From assembly GCA_018711655.1 (NCBI GenBank), contig DVIA01000055.1:1-64000 (forward strand): a DNA stretch of 64,000 nucleotides. The letters run 5' to 3'. How positions within the stretch are numbered: the stretch's first letter is position 1; every line of letters begins with the position of its first letter. A model generated the notes under the pieces. The model saw only the letters and a program-made list of their open reading frames with translations, was not told where the DNA came from and did no database searches. The position numbers and the translations under genes were made by a program. This stretch comes from Candidatus Pullichristensenella avicola. GTDB taxonomy: Bacteria; Bacillota; Clostridia; Christensenellales; Aristaeellaceae. Below, one piece after another: positions 1-64,000 of the stretch.

Positions 1-441
<441 letters not shown>

Positions 442-1014
442 TTATTCCTCAACGGAGACTTTGACCATCGCATAACGGATGATCCTGTCCTTGACCCGGT
501 AGCCCTTCTGGAACACCTCGATGACCTTGCCCGGGTCGTCGCTCGCCTCTTTCATCACCGCGTGGTGCAGTTCGGGGTCGAAGGCCTCGCCCTGCGCGGG
601 AATTTCTTCCAGCCCGAATTTCTTCAGGCTTTCCAGAAGCTGGTTGAGCGTCATTTTAACGCCCTCAAGCAGCGGGCTTTCCTCGCCGGCGGCAATGGCG
701 CGTTCGAGGTTGTCGATTGCCGGCAACAGCGCAGCGATGACTTCCCGCGCGCCGTCGGCATATCCGTCCGCGCGCGCCGTCTGGTTGTGGCGGCGGAAGT
801 TCTGGAAGTCCGCCTGCGAGCGGCGCAGCTGGTCGAGATACTCGTCGCGCTGCTGAACCGCGGTTTCCAACGCCGCGCGCCACTCGTCTATGGAAGCCTC
901 TTTCTCCTCCGGCTGTTCCCCGGCCGTCTCCCCGGTGTTTTGGGGCTGTTCGGCGGTCTGGGGGGCTTCCTCCTCCGTCACCGGAGTTTCGGGGGTTTTG
1001 TCCTTCTTTTTCAT
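442..1014 (-). CDS. grpE: GrpE nucleotide exchange factor
   Basis: This 190-residue protein matches GrpE, which releases ADP from DnaK. A charged Glu/Pro-rich N-terminal tail (about residues 1-45) is followed by a long helix containing DYLDQLRRSQADFQNFRRH and the C-terminal beta domain with GEAFDPELHHAVM and VIEVFQKGYRVKDRIIRYA, both classical GrpE signatures. It starts 9 bp after hrcA stops and precedes dnaK, the standard Firmicutes heat-shock order. Length is normal. Confidence 0.97.
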   Translation of the reverse strand: MKKKDKTPETPVTEEEAPQTAEQPQNTGETAGEQPEEKEASIDEWRAALETAVQQRDEYLDQLRRSQADFQNFRRHNQTARADGYADGAREVIAALLPAIDNLERAIAAGEESPLLEGVKMTLNQLLESLKKFGLEEIPAQGEAFDPELHHAVMKEASDDPGKVIEVFQKGYRVKDRIIRYAMVKVSVEE

Positions 1015-1023
1015 GCCGTCCTC

Positions 1024-2049
1024 CTATTGATTGTCCGATAGCAACTGGCTGATCGCCCGGCCCATAAAGCCCAACACCGTTACCACGCGGCCATAATTCA
1101 TGCGCGTGGGGCCGATGATGCCCAACGTGCCGGTGGACTGATCGCCCATCCGATAGCTGGCGGTGAGCACCGAGCAGTCCGCCAGCTCGGGAACGCCGTT
1201 TTCCGGGCCGATGCGAATGGTGATTTCCATATCGCCGCCCTCGCCCATCACCTTGCGCAGCGTATCGCGCGATTCGAGCACCGCCAGGAAGTTCTTGGCC
1301 TTGTCTACGTCCGAATACTCGGGGTAGTTGAGCAGGTTGGCGCTGCCGCCCACATACACATCCCGGTCGTCCACGGCGGCAATGTTTTCTTCGATCACCT
1401 GCATGGTTTCGGCCAGCAATTTGCGCTCGTTGCCCATGCCGCGGATGATCTCGGCGAAAATCTGCCGCACGGACTCGATCGGCTGGCCCGCCAGGTGCTC
1501 TGTGAGCATGCGGGAAATGCCGTAGAGGTGATCGGCGCTCAGTCCTTCGGGGATGCTGATGATCGCATCCTTGACGATGCCGGCGCTGGTAACGATGATG
1601 AGCATCGCCGTGCCTGACGAGACGGGGACGATCTGCACATGCCGGATGCGCAACGAGCCGATGTGCGGCGCGACCACCACGGAGGTGTACTTCGTCGCGT
1701 CTGAAAGCACGCGCGCGGCGCGGCGGATGACGGTTTCCACCTGCTTGGAGCGCGTCTGCATGTGCTGGGCGATCTTCTGCCGCTCCTCCTTGGAAAGCTG
1801 GCCGGCCTTGAGCAGTTTGTCCACATACAGCCGGTATGCTTTATAGGATGGAACGCGGCCTGCGGAGGTATGCGGCTGGGCAAGGTAACCCAGTTCCTCC
1901 AGATCGCTCATTTCGTTGCGGATGGTCGCGGGCGAAAAGCCCACGCCCGCCTTGCGCGAGATCGTGCGCGAGCCGACGGGCATGGCCGTGGTGATGTAGT
2001 CGTCGATGATGGCCTGCAAAATGAGGAATTTTCTCTCGTCCAGACCCAT
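1024..2049 (-). CDS. hrcA: Heat-inducible transcription repressor HrcA
   Basis: This 341-residue protein is HrcA, the repressor that binds CIRCE. It opens MGLDERKFLILQAIIDDYI and has a winged helix around TISRKAGVGFSPATIRNEM, then the GAF-like inserted domain. A longer reading up to 2085 exists, but the ATG ending at 2049 has a GGGAGG site about 8 bp upstream, and the longer form would overlap the CIRCE operator. It is first in hrcA-grpE-dnaK and should autorepress through the CIRCE lying 26 bp upstream. Confidence 0.97.
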   Translation of the reverse strand: MGLDERKFLILQAIIDDYITTAMPVGSRTISRKAGVGFSPATIRNEMSDLEELGYLAQPHTSAGRVPSYKAYRLYVDKLLKAGQLSKEERQKIAQHMQTRSKQVETVIRRAARVLSDATKYTSVVVAPHIGSLRIRHVQIVPVSSGTAMLIIVTSAGIVKDAIISIPEGLSADHLYGISRMLTEHLAGQPIESVRQIFAEIIRGMGNERKLLAETMQVIEENIAAVDDRDVYVGGSANLLNYPEYSDVDKAKNFLAVLESRDTLRKVMGEGGDMEITIRIGPENGVPELADCSVLTASYRMGDQSTGTLGIIGPTRMNYGRVVTVLGFMGRAISQLLSDNQ

Positions 2050-2074
2050 GACCACGCCTCCCTTCGATCCGCTG

Positions 2075-2101
2075 TTAGCACTCAACGGTGGAGAGTGCTA
2101 A
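2075..2101 (-). promoter_or_regulatory. CIRCE operator
   Basis: A perfect inverted repeat TTAGCACTC-N9-GAGTGCTAA lies between the promoter and the hrcA start. This is the consensus binding site of HrcA and predicts heat-shock induction of hrcA-grpE-dnaK. Confidence 0.98.
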
Positions 2102-2112
2102 CGCATGGTCAT

Positions 2113-2141
2113 AATGTACCATTCTCCGGCGATTTTGTCAA
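2113..2141 (-). promoter_or_regulatory. Sigma-A promoter of hrcA-grpE-dnaK
   Basis: On the minus strand TTGACA (complement of 2136-2141) and TACATT (complement of 2113-2118) are separated by 17 bp, placing transcription start immediately before the CIRCE element. Confidence 0.85.
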
Positions 2142-2370
2142 TAGCGCCATATGCAAGGAATTGTAAAATTTTTGATAACAATTTCAATGATTATACATGA
2201 TTTTGGAATAATATTTATCCATCTCGGCGTCACATGCGCATTTTCGCCGCCGCTGCGCGCGCATTTTTGCATGTTCATACATTCTTCCCATTTCCGCAGT
2301 CTTTTTTTCGTCGCGATTTCCCGCCTTGCCCGGCGCGCTTGAGCGCCGCATGTAAAATTCCCGATACCCC

Positions 2371-2399
2371 TTGAACCACTTCCCTTCATATGCTATAAT
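2371..2399 (+). promoter_or_regulatory. Sigma-A promoter of rpmE
   Basis: TTGAAC (2371-2376) and TATAAT (2394-2399) are spaced by exactly 17 bp, about 73 bp upstream of the rpmE start. The leader of roughly 65 nt is GC-rich and could fold, but I cannot assign it to a known L31 leader family. Confidence 0.85.
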
Positions 2400-2471
2400 A
2401 CATTTTGCATGACCACGCGGATGCCGGTCCCGCCGGAGGGCCGACAGTCCGGTGACAAAGAGGTGAAAACC

Positions 2472-2669
2472 ATGAAGGAAAAGATCCATCCGAATTACGG
2501 CAAGGCGATCGTTCGCTGCGTTTGCGGCGAAACGTTTGAAACGGGTTCCGTGAAAAAGGAAATGCGCGTGGATATCTGCTCCAAGTGCCATCCCTTCTAC
2601 ACCGGAAAACAGAAACTGGTGGACAGCGGCGGACGCGTCGATCGTTTCAAGAAGCGTTACGGAATGTAG
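2472..2669 (+). CDS. rpmE: 50S ribosomal protein L31, zinc-binding type
   Basis: The 65-residue protein begins [19 protein letters not shown] and contains the Cys pairs CVC and CSKC typical of the zinc-binding L31 form, ending KKRYGM. The ATG at 2472 has an AAAGAGGTG site 7 bp upstream; an upstream in-frame ATG at 2409 has no ribosome site and would add a non-homologous leader. It is a single-gene unit with its own promoter and terminator. Confidence 0.97.
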
Positions 2670-2680
2670 CCATTCAAAAG

Positions 2681-2713
2681 CGCCGGGAGAGGTTTATCCT
2701 CCTCCGGCGTTTT
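2681..2713 (+). terminator. Intrinsic terminator after rpmE
   Basis: CGCCGG and CCGGCG arms, extended by a GAGAGG/CCTCCT stretch around a TTTA loop, are followed by TTTT. It lies 12 bp after the rpmE stop. Confidence 0.8.
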
Positions 2714-2732
2714 CCTATGCTTTGGAGAGGTT

Positions 2733-3518
2733 ATGCTGGCGATCGCATGGCGCGCGCAGGCGGCGCGCAGACTGGAAAAAGCCGGAAGCCCGGACCCCGC
2801 GGCGGACGCGCGCCTTTTGTGCTGGGGCGACAGCCTGCGGGAAATCTCCCCGCAGGAGGAAGCGCGGCTGGAGGCGCTGCTCAAGCGCCGTCTGGCGGGC
2901 GAACCGGTGCAATATGTGCTCAACCGCGCCTGGTTCATGGGGCTGGAATTTTACGTCGATGCGCGCGTGCTCATTCCCCGGCAGGACACGGAAACGCTCT
3001 GCGAGGCGGCGCTCGCCTTCCTGCGCGGCCTGCAATCGCCCTGCGCGCTGGATCTGTGCGCCGGCAGCGGCGCCATCGGGCTGAGTTTGGCCCGCCTGTG
3101 TCCCCCGGCGCGCGTAACGCTTGCGGACGTGAGCGCCGACGCCTGCGCCGTAATGGCCGTCAACCGCGAGCGCCTGGGCGTCGCGGCGGAGATCGCGCAG
3201 GGCGACCTGTTCGCGCCCGTGGCGGGGCGCAGGTTCGACCTCATCGCCTGCAATCCCCCCTATATTCGCACAGGGGAACTGGAGGGCCTGCAGGCCGAGG
3301 TACAAAAAGAGCCGCGCCTGGCGCTCGACGGCGGCCTGGACGGGCTTGCTTTCTACCGCCGCATCGCCGCGGAGTATCGAAAATACCTCGCCCCGGGCGG
3401 AGCGCTGTTTCTGGAGATCGGTTGGGATGAGGCGCAGGCCGTGCGCGACCTGCTCGGCGGCGGCGAAGTGCTGCGCGACCTGGGCGGACGCGATCGCGCG
3501 ATCGTCATACGGGAGTGA
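2733..3518 (+). CDS. prmC: Release factor glutamine methyltransferase PrmC (HemK)
   Basis: This 261-residue SAM-dependent enzyme methylates the GGQ glutamine of release factors. It has the N-terminal helical substrate domain with GEPVQYVLNRAWFMG, then the Rossmann methyltransferase fold with LDLCAGSGAIG (SAM binding) and the catalytic NPPY motif in FDLIACNPPYIRTGEL. The start codon follows GAGAGG. It sits 9 bp upstream of prfA, which encodes its substrate. Confidence 0.96.
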   Translation: MLAIAWRAQAARRLEKAGSPDPAADARLLCWGDSLREISPQEEARLEALLKRRLAGEPVQYVLNRAWFMGLEFYVDARVLIPRQDTETLCEAALAFLRGLQSPCALDLCAGSGAIGLSLARLCPPARVTLADVSADACAVMAVNRERLGVAAEIAQGDLFAPVAGRRFDLIACNPPYIRTGELEGLQAEVQKEPRLALDGGLDGLAFYRRIAAEYRKYLAPGGALFLEIGWDEAQAVRDLLGGGEVLRDLGGRDRAIVIRE

Positions 3519-3527
3519 TTGATATTT

Positions 3528-4616
3528 ATGGAAAGAAACCAGGCCGAACAGGCGCGCATACTGGCCCAATTGGAGAGCGTTGAAGCGCGCTATGAAGAAT
3601 TGTCCATCCGCATCACGCTGCCGGAGGTCATCGCCGATACGCAGTTGTTCGCCAAACTGATGCGCGAGCACAGCGAACTGGCCGAACTCAACGAAATCGC
3701 CAGGAACTGCCGCGCGCTGGCCGCGCAGATCGACGAGGCGAACGAACTGTTGCAGGACCCCGACATGGCGGATATGGCGCGCGAGGAACTGGAGCGGCTC
3801 GAACCGCAGCTGCGCGAAGCGCTGCACGCGGCCCGCGTCGCCATGTTGCCCAAAGACCCGGACGACCGCAAAAACGCCGTGCTCGAAGTGCGCGCCGGCG
3901 CGGGCGGCGACGAGGCCGGGCTGTTCGGCGCCGAGCTTTTGCGCATGTACCAGCACTACGCCGACCGGCAGGGCTGGAAATGGGAACTGATCGAGGACGG
4001 TTCCACGGAACTGGGCGGCATCAAGGAAAGCGTCGCCCTCATTTCCGGCAAAAACGTCTTTGAAAAATTGAAATTTGAAAGCGGCGTGCATCGCGTGCAG
4101 CGCGTGCCCGTTACGGAAAGCTCCGGGCGCATCCACACCTCCACGGCCACCGTGGCGGTGCTGCCCGAGGCCGAGGATGTGGAACTGGAGATCAACCCCG
4201 CCGATCTGCGCATCGACACCTACCGCGCTTCCGGCGCGGGCGGGCAGCACGTCAACCGCACCGATTCCGCCGTGCGCATCACCCATATTCCCACGGGGCT
4301 GGTGGTGACCTCGCAGGATCAGCGCTCGCAGATTCAGAACCGCGAAAAGGCCATGCGCGTGCTCAAATCGCGCCTGTACGACATGGAGCGCGAAAAGCAG
4401 GAGGGCGAATACGCCGACCGCCGCCGCCTGCAGGTGGGCACGGGCGATCGCTCCGAGCGCATCCGCACCTACAATTTCCCGCAGGGGCGCGTCACCGATC
4501 ATCGCATCGGCCTGACGCTTTACCGCTTGAACGACGTTTTGGAAGGCGACCTTGACGAGATTATTACAGCGCTGACGTTGGCTGAACAGGCGGCGCTGAT
4601 GGAGAAACAGCAATGA
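3528..4616 (+). CDS. prfA: Peptide chain release factor 1
   Basis: The 362-residue protein is RF1, which reads UAA and UAG. It contains the GGQ motif in [17 protein letters not shown] and the codon-recognition tripeptide as PVT in [14 protein letters not shown]; a PxT form identifies RF1 rather than RF2 (SPF). The ATG at 3528 is chosen because GGGAG lies 12 bp upstream; a TTG at 3519 would be only 3 bp from that site. It overlaps tsaC by 4 bp (ATGA). Confidence 0.97.
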
Positions 4617-5635
4617 AAACGGAGCTTCTCGCCCCCACGCCCGAGGCGCTTTCGCGCGCGGGCGAATGGTTGCGCGCCGGAGAAGTGGTCGGCTTCCCCA
4701 CCGAGACCGTCTACGGCCTGGGCGCGAACGCGCTGGACGCCGCGGCGGTGGAAAAAATCTTCGCCGCCAAGGGCCGCCCGGGCGACAATCCCCTGATTGT
4801 CCACATTTGCGCGGCGGAGGAACTTGCGCCCCTCATCGCCGCAGAGCCGGGCCCGCAGGCGCGCGCCCTGATGGACGCCTTCTGGCCCGGGCCGCTGACG
4901 CTGATCTTCCCCAAGAGCGAAAAGGTGCCCGCGCGGGTGACGGCGGGCCTTGATACCGTGGCCGTGCGCATGCCCTCGCATCCGGTGGCGCGGGCGCTGA
5001 TCGAGGCGGCGGGCGTGCCCATCGCCGCGCCCAGCGCCAACCGCTCCGGCCGCCCCAGCCCCACCACGGCGGCAGACGTGTTGGAGGATATGAACGGCCG
5101 CGTGCCGCTCATCCTCGACGGCGGGCCGTGCCAGGTGGGCGTGGAATCGACCGTGGTGGATCTGACGGGCGGCGTGCCGCGCGTGCTTCGCCCCGGCGGC
5201 GTCACCCGCGCGCAGATCGCAGCCGTGGCCAGCGCTTGCGAGATCGACCATGCCGTGCTCAACCCCCTCGGCGCAGGGGAAAAGCCGCGCTCGCCGGGCA
5301 TGAAGTACAAACACTATGCGCCGCAGGGCGAAGTGACGGTGTTTCGCGGCGCGCATGCCGTAGAAAATATTCTCCGTCGCTACGACGCTTCGCAGGACGC
5401 CCTGATCCTCTGCCTGGAAAACGACCTTCCCCGCTTTGGCGCGCGGCGCTGCCTTTCCCTGGGCCCGGACGCCGAAAGCATGGCGGCGCGGCTGTTCCTG
5501 GCGTTGCGCGAGGCCGACCGAATGGGCGCAAAAACCATTCTCTGCGAAGCCGTCGAGCCGGTGGGCGTCGGCCTGGCGGTGATGAACCGCCTGCTGCGCG
5601 CCGCGGCCTTCCGCGTCGTAGATAACGAGGGCTGA
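4613..5635 (+). CDS. tsaC: L-threonylcarbamoyladenylate synthase, Sua5 type
   Basis: This 340-residue protein makes threonylcarbamoyl-AMP for the t6A37 modification of ANN-decoding tRNAs. The YrdC domain (about residues 1-200) shows [27 protein letters not shown] and [15 protein letters not shown]-terminal Sua5 domain follows after [11 protein letters not shown], making this the long Sua5/YwlC form. The start overlaps the prfA stop, so translation is coupled. The gene order prmC-prfA-tsaC is common in Firmicutes. Confidence 0.95.
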
Positions 5636-6424
5636 CGGCCCGGAGGGCGAACGGGAACGGACATACGCGCCAACGCGCGCAGCCCCTTTCCTTCGATCGC
5701 TGCGGCAATTCCGCCTCCTTGCGCCCCGCTGCAAACAGCGAAGGCGCGCCGCCAGCGCGCTGGCCCCTTCCCTTCATTTCGACAACCGCGGCAGCGCCCT
5801 CTGCGCTCCCTCGCCGCAAATAGCAGACGCGCGCAGGCCTTTCCCTCATTGCCTTCGTTTATCTACCGGCTGTGGTCCGCCCATCGGAGCGCCCGCAGCC
5901 CCGTCTCCTTCTTCGATAACCGCGGCCGACCTGCCTCCCTGCGTTCCCCCGCCGCAAGCTGCAGGCGCAGACCTGTTCACCGTTGCGGAGGGAAGGGCAA
6001 AGCGAAAAACGCCCTTCAAAGGCGCATCATTCCCCTGGGCGCGCCCCGCCCGCGGCACACAATCGCGCCAAAGCGCGTTCACTGAAGGTCCCGTCACAAG
6101 CAAAACAGCCGTCTGCGCTTTGTATCCGCCATGCGCAGGCGGGCATTCGGGCGGACGCGCCTCAAAACACAAGCCCGCCGCGCGCTCCTTTGGAACAAGA
6201 AGCGCGCGATGCCTGTATCTTGCGCCATTTGCTTCTCCCTCGAAGGCGCAGCGATCGCCTCCTCCCTCAGAATGCGAACGAACGCGCGCGCCCCTGCTTC
6301 GCCTCAGGAAACCGGAGCCTCCGCGCGATCGTCTCGAGCAAAATCAGCATCCGGCAAAGCGCGAAAAGCTTTCGGGAATGCTTTGCCGCCAGGGCCTTGC
6401 GCCCGCAATCGGCAATCTGCAAAG
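5636..6424. other. GC-rich gene-free stretch with degenerate internal repeats
   Basis: No convincing gene is present in about 790 bp. The long open frames have Arg/Ala/Pro-rich, non-homologous translations and no ribosome sites. Several loosely similar blocks can be aligned by eye, each with a CCCTTTCCTTC-like start, a CCGCGGC or CTGCGGC core and a CGCCGCAAAnnGCAG tail, near 5690-5755, 5763-5840 and 5898-5970. They look like decayed copies of one element. Confidence 0.5.
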
Positions 6425-6461
6425 CGCAAAAATTGCCCCGGAGAGATCTCCGGGGCAATTT
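6425..6461 (-). terminator. Intrinsic terminator of the sigma/anti-sigma/SIMPL operon
   Basis: A 15-bp perfect stem (AAATTGCCCCGGAGA with its complement) around a minimal GA loop spans 6430-6461, and the minus strand then runs into TTTTT. It closes the minus-strand operon ending at 6530. Confidence 0.9.
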
Positions 6462-6529
6462 GCGGTTTTGGGGCGACGGCTTTTCAGCATCCGCAAGCGC
6501 GGGCGTCCGTTTTCATTTTCAACCGCGCC

Positions 6530-7237
6530 TCAGCGCAGCGTGAATTCCATCGAAACCGAAGCGTCCACGCTCACCAGCGCCGCCTGCACCAGCGTGCCCG
6601 CGCCGCTTTCCATTGCGGCGGCGTCGGCAACGGCGAAATTGCGCATGCTGTCGTAGGTGTAAACGCCGGTTTCGGCAATGGTATCAATGGAAACGACGCC
6701 CATGCCTGCGGCCGCAGCCAGCACTTCCGCCTTGCGGCGCGCGTCCTCTACGGCCATGGTCAGGGCCTGTTCCTGGGCCTCGGCGCTGTCCTGCACGGTA
6801 AACTGCACGTTGTCCAGCGTGTTGGCGCCGGCGGCGAAGGCCGCGTCGATGAGCGCGCCCACGTTTTCCATGTCGGATGTGCGCACGGAGAGGGAATTGT
6901 TGGCCGTATAGCCAACGAGGATCTCCGCGCCGTCGGAATAATCGTAATTGGCATAGATGTTGATCGAATCGGTGCTGATATCCGCCTCCTGCACGCCGGC
7001 GTCGAGAAGCGCCTGCCGCACGGCGGCGATCTTGTCGTTGACGGCGGACTGGGCCTTGAGCACATCGTCGGAAACTTCGCGCACGCCCACGGTCACAATG
7101 GCAAGGTCGCTTTCAACCAGCACGACGCCGCTGCCGCTTACGGTCAGTTTGGTGGCGCCGTCCTCCTCGGCGAGCGCGGCGGCCGTTCCTACGGCCAGTA
7201 CGGCAAAGCACATAAGCATTGCAAGAAGTTTTTTCAT
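6530..7237 (-). CDS. Secreted SIMPL-domain protein (DUF541)
   Basis: The 235-residue protein has a signal peptide (MKKLLAMLMCFAVLAVGTAAALAEE) and a SIMPL/DUF541 domain with LTVSGSGVVLVESDLAIVTV near the start and DARRKAEVLAAAAGMGVVSI towards the end. The family is periplasmic or exported and of poorly defined function, often linked to envelope stress. The start has GGAGGG upstream; a longer in-frame extension to 7339 lacks a site. It is the last gene of an ECF sigma operon, so it may belong to that regulon. Confidence 0.88.
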   Translation of the reverse strand: MKKLLAMLMCFAVLAVGTAAALAEEDGATKLTVSGSGVVLVESDLAIVTVGVREVSDDVLKAQSAVNDKIAAVRQALLDAGVQEADISTDSINIYANYDYSDGAEILVGYTANNSLSVRTSDMENVGALIDAAFAAGANTLDNVQFTVQDSAEAQEQALTMAVEDARRKAEVLAAAAGMGVVSIDTIAETGVYTYDSMRNFAVADAAAMESGAGTLVQAALVSVDASVSMEFTLR

Positions 7238-7372
7238 GTGGATTCCCTCCCTGTCTTGATTCTTTGCCCGCTTTGGGGCGCAACAGGCCCACGCGGGGGC
7301 GCTGCCCTCCGCGGACGCTGTGTGCTTCTGTTTTGTCAAAAGGAGAAAAGAAGGAGCTTTGCCCCGACGGCC

Positions 7373-8680
7373 TCAGTCGTGCCGGCGGCGATTGTACAGG
7401 AACACGCCGACCCAGATCAGGGCAATCAGCAACACGGCGATGCCTGCATAGGGCGCGATCACGGCCAGGGATACGCCCATATCGCCAAAGAAAGCGCCAA
7501 TGGCCTCCAAAGAGCGCGTCAGCCCCTGGCGGGCCGCGCCGTCGCCGCCGCCGGTGATGGCGGTTGCCTCCAACTGCGCGCCCTCGGCCAGAGCGATGTC
7601 CACCCGCGCGTAGTCGAGCTGGTTTTCAAAGCCGCGCAGCTTCCCCTCCAGGGTGTCAATCTGCGCATAGACCTCGTCCAGCCGGGCGTTCAATTCCGCC
7701 AGTTCGGCGGCGTCGGCCGCCTCGGCAATAAGCGCGTTGAGGCGCTCTCTTTCCAGGCGCAGCGTTTCCAGGCGGCCCTGGGCGTCGTAGTAATTGGTAG
7801 AAATATCCTCGTTGCTGACCGAGCGATAGGTCACCTCGCCCACGAAGTCCAGCGCCTCCAAAAAGGCGTCCAGTTCCGCGGCGGGGATGTCCACCGCCAT
7901 AACGGCGCTGCGCGCTCCGCTTTGCCCGCTGACGGCGTCGCTGACCACATTGCCGCCATATTCTTCGACCAGATTGAGAATCGACGTATGCGTGGCGTCA
8001 AAATTCTCGGCGCGCATTTCGCGCGTTGCGCTGCGGGCGAGCAGACGCTCGCGCTGCGCGCCGCTCAGTTCCGCGCCGGTGGCGGAGGCTTCGCCCCCGT
8101 TCTGCGCGTCGCCCTCGATAACAGCGTCGCTTTCCGGCAGCGCGGACGTCTCCCGCGCGTCGGAGCCGTCGGTCGAGCCGTCCGCCTCGACGAGCGCATG
8201 GCGCGCCAGGGTCGGATCGACGGCGTCGTAGGCCGCGGGAGCGGGAAGCTCCGCATCCCGCGCGGCGATCCCGTCGTAATACTGCGCGCGCGGCGCGCTG
8301 GGTTCGATATGTATATCCGCCGCCGGCGCGGACAGATCGGCGTCGAAATCGAGCACGCCCGTGGCGCGGAACACCGCCGTGGTGCCGGCCAGCAGCACAA
8401 AGGCCGCCGCAACGGCGGACAGCGCCCGCGTGAAAACGCGCCCTTTGCGGCGCTTTGCCTCGCGCTTGACCGCGGCGCGCCAAGCCGCCTGCGCCGGCAG
8501 CGGCACGCACAGATCGTCGTTCAAATGGGAAAGCGCGGCATGCACCGCCTCGGCGCGCGCAAGCGCGTCCGCACAGGCGGGGCAATTTTGCGCATGAAAC
8601 CGGAACGCTTCCCGTTCGTTCTGCGCAAGCTCGCCGTCGAGCCAGGCGTCCAGGCATTGCAAAAACTCCTTGCAGTCCAT
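7373..8680 (-). CDS. Zinc-finger anti-sigma factor with DUF4349 extracytoplasmic domain
   Basis: This 435-residue membrane protein begins MDCKEFLQCLDAWLDGEL and has the zf-HC2 signature H-x3-C-x2-C (FHAQNCPACADAL), typical of RsiW-type anti-sigma factors. A membrane segment near residues 105-125 follows, then a long Ala/Glu-rich region and a DUF4349 domain with a coiled coil (ERERLNALIAEAADAAELA). A second membrane segment (VSLAVIAPYAGIAVLLIALI) and a basic tail end the protein. AAGGAG supports the start. It lies 31 bp after the sigma gene, so it probably holds that sigma factor inactive. Confidence 0.88.
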   Translation of the reverse strand: MDCKEFLQCLDAWLDGELAQNEREAFRFHAQNCPACADALARAEAVHAALSHLNDDLCVPLPAQAAWRAAVKREAKRRKGRVFTRALSAVAAAFVLLAGTTAVFRATGVLDFDADLSAPAADIHIEPSAPRAQYYDGIAARDAELPAPAAYDAVDPTLARHALVEADGSTDGSDARETSALPESDAVIEGDAQNGGEASATGAELSGAQRERLLARSATREMRAENFDATHTSILNLVEEYGGNVVSDAVSGQSGARSAVMAVDIPAAELDAFLEALDFVGEVTYRSVSNEDISTNYYDAQGRLETLRLERERLNALIAEAADAAELAELNARLDEVYAQIDTLEGKLRGFENQLDYARVDIALAEGAQLEATAITGGGDGAARQGLTRSLEAIGAFFGDMGVSLAVIAPYAGIAVLLIALIWVGVFLYNRRRHD

Positions 8681-8711
8681 GCGCGCACACTCCTTTCCAT
8701 AAGTTCGTCTT

Positions 8712-9290
8712 TTAGACGTCCGGGCGGTCAAAAAGTTCCCGCTCCTGCAAAAGAATTTCCCGAAGCCGCGCGCGCCCCCGGCTGATTCGGGACTTGACGG
8801 TGCCGACGTTGGCGCCGAGAATATCGGCGATCTCGTCGTATGCGCAGCCCTGTATATCGCGCAACACCACGGCCGAGCGCATGTCCTCGGGCAGTTGGGC
8901 GATGGCCCGCTCCAGCGCGCGGCGCTGTTCAGCGCGCATGGCGTGATGCTCAGGCGTATCCATATCGTCGGTGGGCGCCCAGCCCGCCTCGAGCTTCTCG
9001 TCCAGCGAAGAGACCTTGCGGCGCTTGCTGCGGCGCAATTCGTCCAGACAGGTGTTCATCGTAATGCGATACACCCATGTGGAAAAGGACGACTGCCCCT
9101 TGAACCCGGAAATGGAACGGAAAATGCGCAGCATAGCCTCCTGAAGGCAGTCCTGCGCGTCCTCATGGTGCCCGCACATGCGCAGCGCCACCGCGTACAT
9201 GCGGCTTTCCTGCGCGGCCATGAGTTGGGAAAACGCCTGACCGTCGCCCTTTGCGGCGCGCTCGATCAAGCCTCTTTCGTCCGTCTGCAC
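8712..9290 (-). CDS. ECF RNA polymerase sigma factor (RpoE/SigW-like)
   Basis: The 192-residue protein has sigma region 2 (MYAVALRMCGHHEDAQDCLQ, then FSTWVYRITMNTCLDELRR) and region 4 (LPEDMRSAVVLRDIQG and DEIADILGANVGTVKSRISR). The GTG ending at 9290 is preferred because GGAGGT lies 6 bp upstream; a GTG ending at 9308 would sit in front of that site. The gene leads an operon with its cognate anti-sigma factor and a SIMPL protein. Confidence 0.93.
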   Translation of the reverse strand: MQTDERGLIERAAKGDGQAFSQLMAAQESRMYAVALRMCGHHEDAQDCLQEAMLRIFRSISGFKGQSSFSTWVYRITMNTCLDELRRSKRRKVSSLDEKLEAGWAPTDDMDTPEHHAMRAEQRRALERAIAQLPEDMRSAVVLRDIQGCAYDEIADILGANVGTVKSRISRGRARLREILLQERELFDRPDV

Positions 9291-9354
9291 GCAGGCACCT
9301 CCTTCCACGTCTTTCAGGCCTATTATACACGAAAATCGAATTTTTGCCTAGGGG

Positions 9355-9383
9355 TTGATTTTTGCGCGCCGGTGGTGTATAAT
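9355..9383 (+). promoter_or_regulatory. Sigma-A promoter of the tRNA-Leu/tRNA-Ser unit
   Basis: TTGATT (9355-9360), a 17-bp spacer and TATAAT (9378-9383) lie about 90 bp upstream of tRNA-Leu. The divergent minus strand also carries a TATAAT (complement of 9321-9326) that may serve the sigma operon. Confidence 0.8.
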
Positions 9384-9471
9384 GGGAACCGCGATTGCGC
9401 CGGGCGCACGGCGGTTTCCGGCCGCGCCCCGAAACGCCTTTTGCCTGCGCCGCGTAAGGCGCAAAGCATGT

Positions 9472-9557
9472 GCCGGTGTGATGGAATGGCAGACGTGACG
9501 GACTCAAAATCCGTTGGTGGCGACACCGTGTGGGTTCAAGTCCCACCACCGGCACCA
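9472..9557 (+). tRNA. tRNA-Leu (anticodon CAA)
   Basis: The 7-bp acceptor stem GCCGGTG/CACCGGC closes, the anticodon loop reads CTCAAAA with anticodon CAA, a long class II variable arm is present, and the T-arm carries GGTTCAAGTCC. The 3' CCA is encoded. Confidence 0.97.
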
Positions 9558-9610
9558 GTTTTCGGCCCGGAAGGCCGGCCTCTGCGGTTGAATCCGCGTT
9601 GAATGCCCGT

Positions 9611-9699
9611 GGAAGCGTATCGAAGTGGTCGTAACGAGCCGCACTCGAAATGCGGTTGTCCGAGAGGGCACGTGGGTTCGAATCCCACCGCTTCCGCCA
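9611..9699 (+). tRNA. tRNA-Ser (anticodon CGA)
   Basis: The acceptor stem GGAAGCG/CGCTTCC closes, the anticodon loop is CTCGAAA with anticodon CGA, and the class II variable arm and GGTTCGAATCC T-arm are present. The 3' CCA is encoded. It lies 53 bp after tRNA-Leu. Confidence 0.97.
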
Positions 9700-9703
9700 G
9701 ACT

Positions 9704-9740
9704 GAGCCCGGACGCAGTTTGCGTTCCGGGCTCGGCTTTT
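9704..9740 (+). terminator. Intrinsic terminator of the tRNA unit
   Basis: GAGCCCGGA and TCCGGGCTC arms enclose a further GCG-containing bulge and are followed by GGCTTTT, starting 5 bp after the tRNA-Ser CCA. Confidence 0.85.
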
Positions 9741-10134
9741 CCTTTGCCTCGCCGCTCGCGTTTATCGCGGGCGTCTTTTGGTCTGTGCTTTTTACACGAC
9801 ATCAGCGGCGAACAAGTCGCGCGCCGCAGGTTTTCCATTTCAGGCGCTTTTCATGGGTGTGTCAACGCTTCGGGGTGCAATTGACAGTTCGGGTTCTGCG
9901 GCGTGCTTTGCCTTTCATGCACGTCCGCGGCGGAAAATCTCCATCAGCGCTCCAAGAAAAGAACCCTGCTTTTGATCCGGCGCGCATCAAAACTATGCCC
10001 TTTACCGTTCTGTTCAAACCCCTCGGAATCCAGACAGCGATTCATTTCCGTCCCGGCCGGCGCCGGGCAGAGAGGCGCACAGAGGCCGTTTTGTCGCGGC
10101 GGAAGGCCGAAGCGCGGCGGACGATCGCTTCACC
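9741..10134. other. Gene-free stretch between the tRNA unit and the accessory region
   Basis: I see no gene, RNA or clear repeat here. The open frames lack ribosome sites and recognisable domains. It may mark the left edge of the accessory zone. Confidence 0.4.
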
Positions 10135-10791
10135 TCAAACGCCTAGCCGATGGCGAATGTCGTTGAGCCATTCGCCATTATACTTGAAATACCTAGGCCC
10201 AGCAATGGAATACCGCTTGCCCGTCAGGAGTTTTGCAAGGGCGGTCAGCGACATGGTTTCTCCGTTATATTCCACGCTTCTATCGCCAACGACTCTCGCC
10301 GTTATGCCAGGGTTATCGCAAAACTCTATTGTTGCCCCAACGGGAATTCCACACTTCTCGAAGGAAAAATTGGCGGCCCGCTCACTGCTGTCTGTATCGA
10401 TCTGCTGCGCCTCCCGTTCCGCGCGCCGCTCCTCCGCGCTGGGCGCGATTTTCCTGAGTTTGTCCGAACAGCCGTGGATTTGCGCAATGGCCTCCAGAAT
10501 GGAGTACGCGTCCTCCGGGGACATGGCGTAAAACTCGCGCGATCGCCGCTTGCCGTTAAAGCGCTCAACCGATCGCAAATTGGGATTGAGCTTGTCGATA
10601 ATGGAATGGATTTTTACGTCTGAAAGCCGCGAAGATACCTCGTATGTCGCGTACACTCGAAAGGCGTACGGAATGCACTCGCTCCGATTCAACTGTTTCA
10701 GACGCGTGTCGATGTCATCCGCATAGCCGATTTTTACATAATCCGGAAATGACGGATTCATGAGAATGTAGATGGTTCCATTTTTCTCCAC
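10135..10791 (-). CDS. GIY-YIG (T5orf172/MUG113-like) domain protein
   Basis: The 218-residue protein starts with a GIY-YIG nuclease core of the T5orf172 type: GTIYILMNPSFPDYVKIGYA followed by RLKQLNRSECIPYAFRVYA. A charged helical linker (about residues 120-150) leads to a C-terminal domain with IPVGATIEF and SLTALAKLLTGKRYSIAGP, resembling the DUF4357/RAMA-type modules that accompany restriction-linked nucleases. The GTG ending at 10791 follows a GGGGGG run and begins just before the conserved core; a TTG at 10980 would add unconserved sequence. Function is unproven; a phage or mobile-element origin is likely. Confidence 0.75.
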   Translation of the reverse strand: MEKNGTIYILMNPSFPDYVKIGYADDIDTRLKQLNRSECIPYAFRVYATYEVSSRLSDVKIHSIIDKLNPNLRSVERFNGKRRSREFYAMSPEDAYSILEAIAQIHGCSDKLRKIAPSAEERRAEREAQQIDTDSSERAANFSFEKCGIPVGATIEFCDNPGITARVVGDRSVEYNGETMSLTALAKLLTGKRYSIAGPRYFKYNGEWLNDIRHRLGV

Positions 10792-10976
10792 AGGCTTGCC
10801 CCCCAATAAAGGAAAACGATTCAGGCAACCCGACCGCTGCGGCGGCGCAGCTCGGTCGCTATTGCGCTTTGAAGGTTCTTCCTGGATTATACGACAAAAG
10901 CTTTTTTCATGCAATAGCCGGAACGCACGGAACCTCACGGGGCTTCCAGCATGAAATTCGCATTTTCGTAGATTTG

Positions 10977-11899
10977 TCAAACATATTGGACAGCGAATTT
11001 CGAGGGAGAAAGCCAGTTCAGCGGCCTCATGGAGCGTTGGTGGTGGTGGATGGCGAGCCGCTTTGTAAAGTCGTCCAGGGAATTAACGCTGCGGCAGGAA
11101 CAGAAACGTTTCTGGTCCCCCGGTGGCTTCGCTCCGCTTTGCCGTTGTGGCGCGGGGTATATGGACGGATGCGTTTGTGGCGGACACCCATCTCAGCCAT
11201 CTCAGCGGCTGTGTTCCCGAATAAGGAAGGGCATCTCTGTCTGCCGGTGAGGAAGCGGTTGGTGAACTCCGGGCCATTGTCGGTCTGGACGCACGCCACC
11301 TCGATACCCCGACGGGCGTAACCCTTGAACATTTTTTTGAGGAAATCAGCGGAAGAGTAGCTGCCTCGCCCGGAACAGGCGGCCAGGAAGCGCAGGCGGG
11401 CGAACTCGTCTATGGCGGTATACTGAAACAGGCGCATCTCCGGATTGGCGATGCAGCGGCGGAGCGCCACTTTCACATCCACCTGGATACGCTGGCCGTG
11501 ACAGGTCATTTGCCGGCAGGGTCTGGGCTTGCAGGCCGGCTTTTTCTCCGCCTGCAGGAACAGGCCCAGCTTCCTCATGACCCGGAACAGGCTCTCCGGG
11601 CGGCGGGTGTAGCCCCGCTGCCGCAGACGACGTCACAATTCCACCATACCAAGGCGAGGGTTTCTGCGGCGCATGTCCCGGTTCAGTTTCATCTCTGCCT
11701 TTGTGTGTTGGTCGGGGCGGTGCGGCCGTCGAGACTGGCAGGCCAGGGACGCCACGGTCCCATCCCAGCGGGATTTTCGAAAGCAACTATGGAACCGGCT
11801 CCTGTTGTATTTCCGGCTAGCCTTGGCCGCTCCATATTTCTGCGCATACTTCATCAGGGATTGCCCGTATGCCATCTCCTGTGTTATACTCTTTCCCAT
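10977..11899 (-). pseudogene. Decayed IS481-like DDE transposase
   Basis: From the ATG ending at 11899 the frame reads MGKSITQEMAYGQSLMKYA, then the helix-turn-helix part and the RVMRKLGLFLQAEKKPACK region. The integrase core shows YTAIDEFARLRFLAA, VQTDNGPEFTNRF and RIRPYTPRHNGKAERSH, and the C-terminal RPLNWLSPSKFAVQYV ends at 10977. The gene is dead: a TGA at 11633-11635 replaces the usual Trp before RRLRQRGYTR, and a single-base deletion near 11120 shifts the frame after ERSHR. I could not define terminal inverted repeats. Confidence 0.9.
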
Positions 11900-12043
11900 G
11901 AAGGATACGCCCTCTCTCATACAGTTGTTGTCTGCAACTCCAACGATAACCGATAAGGCTTTATCCTTCATCCCTTTTTGTTCATCTGTCCAATATGTAT
12001 TGTACCCCTGTAAAGACGCGCTCAGGAAATTTGAATTTTCCCC

Positions 12044-12072
12044 TTGACAATGCTCGCGAGATGCGGTATAAT
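12044..12072 (+). promoter_or_regulatory. Sigma-A promoter upstream of the tRNA-Val locus
   Basis: TTGACA (12044-12049), a 17-bp spacer and TATAAT (12067-12072) form a consensus promoter. The next downstream features are the tRNA fragment at about 12250 and tRNA-Val at 12316; the 180 bp between hold no gene I can recognise. Confidence 0.8.
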
Positions 12073-12249
12073 AAACTTCGTTCCGATTCCTGCAATGTAT
12101 TTGCAAGGGCGGACGGGCAGGTTTGGCGCTTTGCTTTGTTGGCAGAGAGGACATGCCGGCCGATGCATATAACGCTTGATCCGATGCGAAGCGGGCCGTG
12201 AATGTGACGCGGCGGACAAAACGCTAAAATCGGTTCACATAGATCCTTG

Positions 12250-12293
12250 GTGCTTTGGCTCAGTTGGTAGAGCACATTGTCCGGAATAACCAA
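12250..12293 (+). pseudogene. Truncated tRNA 5' half
   Basis: This stretch begins like a tRNA (GGTGCTTTGGCTCAGTTGG) and shares an exact 22-nt block, covering the D-arm, with tRNA-Val (12256-12277 versus 12323-12344). The anticodon arm degenerates and no T-arm or 3' acceptor strand follows, so it cannot be a working tRNA. Confidence 0.7.
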
Positions 12294-12315
12294 TTATTTC
12301 GCTGGACAAATATTT

Positions 12316-12391
12316 GGTCGCATGGCTCAGTTGGTAGAGCACATCGTTCACATCGATGGGGTCACAGGTTCGAGTCCTGTTGCGACCACCA
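12316..12391 (+). tRNA. tRNA-Val (anticodon CAC)
   Basis: The acceptor stem GGTCGCA/TGCGACC pairs perfectly, the anticodon loop is TTCACAT giving CAC, and the T-arm is CAGGTTCGAGTCCTG. The 3' CCA is encoded and a terminator follows 4 bp later. Confidence 0.96.
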
Positions 12392-12395
12392 ACCT

Positions 12396-12424
12396 CCCCG
12401 ATCAGCAATGGTCGGGGTCTTTTC
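12396..12424 (+). terminator. Intrinsic terminator after tRNA-Val
   Basis: CCCCGATC pairs with GGTCGGGG (one G-T wobble) around a 6-nt loop and is followed by TCTTTTC. Confidence 0.8.
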
Positions 12425-12448
12425 TATCTTTCTTTGGAGGGATGTTCC

Positions 12449-12963
12449 ATGCTGCGTATTGAACTGCGCACCTCCGCCAGTCCGGCCTTTGCGCCTGCTA
12501 TGACGCTCTACGCCACCAGCTTCCCGGAGCATGAACAACGTCTGGAGCCGTCCCAGCCCCGTATCATTTTGGCCTGCTTTATGGCGGGGAGCATTTTGCC
12601 GGCCTGATCCTGTATTGGGACGCGGGCGAATATTTCTACGTCGGGTATCTCTGCATTGTCCCGGAAAGGCGAGGTCAAGGTTTGGGTACAGAGGCAATCG
12701 AACTGCTCGCGGGAGAGGACAAGCCTGTTATCCTCGAAATCGACCAGCCGGTGGATGAAATATCCCGCCGCCGTCAGGCATTCTATAAACGCGCGGGCTT
12801 TGCCACCAACTCGCACGCGCACGTTCATCCGCTCTACTGTCCTGAAAACCCGGGCCACGCCCTCGTGGTCATGGCCCGTCCCCACCCGCTTACGAAGGGC
12901 GAATACGCCGCCTTCGCCGCGTATCTTTCCGATGTTGTGATGAAGGACTGCCCGAAACCTTGA
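12449..12963 (+). pseudogene. GNAT acetyltransferase, frameshifted
   Basis: The N-terminal part opens MLRIELRTSASPAFAPAM behind a GGAGGG site and runs to a stop at 12607. The rest of a GNAT fold continues in another frame from about 12560: HFGLLYGGEHFAGLILYW, the acetyl-CoA-binding RRGQGLGTEA, and a C-terminus ending VVMKDCPKP at 12963. The switch lies around 12555-12562, where a short deletion seems to have joined the frames. Both halves are otherwise well conserved, so inactivation looks recent. Confidence 0.8.
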
Positions 12964-12978
12964 AAGGAAGTGGCCCCT

Positions 12979-14529
12979 GTGCGGATCAACGCATATCAAT
13001 GGCAGCTCTATCTTCGAGCAGGTGGGCAGGAAACGGTAGAACGCTTTGCATTTGGTCTACATGGCGATGGAAAACAAATGCGGGAACTGGTGATTTCCTT
13101 GTTCAAAGCATACTGCCCCGATACTTTCCTGGTGCAGACGATCGAGGAGAGCATCACTGCATTTGCAGAAGCGCATGCAAACGCGGAGGACGCATTTGTG
13201 GAGAAAGATGTATCCGGCGCGTATGCATATGAAGAAGAGGCTGCGGCGCTGTGGGAGGAGATCGCGGCGGAATATGCGGGCGCCTGTCAAAGACAGGCTA
13301 CAGACAGGCGGATATTTGAGCTTTTTGCCAATGACATCGTGTACATCAGCATGATGTTGACGGCACAGGATCCAGATGCATTCATTCCGTATTTTTTCCC
13401 CTGCTGCTATCATGTACTGACAGCCCTTGCGGACGTATTTGACATACAGCTGCCGCCGACGCCAGGGCGAAGGGACTATGTCGGCAGATTTCGTCATTAT
13501 TTTGAGCTTTGCCGTGTGCTGCAAGCAGTGAGAAAGGAAATGATGTGGAGCAGCGAGGAGTTTTGTGCATTCCTCTATGATTACGGGCCAAAATCGGCAG
13601 GCGGGCTGAACTGGCTGTGGCAGGAACTGCCGCCGCCGCATGCTGCCTATGTTATCGGGGCGAGCCCGGAGGATCCTGCTTTTCGAAAGACGGATGCAGA
13701 CGTTGGAGAAAAGGAGGTGTTTTGCTGGCAGGGGAGCCCCGACACGCAGCCGGGCGACATCATCCTCTTGTACCATTGGGCGCCCGTAAGCAGGTTTGCT
13801 TCTGTTTGGCGTGCAAGCGCGCCGGGATTCGTCGATCCGTTTTTTGACCAGTATCGCTGCGTATACATTGGGCATCCCATATCTATCCCCGGCCCGAGCT
13901 TTCGGACGCTCAGGGAAGATGCGCTGTTTTGCAATCACTTTCTGACCAAAACACGCATGCTGCGCATGGATGGCCAGGAGATAACGCCCAGCGAATATGC
14001 GCGCATACTGATGTTGATCCATCAAGCCGGGGGCGATGTCTCGCGCTTGCCCGTGTTGGAGAACTGTTTTGAGAGCAGCAGCTCACCGGAGCAGATCGAA
14101 AGGGAGCGGGATGTGGAACTTTGCCTGCTGGAACCGCTTCTGGAACGCTTGGGCTGGAGCCGGGAGCAATACGTCCGTCAAATGCCGCTGCGCATGGGAA
14201 GAAGCTTTACCGTCTATCCAGACTATGTCATATTGCCAGAGTTTACACCGGGACATGAAAGGGGGCAGTGGGTCGTCGAGGCCAAAAAGAGCATTCCGAC
14301 CGCTAAGCAGCTGGAGACGGACTGTGCGCAGGCATCTTCCTATGCTCTGCGCCTGAACGCACATGGATTTATGCTCGTCGCACAGGAAGGCGTATGGACA
14401 GCGACAAAAGAGGATGATTTTGAGAATATGGCACATTATAGTTGGGAAGACCTGCGAGAAGACGATATTTTTGCAAAGCTATACGCGACGGCGGGCAACC
14501 GAAGAAGGCGGAAAAATGCGCGCCGGTAA
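12979..14529 (+). CDS. Predicted modified-DNA reader/PD-(D/E)XK nuclease
   Basis: This intact 516-residue protein has three parts. An N-terminal helical region (about 1-205) has no motif I recognise. A middle region (about 210-330) with AAYVIGASPEDPAFRK, QPGDIILLYHWAP and VWRASAPGFVDPFFDQYRC resembles PUA/EVE-type base-reader folds. A C-terminal region (about 380-505) looks like the N-terminal nuclease of type I restriction R subunits: LLEPLLERLGW, then VYPDYVILPEF and WVVEAKKSIPTAKQ, matching the D...ExK active site. The GTG at 12979 sits 8 bp after AAAGGAAG. Base composition is lower in GC than the core genes. The nuclease fold is visible from motifs; modification-dependent restriction is inference. 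Confidence 0.7.
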   Translation: MRINAYQWQLYLRAGGQETVERFAFGLHGDGKQMRELVISLFKAYCPDTFLVQTIEESITAFAEAHANAEDAFVEKDVSGAYAYEEEAAALWEEIAAEYAGACQRQATDRRIFELFANDIVYISMMLTAQDPDAFIPYFFPCCYHVLTALADVFDIQLPPTPGRRDYVGRFRHYFELCRVLQAVRKEMMWSSEEFCAFLYDYGPKSAGGLNWLWQELPPPHAAYVIGASPEDPAFRKTDADVGEKEVFCWQGSPDTQPGDIILLYHWAPVSRFASVWRASAPGFVDPFFDQYRCVYIGHPISIPGPSFRTLREDALFCNHFLTKTRMLRMDGQEITPSEYARILMLIHQAGGDVSRLPVLENCFESSSSPEQIERERDVELCLLEPLLERLGWSREQYVRQMPLRMGRSFTVYPDYVILPEFTPGHERGQWVVEAKKSIPTAKQLETDCAQASSYALRLNAHGFMLVAQEGVWTATKEDDFENMAHYSWEDLREDDIFAKLYATAGNRRRRKNARR

Positions 14530-14579
14530 GCCCCAAAGTGTTTTATTAAAATCTTTACCTTTGAAAGGAAGTGACCTCC

Positions 14580-14786
14580 ATGGCCAAATTCATTCCCCGC
14601 GAAAAGCTGGGCAAGAAAGCTCGAAAGGCGCTGGACTCACATCGGCGTGTCAGATGGTTATTTTCGCCAACCACCCGCAAAGTCGAAAGTAAGAAAATTT
14701 ATAATCGCAATCGCAAGCCTCATACCTGGATTATCATAACCGGTATGGGGCTTGCATCATTTTTAGATTTGCCACGAGACCTTTAG
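14580..14786 (+). CDS. Small conserved basic protein of unknown function
   Basis: The 68-residue product begins MAKFIPREKLGKKARKALD and continues RVRWLFSPTTRKVESKKIYN. I have seen similar short basic proteins in gut Clostridia, but they have no assigned role. AAAGGAAG lies 9 bp upstream of the ATG. The last third differs from what I would expect and overlaps a terminator hairpin, so the 3' end may be altered. Confidence 0.6.
   Translation: MAKFIPREKLGKKARKALDSHRRVRWLFSPTTRKVESKKIYNRNRKPHTWIIITGMGLASFLDLPRDL
14713..14764 (+). terminator. Intrinsic terminator overlapping the small gene's 3' end
   Basis: GCAAGCCTCATACC and GGTATGGGGCTTGC form a 14-bp stem with one wobble, followed by ATCATTTTT. 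The hairpin is inside the preceding reading frame, 22 bp before its stop. Confidence 0.75.
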
Positions 14787-14992
14787 CATATACTGCCGGG
14801 CGGTTAAAACAATAACCTACATATCTGTCAGCCTAGGAAAGAATCATTTCAAGTTTGCGATTGTTCTTTTTGCCAGAACTTTTATCTGTTCGCTTCGCGA
14901 ACCCCCCATTTTCACTTCGTGAATTTGGATCCTGCTTAGCGATTTATTGTGATATACTTATTGTGAAATGTGTTATGGGAGGAGGGGTGCGG

Positions 14993-15448
14993 ATGCGGAT
15001 AGCGATCGTTGACGATGAGCGTCAGGACTGCGCCACGCTGAGCGAAATGTTGGCGGAACGCCTTTCACAGACAGCTTTTATCGACGTATACGATTCGGGC
15101 AATCATTTTCTGGATTCGGAAGTTCACTATGACCTGGTCTTTCTGGATATCGTCATGGATGGGCTGGACGGGATTGAGACGGCCCGCCGTCTGCGTGAGC
15201 GGGACATGGGCTGTCTGATCGTTTTTTTGACGAGTTCGAGCGAATATGCGTGGGATGCCTTCCCGGTACATCCGTTTGACTATCTGCTCAAACCCATAGA
15301 CAAGGCGCGACTGGCGCGGGTGCTGGACGAGGCCGAACGTGCCGTGCAGCGCAGGGAACGGACGCTCTCGCTCAAGGTTGGGCGACAGGTGGAATTGGTG
15401 AATGTTTCTGCGGTGAGCTATGTCAACGCCCGGGATCACTATGTGTAT
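14993..15448 (+). pseudogene. LytTR-family response regulator, 3' truncated
   Basis: The start follows GGGAGGAGGGG. The receiver domain is complete, with IAIVDDERQDC, the phosphoacceptor in LVFLDIVMDGLDG, FLTSSSEYAW and the conserved Lys in YLLKPIDKARL. The LytTR DNA-binding domain stops after VSYVNARDHYVY, where the sequence passes directly into an unrelated radical SAM gene; the frame ends at 15481. Without the rest of LytTR it should not bind DNA. Confidence 0.85.
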
Positions 15449-16046
15449 CACCAGCGAGGAATTCTTCGATTACATGATTGATTCCGGGGCGCTGTTTGTC
15501 TGGTTCTTCCACTACATGCCCGTTGGCAACGCCGCCGCACCGGATCTTTTGCCCACGCCCGAGCAGCGGGAAACCGTCTACCGCCGCATCCGCGAATACC
15601 GCAAAACCAAGGCCCTCTTCTCCATGGACTTCCAGAACGACGCCGAATACGTCGGCGGCTGCATCGCCGGCGGGCGCAGGTATCTGCACATCAACGCCAA
15701 GGGCGATGTGGAGCCCTGCGTGTTCATCCACTACTCCAACTGCAATATCCACGATGTGACCCTGCTGCAGGCGCTCAAGAGCCCGCTGTTCATGGCCTAC
15801 CACGACGGCCAGCCCTTCAATGAAAACATGCTGCGCCCCTGCCCGATGCTGGAGAATCCGGAAAAACTGCGCGCCATGGTGAAAGAGACCGGCGCGGCCA
15901 GCACCGACTATGAAAGCCAGGAGGACGTCGACCATCTCTGCGGCAAAACCGTGCCCTATGCCGAAAAATGGACGCCCAAGGCAGACAGGCTTTGGAATGA
16001 ATGCCTCGCCTGCAAGGGCTGCAAGAACGGAGAGGGCTGCCAGTGA
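15449..16046 (+). pseudogene. Radical SAM protein, C-terminal fragment
   Basis: From ITSEEFFDYMIDSGALF onwards the sequence is the C-terminal part of a radical SAM protein, with a SPASM-like Cys set: GGCIAGGRRYLHINA, VEPCVFIHYSNCN, RPCPML and a tail with CLACKGCKNGEGC. The N-terminal half with the CxxxCxxC cluster is missing because the gene is joined to the LytTR fragment. Its stop overlaps the GTG start of the DegV gene, so the two were once an operon. Confidence 0.85.
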
Positions 16047-16930
16047 ACGCTGAAATCATTCCCGGCTATAAAATTTTCACGGATGCAACCGCGGATTTCC
16101 CTGCCGGCATGCCGGCGGGGATGCCGCGCGTTGCAATCATCCCCATGGAAGTGATGGCCGGTGATGATAGCTTCCTGTATGGGCCGGGTGGGAATCTGAC
16201 GGTTGAGCAGTTTTATGCCATGCAGCGTGGGGGTAAGTTCGCCACAACTTCGCAGATCAACCCGGCAGCATACAGGATGTCTTTCGAATCCGCGCTGAAA
16301 GAGGGCTTCGACGTCCTGTATCTCGGCTTCTCCTCGGGCATGTCCGGCTGCTTTGGCAACGCGCGCCTGTGCATGGACGATCTGCGCGAGGCGTATCCGG
16401 ATCGAAAGCTGATCTGTCTGGATACGCTCGCCGCTTCGATCGGGGAAGCCCTGCTCGTGGCCGAAGCCGCGCGCCGGTAGCAGGAGGGGATGATGTTGGA
16501 GGATCTGGCCGCATGGGTGGAAGCGCACAGGCTCCAGGCCTGTCACTGGTTTACAGTGGACTGCTTCGACCATTTGCGGCATGGCGGCAGAATTTCCGCT
16601 GCCGCCGCCACCGTGGGCAACGTGCTGAATATCAAACCTCTTCTGCATGTGGACGGCGAGGGCGTACTGGGCGTCGTAAAAAAGCCCCGCGGCAGGAATA
16701 AGGCGATTCGCGAACTGATTGCACGCATGCAGGAAAGTTGGCAGTCGGAGATCAGCCCGATGGTCATTGTCGGCCACGGCGATGATGAAAGCGCTGCCCT
16801 GAAGCTGAAGGACGCCATCGCCTCGCAATTTCCGCAGGCGCAAGTTCACATAGCGGATATCGGCCCCGTTATCGGCGCGCATACCGGCCCCGGCATGCTG
16901 GCGCTGACGTATTGGGGAAGCAATCGTTAG
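16043..16930 (+). pseudogene. DegV-family fatty-acid-binding protein with an in-frame amber codon
   Basis: The frame starts at a GTG overlapping the previous stop, after GGAGAGG. It contains TDATADFP, TSQINPAAYRM, GFSSGMSGCFGNARL, HGGRISAAAATVGN and HTGPGMLAL, all DegV hallmarks; such proteins deliver fatty acids to FakA. The only visible fault is TAG at 16478-16480, between EAARR and QEGMMLEDLAAW, where homologous proteins usually have Gln. Readthrough would give a full 295-residue protein. Confidence 0.85.
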
Positions 16931-17103
16931 CGCCGGGCGGTTCTACGCCCGACGTAAAATCGCCACGCTTGGAAAATTCCACGCTTAAGCGCGTTTACAA
17001 TAAAACCTCGATGAGCGCTGCGAAGCAGCGGGAAAACAACAGGAAGTGACTCAACGCTGCTTTGAATAAATACCCGCTCAAAACCAAAGGGGAAAACAAT
17101 ACT

Positions 17104-17416
17104 ATGCGCAAGGATGCAAAACTGTCCCAGAAAATCGTCGGCGTGATCTTGTTTATCTCGCTGGTACTTTCCATCATTTATTCCCTTGCTCACTTTATAC
17201 AGGCGCCGGAAACAGCGCCTGAAGGGGAGATCGGCCTCAAAGTAAAGAGCGACTATCTGCTGATGCTCACCCAATGCGTGCTCGGCGTCGTTGTTATGCT
17301 CCTGCCATCGGCGGTCAACCGCAAATGGAACGTGCCGATTCCGCGAAACATCTATATCGCTTACTATATTTTCCTCTTCTGCGCCATTTTTCTGGGCGAG
17401 GTATTCGACTTTTACT
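17104..17416 (+). pseudogene. Integral membrane protein, truncated by an IS fragment
   Basis: The product begins MRKDAKLSQKIVGVILFIS and has three hydrophobic segments (about residues 10-30, 58-75, 83-103). It breaks off after GEVFDFYY, a motif normally followed by further membrane segments in a widespread uncharacterised family. At that point the sequence becomes an IS256-type transposase fragment. Confidence 0.7.
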
Positions 17417-17978
17417 ACTTAACGGTCTGAAGAACCGGGGCGTAGAGGACATATTCATCGCCTGCACGGACAATTTGACGGGATTTGACGCGGCCATTCA
17501 CGCCATCTTCCCTCAGACCGGGATTCAGAACTGCATCCTCCACCCGCTTCGCAATTCCAGCAGGGATGTGTCCTATAAGGATATAAAAGCCCTCATGGCT
17601 GATCTGAAGGCGGTCCATGCCGCCATAGACGAGCAGGCAGCTTTGAATGCCCTGGACACCTTTGAAGAGCGCTGGGACAGGAAATACCCGAGAATCTCTC
17701 AGTCCTGGCGGGCGAACTGGGCCAATCTGGGCACATATTTCAAGTACCCTCAGGAGGTGCGCAGGCTGATCTACACCACCAACGCCATAGAGGGCTTCAA
17801 CCGCCAGCTGCGCAAGGTGACCAAGGTCAAATCGGTGTTTCCCACGGACGACAGCCTGTTGAAAATGCTGTATCTGGCGATGATGGACATCACGAAAAAG
17901 TGGACGGGACGGCGGCAGGACTGGAGCCTGATCCACGCGCAGCTGTCCATCTATTTTGCCGGACGCATGCCCGAATAA
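17417..17978 (+). pseudogene. IS256-family (mutator-type) transposase, C-terminal fragment
   Basis: The sequence reads LKNRGVEDIFIACTDNLTGF, IHAIFPQTGIQNCILHPLRN, RLIYTTNAIEGFNRQLRK and YLAMMDITKKWTGRRQDW, diagnostic of the IS256 catalytic C-terminus. The N-terminal half, including the first catalytic Asp, is absent, so this is a remnant. It is joined to the preceding membrane-protein gene without an intergenic gap. Confidence 0.9.
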
Positions 17979-18054
17979 CACCGCCGGGGCCGGACGTCAA
18001 GGGTCTGCGCGCCGCTACGCGGCGCTCCGATGAACGGCGGCCTTGCCGCCGCCC

Positions 18055-18083
18055 TTGACATCCATCCCCGCCGGCGTTATACT
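18055..18083 (+). promoter_or_regulatory. Sigma-A-type promoter with no obvious adjacent gene
   Basis: TTGACA (18055-18060), 17 bp, TATACT (18078-18083). The nearest downstream gene starts at 18628, so it either gives a long leader or is left over from a lost gene. Confidence 0.6.
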
Positions 18084-18547
18084 GCACACAAGCGGCAGTC
18101 GGATAGATCCGCTGCCGCGCACATTGAATTCTGCTCTGTTCTCGCCTCGTTGGGAGTTTACACAGAATTTGGGATTGAGCCGAAAATTTATTTCTCAAGC
18201 TCAAAAATCACCGGCGTTTTTCTACGCGGTATGAGAAGAAAGCCGTCTGCTTTCATGCGGTTGTTTCCCTCGCTTGCATTTTACTTTGGTTAATTTGATG
18301 GTTTTAAAACTGGCTCTAGATCGATATATAAGCTCAATATAATACTCCTCTGGTACTTAAGCTCTCGTATTCTGTTCCTGCCTGTGGACAAGAACTGCAG
18401 GCAGCGTTAAGATGAGCGCCAGCTCACCGCTGCCCCTGTTGCAGAATGTAAAGCTTTTTTCCACCATATCAGCAGTTTATGCACTGGGAATTGTTTCCGC
18501 AAACTTGGCAATCTCAAATTTACAGAAAAAAAATTTCCGGTTCGTGT

Positions 18548-18569
18548 AACTTTTTCCGATCTTTTCCGT
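18548..18569 (+). promoter_or_regulatory. Possible ECF-sigma promoter of the SH3b cluster
   Basis: AAC (18548-18550), a 16-bp spacer and CGT (18567-18569) match the AAC-N16-CGT pattern of many ECF sigma factors, 58 bp upstream of the SH3b gene. An ECF sigma gene lies 6 kb downstream in the same cluster. The motif is short, so chance occurrence is possible. Confidence 0.4.
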
Positions 18570-18627
18570 TTTACTAGTGAAAAGGTAAGCTGCAGCACCT
18601 GAAATGATTTGAAGAGAGGGAAGAAAC

Positions 18628-19968
18628 ATGAAACGGGCAATTGCGATATTATTAACATTTCTGCTGGTTCTTTCCAGTGCGGGCGCGCTGGCTTCGGAAA
18701 GTTACTATATTGGCACCATGCGCGTTGTGAACTGCGAGGAGTGGGTATCATTGCGAGTGGAGCCAAGTATTAGTTCTGATTATGTGGATACTGTTCCGTT
18801 GGGGGCAGTCGTATATGCTTACTACTATAACGAAGAATTTACGCGCTGCTACTACTACGGGTGGGGATACATCAAAAACGAGTATCTTACAATCGAAGAA
18901 GCCTATAATCCCACAGGACTGGGCAGTGTTGAACGAGCTTTTGGTGAATCAGGCTTCTGGGAGCTTTATCCGGATTATGAAGCCTTTGATTTGCCGTATG
19001 CAAACACGACACATACAGGTGGATGGATAGAAGCCCAATATCTGTTTTCTACTGGAAGTCGTCAATATACCGTAGTCAACTGTGAATCCTTCGTTTCGCT
19101 ACGGCAGGAAGCAGATGATTCGACAGATCGAATATTGAAGGTGCCTCTGGGTGCGACTGTCTATGTCAATGGCCTCTGGCACGGCTGGGCGTTGAGTGAA
19201 TATCAAGGACGCTACGGCTGGATCAAGACGCAGTATCTTGAGCTTTCCGATCCTTACTATACCGATTCAAACGAGGGCGATTACAATTCTTCTTATGAAG
19301 ATGAAGGCGATTCCTGCGATGATCCCGGCTACTATCTTGGCGGTATGTATGTGGTCAACTGTGAGGAATGGATTTCCCTTCGGGAATATGCAAGCACAAG
19401 TTCCGCTCGCCTCGATCAAATCCCTCTGGGAACATTTCTGGAAGCGTATCAGGTGGACGATCGATTTGCACGCGTTAACTATAACGGCATGACGGGCTAT
19501 GTGCTGTTGGAGTATTTGAGCTATGACCCGCCCATGGCAACACAGCGCCCATCCACATCTTCCGGCTCGTCTAATTCTTCCTCGACGCAGCAATATGGGG
19601 CGTGGAGCGACTGGCAGGATGCGCCTGTATCGCCTTCGAACACGCGACAGGTCGAAACCCGCACTGTTTACGGCTACTACTACTTCGCCTGTCCCAACTG
19701 CGGAAATCATGTGCATGTATGGGATTACGGCGATCCCACCTGGTGCGGTGGCTGTGGCTACTCCGGATCGATTCAAAGCGGTTGGGTGTCGGTGTTTACT
19801 GCCAACGCCTATGACTACAATAACCCCGCCGCCTCGCTGAACGACTGGCAGGGAACGGGAAGGTATTATTACGACGATCCCAGCTACGGCAGGCTCTTCG
19901 CTTGGATCGACAGCGGCAACCCCGCACCGAATGGCAAGACTCAGTACCGCTATCGGGACATCGCATAA
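18628..19968 (+). CDS. Secreted SH3b-repeat protein with C-terminal Cys-pair domain
   Basis: The 446-residue protein has a signal peptide (MKRAIAILLTFLLVLSSAGALA) and three SH3b-like repeats at about 30-87, 148-205 and 231-292, each with a VVNCEEWVSLR-like opening and a GYI/GWI..YL end. A Ser-rich linker (about 310-325) leads to a domain with two CxxC pairs (ACPNCGNHVHVW and WCGGCGYSG), probably zinc binding. SH3b repeats usually bind peptidoglycan or adhere; no catalytic domain is visible. AGAGAGGGAAG supports the start. It heads a cluster of related exported proteins. Confidence 0.8.
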   Translation: MKRAIAILLTFLLVLSSAGALASESYYIGTMRVVNCEEWVSLRVEPSISSDYVDTVPLGAVVYAYYYNEEFTRCYYYGWGYIKNEYLTIEEAYNPTGLGSVERAFGESGFWELYPDYEAFDLPYANTTHTGGWIEAQYLFSTGSRQYTVVNCESFVSLRQEADDSTDRILKVPLGATVYVNGLWHGWALSEYQGRYGWIKTQYLELSDPYYTDSNEGDYNSSYEDEGDSCDDPGYYLGGMYVVNCEEWISLREYASTSSARLDQIPLGTFLEAYQVDDRFARVNYNGMTGYVLLEYLSYDPPMATQRPSTSSGSSNSSSTQQYGAWSDWQDAPVSPSNTRQVETRTVYGYYYFACPNCGNHVHVWDYGDPTWCGGCGYSGSIQSGWVSVFTANAYDYNNPAASLNDWQGTGRYYYDDPSYGRLFAWIDSGNPAPNGKTQYRYRDIA

Positions 19969-20082
19969 CGTATGCCTCTGAGCGTATCCTTGGCCTGATG
20001 ACTATGCGTTTTTAATTACGGCTGCATCCGAATCCATTGCATACTGTTCATATTTTGAGCGTAAGGAAAGGAGAATTCAATC

Positions 20083-20322
20083 ATGTTTACGACTTATGGC
20101 CATCGAAAACTGTTGTATGTACTGACCGCAGTGCTGTTGATCTTCGTCATCATGCTGGCGCTGACCGGCTGTGAAAGGCGTGGAATCTGTGAAAACTGCC
20201 AACAGGAGGAGGTTCTGAGTGAATATATTTGCACGGGAGGAGGGGGTAGACGAGGTGACGAAGGGAAAACAGTTTACTTGTGTGATTATTGTAGGCAGTA
20301 CTATAAATTCATGGGATATTGA
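20083..20322 (+). CDS. Small Cys-rich lipoprotein
   Basis: The 79-residue product has a hydrophobic N-terminus and the lipobox LTGC, so it is probably lipid-anchored. The mature part has CENC and LCDYC pairs that could bind metal, separated by a Gly-rich stretch. AAGGAAAGGAG lies before the ATG. I do not recognise a family. It lies between two SH3b proteins and is likely part of the same exported set. Confidence 0.65.
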   Translation: MFTTYGHRKLLYVLTAVLLIFVIMLALTGCERRGICENCQQEEVLSEYICTGGGGRRGDEGKTVYLCDYCRQYYKFMGY

Positions 20323-20368
20323 CGCCCAAGCTGATCCACAACGAATCGCTTAAAAGGAGGATTTGAAC

Positions 20369-21343
20369 ATGAAAAGGTGTCTCGTGCTGTTTCTGATTCT
20401 GGCAATGCTCCTGCCTGTGCTGCCCGCACAGGCGATGGGAGCGTACCTGGGGCGCTTGCAGGTGATCAACTGCAACGAATGGGTGTCCTTGCGCGAATAC
20501 CCCAACAAGAATTCCAACCGGCTGACCACGGTTCCGTTGGGCGCATATGTCGACGGTTATTACTACAACAGTGAATTTGTCGAGTGCTACTACAACGGCC
20601 AATGGGGCTACATCCTCTCCACCTACCTGAGCAACGGCAACAGCTCTAGTTCTGCTGCCAGCTTTGACAGCAACTATCTGGGCAAGAAGATGGTCATCAA
20701 TTGCAATGAGTTCGTCACCCTGCGTTCCGGGCCTTCCACATCGGCCAGCGCCGTTACTCGCGTGGCCAAAGGTGAAGAAGTGGACTGCTATTACTACAAC
20801 GACACCTTTACTTACTGCTACTACAACGGGCTGAGCGGCTACATTCTCTCCAAGTACCTGGGGACGTCCGGGAGTTATGGTGGAGGTTATACACCAAGCT
20901 ATGGCTACTGCAACGGCGAATACATGGGGCACCTCCGGGTAATCAATTGTCAGGAATGGGTCTCCCTGCGCCAGTATGCAAGCAAGGATTCCGCCCGACT
21001 GGCCACAGTTCCGCTGGGTGCCTATGTCGAAGCCTATTATTACGACAGTGAGTTTGCTTATTGCTATTACAATGGCCGGTGGGGATATATCCTCTCCACT
21101 TATCTGAGTAGTACGGACGGCTCTAGCTCTGCTGCCAGCTTCGGAAGCAATTACCTGGGCAAGAGGACGGTCATCAACTGCAATGAATTCGTCACCCTGC
21201 GTTCGCGGCCTTCCACATCGGCCAGCGCCGTCACCCGCGTAGCCAAGGGCGAAGAAGTGGATTGCTACTACTACAATGGTACTTTCACCTATTGCTACTA
21301 CAACGGCATGAGCGGTTATATCCTCACAAATTATCTCGGATAG
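20369..21343 (+). CDS. Secreted four-repeat SH3b protein
   Basis: The 324-residue protein has a signal peptide (MKRCLVLFLILAMLLPVLPAQA) and four SH3b repeats. Repeats 1 and 3 share VINCxEWVSLR; repeats 2 and 4 share VINCNEFVTLRS and VTRVAKGEEVDCYYYN. Each repeat has a CYYNG core and a GYIL..YL end, an unusually Cys- and Tyr-rich form. AAAGGAGG lies 8 bp before the ATG at 20369, which is preferred over a TTG at 20363. No enzyme domain is present, so binding or a structural role is likely. Confidence 0.8.
   Translation: MKRCLVLFLILAMLLPVLPAQAMGAYLGRLQVINCNEWVSLREYPNKNSNRLTTVPLGAYVDGYYYNSEFVECYYNGQWGYILSTYLSNGNSSSSAASFDSNYLGKKMVINCNEFVTLRSGPSTSASAVTRVAKGEEVDCYYYNDTFTYCYYNGLSGYILSKYLGTSGSYGGGYTPSYGYCNGEYMGHLRVINCQEWVSLRQYASKDSARLATVPLGAYVEAYYYDSEFAYCYYNGRWGYILSTYLSSTDGSSSAASFGSNYLGKRTVINCNEFVTLRSRPSTSASAVTRVAKGEEVDCYYYNGTFTYCYYNGMSGYILTNYLG
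20645..21343 (+). repeat. Intragenic tandem duplication, period 477 bp
   Basis: The block starting TCTAGTTCTGCTGCCAGC at 20645 recurs at 21122 as TCTAGCTCTGCTGCCAGC, and the following roughly 215 bp encode nearly identical SH3b repeats 2 and 4. Repeats 1 and 3 are similar but more diverged. A two-repeat unit was duplicated within the gene. Confidence 0.8.
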
Positions 21344-21357
21344 AATGGAGAATGGGC

Positions 21358-22437
21358 ATGAAGAAATGGTTTTGTTTCCTGTTGGTAGCTTTTTTGATTC
21401 ATGGTGGTGTGCTGGCAGAGGAGATGCATACTGGCTTGGATGGATATATCCGCCTCGATGAAGACTTTTACTGCCTCGAGCGCGACGGCCTTTACCGATT
21501 TGAGGGCACCTGCCGTCAGCAATTGTGTACTGTCGAACTGAATGTGAGAGGCGGGCTTGTATGCGATGGTGAAACGGCACACGCGCTCAGTCCGCAAGGT
21601 GAGATCATCCGCATGGATCTGCAAAGCGGCGAAGTAACGTTGGCGGAGCATACTACAGCGGATATGAAGATGGATCGGATTGTCGCGTATATCGACGGCT
21701 GGTATTACCTGCTGGGCAATTTTAGCGAGATGAGCTTTTACACGCTCTATGCTCTACGCGATGGGGAACTTCTGCCTATTGTGGACGGCGCGGGCACCGC
21801 TTTCCAATGGGGAGAGAATGTGATCGTAGGGGAATATACCTACGATATGGACAGTGGCTGGCTATGTGCCGTTTCCATAAAGGATCAAAGACCGACCGTG
21901 CAGGAGATCAGCGCAACTGCCTACTCAGCGGCGGTATCAAGTGACGAGCTTTACTACTGGGAAGGCGTTGCTTCTGTCGATGAAGGTATAGAAGATGTGG
22001 TGCTCATTCGCCTTTCGGCAGATGGACGCGAGGTGCTTGCGCAGGCTGGAACGGATCAGTTCTACATCCGCCCTTTCTTTGGAGACTTTGCATGCCTGAT
22101 TCTGAATGATTCCAGTGACGTCATGGTGTTTTCTCTGCATGATGGAAGCGCACGGCGCGTGACCAGAGGCTCCCGTGACTTCAGCACGTGGAACTACTAT
22201 ATGGAATGGCTCGCCGATCCGGTTACCGGCACAGTGTTCAGTTACGATCCAAACTCCGGAACGCTGTATATGGAATGTGATGGCAGCAACTGGGAAACGA
22301 GCGCCGAATACTCCTGTGATCTTCCCGCAAATAATTCAGTAGCGCGCAATGGCGAAAACAAGGTGCTTGATATCTATGGCGGCGTTCTCATCTATCGTAA
22401 CGATGCGGATGATGCCCGTCTCTATTGGACGATGTAA
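21358..22437 (+). CDS. Exported protein of unknown function, possibly beta-propeller
   Basis: The 359-residue protein has a signal peptide (MKKWFCFLLVAFLIHGGVLAEE). The mature part has recurring short beta-strand motifs such as GYIRLDEDFYCLERDGLYRF, VAYIDGWYYLLGNF and SSDELYYWEGVAS, which resemble the DUF5050-like propellers of Firmicutes surface proteins. No catalytic motif is evident. The ATG at 21358 is 8 bp from TGGAG; one at 21352 is too close. Confidence 0.6.
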   Translation: MKKWFCFLLVAFLIHGGVLAEEMHTGLDGYIRLDEDFYCLERDGLYRFEGTCRQQLCTVELNVRGGLVCDGETAHALSPQGEIIRMDLQSGEVTLAEHTTADMKMDRIVAYIDGWYYLLGNFSEMSFYTLYALRDGELLPIVDGAGTAFQWGENVIVGEYTYDMDSGWLCAVSIKDQRPTVQEISATAYSAAVSSDELYYWEGVASVDEGIEDVVLIRLSADGREVLAQAGTDQFYIRPFFGDFACLILNDSSDVMVFSLHDGSARRVTRGSRDFSTWNYYMEWLADPVTGTVFSYDPNSGTLYMECDGSNWETSAEYSCDLPANNSVARNGENKVLDIYGGVLIYRNDADDARLYWTM

Positions 22438-22461
22438 TTCAGCAGAAGGAGCAAATGTTCG

Positions 22462-24104
22462 ATGAAAAAATGGAAAACCACCAAGCGCCGCATGGCCGCT
22501 GCGTTGGCGGCAATCCTAATTCTTGCTGCCATGCCAGTTGCCCGCGCGGTGGAGCTGCGCGCCAGCTTGTGGCTGACCGATCCGTCCGCCGATGTATTGT
22601 ACAATGTAGATCAGTCATTGGAGCTTCTTTCGGGCATATCGGTGGCCCCGGGTGAGGAATTCTCCCTTTGCAGCGCCGTCTCTTCCGCCAGTTTCGGCAT
22701 GGCGGAAGATGGCAGCGGGCAGACCGTGTACGGCGGTGGATTGGACAGAGTGGCAACTGTTCTTGGCTGAGCGCTGTGCTCCGGCGGCTATGAGATTCTT
22801 GAAAGTCATTCCTTCAGCGAAGCGTTTGCCGGCGGCTATCTGGCTGAAGGCGAAGAAAGCATGCGCATTGACCTGAAAAACGACTTCGATCTGCGTTTTG
22901 TGAATTCGTTTGATCAGCATACGACCATCTATTGTTCGTGAGAGGAGAACGTGCTCCATTGCACACTGGTGCTTGGGGAGGTCATTTCTTCTGCACCACC
23001 AGAAACTGCGGCGGAAACGACGATACTGATTCCAAACGTCAATGAATTTCTCAGCCTGCGGGCTGAGCCTTCCACCTCTGCTGCTGTGCTAGAGAAGGTG
23101 TTGCCGGGCACGCGGATGGAAATGCTGGGCGCATCAGGCGGATTCTACTACGTTCGTGTGGAAGGAAGTGGAAGCGTGGGCTATGTACATTCCGGTTATG
23201 TGAAGATTCTGGGGGTTGAAGACGAACGCTGGCCCTACAGTTATGAACAGATGGTGGCGGATGTAGAGGATATGGTCGAAAATTCCGAAGGCCGTCTCAT
23301 CTGCGAAGAGTTGTCGCTTAGTCTGGATGGACGAAGCATTCCCATATTGCGCTTTGGCGACATACAAGCGCAAAACCATGTGCTCATCCAGGCAGGCATT
23401 CACGGCCGCGAATACATCACCAGCCGCCTGGTTGTCGATCTACTCGACGATCTGTTGGTTAGCTGCCCGGATGGCATGGATGATGTGATGTTCCACATCT
23501 TTCCCATGGTAAACCCAGACGGTGTGGTCATCTCACAACTGGGCCCGGATGCAATCAATGATCGCACCTTGGCCGAAGCTGTGCGCGCAATGTTGGCCGG
23601 CGAAAACGCCAACCACAGCATGTGGAAGTCAAACGCTCGAGGCACCGATCTGAACCGAAATTTTCCTGAAGAATGGGAGTCCCTGACCGGGCGTGAACCC
23701 GGCAGCTCCCCTATCGCGGCGACACGCCGTTGAGCGAGCCAGAGTCGCAAGCCCTTGCAGAGTATTTGAAACGCTACGATTTCAAGGCTACTGTCAGCTA
23801 TCATTCATATGGCAGTGTCATCTACTGGGAGGGAGCGTATACTCCGGAACTGAATGGGCTCAATTATTCTCTGGCGATGCTGTTTTCGCAAAAATGTGGC
23901 TATGCACTGGGCACAAACGAGGCAACCAGCGTCGAGCGCGGCGGCTTCAAGGATTGGGCGCTCGGAACCTGCGGCATCCCCAGCGTGACCATCGAAATCG
24001 GCGCGGTGGACTGCTTCGGCAGCCCGGATGAATACACAGGCATTCTCATCAACCACAAGGGAAGCTGGCAAATGCTTGCAGATTGGGTTGTGAGCAACGC
24101 CTGA
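22462..24104 (+). pseudogene. VanW-SH3b-M14 carboxypeptidase fusion, inactivated
   Basis: One long gene can be traced. A signal peptide is followed by a VanW-like domain (VAPGEEFSLCSAVSSASFG, GGGLDRVATVL) and an SH3b domain (VNEFLSLRAEPSTSAAVLEK). A zinc carboxypeptidase M14 domain follows, with the HxxE motif in IQAGIHGREYI, DLNRNFPEEW, VSYHSYGSVIYW and the catalytic Glu in VTIEIG. It is interrupted by in-frame TGA at 22768-22770 and 22939-22941 and by a frameshift near 23710. The intact form would have been an exported cell-wall peptidase. Confidence 0.8.
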
Positions 24105-24143
24105 GAAATACATCTGGAACGCAAAACAGAAGGGAGAAAAACT

Positions 24144-24407
24144 ATGCATGGATTGAGTAAGCTGGCGACGGTGCTTGGTTGGATACTGCTCCTAGTGGGC
24201 GTCGCCGTGTTCGTCATCATGATCGCCGGGGGGATCAGCGGCGAGGAAATGGACGCCGCCTATGGCATCGGCCAAGGCCTTGGTCTCATCTCCTATCTGG
24301 AGCCCGCCGAGCAACTTTGGTTAATGCTGGGGCATCATCGCTTCACGCTTCTGATCGTCGGTCTGGCGCTGATTGTCGTCGGCAGGGTTACGGCGCGTAA
24401 ACAATGA
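24144..24407 (+). CDS. Small membrane protein
   Basis: The 87-residue product has two hydrophobic segments (about 9-30 and 65-82) around a Gly-rich polar loop. GAAGGGAG precedes the ATG. I do not recognise a family. Confidence 0.6.
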   Translation: MHGLSKLATVLGWILLLVGVAVFVIMIAGGISGEEMDAAYGIGQGLGLISYLEPAEQLWLMLGHHRFTLLIVGLALIVVGRVTARKQ

Positions 24408-24587
24408 GCGCCCCATTGCAGAATAGGTAGACGGAAAGCCGGCCGTTTCGCGCTTAAGAGAATACGTCGACAACGTTGTGAAGGGAAGAACGGCTTCCAA
24501 TTCCCCTCTGCCGCGCATATAATTTTCGATTTGTCATGATCTGGGCTGACCCAAAAGTGATTGTCCCAGCTCCGTTCACGTCAGGCA

Positions 24588-24617
24588 TTGACATATTTAT
24601 GTGTTTTTTGATATGAT
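24588..24617 (+). promoter_or_regulatory. Promoter of the second ECF sigma gene
   Basis: TTGACA (24588-24593), an 18-bp AT-rich spacer and TATGAT (24612-24617) lie 35 bp upstream of the sigma start. Just before it, at about 24541-24569, are CTGGG and CCCAG arms of a loose hairpin. Confidence 0.7.
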
Positions 24618-24652
24618 ATGGTTAAATATACGATTATCAGGGGAGTGGCGGG

Positions 24653-25192
24653 ATGGGAGCGTATACTAATGAAGAATTGGAGCGGATCATCTATCGGTTT
24701 AAGGACATGGTCTACCGGGTAGCTATGACGCATACGAGAAATGCATCAGAAGTGGATGATATATTTCAAGAGGTATTTCTTCGACTGGTGAGACAGAAAA
24801 AACCGTTCGACGATGATGCCCACTTGAAGGCATGGCTTTTGCGCGTAACGATCAACTGTGCCTGCGATCTGCATCGCGCGCCATGGACAAAGCGTACGGT
24901 CAGTTATGAAGATGAACTGGAGAAGAATAGAAAAGGAGGAAATGCTTTTTTTGAGCCTGTAATGTGGCTTGCAGACGATGGCCCGGATGATTTTATGCGG
25001 GAAGTAACACTTGAAGCAGTCAGGGCATTGCCGCAAAGACTCCGCAGCGTGATTTTTCTGTTCTACTACGAAGGAATGAACATCGCTGAGATTGCAGACA
25101 TGCTGAACATTCAACCAAACGCAGTAAAAACACGACTTTCGCGAGCGCGAGGAAAATTAAAAAAAGCATTGGGAGCATCACTGTATGTGTGA
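24653..25192 (+). CDS. ECF RNA polymerase sigma factor
   Basis: The 179-residue protein has sigma region 2 (FKDMVYRVAMTHTRNASEVD, then EVFLRLVRQKKPF and AWLLRVTINCACDLHR) and region 4 (VRALPQRLRSVIFLFYYEG and IAEIADMLNIQPNAVKTRLS). It resembles the SigV/RpoE-like group common in Clostridia. GGGGAG precedes the ATG. An anti-sigma gene overlaps its 3' end by 8 bp but is truncated. GC content is lower than in the core genes. Confidence 0.92.
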   Translation: MGAYTNEELERIIYRFKDMVYRVAMTHTRNASEVDDIFQEVFLRLVRQKKPFDDDAHLKAWLLRVTINCACDLHRAPWTKRTVSYEDELEKNRKGGNAFFEPVMWLADDGPDDFMREVTLEAVRALPQRLRSVIFLFYYEGMNIAEIADMLNIQPNAVKTRLSRARGKLKKALGASLYV

Positions 25193-25318
25193 TAAAGACA
25201 TGAAGAACAATAAAGCAATAAAATTTGGCGCGGAGTTGAGCGATATGCATGCTCCGGAAGAATTGGTGCAAAAAACGTTGGCCGCTATGCATGCAGAAAA
25301 TGAACGGTTAGCAAGGGC
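25185..25318 (+). pseudogene. Anti-sigma factor gene, N-terminal remnant
   Basis: The ATG overlaps the sigma stop, the usual coupling for an anti-sigma gene. The frame reads AIKFGAELSDMHAPEELVQK and KTLAAMHAENERLARA, typical of the cytoplasmic part of these factors. It then passes at about 25315 into a binding-protein fragment in another frame and stops at 25382. The membrane and outer domains are missing. Confidence 0.65.
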
Positions 25319-25596
25319 GGATGGCATTGGAAGCTCTAGGGAAGAGTCCCGAAGATATCCATGTTTTCGGCGGGGTATCTAGCGATGAAGCTTATGACGT
25401 TCTGCGTGCAGCAGCAGCGGGTGAACCTAGCTTTATGATAGGCGGTTGGGGCGTAGATGCGCGCATTGTTGCAACAAAAACACTTGAAGCCGCAGGTAGG
25501 CATTTTCTGGGATTGGAACAAGAACAATATCAAATCGCCGAGGCGCTGATTATTACTAAGGAAAACGTGAATACCTATTATCCGGAAGAGGGATAG
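25319..25596 (+). pseudogene. Periplasmic substrate-binding protein, C-terminal fragment
   Basis: The open frame reads MALEALGKSPEDIHVFGGVSS and continues through IGGWGVDARIVATKTLEAA to a stop at 25594-25596. This resembles the C-terminal lobe of sugar-type (ribose-binding-like) ABC binding proteins. The N-terminal lobe and signal peptide are absent, and it abuts the truncated anti-sigma gene. Confidence 0.55.
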
Positions 25597-25725
25597 GTTG
25601 TTTCTGCGCTGCGGCGGATTCCATCGCCGGAACTTCGCCGCAGCACAAATTATTCTCAGGAACATTGACAATGCCGCAGAAAAAGGCTAATATTTCCATA
25701 TGGTTATTAATGGAAATACGGGTAG

Positions 25726-26973
25726 GTGACCGATTTGAAGTACTTTTGTAAGCATAATGAGGTCAGAGGAAATATAAGCCAATTGGAAATCAAGCGTGCA
25801 AATTTGGCCAGAGTTTTTTCGCTGATTGAAAAGAAGCATGGCTTATCTCGCACCTCAATTGCCAAGGAAGTACACTTAACAAAGGCAACGGTTTCTTCGC
25901 TTGTGGATGAACTCTGCGAAAAGGGTTTAGTGATGCAGATTGGAATGGGAGAATCCGTTACGGGAAGAAAACCCATTCTCCTGGAGATCAACCCTGATGG
26001 AGCCATGTTTCCAGTGCTCGTTCTCCGACCTACGGGGATACGCTATATGCTATACAATCTGTGCTTTGAACAATTGGAAACGGTTTTTAGGCCGTTTCCG
26101 GCCGGATTCCGAGAGGACGGAGAAAGCGCCTCGGATAAGATTGCAAGCATTGCACTGGAACTTTTGCACAAGGACGCCCAAAAAATCAACTGGGATAAGG
26201 TGCCCACAGTCTGCCTGTGTTATCCCGGATCATTTCGCTGGGACAGAAACCTATTCTCTTCGTCTGTATTGCAAACGCGTACAAAGGCTGAATTTGTGCA
26301 AAAGATTTATGCAAACATCAAAGGGAAGCCGTTGTTTTTGGAAAATGAATCTACATGCGTCGCTTATGCAGAGATGTGCGCCCGTTATGGCCAGAATGAA
26401 GATATGGTATTTATCAATATTAGCGATGGCATTGGCCATGAGAGGATCGAGAAAGGCAGAATGCGTTGCAAGGATGATGAAACGCCTTTAGAGTTCGGAC
26501 ACATCACTATTAATATGAACGGCCGTGAGTGCCTGTGCGGCAATCGGGGCTGTGTAGAGCGTTACGTCAGTTGCAGCGCAATTGTTAAGGACGTTGTTGA
26601 CAAGATTCGCGAGGGCGAAAAATCTATGGTGACAGATTTGGTAGGGGGAGACTTGGACGCTGTGAGCATTGACACCCTTCGCCTCGCCAGCGAGGCAAAC
26701 GATCAATTGGTAAATAGCGTTTTGAGGGAGGCGTCACGTTGCTTGGCATACGCTATTAACAATCTAACGTGTGTGCAAAACACAGGGGAGATTGTCCTTG
26801 GTGGCGGCATTGAACGGGTGGGCGAGCGATTTTTGAACTTTGTCAGGGAATCCATCGCTTGTATTGGCTGCCGAAACAAGATGGATCGCGTCCAGGTTTC
26901 CTATACGGTTCTGAAGGAGAATGCCGATAGCGAAGGAATTGTTCGCCAGTATGTAGACTCCTATATGCCGTAG
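25726..26973 (+). CDS. ROK-family transcriptional regulator
   Basis: The 415-residue protein has an N-terminal winged helix (HGLSRTSIAKEVHLTKATVS) and a ROK domain with the zinc motif CLCGNRGCVERY and GEIVLGGGIERVGERF. Such proteins usually repress sugar-use genes and respond to a sugar ligand. A GTG at 25726 is used here; an in-frame TTG at 25735 is as likely because AGGTGA lies 6 bp upstream of it. It is followed by a PIG-L deacetylase gene 63 bp away. GC is low compared with the core. Confidence 0.88.
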   Translation: MTDLKYFCKHNEVRGNISQLEIKRANLARVFSLIEKKHGLSRTSIAKEVHLTKATVSSLVDELCEKGLVMQIGMGESVTGRKPILLEINPDGAMFPVLVLRPTGIRYMLYNLCFEQLETVFRPFPAGFREDGESASDKIASIALELLHKDAQKINWDKVPTVCLCYPGSFRWDRNLFSSSVLQTRTKAEFVQKIYANIKGKPLFLENESTCVAYAEMCARYGQNEDMVFINISDGIGHERIEKGRMRCKDDETPLEFGHITINMNGRECLCGNRGCVERYVSCSAIVKDVVDKIREGEKSMVTDLVGGDLDAVSIDTLRLASEANDQLVNSVLREASRCLAYAINNLTCVQNTGEIVLGGGIERVGERFLNFVRESIACIGCRNKMDRVQVSYTVLKENADSEGIVRQYVDSYMP

Positions 26974-27036
26974 AATAGAAAAACACACATATGTATGCCG
27001 AAATTGTGTAATTGACAAAGAAATAAGGAGGACAAT

Positions 27037-27753
27037 ATGAGGGTATTAGCGGTTGGCTGCCATCCGGACGACCTTGAAATCAATGCATTTGGCACATTGA
27101 TCCGATGCATACAAAGAGGCGACGATGTGTTCATTTGCGGTGTGACAAACGGAAGTGGCGGATCGATGACGTTGTCTCCGGAAGAAATATCAAAAGTACG
27201 CATTGAAGAAGCGCGGCGAGCGGCGCAGTTGATTGGCGCAAAGGAATACATCAATTTAGGCGTGGAAGATTTACAGGTGGATGCAAGAGATACACGCCTG
27301 ATTGATCAGATGATAGATGTGATCCGCATGACCAAGCCGGATATGATCATTACCCAACATCCCGACGACTATCAGAGGGATCACAGCGAAGTTTCCGACT
27401 TGGTGTTTAATGCGAGCTTTATGGCAACCGTTCCGAACCATAAAACAGAATACCCTTGCCATTCTGTTATTGCGCCGTTATTTTTTATGGAACCATCTTC
27501 TGGAAACTTCTTTCACCCTACAGACTATGTAGGCATAAGCGATGTGATAGAAACAAAAATGGAAGCGTTGGCCTGTCATGCATCTCAGATAGAATGGTTG
27601 ATGGCACATGTTGGTAAGGATTTGCTTGCAACAACTCGCGCAACGGCCATATATAGGGGAAAGCTCTGCCAGGCTCCATATGCAGAAGCCTTCAAACGCT
27701 CTGATCATGCATTGCGTATGACTTCTTACCGTATGCTGCCGGAAGGAAAATAG
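27037..27753 (+). CDS. PIG-L/LmbE-family deacetylase
   Basis: The 238-residue protein has the zinc-binding motif AVGCHPDDLEINAFG near its N-terminus and the third-ligand region IITQHPDDYQRDHSEV. Family members remove acetyl from N-acetylglucosaminyl groups on small thiols, antibiotics or glycolipids. GGAGG lies before the ATG. It is paired with a ROK regulator, so an amino-sugar-linked substrate is a reasonable guess; the actual substrate cannot be read from the sequence. Confidence 0.9.
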   Translation: MRVLAVGCHPDDLEINAFGTLIRCIQRGDDVFICGVTNGSGGSMTLSPEEISKVRIEEARRAAQLIGAKEYINLGVEDLQVDARDTRLIDQMIDVIRMTKPDMIITQHPDDYQRDHSEVSDLVFNASFMATVPNHKTEYPCHSVIAPLFFMEPSSGNFFHPTDYVGISDVIETKMEALACHASQIEWLMAHVGKDLLATTRATAIYRGKLCQAPYAEAFKRSDHALRMTSYRMLPEGK

Positions 27754-27829
27754 GGACGCCTTGAGACCTCCTACGCGCTCGACCTGCTCGCCAAACAATT
27801 CTACTTCCAGTATGTGCATGCGTTTCATC

Positions 27830-27864
27830 GGCTTCCCCCCCACGTCTGGGGGAAGCCTTCTTTT
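27830..27864 (+). terminator. Intrinsic terminator downstream of the deacetylase
   Basis: GGCTTCCCCC and GGGGGAAGCC arms are followed by TTCTTTTG. Just upstream, 27757-27810 can be read as ETSYALDLLAKQFYFQYV, possibly the 3' tail of a lost gene. Confidence 0.75.
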
Positions 27865-27896
27865 GTCCTTAGACAAGGCGCAGACCATCAGCGCGC

Positions 27897-28099
27897 GCCA
27901 CGCCGATGGAATGGCGTACTCATCGGGCGCGCTGCGCTGGCAGTGCGCCGTCCCCCACCCCGGCGGGCAGACCTTGCATCTCGAATTTATCCGCCCATCC
28001 TGTTTTCCCCCACCCCGGCGGGCGGGCCGGGAAATGGCCCGCGCCTTTGGCGGCGCTCTGCATTGTTCGCCTGCGCGGCGGGGGCCAGAACGCGCGGGC
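27897..28099 (+). repeat. 203-bp GC-rich repeat, copy 1
   Basis: Starts GCCACGCCGATGGAATGGCG and ends CGCGCGGGC. It is nearly identical to the copy at 28153-28359, differing by a few substitutions and short indels. The translations are low-complexity and I see no gene in it. Confidence 0.85.
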
Positions 28100-28152
28100 A
28101 GCCTTCGCGGCCATGTGTAAACCAGGTCTGCAAGGCTATTCCATCATCACAC

Positions 28153-28359
28153 GCCACGCCGATGGAATGGCGTACTCATCGGGCGCGCTGCGCTGGCAGT
28201 GCGCCGTCCCCCCCCCGGCGGGCGGAGCTTGCATCTCGAATTTATCCGCCCATCCTGTTTTCCGCTGTCCCCACCCCGGCGGGCGGGCCGGGAAATGGCC
28301 CGCGCCTTTGGCGGCGCTCTGCATCGTTCGCCTGCGCGGCGGGGCCAGAACGCGCGGGC
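28153..28359 (+). repeat. 207-bp GC-rich repeat, copy 2
   Basis: Second copy of the 27897-28099 repeat, offset by 256 bp. Its right end lies 5 bp before the -35 box of the histidine kinase promoter. Confidence 0.85.
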
Positions 28360-28363
28360 GGCA

Positions 28364-28392
28364 TTGAGCGCGGCGACGCTTTGTGGTATAAT
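28364..28392 (+). promoter_or_regulatory. Sigma-A promoter of the BceS-type kinase
   Basis: TTGAGC (28364-28369), a 17-bp spacer and TATAAT (28387-28392) lie 20 bp upstream of the kinase start. Confidence 0.8.
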
Positions 28393-28412
28393 CGCTTTGG
28401 CAGGTGATGGTT

Positions 28413-29381
28413 ATGCGTTTGCTGTGGGAGTATCTGCGCTTGCACCGCAAGGGCGCGGCGCTGTATGCGGTCTTTGTCGCGATCTTTGCGATGGTGTTCT
28501 CGCTTTACCGGCTGCCGGTGGAGGCGATTTTGTACGCAGGCGGTTTGTGTCTGTTGGCGTTTGCCGTGCTGGCGGGCGTCGATTTCGGGCGTTTTCGGGC
28601 CAGGCACGCGCATCTGCAGGCCCTCGTCCGGCGCGTCGGTTTGGGCGTGGAGGACATGCCCGTCCCCGCCGATTGCATCGAGGCGGACTATCAGGCGGCG
28701 CTGCGCGCCCTCTGGGACGAACGCGCCCGCGCGGTTTCGCGCGCCGACGCGGCCATGAGCGACATGCGCGATTACTACACGCTCTGGGCGCACCAGATCA
28801 AAACCCCCATCGCCGCCATGCACCTGCTGGTAGCGGAAAACGGCGAGGCGGCGCGCGAACTGTTCAAAATCGAACAGTATGTGGACATGCTGCTTTCCTA
28901 CATCCGCCTGGAAAGCGACGTGAACGATCTTGTTCTGCGCCCCTGCGACCTTGACGCCATCCTGCGCACGGCAGCGCGCAAATACGCCCGCTTTTTCATC
29001 CATCAGGGGCTGCGGCTGGAAATACAGTCCACGCGCCGGCAGGTGCTGACGGACGAAAAGTGGTTTGCCTTTTGCGTGGAGCAAATCCTCTCCAACGCCG
29101 TCAAATACACGCCCTCCGGCACGATTTCCATGTATGTGGAGAACGATTTCCTGGTCATCGCCGACACGGGCATCGGCATCGCCCCGGAGGACCTGCCGCG
29201 CGTGTTCGAGCGCGGCTATACCGGCTACAACGGCCGCACGGACCGCAAGTCCTCCGGCATCGGCCTGTATCTGACGCGGCGGGTGCTGGCCATGCTCGGG
29301 CATTCGATACACATCGACGCCCGCCCCGGCGGCGGCACGCGCGTGCACATCTCCCTAAAGCGCCCCGAGCTTTCGGAATGA
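28413..29381 (+). CDS. Intramembrane-sensing histidine kinase (BceS/GraS-like)
   Basis: The 322-residue protein has two close membrane segments (about 13-33 and 36-56) with almost no outer loop, as in BceS-type kinases that sense peptide stress through their ABC transporter. The H-box is LWAHQIKTPIAAMHLL, the N-box CVEQILSNAVKYTPSG, and the ATP lid has DTGIGIAPEDLPRVFERGY and SSGIGLYLTRR. The ATG at 28413 is 5 bp after AGGTGAT. The usual upstream response regulator gene is missing; repeats occupy its place. Confidence 0.92.
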   Translation: MRLLWEYLRLHRKGAALYAVFVAIFAMVFSLYRLPVEAILYAGGLCLLAFAVLAGVDFGRFRARHAHLQALVRRVGLGVEDMPVPADCIEADYQAALRALWDERARAVSRADAAMSDMRDYYTLWAHQIKTPIAAMHLLVAENGEAARELFKIEQYVDMLLSYIRLESDVNDLVLRPCDLDAILRTAARKYARFFIHQGLRLEIQSTRRQVLTDEKWFAFCVEQILSNAVKYTPSGTISMYVENDFLVIADTGIGIAPEDLPRVFERGYTGYNGRTDRKSSGIGLYLTRRVLAMLGHSIHIDARPGGGTRVHISLKRPELSE

Positions 29382-29474
29382 CCTTCGCGGTAGAGCGTCC
29401 ACAGCGGGCGCTCTGCGCGTTTTTGGAACAAAACGCCTTTTCCGCGCGTCTGAAAGGGCGTTTCCCGGCCCAAC

Positions 29475-29490
29475 CTTACAAAACTGTAAG
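29475..29490 (+). promoter_or_regulatory. BceR-type operator upstream of the ABC transporter
   Basis: A perfect inverted repeat CTTACA-AAAC-TGTAAG fits the TNACA-N4-TGTAA pattern described for BceR-like regulators. A further half-site TGTAAG lies at 29505-29510, and a TATACT -10-like box at 29542-29547 precedes the transporter. Confidence 0.7.
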
Positions 29491-29577
29491 TTTGCCGGCC
29501 AAAATGTAAGGTAAAGTTATGGCAGCGGCGCTTTGGGCGCGGTATACTGTGTACATCTTCTCAAGGAGGTTTCCCAC

Positions 29578-30375
29578 ATGACCATTCTTCGGGCGAACAA
29601 TTTGAAAAAGGTGTATACAACGCGCTTTGGCGCGCATCATGTACAGGCGCTGGCCAACGTTTCCTTTTCCGTGGAGCAGGGCGAGTACGTCGCCATCATG
29701 GGCGAGAGCGGCTCGGGCAAGACGACGCTGCTCAACATACTGGCGGCGCTGGACAAGCCCACCAGCGGCGAGGTCTGGCTGGGCGAGCGCAAGCTGACCG
29801 ACATCCCGGAAAAGGAGCTGGCCGCCTTCCGCCGCGACAACCTCGGCTTTGTGTTTCAGGAGTTCAACCTGCTGGACACCTTCTGCGTGCGCGACAATAT
29901 CTACCTGCCGCTGGTGCTCAAGCGCATGTCCGCCGACGACATGTCGCTGCTCATCAAGCCGCTGGCGCGCAAGCTGGGCATCGACAAATTGCTGGCCAAG
30001 TACCCTTACGAAATTTCCGGCGGCGAAAAGCAGCGCACGGCGGTGGCGCGGGCGCTGATCACCTCCCCGCAGCTTCTGCTGGCCGACGAGCCGACCGGCG
30101 CGCTCGATTCCCGCTCCACAGACCAGCTTCTCAACCTCTTTGGCGAGATCAACCGCGAGGGGCAGACCATCCTCATGGTCACACACTCGGTCAAGGCCGC
30201 CAGCCACGCGGGCAGGGTGTTGTTTCTGCGCGACGGCGTGGTGTTCCACCAACTCTACCGCGGCGGCGCGGCCGAGCACGAGTTCTACCAGCGCATACTC
30301 GACGCCATGAACGCCCTTTCCAGCCCCGAGCCGCAGGGCGAATTTGCCGGCATGGAGGTTTCCTACCATGCGTAA
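29578..30375 (+). CDS. BceA-type ABC transporter ATPase
   Basis: The 265-residue ATPase has Walker A (GESGSGKTTLLN), Q-loop (FQEFNLLDTF), signature (SGGEKQRTAVARAL) and Walker B (LLLADEPTGALDSR). It belongs to the MacB/BceA class that powers peptide-antibiotic detoxification and kinase signalling. CAAGGAGG precedes the ATG. It overlaps the permease gene by 8 bp. Confidence 0.94.
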   Translation: MTILRANNLKKVYTTRFGAHHVQALANVSFSVEQGEYVAIMGESGSGKTTLLNILAALDKPTSGEVWLGERKLTDIPEKELAAFRRDNLGFVFQEFNLLDTFCVRDNIYLPLVLKRMSADDMSLLIKPLARKLGIDKLLAKYPYEISGGEKQRTAVARALITSPQLLLADEPTGALDSRSTDQLLNLFGEINREGQTILMVTHSVKAASHAGRVLFLRDGVVFHQLYRGGAAEHEFYQRILDAMNALSSPEPQGEFAGMEVSYHA

Positions 30376-32356
30376 GCTCTTCTACGCGCATCTGGCGCTT
30401 GACAACATCCGCAAAAACGCGCGGACGTATATCCCCTACATCCTCTCCTGTGTATTCACCGTGGCCATGACCTACATCCTCTACATGCTGCCGGAGGACC
30501 CCGGCCTCACGGGTACGCGCGGCGAGATCACCATCCGCTCGACGCTGGTGTTGGGCAGCTTCGTGGTGACCATCTTCGCGGTCATCTTCCTCTTTTACAC
30601 CTCGAGCTTCCTCACCAAGCGGCGGCGCAAGGAGTTCGGCCTGCTCAACGTGCTGGGCATGGAGAAAAAGCATCTGGCGAAGATGATGTTCTTTGAGACG
30701 CTGTTCGTGGGGCTGTTCAGCGCGGCCGTTGGTCTTTTGCTGGGCGTGGCGCTCTCCAAACTGGTGCTCCTGTTTTTGCTGAAGCTCTTGGACTTCGACG
30801 TGGCCTTCGGGCTGACGTTCTCCCTGAAGGCGGCGCTGATCACGCTTTTCATCTTCGCGGCCATCTTCCTGCTCATCCTGCTCAACAACATCCGCCTGGT
30901 GCACTTTGCCAGCCCCGTGGAACTTCTGCGCGGCGACAAGGTGGGCGAGCGCGAGCCAAAGGCCAAGTGGCTGCTGGTGCTCATCGGCGTCCTGACGCTG
31001 GGCGCGGGTTATTTGATGGCCGTGACCATCCAGAACCCTCTGGAAGCGCTGATGTTCTTTTTCGTGGCCGTGGTGCTGGTCATCATCGGCACCTACTGCC
31101 TGTTCACCGCCGGCAGCATCGCCGTTCTGAAACTGCTGAAACGGAACCGGCACTACTACTATCAGCCGGAGCATTTCATCTCCGTTTCCGGCATGATGTA
31201 CCGCATGAAGCAGAACGCGGTCGGCCTGGGCAACATCTGCATCCTCTCGACGATGGTGCTGGTGATGCTCTCTGCCACCTCGACGATGTTCCTCGGCACG
31301 CAGAGCAGCCTCATGGGGCGCTATCCGCGCGAGATCGCCGTGCAGGACAGCGACCTGGCGCGACGGGGCGACGTCAACGCCGTCATCGACGACTGGCTGG
31401 CGGACAACGGCTGGACGGCGGAAAACCGCATCGACTATGTGAAGGAGGAGTTCTCCGGCCTGCTGCGCGACGGAACAATGATCTTCGATTATACCTCGGA
31501 CTTCAATTCCGGCGAACTGGTGACACTCAGCTGCGTGTCTCTGGAGGACTTCAACCGCCTCACGGGGCGCAACGACGTACTGGAACCCGACCAAATTTAC
31601 CTGTTCCCCTACGACGGCGACAGCATCGAACTGCTGGGCATGGAGTTTGAGACGCTCGACCCCGGCGACGTGGACCTGATGGCCACCTTCACCGGCAGCT
31701 ATTACGGCCTCTACGGGGACATCCTCACCCTCGTAACGCCCGACATGGCCACGCTGGAGGAACTGGACCGGCGGCAGCGGGAGGTGTACGACAGCGCGGC
31801 CTCGCAGATCATCCATCAGGTGGGCTTCGACATCGCCGAGCCGGTGGACTTTGAAACCATCTTCTATCAGGACGATCTGATGTCGCGCCTTTCCGAGGAC
31901 GCGGGGGTCAAGGGCGTGCGCATCTATGTGCGCGAGCAGGAGCGCGACTACATTTACAGCATGAACGGCGGGCTGTTCTTCCTCGGCGTGTTCCTCGGGC
32001 TGTTGTTCATCATGGCCACAGTGCTGATCATGTACTACAAGCAGCTTTCCGAGGGCTATGACGACAAGCGCAACTTCTCCATCATGCGCAAGGTCGGTCT
32101 GGAAAAGGCGGAGATCCGCCGCTCGGTGCGCTCGCAGGTACTGATCATGTTCTACCTGCCGCTGGTCACCGCCTGCGTACACATCGCCTTTGCCTTCCCC
32201 TTCATCATGCGGCTTTTGCCGCTGGTGGGCATCAACGACGTGGGGCTGTTCGCGCTCTGTACGCTTACGAGCGTGGCGGCGTTCGCGCTCATCTACGCCG
32301 CCTGCTATGGCCTCACCGCCCGCACCTACTACCGCATCGTCGGTTCCGACGACTGA
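30368..32356 (+). CDS. BceB-type ABC transporter permease
   Basis: The 662-residue permease starts MRKLFYAHLALDNIRKNART. It has about ten membrane segments and a large extracytoplasmic domain between the seventh and eighth (about residues 310-535), the arrangement of BceB. FtsX-like parts include KRRRKEFGLLNVLGM and NFSIMRKVGLEKAEIRRS. With BceA and the intramembrane kinase it should sense and relieve antimicrobial peptides acting on lipid II cycle intermediates; the exact peptide is unknown. Confidence 0.93.
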   Translation: MRKLFYAHLALDNIRKNARTYIPYILSCVFTVAMTYILYMLPEDPGLTGTRGEITIRSTLVLGSFVVTIFAVIFLFYTSSFLTKRRRKEFGLLNVLGMEKKHLAKMMFFETLFVGLFSAAVGLLLGVALSKLVLLFLLKLLDFDVAFGLTFSLKAALITLFIFAAIFLLILLNNIRLVHFASPVELLRGDKVGEREPKAKWLLVLIGVLTLGAGYLMAVTIQNPLEALMFFFVAVVLVIIGTYCLFTAGSIAVLKLLKRNRHYYYQPEHFISVSGMMYRMKQNAVGLGNICILSTMVLVMLSATSTMFLGTQSSLMGRYPREIAVQDSDLARRGDVNAVIDDWLADNGWTAENRIDYVKEEFSGLLRDGTMIFDYTSDFNSGELVTLSCVSLEDFNRLTGRNDVLEPDQIYLFPYDGDSIELLGMEFETLDPGDVDLMATFTGSYYGLYGDILTLVTPDMATLEELDRRQREVYDSAASQIIHQVGFDIAEPVDFETIFYQDDLMSRLSEDAGVKGVRIYVREQERDYIYSMNGGLFFLGVFLGLLFIMATVLIMYYKQLSEGYDDKRNFSIMRKVGLEKAEIRRSVRSQVLIMFYLPLVTACVHIAFAFPFIMRLLPLVGINDVGLFALCTLTSVAAFALIYAACYGLTARTYYRIVGSDD

Positions 32357-32379
32357 CAGACTTGAAAGGAGGCGCTTGT

Positions 32380-32868
32380 ATGCGTTGGCTCGCCATTGCT
32401 CTGGCTTTCGTTTGCGTCGCCCTCATCGCCCTGGGGCTGGGCGGCTGCCGCTTTTCCAAGGATGGCGTACTCTCCGCCTACGAGAGCGTGGTGCAGTTCG
32501 CCGGGCAGTTCGCCCTCACCCCCGCCATACAGCTTCAGGGCGTGCGCGCCTTCGGCGAAGACCATTACACGGGCGATTACCGCGCCGAATACGCAAACTT
32601 CAGCGGCACGGAGTACCTCTTCGGCGGCACCTCCACCGTGGGGCGCGATGTGCAGGTGACGTTTTCCCTCGACGCGGAGAGCGGCGGCGGCACGCTGTTC
32701 CTCATGTCCGGCAAGAACATGCTTGAAGTGCTGCTTGACGCGCAGGGGGAATTTGAGCGGACGCTGACGCTGCCCGCGGGCAGCAGCTATATAGGTTTCA
32801 CCGGCAAGGGGCTGACAGGCGCGCTGAAAATGCGGCTCACGCCCTGTGCCGAAAGCAAAGCGGGATGA
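32380..32868 (+). CDS. Exported lipoprotein of unknown function
   Basis: The 162-residue product has a signal sequence ending in the lipobox LGLGGC. The mature part is beta-rich, with FGGTSTVGRDVQVTFSLDA and SSYIGFTGKGLTG. I know no family. AAAGGAGG lies before the ATG, and the gene follows bceB by 23 bp, so it is probably an accessory of that module. Confidence 0.7.
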   Translation: MRWLAIALAFVCVALIALGLGGCRFSKDGVLSAYESVVQFAGQFALTPAIQLQGVRAFGEDHYTGDYRAEYANFSGTEYLFGGTSTVGRDVQVTFSLDAESGGGTLFLMSGKNMLEVLLDAQGEFERTLTLPAGSSYIGFTGKGLTGALKMRLTPCAESKAG

Positions 32869-32883
32869 GGGGAAATCCCCCTT

Positions 32884-32909
32884 GGGGAGGCGGTCGCCTC
32901 CCCATTTTT
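32884..32909 (+). terminator. Intrinsic terminator of the Bce-like operon
   Basis: GGGGAGGCG and CGCCTCCCC form a perfect 9-bp stem around GT, followed by ATTTTTG. Confidence 0.92.
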
Positions 32910-32919
32910 GTATATGGTG

Positions 32920-32948
32920 TTGATTTTGGGGCAGTTCCGTGCTACAGT
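32920..32948 (+). promoter_or_regulatory. Promoter of the GGDEF gene
   Basis: TTGATT (32920-32925), a 17-bp spacer and TACAGT (32943-32948) lie about 50 bp before the coding start. Confidence 0.65.
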
Positions 32949-32997
32949 TATTCTATCACAAGTAGTTTTCGTTAAGATTCCGAAAGGAATGATCTCC

Positions 32998-34371
32998 TTG
33001 AACGAGCCTTTTGTTCCCCGCTTTGGCGCGGATGAGCGCGCGGCCATGGCGTTGACCAGCTATCTGATGCACAAGCACTATTGTGAAAACGACGTCGAGG
33101 GCCTGCTTTCCTGGTTCGACGACCGCTTTTTGTGGTTGGGCACCGGTGAAAACGAATACGCCGCCGGCGCAGAAGCTGTCAAGGCCATTTTTCGCCAGTT
33201 TGTCGGCAAGGTGCCCAAATGCAACATCACCGACGAACACTATGACGCCATCACCATCGCCCCGGGCGTGTTCCTCTGCACCGGCAGGCTGTGGATCGCC
33301 ACCGACCCTTCCACCAATGTCTATCTGCGCGTGCACCAGCGCGTCGCCATGGCCTATCGCGCGGTAGAGGGCGAACTGCGCTGCTGCCACATTCATATCT
33401 CCAACCCCTATATTGAAATGGTGGAAGGCGACGTGGGCTTCCCCACCAAGGTGGCGCGCCAGACTTACGAATACCTGCAACAGTGTGTGGAAGAGCAGAA
33501 AAAGCAGATCGCCGAACAGACGGCGGAATTGCGCAGCATCTACGATACCGTATCCTGCGGCATCATTCGCCTGATGCGCAAGGGCGGCGTTTACCATCTG
33601 CTCACCTTCAACCGCACGCTTGAGGATATTCTCGGAACGACGGAGGACGAAGTGCGCGCGCTCGACTGGTCGCGCGGCTTCTACGATGGCATCATCCCCG
33701 AGGACGCCAGGCGGATGGCGCTCTCGCTCGACGCGCTTGAAGCGCCGGGCGATGTGACGCACGTCGACTTCCAACTCGACAGCCGCGACGGACGGCGCCT
33801 CTGCCTCACGGGTACGAATACGTTCATCAGCGAAGACGAGCGCGGACAGATCATACAGTGCATCGCCTTTGACGTTACCCGCCGCGTGGAATTGGAGGAG
33901 ACGCTCAAGCGCCTCAGCTATGTGGACACGCTCACGGGGCTCTTCAACCGCAACAGCTTCAACGCCGAACTGCGCCGCCGCCACAGCGACCCCGGCTCGC
34001 GGCTGGGCGTGGCATGCTTCGACATCAACGGCCTCAAGGGTACCAACGACCGGGAAGGCCACAGCGCCGGCGATCTGCTTATCCACCGCACGGCGGCGCA
34101 CATCCGCCGCGTGTTCGACGGCAAGGCCTACCGCACCGGCGGCGACGAGTTTGTGGTCATCGACGCCAGCAGCGGCGAAGACGCCTTTTTCAAGGGCGTT
34201 GAGGCCGTGCGCGAGGCCATGCGGAAAGACGGGCTGCACATTTCCGCCGGAGCTTCGTGGCGCGGTGGAAACTGCGACATTAAAGAGCAGTTCGACGAGG
34301 CCGACCGCCGCATGTACGAGGACAAAAAGCGCTTCTATCCCGACGGCCGGCGCGACCGCCGCGCCCGCTGA
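32998..34371 (+). CDS. SnoaL-like/PAS/GGDEF diguanylate cyclase
   Basis: The 457-residue soluble protein has an N-terminal SnoaL/NTF2-like domain (about 10-150; [31 protein letters not shown]), a coiled coil ([18 protein letters not shown]), a PAS domain (about 185-300) and a GGDEF domain with the intact active site [12 protein letters not shown]. It should make cyclic di-GMP in response to a small ligand. The TTG at 32998 is 10 bp from AAAGGA; an ATG at 32989 would be too close. No EAL domain is present. Confidence 0.85.
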
Positions 34372-34457
34372 AACGACTTTGGGATGGTATGGGAACGCGC
34401 CCAGCGCGCCGGCATAGACTGAAGGAGATATGCCCCGGCGAAAGGAGCTGGCCTGCC

Positions 34458-35651
34458 ATGTCCAACTGCATGCGCTGTCCCTTGGGACGCCGCCTATACT
34501 GTGTCGGCTGCCCGTGTTGCCCTGCACGGGCCTGCCATGTCCCCGCTCCGCCCTGTGGCGGGAAAGTCGGGCCAACGGGGCCGACCGGGGCCACAGGGCC
34601 TGTAGGGCGGATCGGCCCGACAGGGCCGCGCGGAGCCATGGGCGAAACCGGGCCTGCCGGCGCAACAGGCCCTACCGGCGCACAGGGAGATGTCGGGCCG
34701 CGCGGGCTGCCAGGGGCTACAGGCCCGACCGGTCCTGCCGGTGGGCCGCGCGGCCCGGAGGGAGCGGAAGGCCCGACCGGTCCCACCGGCCCTGCAGGAG
34801 CTATAGGGCCGATCGGAGCCACAGGCCCGACCGGAGCGACGGGTATGACCGGACCCATGGGACCTGTTGGAACACAGGGCGCTCAGGGGGCGCAAGGGCC
34901 GACCGGACCGTCAGGGAGCCCGGGAGCGACGGGGCCGACCGGACCGACCGGGGCCACAGGGCCTTCGGGCGCGACTGGCGCGACGGGGCCGATCGGGCCG
35001 ACGGGGGCTTCGGGCCAAATCGGTCCGACCGGAGCGACAGGCCCGACCGGGGCCACAGGGCCTGCGGGTGCGACTGGCGCGACGGGTCCTGTTGGACCGA
35101 TGGGACCCGCAGGCGAGGTTGGTCCGACCGGCGCGACGGGTCCTGCCGGGCCAGCGGGGGCTGCGGGCGAAGTTGGCCCGACCGGCGCGACGGGTCCTGC
35201 GGGTGAAATTGGTCCGACCGGCGCGACAGGTCCTGCCGGTGTCGCCCCGCCGGATGCCTTTGCCTCCTTCATCGACTACGAGGACCTCTTTGCGAGCGGC
35301 GATCGGATCACGCTTTTCCCTTCGGTGCCTGATCCCACTGGCAATATCACCGAATCCACTCTGACGCAGGTCTCTCTCACGGCCGGATATTACCTGGTCA
35401 CCTACAGCGTCTCCGCCATCCTGCGCGACCCCAATTATATCCAGGTGACGCCCTTTTACAATGGCGCAGCGCATCTGGAGACCGGCGTTTATTTCGCTAC
35501 CACCGCCAACGGCAGTTCGGCTGTCGGCGCATCGAGTTTCATCCTTTACGCGCCCGAAGCGACTGCGTTCAGCCTCACGTACAATGGCCCCGAGGATGCT
35601 CGCGAAGGTACAGTGACCCTCACGTTTCTCAAGTTGCGCGTCCCCGCCTGA
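34458..35651 (+). CDS. Collagen-like GXY-repeat protein (exosporium/BclA-type)
   Basis: The 397-residue protein has a Cys-rich N-terminus ([15 protein letters not shown], then GCPCC), about 76 Gly-X-Y triplets dominated by GPT and GAT with one interruption, and a C-terminal beta domain ([30 protein letters not shown]) resembling the BclA/TNF-like trimerisation domain. Such proteins form hair-like filaments on spores or the cell surface. AAAGGAG lies 10 bp before the ATG. Thr in the Y position suggests O-glycosylation, as in BclA. Confidence 0.88.
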
Positions 35652-35670
35652 TGCGGGGACATTTTCTTTG
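35640..35670 (+). terminator. Intrinsic terminator overlapping the collagen-like gene's stop
   Basis: GTCCCCGC and GCGGGGAC arms around CTGAT, then ATTTTCTTT. The stem contains the last codons of the gene. Confidence 0.8.
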
Positions 35671-35788
35671 CTTTGGACGTGAGTTTACCGAACTTGTCTT
35701 GCGCCTCGCGCAAAAATACGTTATATTGTTCATAATATCGGCATCCGGGTATATATAGAGAAAAGCGAAGGAAAAAGAAGGACGGAAA

Positions 35789-36847
35789 ATGCTGGAGATT
35801 CGCGATCTGAACAAGCGATTCGACGACGCCGACGTGTTGCGCGGCGTATCGCTGACCATTGAAACAGGCGAGTTCGTCACGCTGCTGGGCCCGTCCGGCT
35901 GCGGCAAGACCACCACGCTGCGCATCGTCGCCGGATTGACCGAGCCGGACGCGGGGCGCGTGCTGCTCGACGGCCGGGACATCACCGCCCTGCCGCCGGA
36001 AAAGCGCGACGTCAACACCGTATTTCAAAGCTACGCCCTTTTTCCGCACATGAACGTGGGCAAAAACATCGCCTACGGCCTGCGCGTGCGCGGCGTAAAC
36101 AAGGCGGAGCGCGAGCGCCGCGTGCGGGCGATGCTGCGCCTGGTGGCGCTGGAGGGTTTTGAAAAGCGCATGCCTTCGCAGCTTTCGGGCGGCCAGCGGC
36201 AGCGCATCGCCATCGCCCGCGCGCTGGTTCTGCAACCGAAGCTTCTTTTGCTGGACGAGCCGCTGGGCGCGCTCGACCTCAAACTGCGCCAGCAGATGCA
36301 GCGGGAACTGAAGGACATTCAAAAGCGCTCGGGCATCGCCTTCCTCTATGTCACGCACGATCAGGAGGAGGCGCTCAACCTTTCCGACCGCATCGCCATC
36401 ATGCGCGACGGCCTCATCGAGCAGATCGGCGCGCCCGAGGACGTCTATGAGCGCCCGCAGACGCGCTTCGCCGCCGAGTTCATCGGCCAGTCGAACTTCC
36501 TGCCCTGCAAGGTCGCAGAAACGCCCTGCGGCGCGCCGATGCTCGAGCGCGATGGGCTGCGCTTCCCCGGCCGCGCGGGGTATCCCGAATTGCGCCCGGG
36601 CGACGCAGTCGAGGTTTGTCTGCGCATCGAGCGCGTGCGCCTCTCCCGCGCGCCCATCGGCCCCTGCGCCCTGCCGGGGGTGCTCAAATCCCGCCATTAC
36701 GCGGGCGGCTCCATTCGCGAAACCGCGGTGCTGCCGGACGGTCTGGAAGTATTCGCCATCCAGCAATCCTCGGGCGAGGAACGGCTGGAGGAGGGCGAAC
36801 CTGTATATGTATGCTGGGACCCGAACGAGGCGGCGCTGGTGCGATGA
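35789..36847 (+). CDS. potA: Spermidine/putrescine ABC transporter ATPase
   Basis: The 352-residue ATPase has Walker A (GPSGCGKTTTLR), signature (LSGGQRQRIAIARAL) and Walker B (LLLLDEPLGALDLK), then a C-terminal TOBE-like regulatory domain from about residue 235. It energises polyamine import with PotB, PotC and PotD encoded directly downstream. A GAAGGA site precedes the ATG. The stop overlaps the potB start as ATGA. Confidence 0.93.
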   Translation: MLEIRDLNKRFDDADVLRGVSLTIETGEFVTLLGPSGCGKTTTLRIVAGLTEPDAGRVLLDGRDITALPPEKRDVNTVFQSYALFPHMNVGKNIAYGLRVRGVNKAERERRVRAMLRLVALEGFEKRMPSQLSGGQRQRIAIARALVLQPKLLLLDEPLGALDLKLRQQMQRELKDIQKRSGIAFLYVTHDQEEALNLSDRIAIMRDGLIEQIGAPEDVYERPQTRFAAEFIGQSNFLPCKVAETPCGAPMLERDGLRFPGRAGYPELRPGDAVEVCLRIERVRLSRAPIGPCALPGVLKSRHYAGGSIRETAVLPDGLEVFAIQQSSGEERLEEGEPVYVCWDPNEAALVR

Positions 36848-37713
36848 AAACAAACGTGCGAAAAAAACGAAATGGCGCGGCGTTGCTGGTGGCGCCGATG
36901 GCCATCTGGACGGTCCTCTTCGTGGCGGCGACGCTGGGATACATCCTCTACCTGAGCTTCACCACGCGCGCGCAAAGCGGCCTGGGCGTAACGGCGCAGT
37001 TTACGCTGGACAACTATCTGCGCATCCTCAACCCCAGCTATCTCAAGGTGCTGGGAAACAGCCTGAAACTGGCGGCGATCACCACGGCCGTCTGTCTGCT
37101 TGCGGGCTACCCCTTCGGCTATCTGATGGCCAAGGCGCCGCCCAAACGCCGCACGATCCTGATGCTTCTGGTGATCGTTCCCTTCTGGACGAACGCCCTG
37201 GTGCGCGTCTACGGCTGGCGCATCCTTCTCATGGGCGACGGGCCGGTCAACGCCTTTTTGCAGACGCTGGGGCTGATCGACAAGCCGCTCAAACTGCTCA
37301 ACACCTTCGGCGCGGTGGTGCTGGGCATGGTCTACGCGTTGCTTCCCTTCATGATCCTGCCCACCTACGCCTCCGTGGAAAAGATGGACTGGGCGCTGGT
37401 GGAGGCCAGCCGCGATATGGGCGCTTCGCCCCTGCGCGCCTTTCTTACCGTCACCCTGCCCCTGACCGCGCCGGGCGTGCTGGCGGGCTGCGTGTTGACG
37501 TTCGTTCCCTCCATCGGCCTGTTTTTCATGAGCGACCTGCTCGGCGGGGCCAACGACGTTTTCCTCGGCAACCTGATCAACGATCAGCTCTTAAAAAGCC
37601 GCGACTGGCCCTTCGCCGCGGCGCTGTCGGTGATCATGATGCTTCTGACCAGCGCGTTTCTCTGGCTTTACCGCCGCGCCGGCGGCAAGGCTGAGGACAT
37701 CGCGGCGCTGTAA
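36844..37713 (+). CDS. potB: Polyamine ABC transporter permease PotB
   Basis: The 289-residue membrane protein has about six transmembrane helices and the ATPase-docking EAA loop VEASRDMGASPLRAFLTVTL. The start overlaps potA by 4 bp. Position and sequence fit PotB. Confidence 0.92.
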   Translation: MKTNVRKKRNGAALLVAPMAIWTVLFVAATLGYILYLSFTTRAQSGLGVTAQFTLDNYLRILNPSYLKVLGNSLKLAAITTAVCLLAGYPFGYLMAKAPPKRRTILMLLVIVPFWTNALVRVYGWRILLMGDGPVNAFLQTLGLIDKPLKLLNTFGAVVLGMVYALLPFMILPTYASVEKMDWALVEASRDMGASPLRAFLTVTLPLTAPGVLAGCVLTFVPSIGLFFMSDLLGGANDVFLGNLINDQLLKSRDWPFAAALSVIMMLLTSAFLWLYRRAGGKAEDIAAL

Positions 37714-37725
37714 GGGGGTGCTTGC

Positions 37726-38520
37726 ATGAAAAAGAACGGCTGGCGCTCCCGCCTCTATCTCGCTTTGGTGCTTCTTTTGATGTATCTGCCCATCGTCGTC
37801 ACGGCGGTGTATTCCTTCAACGCCAACCAGAGCCGCTTTACCTTCCAGTTTACCGGCTTTTCCCTGCAACACTATGCCGCGCTGTTTGCCGACGCCAGCG
37901 GGCTGCTGGACGCGCTGTGGCAAAGCCTGCAGCTGGCGCTGTACAGTTGCCTGATCTCCGCCGTACTGGGCACGCTGGGCGCGGTGGGCATGGCGCAGCG
38001 CAAGTTCCGCTTTGGCGGCGCGCTGGAAGGGCTGGCGCTTTTGCCGGCCATGACGCCGGAGATCATCATGGCCATGGGTTTCCTGGCGCTCTTTACCGCC
38101 GCGGGGTTGCCCCTGGGCATGTTGACCCTGGTGCTGGCGCATGTGACCTTCTGCGTGCCCTATATCTACATCGTCGTCAAGGGGCGTCTGGCGGGCATGG
38201 ACCCGGATCTGCCCAACGCCGCCCGCGACCTGGGCGCTTCCCCGGCGCGCGCGTTTTGCACGGTGACCCTGCCGCTGATCTTTCCCGGCGTGCTTTCAGG
38301 AACGCTGCTTGCCTTTGCCATGAGCATGGACGATTTTGTCATCAGCTTTTTCGTCACCGGTCCGGGCACGACCACGCTTCCGGTGAAGATCTATTCCTCG
38401 GTGCGCATGGGCGTGAGTTTGCAGGTCAACGCGCTTTCCACGCTGATGTTGACCGCCATTTTCCTGCTGACGGCGCTGTTGCGCATCGCGCGCCGGCGTC
38501 GCGCCGTTCAAACGAGTTAG
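37726..38520 (+). CDS. potC: Polyamine ABC transporter permease PotC
   Basis: The 264-residue protein has six predicted helices, the conserved YLPIVVTAVYSFN near the N-terminus and the EAA-type loop NAARDLGASPARAFCTVTLP. It starts 12 bp after potB behind AAGGGGG. Confidence 0.92.
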   Translation: MKKNGWRSRLYLALVLLLMYLPIVVTAVYSFNANQSRFTFQFTGFSLQHYAALFADASGLLDALWQSLQLALYSCLISAVLGTLGAVGMAQRKFRFGGALEGLALLPAMTPEIIMAMGFLALFTAAGLPLGMLTLVLAHVTFCVPYIYIVVKGRLAGMDPDLPNAARDLGASPARAFCTVTLPLIFPGVLSGTLLAFAMSMDDFVISFFVTGPGTTTLPVKIYSSVRMGVSLQVNALSTLMLTAIFLLTALLRIARRRRAVQTS

Positions 38521-38546
38521 GATTCTTTGGAAGGAGGCTTCCCTTT

Positions 38547-39569
38547 ATGAAAAAACTTTTCGCGCTGCTTTTGGTGTTGCTCCTTGCCGCCGCGCCCGCG
38601 CTGGCCGAGGGCAGCATCAACATCTACACCTGGGACGGCTATTTCAACCCCGAGACCCTTGCCGCCTTTACCGAGGAAACGGGCATCGAGGTCAACCTTT
38701 CCCCCTTCGCCTCCAACGAGGACATGCTGGTGGTGATGCAATCCAGCGCGGCGTACGATATCGTGCTGGCCAGCGACTACGCCCTCAACATCCTCCGCAA
38801 GGCCGATCTTCTGCAGCCCCTGGACATGGAGGCCCTCACCAATTACGAAAATCTCGATCCCGCCTACCTCAACCAGTACTACGATCCCGACGGAACCTAC
38901 AGCATTCCCTACGCGCCCGGCTCGCCGGTGCTTGTCTACAACCCCGAACTGGTCGAGGGCGAAATCACGTCCTTTGCCGATCTGTTTGACGAGCAATTCG
39001 CCGGTTCCGTGTGCCTGCTGGACAGCGCCCGCGTGATGATCGGCTATGTCAACATCATGCTCGGCCACGACTTTAACACCACCAACGACGAGGAACTGGC
39101 CGAAGCCGCAGAAAAGCTCAAGGAGATCAAGCCCAACGTGCTGGCGCTGGACTCCAACCTTGCCTATCAGTATCTGCTTTCGGGCGAGGCCAAGGCGGCG
39201 TTCCTGTTCACTTCGCAGGCCGTGGTGTGCGAACAGGCCATGCCGGGCGCGTTTGAATATGTGTTCCCCTCCGAAGGCATCGGCTTTGGCATCGACGCCA
39301 TGGTCATTCCCGCCAGCGCTGAAAACCCCGAAGGCGCCAACGCCTTTATGAACTACCTGATGCGCCCCGAAGTCGCCGCCACCATCCAGCCGTGGACGAT
39401 GTATTTGAACGTCAACGCCGCGGCGGCGGAACTTCTGCCGGAGGGCAGCCTCGATTACGCCGCCCTCAACATTCCCGAGGACCTGTTTGCCACCAAGCAG
39501 TTTGCCGTGGATCTGGGCGACTATGAAGGCGTTTATCAGGACATCTGGTCGGAATTCAAGCTGTCCTGA
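38547..39569 (+). CDS. potD: Polyamine-binding lipid-free periplasmic protein PotD
   Basis: The 340-residue protein has a signal peptide (MKKLFALLLVLLLAAAPALAEG) and the PotD/PotF fold with INIYTWDGYFNPETLAAF at the mature N-terminus and YDIVLASDYALNIL. No lipobox Cys follows the signal, which is unusual for a Gram-positive-type binding protein and suggests it is held by the permease or by an outer layer. AAGGAGG precedes the ATG. Confidence 0.9.
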   Translation: MKKLFALLLVLLLAAAPALAEGSINIYTWDGYFNPETLAAFTEETGIEVNLSPFASNEDMLVVMQSSAAYDIVLASDYALNILRKADLLQPLDMEALTNYENLDPAYLNQYYDPDGTYSIPYAPGSPVLVYNPELVEGEITSFADLFDEQFAGSVCLLDSARVMIGYVNIMLGHDFNTTNDEELAEAAEKLKEIKPNVLALDSNLAYQYLLSGEAKAAFLFTSQAVVCEQAMPGAFEYVFPSEGIGFGIDAMVIPASAENPEGANAFMNYLMRPEVAATIQPWTMYLNVNAAAAELLPEGSLDYAALNIPEDLFATKQFAVDLGDYEGVYQDIWSEFKLS

Positions 39570-39611
39570 GGCGCGATTTTCAAAACCTTAAAACACCTCG
39601 AACCAACATCT

Positions 39612-39654
39612 TTCCCGCGCGGCGTTGACCGGAGCCGCGCGGGAATGTTATAAT
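39612..39654 (+). promoter_or_regulatory. Promoter with its -35 box in a hairpin loop
   Basis: A perfect 12-bp stem TTCCCGCGCGGC/GCCGCGCGGGAA (39612-39623, 39634-39645) carries TTGACC (39625-39630) in its loop; TATAAT follows at 39649-39654 with an 18-bp spacer. The hairpin may also end potABCD transcription, although no T-run follows. Confidence 0.65.
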
Positions 39655-39690
39655 GGAATATAAATATTATATAAATGCGAGGTGTTGCCA

Positions 39691-41196
39691 TTGCTGAGCG
39701 CCATCGGGAGCAAACTCAAGGAGGCTGTTTCGTCCGTAGCGCCGATCGTATTGATCGTGCTTGCGCTTGCCCTGACCGTCACCCCCCTGAGCGGCCCGAC
39801 GTTGCTTTTGTTCATGCTAAGCGCGATACTGCTTGTTTTGGGCATGGCGCTGTTCACCCTGGGTTCGGAAATCGCCATGACGCCCATGGGCGAAATGGTC
39901 GGCGCGCGCCTATCGGAAAAGCGCAGCCTTCCCTTCCTTATCGGCGCGGGGTTTTTGATGGGCGCGGTCATCACCATTGCCGAACCGGATTTGACGGTTC
40001 TTGCCGCGCAGGCCCCGGCCTTTCCCACAACAACGCTGATCCTCTGCGTAGCGGCGGGGGTGGGCGTATTCCTGGTGCTGGGGCTTTTGCGCATCGTCTT
40101 TGCCCGGCGGCTGAATTGGATGCTGCTGATCCTCTACGCCGCCGTATTTCTGCTCGCCGTCTTTGCCGACAACGATTTTCTGCCGGTGGCCTTCGATTCC
40201 GGCGGCGTCACCACCGGCCCGATTACCGTGCCCTTCATCCTTGCCCTGGGCGTAGGCGTGGCGGCGGTGCGCGGCGGCCAGCGTTCCGAGGAGGACAGCT
40301 TTGGCCTGGTGGCGCTTTGTTCCATCGGGCCGATCATGGCGGTCATGGTGCTGGCGATGTTCTTTGACCCCGCTTCCAGCCAATACGCGGCGCAGACCCC
40401 AGAACTGACAACGGCCTGGAAAGACGTGCTGCCCGAGCTTGGCGTCGCCCTTGCGCACTATCTGCGCGAGGTGGCCGTCGCGCTGTTTCCCATTCTGCTG
40501 GCCTTCGGCGTCTTTCAGGTTTTCTGGCTGAAGCTGCCTGCGCGCAGGCTGTTGCGCATGGCCGCCGGCATCGTCTATACGCTTCTGGGCCTGTGCCTGT
40601 TCCTGGCGGCGGTCAACACGGGGTTTTTGCCCGTGGGTTACGCCCTGGGCGGGCAATTGGCGTCGCTTTCCGACAACTGGGTGCTGGCGCCGCTGGCGAT
40701 GCTGATGGGCTTTTTCATCGTGCGCGCGGAGCCGGCGGTGCATGTGCTCAATGAACAGGTTTCGGAAATTACCGACGGCGTCATCAGCCGCCGCGCCATG
40801 ATGACCACGCTTTCCCTGGGCGTAGCGGCCTCGCTGGGGCTCGCCATGGCGCGCATCCTTACCGGGCTTTCCATTTGGTATTGCCTTTTGCCGGGCTATG
40901 CGCTGGCGCTGGGCATGTCGTTTTTCGTGCCGCCGGTGTTTACCGCCATCGCCTTCGACTCGGGCGGCGTGGCTTCCGGGCCAATGACGGCCACCTTTCT
41001 GCTGCCCTTTGCCCTCGGCGCCGTGGACGCGCTGGGCGGCAACCCCATGGCGGACGCCTTTGGGCTGGTGGCAATGGTGGCAATGACGCCCCTGATCGCC
41101 ATTCAGGCGCTGGCGCTGGTCTACGCTTTGCGAACGCGGCGCGCCGGTTCGGTCGCCGCCATCCGCCCCGAGGTGGAGATTATCGACTTCGATTAG
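39691..41196 (+). CDS. DUF1538 integral membrane protein
   Basis: The roughly 501-residue protein has about 12 hydrophobic segments in two homologous halves. Each half has the DUF1538 signature: VAFDSGGVTTGPITVPF near residue 167 and IAFDSGGVASGPMTATF near 426. The family is an uncharacterised transporter-like group. The TTG at 39691 is chosen because GAGGTG lies 6 bp upstream; the GTG at 39682 is inside that site. It is followed by two P-II-like genes, so ligand-gated regulation of transport is likely. Confidence 0.88.
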   Translation: MLSAIGSKLKEAVSSVAPIVLIVLALALTVTPLSGPTLLLFMLSAILLVLGMALFTLGSEIAMTPMGEMVGARLSEKRSLPFLIGAGFLMGAVITIAEPDLTVLAAQAPAFPTTTLILCVAAGVGVFLVLGLLRIVFARRLNWMLLILYAAVFLLAVFADNDFLPVAFDSGGVTTGPITVPFILALGVGVAAVRGGQRSEEDSFGLVALCSIGPIMAVMVLAMFFDPASSQYAAQTPELTTAWKDVLPELGVALAHYLREVAVALFPILLAFGVFQVFWLKLPARRLLRMAAGIVYTLLGLCLFLAAVNTGFLPVGYALGGQLASLSDNWVLAPLAMLMGFFIVRAEPAVHVLNEQVSEITDGVISRRAMMTTLSLGVAASLGLAMARILTGLSIWYCLLPGYALALGMSFFVPPVFTAIAFDSGGVASGPMTATFLLPFALGAVDALGGNPMADAFGLVAMVAMTPLIAIQALALVYALRTRRAGSVAAIRPEVEIIDFD

Positions 41197-41204
41197 AGGT
41201 GCCT

Positions 41205-41546
41205 ATGGAGAAATTGGTTTTGATCCTCGCCGTCGCCGGCCACGAGCTGGGCGAGCGCATGCGCGCCGCGCTGGAAGGCGCGAACTGCGCCGTCTGCTTC
41301 CAGATGCAGGGCCACGGCACGGCCAAGGCGGCCTGGCTGGAGTACCTGGGGCTTTCCGATACGCGCCGGGCCGTGCTGCTCGCCCCCTGCGCCGAAAGCG
41401 CTGTCGCCGCGGCGTTTTCCGCCCTGCAAGCGGCGCTGGGAGAGGCGCGTTACTTCGCCGTTTCCATCCCCTTTTCCAGCATTGCCGGGCGCGACGCCTA
41501 TGAACTGCTTGCCCAAGGAGGAAGTGCGCATGGAAAAACAGTTTGA
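41205..41546 (+). CDS. P-II-like regulatory protein, first
   Basis: The 113-residue protein begins MEKLVLILAVAGHELGERMR and ends with a strand-loop like a short GlnB fold. It lacks the uridylylated Tyr region and the T-loop is poorly conserved. AGAGGT precedes the ATG, 8 bp after the DUF1538 stop. It probably partners the membrane protein. Confidence 0.65.
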   Translation: MEKLVLILAVAGHELGERMRAALEGANCAVCFQMQGHGTAKAAWLEYLGLSDTRRAVLLAPCAESAVAAAFSALQAALGEARYFAVSIPFSSIAGRDAYELLAQGGSAHGKTV

Positions 41547-41862
41547 TCTCATCGTCGCCATTGTCGGCCGCGGCTTTTCCGATCTGGTGATGGACGCGGC
41601 GCGCGCCGCAGGGGCCAGCGGCGGCACCATTCTGCACGGGCGCGGCACGGGCGTTCATGAAGCCGCGCAGTTCTTTGGCATCGCCATCCAGCCGGAAAAG
41701 GAGATCGTGCTCATCCTTGCCCGCAGCGAGGAGCGCCGCGCCATCATGGCCGCCATCGCCGAGGGCGCGGGCCTGAACACGCAGGGCCGGGGGCTGACGT
41801 TCTCTCTGCCGGTAGACCAGGTTTCCGGCATCGTCCACCTTCTCTCGCCCACGCAACCGTAG
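41530..41862 (+). CDS. P-II-like regulatory protein, second
   Basis: The 110-residue protein has DLIVAIVGRGFSDLVMDAAR, GTILHGRGTGVHE and EKEIVLILARSEERRAIMAAI, a recognisable P-II-like ferredoxin fold. It overlaps the first P-II-like gene by 17 bp and has AAGGAGG upstream. Family members bind nucleotides and control transporters. Confidence 0.8.
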   Translation: MEKQFDLIVAIVGRGFSDLVMDAARAAGASGGTILHGRGTGVHEAAQFFGIAIQPEKEIVLILARSEERRAIMAAIAEGAGLNTQGRGLTFSLPVDQVSGIVHLLSPTQP

Positions 41863-41886
41863 TTCGCCGCAAAAGACCGCGCAAAG

Positions 41887-41920
41887 CAAGCCGCCCGCGC
41901 TCGTCGCAGGCGGCTTGTTT
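41887..41920 (+). terminator. Intrinsic terminator of the DUF1538/P-II operon
   Basis: CAAGCCGCC (41887-41895) pairs with GGCGGCTTG (41909-41917), followed by TTTG and an A-rich stretch. Confidence 0.75.
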
Positions 41921-42211
41921 GAAAAAGGCCTCCGGCCGCGCCACGGCCGGCGAAAACGCATTCTCACGTTCCCGCATGCGGCCGCGTCCGGCCGCCACGG
42001 GCGATGAAGCTCAGCCCCGCCCGGCGCGTGCAAAGCCTCGCTGACGTTTGATGCCGCGCTCTCCGCCGTTGCCTGCCCCCGCCTGGTGCGCGCAAAGCCT
42101 CGCTTCGCCCGCCCGGAAGCGCCGCGCAGCGGCAAAGGCGCCGGCTCTCTTCTGCAGAACCCCCTGCCTGTCCGCGCAAGGCGTCCGGCGAAGGGCCTGC
42201 TCCATTGGGGC
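41921..42211. other. GC-rich degenerate intergenic sequence
   Basis: No gene is seen. A GCAAAGCCTCGCT block occurs twice (near 42029 and 42094) inside otherwise diverged sequence. Composition resembles 5636-6424, 46753-47069 and 56572-56837. Confidence 0.45.
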
Positions 42212-43402
42212 TTACCTTTGCCCAAGCAGGGCGACGACGCGACGCGCCACATTGATCTCTTCGTTGGCGGGGATCACCCAGACTTCGACGGGCGAGCCGT
42301 CGCGGGAGATCCTGCGTTCCTGGCCGCCCGTGTTTTTCGACGCGTCCATTTCCAGGCCCAGATGCGCCAGCGCCTGGCAGACGCGCGCGCGCACCATGGC
42401 GGAATTTTCGCCAATGCCGCCGGTGAACACCAGCGCGTCCAGCCCGCCCAGCACTGCATGGAGCGCGCCCGCGCCGGAGACAATGGCGTGCAGATACATC
42501 TCCACCGCCAGGCGCGCGCGCTCGTTGCCCTGGGCGATGGCGGCCTCGAGGTCGCGCATATCGCCGCTGACGCCGCTCACGCCCAGCAGGCCTCCGTTTT
42601 TGGTGATGCCGCGGGTGATCTCCCCGGCGTCAAGGCCCTCGCCGAGCAGGAAGGGGAAAATATAGGGGTCGATGTCGCCGGCACGCGAGGAATGCGGCAG
42701 CCCGCTCTGCAGGGAAAAGCCGCAGGTGCTGTCCACGCTTTTGCCGTCAAAAATGGCGCACAACGAGCCGCTGCCGCCCAGATGACAGGAAATCACGCGC
42801 CGCGCCCGGCCTTCGGTGAGGGCGGCGACGCGCTCAGCCACATAGCCGTGGGAAGCGCCATGGTAGCCGTAGCGGCGGACGCCGTATTTTTCGTACCATT
42901 CATAGGGCACGGAATAGATCTGCCGCTCAAGCGGCACGGTTTTGTGAAAATCCGTTTCAAAGGCGCCGACCATGCGCGCCGAAGGCAGCAGGCGCTGAAA
43001 GACCCGAATGGCCTCGATGTAAGGCAGGTTGTGCGCCGGGGCGATGCGCGCGCCGCGCGCCAGATCGTCCATGACCTCTTCGGTCAATTCGTGATCGCCG
43101 AGGAACTTCTGGGCGATCACCGTTTTAAATCCCACGGCCTCCACTTCGCCAATGTCCCCCACCACGCCGTTTTCGCCGGTCAATTCGCGCAAAAACAGGT
43201 CGATGCCATCCGTATACCCGGGCACCGCCAGCCCCTCGAGGCGCTTTTTTGCGCCCGTTTGCAGGTTGATATAGGTAAAAATGGCGCTGTCGGGGCTGCC
43301 CACGCGCTCTACGCGCGCATCGCAAAGGGCCGTTTCGTTCGCCATGTCGAACAGTTTGAATTTCAGAGACGTGCTTCCCGCGTTGCTGATCAGTACTTTC
43401 AT
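42212..43402 (-). CDS. ackA: Acetate kinase family protein
   Basis: The 396-residue protein belongs to the acetate/propionate kinase family, which makes ATP from acyl phosphate. It opens MKVLISNAGSTSLKFKLFD and has ERQIYSVPYEWYEKYGVRRYG, HGASHGYVAERVA, VISCHLGGSGSLCAI and LVFTGGIGENS. The start motif SNAGSTS replaces the more usual NCGSSS, so the acyl group may not be acetate. GGGGAG is 8 bp before the ATG. No phosphotransacetylase gene is adjacent. Confidence 0.93.
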   Translation of the reverse strand: MKVLISNAGSTSLKFKLFDMANETALCDARVERVGSPDSAIFTYINLQTGAKKRLEGLAVPGYTDGIDLFLRELTGENGVVGDIGEVEAVGFKTVIAQKFLGDHELTEEVMDDLARGARIAPAHNLPYIEAIRVFQRLLPSARMVGAFETDFHKTVPLERQIYSVPYEWYEKYGVRRYGYHGASHGYVAERVAALTEGRARRVISCHLGGSGSLCAIFDGKSVDSTCGFSLQSGLPHSSRAGDIDPYIFPFLLGEGLDAGEITRGITKNGGLLGVSGVSGDMRDLEAAIAQGNERARLAVEMYLHAIVSGAGALHAVLGGLDALVFTGGIGENSAMVRARVCQALAHLGLEMDASKNTGGQERRISRDGSPVEVWVIPANEEINVARRVVALLGQR

Positions 43403-43428
43403 GCGCATTCTCCCCAGCGTTTTTTTCA

Positions 43429-43457
43429 ATTATACGAAATGCGCGGGGCGATGTCAA
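43429..43457 (-). promoter_or_regulatory. Sigma-A promoter of ackA
   Basis: On the minus strand TTGACA (43452-43457) and TATAAT (43429-43434) are 17 bp apart, 27 bp before the ackA start. Confidence 0.88.
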
Positions 43458-43564
43458 CGCGCGGCCGGGCGGCGCGCACACGTTTTTTAACATTCGCGCG
43501 CCGTTTCGGCAGTTTTGTTGCGTTTTTGCTCCATATCTTAACATTTGCTTTTCAAAAACGGCCA

Positions 43565-43593
43565 TTGACGCGGCGCGCCCCTGCTCCTACAAT
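43565..43593 (+). promoter_or_regulatory. Sigma-A promoter of the GlpA-like operon
   Basis: TTGACG (43565-43570), a 17-bp spacer and TACAAT (43588-43593). Two TTAACATT direct repeats (about 43486 and 43540) lie upstream in the divergent region and could bind a regulator. Confidence 0.8.
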
Positions 43594-43628
43594 AGAATCA
43601 GAAGATTCGTATGCAAAGGAGGAGGCAT

Positions 43629-45065
43629 ATGCGCAATTATGACGTGGCGATCATCGGCGCGGGCGTAACGGGCTGCGCGGTGGCGCGGCATTTGTCGCGC
43701 TATCGTCTGAAAATTGTCCTGATCGACGCCGCCGAGGATGTGGCCATGGGCGCTTCGCGCGCCAATTCCGCCATTGTCCACGCAGGTTATGACTGCCCCG
43801 CAGACACGCTGATGGCAAAGATGAACGTTCGCGGCAACGCGCTGTACGAGCGTTGGTGCGCGGAACTGGACGTGCCTTTCGAACGCGTCGGTTCGCTGGT
43901 GGCGGCGTTCAATCCCGATGAAAAGCTGGAACTGCGCTGGCTGTACGAACGCGGCCTGCAAAACGGCGTTCCGGATATGGAAATGCTCACCGGCGACCAG
44001 GCGCGCGCGCTGGAGCCGATGCTCTCCAACAGGGCCATCGCCGCGCTGCACGCCAAAACGGCGGGCATCACCTGCCCCTACGAAATGACCATCGCCTGCG
44101 CGGAAAACGCCGTGGAAAACGGCGTGGAACTGCTGCTGGGCCGGCCGGTGAAGTGGATCGTTTCCGAGCCGAACAGCATGGTCGTGCGCTGCGGCAATGA
44201 ATGCATCAGCGCCAAGCGCATCGTCAACGCCGCCGGCATCCACGCCGACGACGTGGCGCGCATGATTGGAGACGATTCCTTTGATATCCGCCCCCGCAAG
44301 GGCGAATACATGCTCTTTGACCGCACCGAGCGCCGGCCGAACAAGGTGATCTTCCACACCCCCACCAAGCTTGGCAAGGGCGTGCTGGTCGCGCCCACGG
44401 TGGACGGCAACGTCTTTGCCGGCCCCACCGCCGTAAACGTCAACGACAAGGAGGACACCTCGGTAGACGCCAACCTTTCCGAAGTGCTGGCCACGCTGGC
44501 GCTGGAGGCGACCCCCACGCTGAACCTGCGCAATACCATTCGCGCCTTCGCCGGTCTGCGCGCGCAGCCGTCCTCGGGCGATTTTATCATCACCTCTTCG
44601 GAGAAAGACGCGCGCATGATCCATGCGGCGGGCATCTGCTCGCCAGGGCTGACCAGCGCGCCCGCCATCGCCGAGCAGGTGGAGGAAGAACTGCGCATCA
44701 CCGGGCTGACGATGAGCGAAAAGGCGCTGTTCAACCCCTACCGCAAGCACATTCCGGTGTTCCGCACCATGACCGAAACGCAGCGCCAGCGCGCCATCGC
44801 CGAAAATCCGCTCTACGGGCGGGTGATCTGCCGCTGCGAAAACGTCACCGAGGCAGAGATCGTCGAGGCCGTGCGCCGCGGCGCGCGCACCGTAGACGGG
44901 GTCAAGCGCCGCACGCGCGCGGGCATGGGCCGCTGCCAGGGCGGTTTTTGTACGCCGCGCGTGATGGAGATCATCGCTCGCGAGGCGGCGATCCCCGAAG
45001 AAAAAATCACCAAATCCGGCGGCGATTCCTATATGGTCGCCGGCAAAACGCGCGGGGAGGTGTGA
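43629..45065 (+). CDS. FAD-dependent oxidoreductase, GlpA-like with Fe-S domain
   Basis: The 478-residue protein has an FAD-binding start (YDVAIIGAGVTGCAVARHL), a DAO-type body, and a C-terminal BFD-like [2Fe-2S] domain (VICRCENVTEAEIVEAVRRG, GRCQGGFCTPRVMEI). This is the architecture of anaerobic glycerol-3-phosphate dehydrogenase subunit A. AAAGGAGGAGG lies before the ATG. With the next two genes it forms the usual three-gene unit. Confidence 0.9.
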   Translation: MRNYDVAIIGAGVTGCAVARHLSRYRLKIVLIDAAEDVAMGASRANSAIVHAGYDCPADTLMAKMNVRGNALYERWCAELDVPFERVGSLVAAFNPDEKLELRWLYERGLQNGVPDMEMLTGDQARALEPMLSNRAIAALHAKTAGITCPYEMTIACAENAVENGVELLLGRPVKWIVSEPNSMVVRCGNECISAKRIVNAAGIHADDVARMIGDDSFDIRPRKGEYMLFDRTERRPNKVIFHTPTKLGKGVLVAPTVDGNVFAGPTAVNVNDKEDTSVDANLSEVLATLALEATPTLNLRNTIRAFAGLRAQPSSGDFIITSSEKDARMIHAAGICSPGLTSAPAIAEQVEEELRITGLTMSEKALFNPYRKHIPVFRTMTETQRQRAIAENPLYGRVICRCENVTEAEIVEAVRRGARTVDGVKRRTRAGMGRCQGGFCTPRVMEIIAREAAIPEEKITKSGGDSYMVAGKTRGEV

Positions 45066-45067
45066 CC

Positions 45068-46318
45068 ATGGAGCGCAAGATCGACATCGTCATCATCGGC
45101 GGCGGCCCCGCGGGCCTGGCGGCGGCGCTTTCGGCGCGCGAACGCGCCCCGGAAGCGAGCGTGCTCATCCTCGAACGCGACCGCGCCCTGGGCGGCATTT
45201 TGCAGCAGTGCATTCACAACGGCTTTGGCCTGCATTACTTCGGCGAGGAACTGACCGGGCCGGAGTATGTAGACCGCTTTATCCGCCGCCTGGAGGGCAA
45301 AAACATCGAAGTCTGGCTGGATACGATGGTGCTGGAGATCGGCGAAGGCCGCCGCGTGGTCTGCGTCAGCGCCGAGCGCGGCCTGGTGGCGCTCAACGCC
45401 GGCGCAGTGGTGCTGGCCATGGGCTGCCGCGAACGTCCGCGCGGCGCGCTCATTCCCGGAACGCGTCCGGCGGGCGTGTATACGGCCGGCACGGCGCAGC
45501 GCCTGAACAACATCGACGGGTATCTGCCGGGAAAGCGCATCGTCATTCTCGGCTCGGGCGACATCGGCCTGATCATGGCCCGGCGCATGACCTGGGAGGG
45601 CGCGAAGGTGGAACTGGTGGCGGAGATCATGCCCTATTCCAGCGGCCTTAAGCGCAACATCGTGCAGTGTTTGGAGGACAACGACATACCGCTTCTGTTC
45701 AACCACACGGTCACGCGCGTGCATGGGCGCGAGCGCGTGGAGGGCGTGACCGTCAGCGAGGTCGATCCTGCAACCCGCCTGCCCATCCGCGGCACGGCGC
45801 GCTTCGTGCCCTGCGACACGCTTCTGTTGTCGGTCGGCCTGATCCCTGAAAACGAGTTGTCCCGCGGCGCGGGCGTGGAAATTGACGCCGTTACCGGCGG
45901 CGCAGTCGTAGACGAGCGGCGCCAGACCTCGGTCGGGGGCATATTCGCCTGCGGCAACGTACTGCATGTGCACGATCTGGTGGACAACGTATCTGTCGAG
46001 GCCGCCATCGCCGGCCAGGCCGCGGCCGAATATGCGCTGGCGGGCGAAAAAACGGCCCCGCAGCGCGCGGTGCAGGCCGGGCGCGGCGTGCGCTATGTGG
46101 TCCCGCAACGCATTCGCGCCGGGGCAAGCGGCAATCTGGACCTCTATTTCCGCGTGGATAACGTCTACCGCGGCGCGACGCTGGAGGTGCTCTGCGGCGA
46201 GGACGTCATCCTGCGGCGCAAGCGCCCCATTGTCACGCCCGGCGAAATGGAAAAGATCGCCATCGACCTTGCCGCCGTGACCGCGGATGTAACCGTGCGC
46301 CTCGCGGCGGACGCTTAG
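45068..46318 (+). CDS. Pyridine-nucleotide-disulphide-type oxidoreductase partner
   Basis: The 416-residue flavoprotein begins with IVIIGGGPAGLAAALSAR and has a second dinucleotide fold (RIVILGSGDIGLIMARRM) plus the ATGGxRE-like LAMGCRERPRG. It is the companion subunit found after GlpA-like proteins in Clostridia and probably passes electrons between G3P and an NAD or quinone-independent acceptor. It begins 2 bp after the preceding stop. Confidence 0.88.
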   Translation: MERKIDIVIIGGGPAGLAAALSARERAPEASVLILERDRALGGILQQCIHNGFGLHYFGEELTGPEYVDRFIRRLEGKNIEVWLDTMVLEIGEGRRVVCVSAERGLVALNAGAVVLAMGCRERPRGALIPGTRPAGVYTAGTAQRLNNIDGYLPGKRIVILGSGDIGLIMARRMTWEGAKVELVAEIMPYSSGLKRNIVQCLEDNDIPLLFNHTVTRVHGRERVEGVTVSEVDPATRLPIRGTARFVPCDTLLLSVGLIPENELSRGAGVEIDAVTGGAVVDERRQTSVGGIFACGNVLHVHDLVDNVSVEAAIAGQAAAEYALAGEKTAPQRAVQAGRGVRYVVPQRIRAGASGNLDLYFRVDNVYRGATLEVLCGEDVILRRKRPIVTPGEMEKIAIDLAAVTADVTVRLAADA

Positions 46319-46329
46319 GAGGTGCGGGC

Positions 46330-46701
46330 ATGGAAAACCGTGAATTGACCTGCATCGTCTGCCCCATGGGCTGCCGCGTGACGGTGGAATTGGATGGCGG
46401 CGAAATGCGCTTTTCGGGCAACCAGTGCAAGCGCGGCGAAGCTTATTGCCGCCAGGAAGTCTCCTGTCCGATGCGCACCGTGACCTCGCTGGTGGCCGTT
46501 GAAGGCGCGGAGCATCCGCTTTGCCCGGTCAAGACCGCCGCGCCTGTTCCGCGCGAGAAGATTCCCGAGGTTCTCGCCAAACTGCGCTGCGCGCGCGTAC
46601 ACGCGCCCATCGCCATCGGCGACGTACTCGTTCGCGATATCGCCGGCACAGGCGTAGACCTCGTCGCCACGGACGCGCGTCCTCTGCGCGCGGAAACCTG
46701 A
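46330..46701 (+). CDS. DUF1667 Cys-rich protein
   Basis: The 123-residue protein starts MENRELTCIVCPMGCRVTVE and has CPVKTAAPVP, with conserved Cys residues that may hold a metal or Fe-S centre. DUF1667 proteins are encoded after GlpA/GlpB-like pairs and take the place of GlpC. AGGAGGTGC precedes the ATG. Confidence 0.9.
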   Translation: MENRELTCIVCPMGCRVTVELDGGEMRFSGNQCKRGEAYCRQEVSCPMRTVTSLVAVEGAEHPLCPVKTAAPVPREKIPEVLAKLRCARVHAPIAIGDVLVRDIAGTGVDLVATDARPLRAET

Positions 46702-46715
46702 GAAACGGACAGATT

Positions 46716-46752
46716 GCAAACGGCGTCGGACAGACATCTCCGGCGCCGTTTG
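46716..46752 (+). terminator. Terminator of the GlpA-like operon
   Basis: GCAAACGGCG (46716-46725) pairs with CGCCGTTTGC (46743-46752), 15 bp after the DUF1667 stop. No long T-run follows, so efficiency is uncertain. Confidence 0.6.
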
Positions 46753-47069
46753 CCATTGAAACGCAGCCCGCGACAACCGGATGCAGGCCGCGCCTCGATC
46801 GCCCGAAAACCGGCGCGGCCAAAGCGCAAACGCGCCGCCCTCAGGCCATCCTTTTGCCGGCACAGCAAACCCCTCCCGCCGCGCCCATCCCGCGCCGCAG
46901 GCCGCTTCCCCGCACGCGCCCGCGCCTGACTTTCTGGATAGCGCAAAAACTGATCTTCACCCTCCGCGCGCCGGCGTTTTGCGGCGCGCTTTTCCATTTG
47001 CCGGAAATGGGTTGACGCTTTCCCGCATGCGCCCGATTTCCCAGGTTCCATTGCAGGCGGCGCGAACAT
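46753..47069. other. GC-rich degenerate intergenic sequence
   Basis: No gene is seen. The sequence is rich in CCGCGCC/CGCGCC tracts, and its translations are Arg/Pro/Ala-rich with no homology. Confidence 0.45.
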
Positions 47070-47101
47070 AAAAAACCGCCCCCACAGAATCGTGGAGGCG
47101 G
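47070..47101 (-). terminator. Intrinsic terminator of the sugar-acid operon
   Basis: On the minus strand CCGCCTCCAC pairs with GTGGGGGCGG around GATTCT and is followed by TTTTTT. Confidence 0.92.
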
Positions 47102-47131
47102 ACGGTTTCGGGTTCCTGCGCGCGACCCCGT

Positions 47132-48154
47132 TCAGCGTTGGACGCGTCCGGAACCGTCGCCGCGCACGAGGCGCTCGACCTCGGCGACGGTGGAAAGGTT
47201 GAAATCCATCTCGATGGAATGCTTCAGGCAGGAGGCCGCCGCCGCGTACTCAATGGTGCGCTGCGGATCGAAGCCGTTCATCTTGCCGTAGAGCAGGCCC
47301 GCGCTGAAGGAATCGCCGCCGCCGACGCGATCGACGATATGAATGGCGTAATTGCGCGAGAAATACGCCTCGCCGCCAGTGTAGAGCAGCGCCGCCCATT
47401 CGTTGTCCGAAGCGCTGATGCTCTTGCGCAGCGTGATGGCCACTTCCTTGACGCCATAGCGCTGGCAGATCTGCCGGGCCACGTCCACATAGCCCTCGCG
47501 GCTGAGCCGTCCGGCCACGACGTCGCTGCCCGCAGCGCGAATGCCCAGCACCTTGTCGGCATCCTCTTCATTGGCCACGACCAGGTCAAATTCCGGCATC
47601 ACCGTTTCCATACAGGCGCGGGCTTCCGCCTCGCTCCACATATTTTTGCGGTAGTTGAGGTCGCAGCTTACGGCCACGCCGCGTTTTTTCGCCTCGCGAA
47701 CGGCGTGGCGGAACACTTCCGGCATCGTGGGGCTCAGCGCCGGGGTAATACCGGTGCTGTGCAGGCGCTCGGCGCCGTCAAAAATGGCGTCCCAGTCAAA
47801 ATCCTCGGCGCGCGCGGTGGCAATGGAGGAATACTTGCGATCGTAAACCACCTTGCCCGGGCGCTGCGACGCGCCCTTTTCCACATAGAAAACGCCCATG
47901 CGCTCGCCGCCAAAGGCGACGTGGCGCACGCCCACGCCGTATTTGCGCAGCGTGGCCAAGCCGGCGCGGGCAATGTCGTTGTCGGGAAGGCGGGTGACGA
48001 ACTCGGTTTCCATGCCCATCATGGCCAGGGAAACGCAGACATTGGCCTCCGCGCCGGTGTAGTTGACGTCAAACTGGCTGCATTGTATGAAGCGCTGGTA
48101 ACCCGGCGGGCCGAGGCGCACCATAAAATCGCCAAAACCAATCAATTTGCCCAT
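47132..48154 (-). CDS. PfkB-family sugar kinase, 2-keto-3-deoxygluconate kinase type
   Basis: The 340-residue kinase begins MGKLIGFGDFMVRLGPPGYQ and has the PfkB signature with the catalytic base (DRVGGGDSFSAGLLYG) and GAEANVCVSLAMMG. The sequence is closest to KDG kinases, which phosphorylate 2-keto-3-deoxygluconate before aldol cleavage. It is last in the operon, 4 bp after dhaL. It fits upstream of the KDPG aldolase encoded in the same operon. Confidence 0.85.
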   Translation of the reverse strand: MGKLIGFGDFMVRLGPPGYQRFIQCSQFDVNYTGAEANVCVSLAMMGMETEFVTRLPDNDIARAGLATLRKYGVGVRHVAFGGERMGVFYVEKGASQRPGKVVYDRKYSSIATARAEDFDWDAIFDGAERLHSTGITPALSPTMPEVFRHAVREAKKRGVAVSCDLNYRKNMWSEAEARACMETVMPEFDLVVANEEDADKVLGIRAAGSDVVAGRLSREGYVDVARQICQRYGVKEVAITLRKSISASDNEWAALLYTGGEAYFSRNYAIHIVDRVGGGDSFSAGLLYGKMNGFDPQRTIEYAAAASCLKHSIEMDFNLSTVAEVERLVRGDGSGRVQR

Positions 48155-48158
48155 GGCG

Positions 48159-48803
48159 TCATTTCCCTCCGCGAATGTAATTCGCCAGACCGCGCACCAC
48201 GAGCTGCCCTGCAACGGCGCCCTGATCTTCCACGCCGGCGGCGCGGGCGGCGAACACAGCCGCCTTGCCGAACTTGGGCGTCATATCGCGCGTGGCGATC
48301 ACGCCCTCGTCCGCGCCGCGCACGGCGGCCTCCGCCACCGAAACAAGCGTCGCGCCGGGCTGCGCCGCAGCCTGGGCGGCGGCGTCCGCGGCCGGGCCGA
48401 TGGCGTCGAGCACCGTGCGGTCTCCGCGCTGGCACTTGCCGCGCTTCTGGATGCCGGCGGCGTAGCCTTCCAGGAAACCGGCAAATTCCGCCGGGCCGAT
48501 CGCCTCGCAGCCGGAAAGGCGCTTGCCGCCCTCCATGACGCCGCTGGACATGAGCGTTCCCATGGTCGAGGGCACGACGCTGCTCATCTTCATGCCGGCC
48601 TTGGCAAGGCGCTTGCCCAGGTCGGCCTCGTCGATGTCGGCAATCAGGCCGGGCAGCGCGCCAAAGCCCTTTTTCATCGTCAGGCCCAGATCGCCGTCGC
48701 CCATATTGGCGTCCATTGCGCAAAGGCGCTCGGCATTTTCGGCCATGATCGCGGCCACGCTGTCAAACAGCGCGGTCAGTTCCGCCATTGTGATCTTCTC
48801 CAT
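48159..48803 (-). CDS. dhaL: DhaL-family dihydroxyacetone kinase subunit
   Basis: The 214-residue protein holds the ADP/ATP site of PTS-type dihydroxyacetone kinase: DANMGDGDLGLTMKKG (metal-binding Asp residues), SSVVPSTMGTLMSSG and GDRTVLDAIGPAADA. It starts 9 bp after dhaK. No dhaM or other PTS gene is nearby, so the phosphate donor may be ATP or a remote EIIA. Confidence 0.9.
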   Translation of the reverse strand: MEKITMAELTALFDSVAAIMAENAERLCAMDANMGDGDLGLTMKKGFGALPGLIADIDEADLGKRLAKAGMKMSSVVPSTMGTLMSSGVMEGGKRLSGCEAIGPAEFAGFLEGYAAGIQKRGKCQRGDRTVLDAIGPAADAAAQAAAQPGATLVSVAEAAVRGADEGVIATRDMTPKFGKAAVFAARAAGVEDQGAVAGQLVVRGLANYIRGGK

Positions 48804-48812
48804 GTTCGCACC

Positions 48813-49805
48813 TCACATCTGGGTATAGAAGGGCGTGTGCGCCGGGGCGTCGAGCAGGGCCTTGAGTTCGTCGTCCAACTGCATGACGCTGATGGACGCG
48901 CCGGCCATTTCCATGGAAGTTGCGTACTCGCCCACGAACGTGCGGTAAATCTTCACGCCGCGCGCTTCCAACTGCCTGGAAACGCTTCCGGAAAGGATGT
49001 AAAGCTCCTCCTGCGAGGTCGCGCCCAGGCCGTTGATGAGCAGGGCGACTTCCCCGCCCTCGGCGACGGGCATGTCCTTGAGGATCTCGCCGACGGATTC
49101 CTCCGCCAACGCGTCCGCAGTCTTGATCGGCCCGTTCCACACGCCGGGTTCGCCATGGATGCCCATGCCCATGGCCATTTCACCCTCTTCGAGGGTGAAG
49201 TTGGGCTTGCCGACTTCGGGAATGACGCAGGGCGTGAGCGCGAAGCCCACCGTGCGCGTGCGGTCCTTGGCCTTCTGGGCCACGGCAAGCACCTCGTCGA
49301 GCGATTTCAGTTGCGCGGCGGCGGCGCCGGCGCACTTGTAAAGGAAGAAGATGCCGGCCACGCCGCGGCGGGTATCCACCGAGGCGGAGGAGAGCACATC
49401 GTCCGCGCCGACGATGGAGCGCGTTTCGATGTCCTCCAGTTCGCACATCTCCGCGGCCATGTCGAAGTTCATGATATCGCCGGTGTAGTTGCCGTACAGA
49501 TAGAGCACGCCGGCGCCATTTTCCACTTCCTTGGTGACGTTGAAAATCTGCTCGGCCGACGGGGACTGGAACACGCCGCCCACGCCGCAGCCGTCGAGCA
49601 TGCCCTCGCCCACATAGCCCAGGAACAGGGGAAGATGCCCCGTGCCGCCGCCGGTGATGATGGCGACCTTGCCGGGATGCTTTTTGGCAATGCAGTAGCA
49701 GCGCAGGTCGTCGGCGGTGCATTTGACGCAATCCGCATGCGCGGCGTAGATGCCCCGGAGCATATCGTCGGTATAGTTCTCCGGCGCGTTCATGATCTTT
49801 TTCAT
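48813..49805 (-). CDS. dhaK: DhaK-family dihydroxyacetone kinase subunit
   Basis: The 330-residue protein binds the carbonyl substrate. It has IITGGGTGHLPLFLGYVG and YLYGNYTGDIMNFDMAAE, and the conserved His of MGIHGEPGVWN that forms the hemiaminal bond to dihydroxyacetone. The substrate here may be dihydroxyacetone, glyceraldehyde or a related ketose released by an aldolase in the operon. It starts behind AAGGAGG. Confidence 0.9.
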   Translation of the reverse strand: MKKIMNAPENYTDDMLRGIYAAHADCVKCTADDLRCYCIAKKHPGKVAIITGGGTGHLPLFLGYVGEGMLDGCGVGGVFQSPSAEQIFNVTKEVENGAGVLYLYGNYTGDIMNFDMAAEMCELEDIETRSIVGADDVLSSASVDTRRGVAGIFFLYKCAGAAAAQLKSLDEVLAVAQKAKDRTRTVGFALTPCVIPEVGKPNFTLEEGEMAMGMGIHGEPGVWNGPIKTADALAEESVGEILKDMPVAEGGEVALLINGLGATSQEELYILSGSVSRQLEARGVKIYRTFVGEYATSMEMAGASISVMQLDDELKALLDAPAHTPFYTQM

Positions 49806-49827
49806 GACGTTTCCTCCTTGATTGATC

Positions 49828-50805
49828 TCAGTTGCGTTTGAGCAGATGGATGGCGAAGCCGCCGATCTCCTCCTCCAGATACACGGCGATGAGCCGGCCC
49901 TGCGCGTCTACGTTCTTAAACTCTTCGCGCAGGCGCACGCCGCGCGCGCGCAGGTTGGCTGCGGCGCGTTCGACGCTGTAGGTGCCAATGGCGATATGGC
50001 CCTTTTCGCCGGGGAACGCCTCCTTGCAGCATTCCACCGCCGTACCGGCGAAATCAGACCTGCCGCCGGGAAGGTAAGGCAGATCAAAGATTTCGGCCAG
50101 GCGGCGGGCGTTGGCTTCGCCGTCGTCGCGGCCGCCGTTGATGCCGACGTGCATGATCTGGAAGCCCAGCGAGGCGCGCACCGCCTCGCGGCACAGGGCG
50201 GTGATCCCCGCCCATTCCCCGGCCTGCACCAGCGCGGCCGGGGCCATGCAGCTTCCGCCCACCGCGGCCACGCGCTCGCAGGAAAGGTAAGCGGGTATGT
50301 TGGCCAGGGTGATGCCCGAAGTGGGCACGAAGCGGACGTCCCGGTAAGGACCGCACAGTTCGCGGATGGTCTTTACCCCGCCAAGCTGCTCGGATGGGAA
50401 GAACTTGAACAGGCGGAGGCCCGCCTCGCGGCCCGCCTCGATCTCGGTGGGCGTCACGCAACCGGGCAGCACCGGTATGCCGGCCGCCTGGCAGTGGGAT
50501 ACCACCTTGGGATTGAACCCCGGCGTGACGATGTAATCCGCGCCTGCGGCGAGGGCGTCGTCCACCTGCGCGCAGGTAAGCACCGTGCCCGCGCCGGCGA
50601 GCATGGCGGGATCCTCGGCCTTGATGCGCCGCAGCGATTCCAGGGCCGTATCGTTGCGCAGCGTGACCTCCAGAATGGGAATACCGCCCGCGCGCAGCGC
50701 TTTTGCAAGCGGCGCGGCCAGTTCCGGCCGGGGAATGTTGATTACCGGCACGATGCCCACTTCGGCGATGGCGTCAAAACAGTTGCGCTGAACCTCGTTT
50801 TCCAT
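49828..50805 (-). CDS. KDPG/KHG aldolase fused to a VOC (glyoxalase-like) domain
   Basis: Residues about 1-205 form a class I aldolase: GIVPVINIPRPELAAPLAKA, the Glu of ILEVTLRND and the Schiff-base Lys of LRLFKFFPSEQLGG. Residues about 215-325 form a VOC-like fold (LGFQIMHVGINGGRD, KGHIAIGTYSVERAAANLR, IGGFAIHLLKRN). Ordinary Eda is about 210 residues, so the C-terminal domain is an extra 110. It lies 21 bp after the DapA-family gene and precedes dhaK. Confidence 0.88.
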   Translation of the reverse strand: MENEVQRNCFDAIAEVGIVPVINIPRPELAAPLAKALRAGGIPILEVTLRNDTALESLRRIKAEDPAMLAGAGTVLTCAQVDDALAAGADYIVTPGFNPKVVSHCQAAGIPVLPGCVTPTEIEAGREAGLRLFKFFPSEQLGGVKTIRELCGPYRDVRFVPTSGITLANIPAYLSCERVAAVGGSCMAPAALVQAGEWAGITALCREAVRASLGFQIMHVGINGGRDDGEANARRLAEIFDLPYLPGGRSDFAGTAVECCKEAFPGEKGHIAIGTYSVERAAANLRARGVRLREEFKNVDAQGRLIAVYLEEEIGGFAIHLLKRN

Positions 50806-50826
50806 ACGTCTTTTCCCCTCCGCGCC

Positions 50827-51711
50827 TTAGATGTACTTGGCGACGGCCTTGCGCAGTTCGGCGACGTCCTCCTCGCTCAGATCCAGCAGCGGCCGGCGCA
50901 TGTGCCCGCCGGGAATGCCGCGCATGGTGAGTATGTTCTTGAAAATGGACATATCCGCGCCGCTCTTCATCAGCCACACCAGGTCGTTGGCCTTGTCCTG
51001 CGCGGCGCGCGCGCCGGCCAGGTCGCCGGCGAGGTACTTCTTATACACTTCCACAAATGGCTCCGGGAAGGGGCCGGAGCAGCCGGACACCGTGCCGTCG
51101 CACCCCATCACCAGGGCGGAGAGGAAGAGGTGGTCCGCGCCGAATACGACGGAGAACTTGCCGCCGTTGACGCGCTGATACTTGAGCAGCTGGGTCATGT
51201 CCGCAAGGCTGAACTTGATGCCGACCATGTTCGGGCACTCGGCGCAGACCTGTTCAAGCGCCTCGCAGCTCAGGCCGTTGTGCGCAAGCTGGGGAATGGC
51301 GTAGGCGTAAACGGAGAAATCCGGCGACACGCTTTTGCAAATGGCCTTGTAATACTCGGCCATGGCGCGGTCGTCCACGTTAAAGTAGGTGGGCGTCACC
51401 ACGCCGATGCCGTCCGCGCCGATGGCTTCGGCATGGCGGGCCAGGCGGATGGTCTCCTCCTGCGTCATGGCGCCCACATGCACAAACACCGTCACGCGGC
51501 CGGCCGCGGTTTTGACCACGGTTTCGGCAATGGCCTTGCGCTCCTCCTCGCTGCAGAGGAACATTTCGCCCGTGGTTCCGCAGGGGTAGAGGCAGTTTAC
51601 GCCCTTTTCGATGAGAAACTCGGTCTGCGCGCGCATCGCTTCCAGGTCCAGCTTACCCTGCTCGTCAAACGGCGTCGTCATGGCCGTAATCACACCGTAA
51701 AGCTTCTTCAT
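50827..51711 (-). CDS. DapA/N-acetylneuraminate lyase-family aldolase
   Basis: The 294-residue protein has the class I pyruvate-aldolase features: YPCGTTGEMFLCSEEER and the Schiff-base Lys in MVGIKFSLADMTQL, with AYAIPQLAHNG in place of the usual YNxP Tyr region. In this operon a sugar-acid dehydratase or lyase is more likely than lysine biosynthesis. The ATG ending at 51711 has GGAAAGG upstream; it is first in the operon. Confidence 0.85.
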   Translation of the reverse strand: MKKLYGVITAMTTPFDEQGKLDLEAMRAQTEFLIEKGVNCLYPCGTTGEMFLCSEEERKAIAETVVKTAAGRVTVFVHVGAMTQEETIRLARHAEAIGADGIGVVTPTYFNVDDRAMAEYYKAICKSVSPDFSVYAYAIPQLAHNGLSCEALEQVCAECPNMVGIKFSLADMTQLLKYQRVNGGKFSVVFGADHLFLSALVMGCDGTVSGCSGPFPEPFVEVYKKYLAGDLAGARAAQDKANDLVWLMKSGADMSIFKNILTMRGIPGGHMRRPLLDLSEEDVAELRKAVAKYI

Positions 51712-51811
51712 GCAAAACATCCTTTCCGCGCACGACGGCAAGGCCCGATGCCGTTCGTGCCTTATAGATTGTGTTCGTTTGTTCAGCAATCCTAAATCCC
51801 GCTCATTTTAC

Positions 51812-51840
51812 ATTTTATAACAATCCCGGCGCTTTGTCAA
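51812..51840 (-). promoter_or_regulatory. Promoter of the sugar-acid operon
   Basis: On the minus strand TTGACA (51835-51840), a 17-bp spacer and TAAAAT (51812-51817). A GCTGAAC motif (complement of 51781-51787) lies 25 bp downstream in the leader. Confidence 0.8.
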
Positions 51841-51913
51841 TACGAATGCGGCGTGGAATTCGCCGTTTGCGGCGCCTGCGCCGGCCAAAAATATCTGTCT
51901 GGAAAATTTGTAG

Positions 51914-51942
51914 TTGTTTTGTATCGCTGAACGGTTTATAAT
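51914..51942 (+). promoter_or_regulatory. Promoter and putative operator of the iclR gene
   Basis: TTGTTT (51914-51919), 17 bp and TATAAT (51937-51942). The motif GCTGAACGG (51926-51934) lies inside the spacer, where a bound regulator would block polymerase, fitting autorepression. Confidence 0.7.
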
Positions 51943-52036
51943 GGAACTTGCACATGCAAAGGCAAAGCGGCGTCCTTGTGCGGCCATGGCGCAAACGACG
52001 CCCACGATCAAACGATGAGGAAGGACTTGTATTTGT

Positions 52037-52894
52037 ATGAAATCAACGTCGGAACACGATGCCTGCGCCGCAAGCGGCGCGCTGGTCAACTCTGTTCTCA
52101 AGGCCATCGGCATCCTTGAATGCTTCACGCCCGTGCAGCGCGAGCTGACCCTTTCGCAGATCAGCCGCCATCTCGGCCTGCCCAAGAGCACGGCGCTGAA
52201 CCTGATCCGCACGCTGGAAAGCCGCGGATACCTGTTGTATTCGCACAATTCGCAGACCTACCAGCTCGGCTACAACGTCATGACCCTCAGCTACAACCTG
52301 CGCACCTCCATGCCGGTTATCCAGTATGCGCTGCCGTTTCTGGAAGAGTTGCAGGTCAAAACCGGGGAAAACATCTACCTGACCAGCCATGTGGACGGCC
52401 AGGTGCTCTATCTGGAGGGCGTCTATCCCAGCATCCGCATCGGCAACTACTCGGTGGCCGGCAAGCGGCTGCCGCTGCACTGCACCGGCTGCGGCAAGGC
52501 GATGCTCGCCTACTTGCCCGATGACGAATTCGAGGCCGTCCTCAAGCGCTGGGGGCTTCCGGCCATCACGCCGCATACCATTACCACGCGCGCGCGCATC
52601 GAACAGGAGTGCGCCGCCATTCGCGCGCGCGGCTACGCCACCGACCGCGAGGAAGAAACCCTCGGCGTCAAATGCGTGGCCGTCGCCATTCGCGACGGCA
52701 GCGGCTACCCCTGCGGCGCGGTCAGCATTTCCGGAACGACCATCAGCATGCGCGACGAGCTTTTGGAGGATTACGCCAAAATGATCGCCAGGGTTTGCAG
52801 CGTTCTGATCGCCAACGCCCATCAACTCCCCGCCGCGCAGCTGCGCGCCCAGGCCCTCGAAGCCTCGCGCATCGGCGCAGCGTCAGATTTGTGA
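52037..52894 (+). CDS. IclR-family transcriptional regulator
   Basis: The 285-residue protein has an N-terminal winged helix (LTLSQISRHLGLPKSTALNLI) and an IclR effector domain with GKRLPLHCTGCGKAMLAYL and EEETLGVKCVAVAIRDGSG. IclR proteins of this group respond to sugar acids or their keto-deoxy products. It is divergent from the catabolic operon and upstream of tctBAC, so it probably controls both. Confidence 0.92.
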   Translation: MKSTSEHDACAASGALVNSVLKAIGILECFTPVQRELTLSQISRHLGLPKSTALNLIRTLESRGYLLYSHNSQTYQLGYNVMTLSYNLRTSMPVIQYALPFLEELQVKTGENIYLTSHVDGQVLYLEGVYPSIRIGNYSVAGKRLPLHCTGCGKAMLAYLPDDEFEAVLKRWGLPAITPHTITTRARIEQECAAIRARGYATDREEETLGVKCVAVAIRDGSGYPCGAVSISGTTISMRDELLEDYAKMIARVCSVLIANAHQLPAAQLRAQALEASRIGAASDL

Positions 52895-52926
52895 TATACG
52901 CGTAAAAGTTTTAACCGCTTCAGCCC

Positions 52927-52972
52927 TTGACATTTCCCGCCACAAATGTTAATATCTATATAGCCGTTCAGC
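52927..52972 (+). promoter_or_regulatory. Promoter and putative operator of tctBAC
   Basis: TTGACA (52927-52932), a 17-bp spacer and TAATAT (52950-52955) are followed by CCGTTCAGC (52964-52972), the reverse complement of the GCTGAACGG motif found in the iclR promoter. Confidence 0.75.
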
Positions 52973-53003
52973 ATCCATGAATCTAATTCATAATTTACGC
53001 GAA

Positions 53004-53039
53004 ACGCCGCCGGGCGCGAAAAGCGTCCCGCGGCGGCGT
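53004..53039 (+). promoter_or_regulatory. GC-rich hairpin in the tctB leader
   Basis: ACGCCGCCG (53004-53012) pairs with CGGCGGCGT (53031-53039), 25 bp before tctB. It may protect the 5' end or attenuate expression; no anti-terminator partner is evident. Confidence 0.5.
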
Positions 53040-53064
53040 CCGCGAAAAGGGGTGACTTGCCGCT

Positions 53065-53541
53065 ATGAAACGATCATTTGATGGCGTCAAAAAATTGAAT
53101 GCCGGCATGATCATGGGCATTCTCTTTACGCTCTACAGCGTCTATTACCTCATCGAATCGTTCAAGTACCCATACTATAACCAGTACGGCGTGGGCCCGG
53201 GTTTCTTCCCCCGCTGGGTGGCGATCCTTGCCGTCATCGCGGGCATCGCGTATACGCTTTTGTCGATCTTCAAAGACAAAATCGCGCTGGGCGACGCTTT
53301 CCCCGGCGGCAAGGAATTGTTCAACGTGTTTTCCACGGTGGTGGCCATTCTGGCGTTCATCCTCATCGTGCATTACACGGGCTTCTGCATCGCCAGCACG
53401 TTGCTTCTGTTTATACTGTTCATCCGCTCCTATCCGTGGTGGAAGGCGCTGCTCTATGCCGTGATTGCGACGGCCATCGTCTTTGGCATTTTCAAAATCG
53501 GCTTCAGCGTGCCCGTACCGGTAAACGGCTGGGGCTTCTGA
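53065..53541 (+). CDS. tctB: Tripartite tricarboxylate transporter small subunit TctB
   Basis: The 158-residue membrane protein has four hydrophobic segments (about 13-30, 52-67, 85-105, 120-150), as TctB does, with YGVGPGFFPRWVAI near the first loop. AAAGGGGTG precedes the ATG. It is the first gene of the tctBAC unit. Confidence 0.85.
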   Translation: MKRSFDGVKKLNAGMIMGILFTLYSVYYLIESFKYPYYNQYGVGPGFFPRWVAILAVIAGIAYTLLSIFKDKIALGDAFPGGKELFNVFSTVVAILAFILIVHYTGFCIASTLLLFILFIRSYPWWKALLYAVIATAIVFGIFKIGFSVPVPVNGWGF

Positions 53542-53556
53542 TAGGAGGGAACGTCG

Positions 53557-55059
53557 ATGTTGGAATCTTTGCTGGATCTGGTCGAGGGCTTGAGCATTGC
53601 CGTTACCCCGACCAACATTCTTTACTGCTTTATCGGCTGCATGGTGGGCATGCTGGTGGGCGTGTTGCCGGGCATCGGCCCCAGTGAGGCGACGGCCCTG
53701 CTGATCCCGCTCAGCTACGGGCTGGATTCGGTCACCGCCATCATCATGCTGTGCGGCATCTACTACGGCGGCATGTACGGCGGAACGATCACTTCCGTAT
53801 TGATCAACACGCCCGGCGAAGCCGCCTCGGTCATCACCTGTATGGACGGCTACCCATTGGCAAAGCAGGGCAGAGCCGGAGTTGCGCTAAAAGTCGCCGC
53901 GCTGGGTTCCTTCGTCGGCGGCATCATCTCCACGCTGGGCCTGGCGCTGCTCGGCCCGATGGTGGCGGACTTTGCCTTGAGCTTCGGCCCCAGCGAGCAG
54001 TTCGCGCTTCTGGTGTTCGGCATGTCGATGGTCATCGGCCTGATGGGCAAATCGCTCATTCGCGGCCTGGTGGCGGTGTGCATCGGCCTTTCCCTGGCCA
54101 TGGTGGGCATGGACCCGGTTTCCGGCACCATCCGTTACGCCTACGGCCTGAACGAACTGGTCAGCGGCATGGACGTTGTCACGCTCTCGATGGGTCTTTT
54201 CGGCCTGAGCGAGATCCTGGTGGGCATGGAAAACCTGAATATCACCGGCAAAGCCACGGCCGTCAATTCCTCCAAGCTCAAGCCGGAAGAGGTGCGGCCC
54301 ACGGTCATGGCCATCATCCGCGGCAGCTTCCTGGGCTTCTTCATGGGCCTGATTCCCGGCACCAGTTCGGCCGTCCCGGCGCTGATCTCCTACTCGATGG
54401 AGAAGAACCTCTCCAAGCATCCTGAAAAGTTCGGCACCGGCATGCCCGAAGGCGTGGCCGGCCCGGAAACGGCCAACAACTCCTATGTTGGCGGCGCCAT
54501 GATCCCGCTGTTCACGCTGGGCATTCCCTGCTCGCCGACCATCGCCATTTTGATGGGCGCGTTCATGATGCACGGCATGACCCCCGGCCCGACGTTGTTT
54601 ATCACCAACCCGGACGTCATCTGGGGCACCATCGCCAGCATGTTCGTGGGCAACGTCATTCTGTTGATTCTCAACATGCCGCTCGCCGGCGCGTGGGCAA
54701 AACTCGCCAGCATCCCCAACAAGCTGCTCTACCCCATCGTATTGATCGTGGCCATGATGGGCGCCTATACGGTGGACAACAACGTCTTTGGCATCATCGT
54801 AATGCTCGTTTCCGGCGTGATCGGCTATGTGCTTAAAAAGCTGGATATCCCGCTGGCGCCGACCATCCTCGTCTTTGTGCTTGCGGACATGATCGAGCAG
54901 AACCTGTTGCAGTCCATCCGCATCAATAGCGGCCTGGGCGGCCTGGTGAAGAGCCCCATTGCCCTGGGCCTGTTGATCGCGGCCGTGGTGGTCATCACCG
55001 TCAGCCTGGTGGCGGAGTTCCGCAACAAGAAGAGCGACCTGCTCACGCACGACGAATGA
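53557..55059 (+). CDS. tctA: Tripartite tricarboxylate transporter large subunit TctA
   Basis: The 500-residue permease has about 12 hydrophobic segments and TctA-family motifs: [40 protein letters not shown] and [20 protein letters not shown]. It couples solute uptake to an ion gradient. GGAGG lies before the ATG, 15 bp after tctB. Confidence 0.94.
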
Positions 55060-55123
55060 CCCTGAACCCTGTTTGGATTTGCGCCCGCGCCCGCGGGCAC
55101 AAAAATAGAAGGAGGAGACTTTC

Positions 55124-56089
55124 ATGAAAAAGGTGCTTTCTGTACTGATGGTTCTGACCATGCTGCTGGTGCCCTTCGCCTATGCTGAGGACGCGGCCGC
55201 GAATTATCCCGAGCGCGAGATCCACATCATCGTTCCCTACGACGCGGGCGGAGCTTCCGATATGACCTCCCGCATCATCGCCACCGGCATTGAGGACGCG
55301 CTGGGCGCGACCGTGCTGGTCGAGAACCGTTCCGGCGGCTCCGGCAGCGTCGGCATGACCTATGCCCGCAATTCCGCGCCCGACGGCTACACCGTGTGCT
55401 ACATTCCCGTTGAGGTCGTCATGCAGGAGATCCTCGGCATTTCCGACATCGTTCCTGAGGACTTCGCTTTCATCGGCCGCATGACCGAGGTTCCCGCCGC
55501 CCTGACCGTCAATTCCAGCGACGATCGCTTCAACAGCGTGGAGGACTTTATCAACTACGCGCTTGAGCATCCGGGCGAGGTCACCATCGGCAACTCCGGC
55601 ACGGGCTCCATCTGGCACATTGCCGCCACGATGATCGAGGAAGCCACCGGCACGCAGTTCAACCACATCCCCTACGACGGCGCTGCCTCTGCCGTGACCT
55701 CCCTGATGGGCGGCCACATTGACGCCGTCACCGTCAACCCCGGCGAGGTCCAGGCTGGCGTCGAGGCCGGCAAGCTCAAGGTGCTCGCCCTCATGACCGA
55801 GGAGCGCGACAGCGTTTCCTTCGCCGACATCCCCACCCTCAAGGAGTGCGGCATTGACGTCGTCATCGGCGGCTGGGGCGCCCTGGCTGTTCCGAAGGAC
55901 ACCCCGCAGGCCATCGTCGATAAGCTCAGCGCCGCCCTCGAAGAGGCCGCCGCTACCCAGGAGTTCCAGGACTTCATCGCCGAGCGCGGCATGATCGTCC
56001 ATTACATGAACGCCGCCGACACCACCGCCTTCGTCGAGGAGCAGAGCGTGTTCTTCAACGATGTGCTCAGCACCATGACGCTCGACTAA
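55124..56089 (+). CDS. tctC: Tripartite transporter solute-binding protein TctC
   Basis: The 321-residue protein has a signal peptide (MKKVLSVLMVLTMLLVPFAYA) and the Bug/TctC fold with YPEREIHIIVPYDAGGASDM, VENRSGGSGSVGM and YDGAASAVTSLMGGHIDAV. The ligand is probably the sugar acid degraded by the adjacent operon rather than citrate. AGAAGGAGGAG precedes the ATG. Codon use is strongly biased to C-ending codons, which suggests high expression. Confidence 0.92.
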   Translation: MKKVLSVLMVLTMLLVPFAYAEDAAANYPEREIHIIVPYDAGGASDMTSRIIATGIEDALGATVLVENRSGGSGSVGMTYARNSAPDGYTVCYIPVEVVMQEILGISDIVPEDFAFIGRMTEVPAALTVNSSDDRFNSVEDFINYALEHPGEVTIGNSGTGSIWHIAATMIEEATGTQFNHIPYDGAASAVTSLMGGHIDAVTVNPGEVQAGVEAGKLKVLALMTEERDSVSFADIPTLKECGIDVVIGGWGALAVPKDTPQAIVDKLSAALEEAAATQEFQDFIAERGMIVHYMNAADTTAFVEEQSVFFNDVLSTMTLD

Positions 56090-56171
56090 TCCCGAACGTC
56101 ACCTTGCGCGGCGCACCCCTCGTCGGGTGCGCCGCGTTCTAAACGCCGCTTTTGTTGGAAAGGAATCCGCC

Positions 56172-56513
56172 ATGCAATACCCCCTCGGCTCCTACATCAT
56201 CGCCTTTATCTTCCCCGCCTTCGTGCTGCTGATGGCGCTTTGCTATCTCGTCGGCCGCCCCAAGCCGGAGAACAAGCTGATCGGCTTTCGCACGGTGCGC
56301 ACGCTGTCCAGCCCCGCCGCCTGGAAGCGCGGCCAATACCTTTTCGGGCGGCAGCTGCTCATCGGCAGCCTTGTCGCCGGCCTGTTCGGCTACGGTTTTT
56401 TGACCGTTTCCAGTACCTTCCTCAAAGTCGTGCTCATCCTTATGCAGATCCTCGCCGTGACCCTATTCGGCATGTTCACAGAGTTTATCCTGCGCAAGGA
56501 ATTGCGCCGCTAA
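56172..56513 (+). CDS. SdpI/YhfL-family membrane protein
   Basis: The 113-residue protein has three hydrophobic segments and the SdpI-family motif NKLIGFRTVRTLSSPAAWKR between the first two. SdpI confers immunity to the SdpC toxin in Bacillus, but most family members are uncharacterised. GGAAAGGA precedes the ATG. No toxin gene is nearby. Confidence 0.85.
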   Translation: MQYPLGSYIIAFIFPAFVLLMALCYLVGRPKPENKLIGFRTVRTLSSPAAWKRGQYLFGRQLLIGSLVAGLFGYGFLTVSSTFLKVVLILMQILAVTLFGMFTEFILRKELRR

Positions 56514-56527
56514 GGCCGTTTCGCCGC

Positions 56528-56571
56528 AAAAAAGCGCTTCCCGCTCCACAAGGGAGAGGAAGCGCTTTTTT
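56528..56571 (+). terminator. Bidirectional intrinsic terminator
   Basis: AAAAAAGCGCTTCC and GGAAGCGCTTTTTT form a 14-bp stem around a loop, giving a T-run on both strands. It separates the plus-strand SdpI gene from the converging topoisomerase operon; the 266 bp up to 56837 hold GC-rich sequence with no gene. Confidence 0.9.
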
Positions 56572-56837
56572 CTTCCGACCCGCTCGCGCCAACAAGGCCG
56601 CCAAACGCGCCCGATGCGCGCCGGTCGCCCCGTGTTTCGTCGAAGAAGCGGCCTCCTGCATCGAGGTCCCGCGCCGCGCTTCCGCCCGCGCCCGGCCGGC
56701 GATCCCCTGCACGCATGCAAACGCGCGCTTGCACCGCCGGCCCGGCTTGCGGCATAGCCCATGCCGGCCGTGAGCGAACGCAAACGCGCGTCAGGTTTTC
56801 TTCTATCCTTGTTGCAACGCCCTGGGCGCCGCGCCCC

Positions 56838-59276
56838 CTACGTTTCTTTCTGCGCCGGCGCGCAAACAACGTCCTCCACCGTATCTCCCATGACGGCGAG
56901 CACATAGGGCTGCCCCTTGCCGGCGCGAGTCTCGATGGCGATCTCCTCGGTGTTGAAGGTCGTCTGCGCTCCGCCCTTCTGGAACACCGTAAAGGCATAG
57001 GGCATGCGCACCGCCAGGGCGGCGACGACGGCCTCGCCGTTCGCGCCGTTTTTGAGGAAAGTAATGGCCTTGAGGCCCTTGCCGCCGCGCGCCTGCCGGT
57101 CGAAATCGAGCAACAGGCAGCGCTTCATATAGCCGCGGTCGGTGATCAGCAGCGCCTCGCCCTCGCCACTGTGGGCGAGGCAGGCAACTACGGCGTCGCC
57201 CGGAGCGAGCTGTATGCCCTTGACGCCCGCCGCCGTGCGGCCAAGCACGCTCACATCCGCCACTGCAAAGCAGATGGCCATGCCCTGCCTGGTCACCGCC
57301 AGCAGATCGCCTTCCTGGCCGGGCGCGACCACCGCCGCCAGACGGTCGCCGGCGCGCAGCGTCAGGGCAGCATAGCGCGCCTTGCGCACATTGAGTTCGG
57401 CGACGGCCAGCCGCTTGACAAGGCCGCCCGCAGTCATCAGCACGATCTCCCCCGCCCAGTCGCGGCCCGGCGCAAGCGCATCGACGAGGCGCTCGTCCGT
57501 TTCCAGGCCCGCCAGCAGGCCGCCCAGCGGCAGCCCGCGATCGCGCGGACGGCACTCGGGAATCTGCGCCACGCCCACGGCGTAGCAATTGCCGGCGTCT
57601 GTGAGGAAAAGCAGCTTTTCGTCGGTCATGACCTCAAAGCGCGCGCGCGGCGTTTCCATGCCCTCCAGCGCCTTTTCCGAATTTCTGCGCGCAAAGCGCT
57701 TGACAAAGCCGGCGCGGGTGATGAGCACCGTAGCCTCGTCCGCCACCGGCGCCTCTTCCTCGATGACAATGTCGTCAAAGGAATCCACCAGTTTGGTGCG
57801 GCGCGCATCGGCGTACTGGTTGCCGATCTGCTCAAGCTCCTTTTGAATGACGTTCATCAGTTTTTTCTCACTGGCGAGGATGCCCTTCAAGTGGGCGATG
57901 CGCTTTTCGAGGTCCGCATATTCCTTGCGCAGGGTGAGGATCTCCAGATTGGTCAACCTCTGCAGGCGCATATCGAGGATCGCCTGCGCCTGTATCTCGG
58001 TAAGGCTGAAGCGCGCCGCCAACTTTTCGCGGGCCTCGCGAGGCGTTTTGCTGCCGCGGATGAGGGCGATGACCTCATCCAGGTTGTCCACGGCGACGAT
58101 AAGCCCTTCCAGTATGTGCGCGCGGGCCTCGGCCTGTTCCAGTTCATGGCGGGTGCGGCGGGCGACGACGTCCTTCTGGTGGCGGATATAGTGGCCGATG
58201 AGCGCCTTGAGGCCGAGTTGCACCGGCTTTCCGTCGGCGATGGCCACCATATTGACGCCGACGGTGACCTGCAGATCGGAATACTTGTAAAGGACGTTGA
58301 GCACCTTCTGCGGATCGACGTCGCGCTTGAGTTCGATCACCGCGCGCATGCCCTGGCGGTCGGATTCGTCGCGAATATCGTTGATGCCGGAAAGCAGCGA
58401 CTTTTTCTCTTCGCTGAGGCGCAATATCTTTTCCAGCATCGCCGATTTGTTGACCTGATAGGGAACCTCGCGAATGACCAGCAGCGTTTTGCCGTTGGCG
58501 GCCGGCTCGATCTCCACCTTCGCGCGCAGTTTGAGCCTGCCGCGGCCGGTGCGGTAGGCTTCGAGAAGTTCGTCGTCTCTGGCCAGTACGCCGCCGGTTG
58601 GGAAATCCGGCGCGGGAATAAAGCGCATCAGTTCCTCGGTGGTAATATCCGGGTTTTCAATCTGCGCCACGGTCGCGGCGACGGCTTCGCCGAGGTTATG
58701 CGGCGGGATATTGGTCGCCAGGCCCACGGCGATGCCGTTGGCGCCGTTGACCAGCAGGTTGGGAAAGCGGCCGGGCAACACGTCCGGCTCCTTTTGCGTA
58801 TCGTCAAAATTGAGGTGGAAGCCCACGGTGTCCTTGTCGATGTCCTGCAAAAGCACTTGGGCAAGCTCGGTCATGCGCGCCTCGGTATAGCGCATCGCCG
58901 CCGGGCTGTCGCCGTCGATCGAGCCGAAGTTGCCATGGCCGTCCACCAGCGGCGCGCGCATCGCGAAAGGCTGCGCCATGCGCGCCAGGGCGTCGTAGAC
59001 GCTGATATCGCCATGGGGGTGAAATTTGCCCAGGCAGTCGCCGACGATGCGGGCGCACTTGCGGTGCGGCTTGTCGGCGGTATTGCCCAGTTCGTGCATG
59101 GTATAAAGAATGCGCCGCTGCACGGGCTTTAAGCCGTCCTCCACGCGCGGCAGGGCGCGCTCGAGAATGACATATTCCGAGTAGGGCATCATCGAATCGT
59201 GCATGACCTCTTCCATGGACTTTTGCACGATCTGCTCGGAAAAGATGATTTTATCGTCCTTTTTCCTTCCCGCCAT
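56838..59276 (-). CDS. parC: Type II DNA topoisomerase A subunit (ParC/GyrA family)
   Basis: The 812-residue protein has the catalytic Tyr in [16 protein letters not shown], the QRDR region [20 protein letters not shown] and a C-terminal beta-pinwheel. The start region ([20 protein letters not shown]) looks like Firmicutes ParC, but QARGGKG near residue 710 is close to the GyrA box, so gyrase activity is possible. Ile stands where quinolone-sensitive GyrA has Ser83. It starts 3 bp after the B-subunit gene. Confidence 0.9.
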
Positions 59277-59279
59277 GCC

Positions 59280-61241
59280 TTACTCTCCCTCCCGAACCGG
59301 CTCAAAATCGTCCACATGGTTGAAGTTGGCGTATTCCTGAATGTATTCGCGGCGCGGCTCCACCTTGTCGCCCATCAGCACGGTGACGCGGCGTTCGGCT
59401 TCGGCAAGGTCCTCGATGGTCACCTGTACCATTTTCCGGCCGTTGGGGTTCATGGTGGTCTCCCAAAGCTGCTCGGGGTTCATCTCGCCCAGGCCCTTAT
59501 AGCGCTGCACCGTATAGCCGCGGCCGAGCTTTTTCGTCGCGCGCGCCAGCTCCTTGTCGTCGAAGCAGTAGATGTGCTCCGCGCCTTTTTTGGCGCAGTA
59601 CAGCGGCGGCATGCCGATGTAGACGTGGCCGTCGGTCACCAGTTCGCGCATATAGCGGAAGAAGAAGGTAAGCAGTATGGCGCGGATATGCGCGCCGTCC
59701 TGGTCGGCGTCCGAAAGGATGATGACGCGGTTGTACTTCAGGTGCGAAATATCGAAATCCTCGCCGATGCCGGTGCCCAGCGCCGTGATGATGGAGCGGA
59801 ACTCCTCGTTGGCCAGCACCTGGTCGATGCGCTTCTTTTCCGCGTTGAGGGGCTTGCCGCGCAGGGGCAGGATGGCCTGAAAGCGCCGGTCGCGGCCCTG
59901 CTTGGCGCTGCCGCCGGCGGAATCGCCCTCGACGATGAACAGTTCGTTCTCCCTCCAGTTGCGGCCGGTGCAACTGGAAAGCTTGCCCACCAGCGGCGCG
60001 GCCTCAAGCTGGTTTTTCTGCCTGGCCACGTCGCGGGCCTTGCGCGCCGCCTCGCGCACCCTGGCGGCCTTGACCGCCTTTTCGACGATGCGCTGGGCGA
60101 CCTCCTGGTTTTTCAGATCGTCCAGATACATGGACAGCTGTTCCAGGCAGATGGCCTCGACGATGGGGCGCACCTCGGTGTTGCCCAGCCGGCCCTTGGT
60201 CTGGCCCTCGAACTGGGGTTTCTGCACGCCGGCATAGACCACGGCGGTCATGCCCTCGCGAAAATCCTCGCCGGAAAGGTTGTTGTCCTTTTCCTTGAGC
60301 AGGCCCACGCGGCGGGCGTAATCGTTGAAGGCCTTGGTGACGGCGGCTTTGAAGCCGGTTTCGTGCGTGCCGCCCTCGCCGGTGGGCACGTTGTTGACGA
60401 AGGAATAGATGTTTTCCGTGTAGGAATCCGTATACTGGATGGCAACGCGCAGGAGCGTGCCGTCCCGCCGCCCTTCAAAGGTGATCGGCTCGGTGAGGGT
60501 GTTCTTGTCCGTGTTCAAATAGCGAACAAAGTCGGCCAGGCCGCCCTCGTAGCAATATTCGCGGCGCCGGCGCGCCTCGTCCTTTTCGCGCTCGTCCATG
60601 AACACAAAGCGCACGCCGCGGTTGAGATAGGCCAGTTCCCGCACGCGGCGGCGCACGGTATCGCCATTGAAGCGCGTATCCTCAAACACGCGCGGATCGG
60701 GCTTGAAGCACACCTGCGTGCCGCGCTTGCGGGTGTTTCCCACCTTCTCCAGCGGCGCGACCGCGTGGCCGGAAACGATCTTGCCGGTCTTTCTATCCTC
60801 ATAGGACTCGAAGCGGATGAAATAATGGCTGTAATCGCGAAACACGTCCACCGTCACCCACTCGGAGAGGGCGTTGACCACCGATGCGCCCACGCCGTGC
60901 AGGCCGCCGGAATAGGCGTAGTTCTTGTTGTTGAACTTGCCGCCGGCGTGCAGTTGCGTATAGACGACCTCCACGCCCGACACGCCCAGTTGCGGGTGAA
61001 TGTCCACAGGGATGCCACGACCATTGTCCGTCACCTCGCAGGAGCCGTCCTTTTTCAGCGTCACGGCAATCTCCGTAGCGTAGCCGTTGGAGGCCTCGTC
61101 GATGGCGTTATCGACGATCTCCCAAATAAGGTGATGCAGGCCGCGCGAGCCGGTAGAGCCGATGTACATGCCCGGACGCATGCGCACCGCGTCGAGGCCT
61201 TCGAGCACCTGGATGTCGGTGGCGGAATAGGTTTTTGCCAT
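59280..61241 (-). CDS. parE: Type II DNA topoisomerase B subunit (ParE/GyrB family)
   Basis: The 653-residue ATPase subunit has the GHKL motifs EIVDNAIDEASNGYA, DNGRGIPVD and SGGLHGVGASVVNALS, and the TOPRIM motifs EGDSAGGSAKQGRDRRFQ and LSDADQDGAHI. The ATG ending at 61241 has a GGGAGGG site; a longer frame to 61280 starts at a TTG-like codon. ParE or GyrB identity follows that of the partner and is not settled by sequence alone. Confidence 0.9.
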   Translation of the reverse strand: MAKTYSATDIQVLEGLDAVRMRPGMYIGSTGSRGLHHLIWEIVDNAIDEASNGYATEIAVTLKKDGSCEVTDNGRGIPVDIHPQLGVSGVEVVYTQLHAGGKFNNKNYAYSGGLHGVGASVVNALSEWVTVDVFRDYSHYFIRFESYEDRKTGKIVSGHAVAPLEKVGNTRKRGTQVCFKPDPRVFEDTRFNGDTVRRRVRELAYLNRGVRFVFMDEREKDEARRRREYCYEGGLADFVRYLNTDKNTLTEPITFEGRRDGTLLRVAIQYTDSYTENIYSFVNNVPTGEGGTHETGFKAAVTKAFNDYARRVGLLKEKDNNLSGEDFREGMTAVVYAGVQKPQFEGQTKGRLGNTEVRPIVEAICLEQLSMYLDDLKNQEVAQRIVEKAVKAARVREAARKARDVARQKNQLEAAPLVGKLSSCTGRNWRENELFIVEGDSAGGSAKQGRDRRFQAILPLRGKPLNAEKKRIDQVLANEEFRSIITALGTGIGEDFDISHLKYNRVIILSDADQDGAHIRAILLTFFFRYMRELVTDGHVYIGMPPLYCAKKGAEHIYCFDDKELARATKKLGRGYTVQRYKGLGEMNPEQLWETTMNPNGRKMVQVTIEDLAEAERRVTVLMGDKVEPRREYIQEYANFNHVDDFEPVREGE

Positions 61242-61299
61242 GGTTTCCCTCCCAATCAGTCTGCCTATATTATACAGCATGGACGTTAACGGGATATGA

Positions 61300-61660
61300 A
61301 CCCCGCGCGAAAGGACGCGGGGCCAGTCTGTGGTGCTCGCTTTATCACCTCAACCAATATGAACCCCGCGCGAAAGGACGTGGGGCCTCCCCTTTGGCAT
61401 ACCGGCGCCGGCCTCCATATACCCCCGCGCAAAAGGGGCGGACAGAGACAGGGCGAAACCCGCAAAGGCAAAACCGCCTTCTCCAACGATGGGAGAAGGC
61501 GGTTTGCGCCTGCCGTGGAGGAAAGCCCGCGGCGGCTTGCGCTTTTGCGGATTTCCCCGCCCGCAGGGCTGCGCGCCTGTTTTGCGGCCTGGAGCGCTCT
61601 GGCCGCCCATCCGCTTTGTCAACAAAGCGCGGCCCCGCGCGAAAGGGCGCGGGGCCGCGC
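61300..61660. repeat. REP-like hairpin repeats and a terminator
   Basis: The motif CCCCGCGCGAAAGGxCGxGG occurs at about 61302, 61364 and 61634 (each a hairpin), with a looser copy near 61423. Copies one and two are followed by a shared ATGAACCCC lead. Between them, at 61471-61505, a 14-bp stem AAACCGCCTTCTCC/GGAGAAGGCGGTTT looks like a terminator. The last copy directly follows the decarboxylase gene's stop and can end its transcription. No gene is seen in the region. Confidence 0.7.
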
Positions 61661-61674
61661 AGGAAAGCCTGCCA

Positions 61675-63072
61675 TTACACGGGCATGACGTGGTTTTCCT
61701 TGTCCAGCAGGGAATTGTCCAGCTTGAGCTGCTGGGCCTGCCGATACTCGAAGAACTTGGTGGCCACCTGCGGGAACAGCGCGTAGGTGAGCACGTCCTC
61801 GTCCTGGGTGATGTACTGGCCGATCTCCTTGCGGTACTTTTCCAGTTCCGGCGCGATGTCGTCGGCGGGGCGATGGGTGATGACCTTGGCGTCGCCGATG
61901 ACCTTGCGGCGAACTTCCTCGTTCACCGGGGCCGGCAAGCGGCCGTACTCGCCGCGCATCAGGGCCTGAGACTCCTTCGGGTTGAGCTTGTAGCGCTCGC
62001 CGCAAAGGACGTTCATCACGGCCTGCGTGCCGACGATCTGGCTGGTCGGGGTGACCAGCGGCGGATAGCCAAAGTCCTCGCGCACGCGCGGCACCTCGGC
62101 AAGCACCTCGTAGAACTTGTCGGAAGCGTTGGCCTGCTTGAGCTGGCTGATGAGGTTGGAAAGCATGCCGCCCGGCACCTGATACAGCAGCGTATTGATG
62201 TCCACGGACAGCACCTTGGGATCGAGGAAGCCCTCTGCCTTGAGCTTGTCGGCGACCTTGCGGAAGTGCACCGCCGCCTGGGACATGAGGCTCAGATCCA
62301 GCCCGGTATCGTACTCCGTGCCCTGCAGGGTGGCGACCAGGGGCTCGGTGGCCGGCTGCGAGGTGCCGTTGCCCAGCGGGGACAGCGCGGTATCGACGAT
62401 GTCCACGCCGGCCTCAATGGCCTTGAGCAGGGTCATGTCGCCCGTGCCGGAGGTGTTGTGGGTGTGCAGGTGGATGGGGATCTTCACGCTCTCCTTGAGG
62501 CGCTTGACCAGCTTGTAGGCCTCGTAGGGCAGAAGCAGGTTGGCCATGTCCTTGATGCAGATGGTGTCCGCGCCGGTGGCCTCGATCTCCTGCGCCAGCT
62601 TGACAAAGTAGTCCTCGGTATGCACGGGGCTGACGGTGTAGCTCATGGCCACTTCGCAGATGCCGCCGTATTTCTTGGTGGCCTTGATGGCCGTTTCCAG
62701 GTTGCGCACGTCGTTGAGGGCGTCGAAAATGCGGATGATGTCGATGCCGTTCTTGATCGACAGGCGCACAAACTCGTCCACCACGTCGTCGGCATAGTGC
62801 TTGTAGCCGAGGATATTCTGGCCGCGGAAGAGCATCTGCAGCTTGGTGTTGGGCAGGGCCTTGCGCAGTTTGCGCAGGCGCTCCCACGGGTCCTCGTTCA
62901 AAAAGCGCAGGCAGCTGTCAAACGTGGCGCCGCCCCAGCACTCCAAAGAATAATAGCCGATCTTGTCAAGGATTTCGCAGGCGGGCAGCATGTCCTCCGT
63001 ACGCATACGGGTCGCCGCCTGCGACTGGTGCGCGTCGCGAAGAATGGTATCGGTAATCAAAACCTTCGCCAT
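61675..63072 (-). CDS. oadA: Oxaloacetate decarboxylase alpha / pyruvate carboxylase B subunit
   Basis: The 465-residue protein has the carboxyltransferase TIM barrel: TDTILRDAHQSQAATRM, GGATFDSCLRFLNEDPWERL, the Lys of CIKDMANLLLPYEAYK and HLHTHNTSGTG. A PYC_OADA domain follows. The biotin-attachment domain is absent and must be a separate protein. It lies 48 bp after the beta subunit, consistent with an Na+ pump. Confidence 0.93.
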   Translation of the reverse strand: MAKVLITDTILRDAHQSQAATRMRTEDMLPACEILDKIGYYSLECWGGATFDSCLRFLNEDPWERLRKLRKALPNTKLQMLFRGQNILGYKHYADDVVDEFVRLSIKNGIDIIRIFDALNDVRNLETAIKATKKYGGICEVAMSYTVSPVHTEDYFVKLAQEIEATGADTICIKDMANLLLPYEAYKLVKRLKESVKIPIHLHTHNTSGTGDMTLLKAIEAGVDIVDTALSPLGNGTSQPATEPLVATLQGTEYDTGLDLSLMSQAAVHFRKVADKLKAEGFLDPKVLSVDINTLLYQVPGGMLSNLISQLKQANASDKFYEVLAEVPRVREDFGYPPLVTPTSQIVGTQAVMNVLCGERYKLNPKESQALMRGEYGRLPAPVNEEVRRKVIGDAKVITHRPADDIAPELEKYRKEIGQYITQDEDVLTYALFPQVATKFFEYRQAQQLKLDNSLLDKENHVMPV

Positions 63073-63120
63073 GGTCTTTACCTCCTTGTAGTGTTAATAC
63101 CCCGCGCGGAGCGGAACGAA

Positions 63121-64000
63121 TCAGCCAAACAGGGCGATGAATACGCCCGCCGCCACCGCCGAGCCGATGACGCCGGCCACGTTCGGGCCCATGGCGTGCA
63201 TCAGCAGGAAGTTGCCGGGGTTCTCGCGCTGCGCTTCCTTCTGGGAGACGCGCGCGGCCATCGGCACGGCGGAAACGCCCGCGGAGCCGATGAGCGGATT
63301 GATCTTGCCGCCGGTGAGCTTGCACATCAGTTTGCCCAGCAGCACGCCGCCGGCGGTACCGCCCATAAAGGCGATGACGCCCAGCAGGAGAATGAAGAGC
63401 GTATCGGCCGTGAGGAAGGTGGAACCCTTCGTCGTCGCGCCGACGGTGACGCCCAGGAAGATGGTGACGATGTTCATCAGTTCGTTCTGCGCGGTCTTGG
63501 ACAGGCGCTCGGTGACGCCGGAAACGCGCAAAAGGTTGCCGAACATCAGCATGCCGATCAACGGGGCCGCCGAGGGCAGAAGCAGCGAGACGATGAGCGT
63601 CACGGCGATGGGGAAGATCACCAGTTCGCGCTTGCTGACCGGGCGCAGCTGCTGCATGACGATGGAGCGCTCCTTCTTGGTGGTCAACGCGCGCATGATG
63701 GGCGGCTGGATGACCGGCACCAGCGCCATGTAGCTGTACGCAGCCACGGCGATCGCGCCGAGCAGGTGCGGCGCCAGGTGGGTGGTGACGAAGATGGCCG
63801 TCGGGCCGTCCGCGCCGCCGATGATGCCGATGGAGCTGGCCTCCGCCGAGGTAAAGCCGAGCAGACGAGCGAGAATGAAGGCGATGAAGATGCCCAGCTG
63901 CGCCGCCGCGCCCAGAAGCAGAGACTTCGGGTTGGCAATCAGGGGAGCAAAGTCGGTCATCGCGCCCACGCCCATGAAGATCAGCGGCGGGTAGATGCCC
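63121..64000 (-). CDS. oadB: Na+-translocating decarboxylase beta subunit, partial
   Basis: The protein runs off the right end; about 293 C-terminal residues are visible. It has the family motifs [55 protein letters not shown] and [20 protein letters not shown], with Asp of GGADGPT at the ion site. It couples decarboxylation by the alpha subunit to Na+ export. Confidence 0.95.

Follow-up and report, generated by a model that had tools for sequence, protein, structure and literature searches.

Does an intact gene lying among pseudogenes in the genome of Candidatus Pullichristensenella avicola encode a complete restriction system against modified DNA in a single protein? This had been proposed in a sequence-only reading of the locus from three parts recognised in one chain: an unassigned helical domain, a PUA/EVE-like reader-type domain and a nuclease core resembling that of type I R subunits. 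In the window, i.e., the whole stretch of 64,000 nucleotides that was analysed, the gene forms a complete frame of 516 codons plus stop at 12979-14529 (+), according to the open reading frame and its translation, and the motifs quoted in that reading (QPGDIILLYHWAP, FVDPFFDQYRC, PDYV and WVVEAKK) were all recovered. Two GTG start candidates, at 12970 and 12979, share the stop ending at 14529; the one at 12979 was favored because its Shine-Dalgarno sequence is better placed, the stretch AAGGAAG at 12964-12970 (+), read directly from the sequence 8 nt 5' of this GTG, being the probable ribosome-binding site.

The genome (2.38 Mb, assembled in 76 contigs) contains a single copy of the nuclease gene. 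The orthologue in a genome of the same genus (L002) is 73% identical at the protein level and adjoins the same GNAT gene. Comparison of the two genes by the NG86 method gave dN 0.173, dS 1.31 and a dN/dS of about 0.13; with dS near saturation and dN at 0.17, the protein is evidently under purifying selection. The GNAT acetyltransferase gene in the window (12449-12963, +) is frameshifted into two pieces (12449-12568 and 12562-12960), both 73-76% identical to the intact gene in L002, and its stop lies 15 bp 5' of the nuclease gene. Transposase remnants flank the latter at 11027-12154 (-) and 17274-17978 (+), IS3-like and IS256-like by eye. The description of an intact gene among pseudogenes is therefore fair: its own frame is complete, the GNAT gene preceding it is broken across two frames and transposase remnants are present on both sides. 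A small basic ORF, MAKFIPREKLGKKARKALDSHRRVRWLFSPTTRKVESKKIYNRN, is located at 14580-14790 (+), and a similar one occupies the same position downstream of the L002 orthologue.

Predicted domains of the protein

The AlphaFold2 model of the window protein, built on a 28-sequence alignment, reached a pLDDT of 86.0 and a pTM of 0.72, and was laid out as a helical region (residues 1-212), a mainly beta region (about 216-350) and a PD-(D/E)XK core (370-505). A fold search against BFVD produced weak matches, led by a phage protein that carries the N-terminal domain of type I R (E=3.6e-3). The N-terminal all-helical domain (12979-13614, +) found no match on its own in the PDB fold search. Residues of about 118-183, however, matched the domain located N-terminal to EVE in AAA_5-EVE (McrB-type) proteins (75% by hhalign, with E=2.5e-5, against at most 0.5% for the other pairings), a likeness which is supportive rather than independent, since the comparison was picked after the resemblance had been seen by eye. 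The helical character noticed earlier is present in the model, and the profile comparison suggests that the helical-EVE arrangement of the family resembles that of McrB-type proteins.

The middle domain (about residues 216-350; 13624-14028, +) is the candidate reader of modified bases, an EVE domain of the PUA superfamily. The first three PDB structures in the Foldseek ranking were Rpa0253 (2gbs, E=3.7e-4), Atu2648 (1zce, 5.2e-4) and PH1033 (2hd9), all of which we take to be EVE proteins, followed by Cas4 (4r5q), ASCH and, lower down, YTH. The profile of this region matched a set of stand-alone EVE proteins (hhalign 94.5%, E=8e-8), with 30 column-shuffled controls giving 1.0% or less and the N-terminal and nuclease regions 0.2% or less against the same set. 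The assignment as a PUA/EVE reader-type domain was thereby borne out.

Within the barrel, W250 (13726-13728, +), G259-D260, Y265, P287 and F288 are invariant in the family alignment of 28 sequences, and Y296 is present in 27 of them; W277 and Y296 are not kept in the Deinococcus members, which counts against modified-base reading. By analogy with VcaM4I (PMC7897488), residues W250, Y265, P287, F288 and Y296 are candidates for lining a base pocket. An unlikely alternative is a defence nuclease in which the EVE-like domain no longer reads bases, and which would respond to a different signal from the phage (unmodified sequence, DNA ends or a phage protein) or act by abortive infection in a Shedu-like manner. 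The divergence of the EVE part speaks for it: Pfam EVE stayed below the cut-off and touched a single one of the 19 relatives scanned (L006), at the same place and weakly (E=0.042). Against it stand the EVE proteins at the top of the PDB fold matches and the invariant aromatics with the GD motif, which suggest a retained pocket.

The C-terminal domain (about residues 370-505; 14086-14493, +) was assigned to PD-(D/E)XK nucleases of the HsdR-N type by Pfam matches in the relatives and by the model. Among 19 relatives, 13 matched HSDR_N, at best with E=2.5e-5, and 8 matched HSDR_N_2. The model places the acidic E376 (14104-14106, +) where the first helix of the core begins, followed by strands with D415 of the PD motif (14221-14223, +), a strand with the ExK motif E434-A435-K436 (14278-14286, +), a helix (442-458) with the QxxxY motif Q451-A-S-S-Y455 (14329-14343, +) and further strands, i.e., the alpha-beta-alpha-beta order expected for PD-(D/E)XK enzymes. 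Conservation was complete (28/28) for E376, D415, E434, K436 and Y455, and 27/28 for Q451. The QxxxY motif is typical of type I/RecB-like nucleases. The likeness to a type I R-subunit nuclease claimed from the motifs is thus backed by HSDR_N in the relatives, by the secondary structure of the model and by catalytic residues that are invariant in the alignment; a comparison of the nuclease profile with one real HSDR_N neighbour was weak (hhalign 6.5%) and is not counted in its favor. From these motifs and the model, the domain is predicted to be catalytic. One relative also matched SduA weakly (E=0.014), in line with the nuclease acting without base reading, but HSDR_N matched better than SduA, which argues against a Shedu manner of action. 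In another genome of the same phylum (L059, 691-1896, +), a PD-(D/E)XK-like stretch precedes EVE, i.e., in the opposite domain order.

The same evidence bears on a very improbable alternative, in which the protein would be an RNA- or tRNA-targeting nuclease or a toxin, its barrel binding modified RNA, with RNA cleavage or host damage serving lysogen maintenance or an abortive system. The EVE/PUA/ASCH superfamily binds both DNA and RNA (PMC7641849), ASCH is among the fold matches, and most copies of the family gene have no linked cognate methylase. The HsdR-N/QxxxY nuclease type, on the other hand, has established members which act on DNA, and no consistent antitoxin partner accompanies the gene, the ORF downstream of it in prophages being variable, small and lipoprotein-like. 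Such an ORF was observed just 3' of the family gene in L020, L021, L024, L026, L027, L029, L030, L034 and L035.

Distribution of the family and its genomic neighbours

Searches with the window protein alone gave no match in Pfam or PADLOC, nothing meaningful in NCBIfam or among PDB sequences and no matching phage record in INPHARED, and the PDB profile search was empty. PHROG 37753, listed with function unknown, matched the window protein over its full length (residues 2-502, E=2.7e-79) as well as all 19 family members scanned. About 28 full-length relatives at 28-36% identity were found in Clostridia including Lachnospiraceae, in Desulfovibrio, on two Deinococcus plasmids and in 16 IMG/VR (pro)phage contigs; short fragment matches in L004 and L007 were left out as doubtful. 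The window gene belongs to a conserved family and is a real gene. Its presence across genomes is patchy: in the search of 100 related genomes any match was seen in four, including the window genome and one short fragment, and in the phylum sample in 2 of 398, one being again the window genome and the other match short and marginal.

The (pro)phage copies have a recurrent position. On 10 of the 16 contigs the family gene is located directly 3' of an S24 repressor gene, co-directionally and with a gap of 38 bp or less, the repressors being mostly unrelated to one another. The CI/LexA-type S24 repressor was confirmed by Pfam in nine of the ten, and L030, the tenth, shares its repressor with L029; the contigs are partly non-independent, L020, L021 and L024 being close to each other, as are L029 and L030. 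On an eleventh contig (L034) the family gene lies 203 bp behind the gene of an HTH protein, and in L022 an HTH gene is located just 3' of it. Among L026-L029 the proteins of the family share 81-84% identity, while their repressors show either no similarity or about 30%. Such a fixed place behind a changing repressor should give expression in the lysogen. A free-standing HSDR_N nuclease gene lies directly 3' of the family gene in the prophage L023 (11253-12332, +).

Several copies lie close to anti-phage genes. In Deinococcus sp. QL22 (L006) the family gene is located inside a BREX locus (brxB, brxC, an N6-methylase, a DarT-like gene, pglZ and brxL), where it forms, together with two GTPase genes, a cassette on the strand opposite to the BREX locus. 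The GTPase genes (9277-11026, +; one LeoA-like according to PADLOC) stand directly behind the family gene, possibly sharing the cassette with it. In D. proteolyticus a type IIG enzyme is encoded at a distance of about 2.4 kb from the family gene, the copy in L019 is divergent from an adjoining HEC-05/GmrSD-like gene, and in L016 an HNH restriction-like gene and a NERD/PglW-like gene are found nearby. In the window, a GIY-YIG (T5orf172) protein is encoded 2 kb from the nuclease gene (given as 10135-10896 or 10135-10980, -; Pfam T5orf172 2.1e-12), and it matches the PADLOC defence candidate PDC-S57 (E=3.1e-100), which makes it a second candidate defence gene at this locus. Most clostridial copies stand alone among housekeeping genes, a setting that fits a one-gene system but also counts against the restriction reading.

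The defence role, originally suggested by domain order, gained support from this neighbour survey, with BREX, type IIG, HEC-05/GmrSD-like genes and S24 repressors beside the relatives and PDC-S57 in the window. With prophage repressors and anti-phage clusters as neighbours, and with a reader and a nuclease domain in one chain, the family is probably a one-protein phage defence. The same context would also suit a defence nuclease that reads no base. It is also relevant to the improbable case of a non-defence phage or host gene of DNA metabolism, active in repair, replication or lysogeny control: PD-(D/E)XK enzymes are common in phage genomes and several clostridial copies adjoin housekeeping genes, but the patchy presence, the BREX and RM clusters, the mobile elements and the EVE fusion are better suited to defence.

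Target base and proposed mode of action

If the family recognised any 5mC, its carriers should lack 5mC methylases. This was examined by counting PF00145 matches in 13 carrier genomes and in 100 relatives of the window genome. A match was present in 8 of 13 carriers (7 over the cut-off) and in 37 of 100 relatives; a generic 5mC target is thus disfavored, since the carriers, 7-8 of which encode such a methylase, show no depletion. The lack of depletion also speaks for a defence nuclease whose EVE-like domain reads no base. No 5mC methylase was found in the window genome itself, which is uninformative because 63 of the 100 relatives are also without one. A generic m6A reader is unlikely, because the copy embedded in BREX has an N6-methylase in the same locus. 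The most likely target would be a hypermodified phage base or a context-restricted modification rather than general 5mC, and phages with chemically modified DNA are perhaps the ones attacked.

Taken together, we lean toward a single-protein, type IV-like restriction nuclease, triggered by modified bases and carried as cargo by temperate phages and defence islands, as the probable identity of the window protein. Dependence on modification would follow by analogy with characterised EVE enzymes. The EVE-like barrel would scan incoming DNA, flip out a modified base and hold it, and the held base would license the C-terminal HsdR-N-type nuclease to cut nearby DNA with the help of a metal, the cutting probably being preceded by dimerisation. 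The N-terminal helical domain, common to EVE-McrB proteins, may provide oligomerisation or extra DNA contacts. The prophage copy behind a CI/LexA-type repressor would likely be co-expressed with it in lysogens and exclude incoming phages. We infer both an anti-phage effect and an oligomeric state for the family. More tentatively, and with some doubt, the family may be a lysogen-expressed, repressor-linked and phage-borne enzyme of superinfection exclusion, which is modification-dependent and recognises a hypermodified phage base distinct from 5mC and m6A.

Should the restriction reading be true, PHROG 37753, now listed with function unknown, would acquire a function, and the type IV-like enzymes would gain a one-gene member that has no name in the current Pfam, PADLOC and NCBIfam models. 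Temperate phages would then be seen to retain enzymes of this kind in the operon of the repressor despite the change of the repressor. On the more tentative reading of superinfection exclusion, a prophage would shield its host from phages already past ordinary restriction, and the enzyme would have moved between prophages and BREX and RM islands. If the specificity is for a hypermodified base, the enzyme could serve as a useful reagent and as a test of whether prophages police phages with modified DNA.

Comparison with known systems

The sequence-only reading did not recognise a named system, and none of the current Pfam, PADLOC and NCBIfam models names the family, nor was a paper doing so found in the open-access literature. 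The protein is nevertheless less isolated than this implied, since Bell, Wolf and Koonin had already predicted in 2020 that EVE-PD(D/E)XK fusions act as type IV restriction enzymes (PMC7641849). As in that class, the window family combines an EVE specificity domain and a nuclease in one chain, with an EVE/PUA domain, a PD-(D/E)XK core with kept catalytic residues and a defence-associated context; the class description in the available part of the paper, on which this comparison is based, is given without a helical domain, the HsdR-N subtype or a repressor-linked prophage setting. New are the definition of the family, the helical-EVE-HsdR-N order and the repeated occurrence of the gene in repressor operons of temperate phages.

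EVE-McrB proteins have a profile-similar helical domain N-terminal to EVE, as in the window family, but McrB is an AAA+ GTPase cutting via the separate McrC, whereas the window family has a fused nuclease and no NTPase. Membership in McrBC was rejected, as the window protein contains no AAA domain and only the helical-EVE part is common. The N-terminal nuclease of HsdR (PF04313, PF13588) has the same PD...ExK...QxxxY core; in the window family, by contrast, the nuclease is C-terminal, with no helicase, HsdM or HsdS. Membership in HsdR was likewise rejected: the 516 aa contain no helicase and no PF02384 match was found in the whole window genome. Shedu systems contain a PD-(D/E)XK nuclease fused to varied N-terminal domains. 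Shedu (SduA, DUF4263) is similar in that a single PD-(D/E)XK protein, equipped with an additional sensor at the N-terminus, makes up the defence, but membership was rejected with SduA matching 1 of 19 members (E=0.014) and not the window protein.

The pairing of BREX with a type IV enzyme is known from BrxU/GmrSD, encoded beside BREX (PMC8565348); one copy of the window family is also inside a BREX locus, which fits complementary protection, although BrxU has a DUF262/DUF1524 fold and no sequence relation to the family. HHPV4I is a virus-encoded SRA-wH-HNH MDRE thought to exclude other viruses (PMC10101028), and resembles the window family as a virus-borne nuclease whose modification dependence would, in the latter, be shared; it differs in its archaeal virus origin, SRA/HNH domains and m6A target. 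A similar plan is seen in VcaM4I, an EVE-HNH enzyme which flips 5mC/5hmC into a pocket of aromatic residues and cleaves by means of its fused nuclease (PMC7897488). Both unite an EVE base-flipping sensor and a nuclease in one NTP-independent protein, as predicted for the window family, but in VcaM4I the EVE is N-terminal, the HNH C-terminal and the 5mC/5hmC specificity experimentally established, whereas the window family has PD-(D/E)XK instead of HNH and an added helical domain. The plan of VcaM4I with an HsdR-N nuclease in its place is the simplest reading of the architecture of the family.
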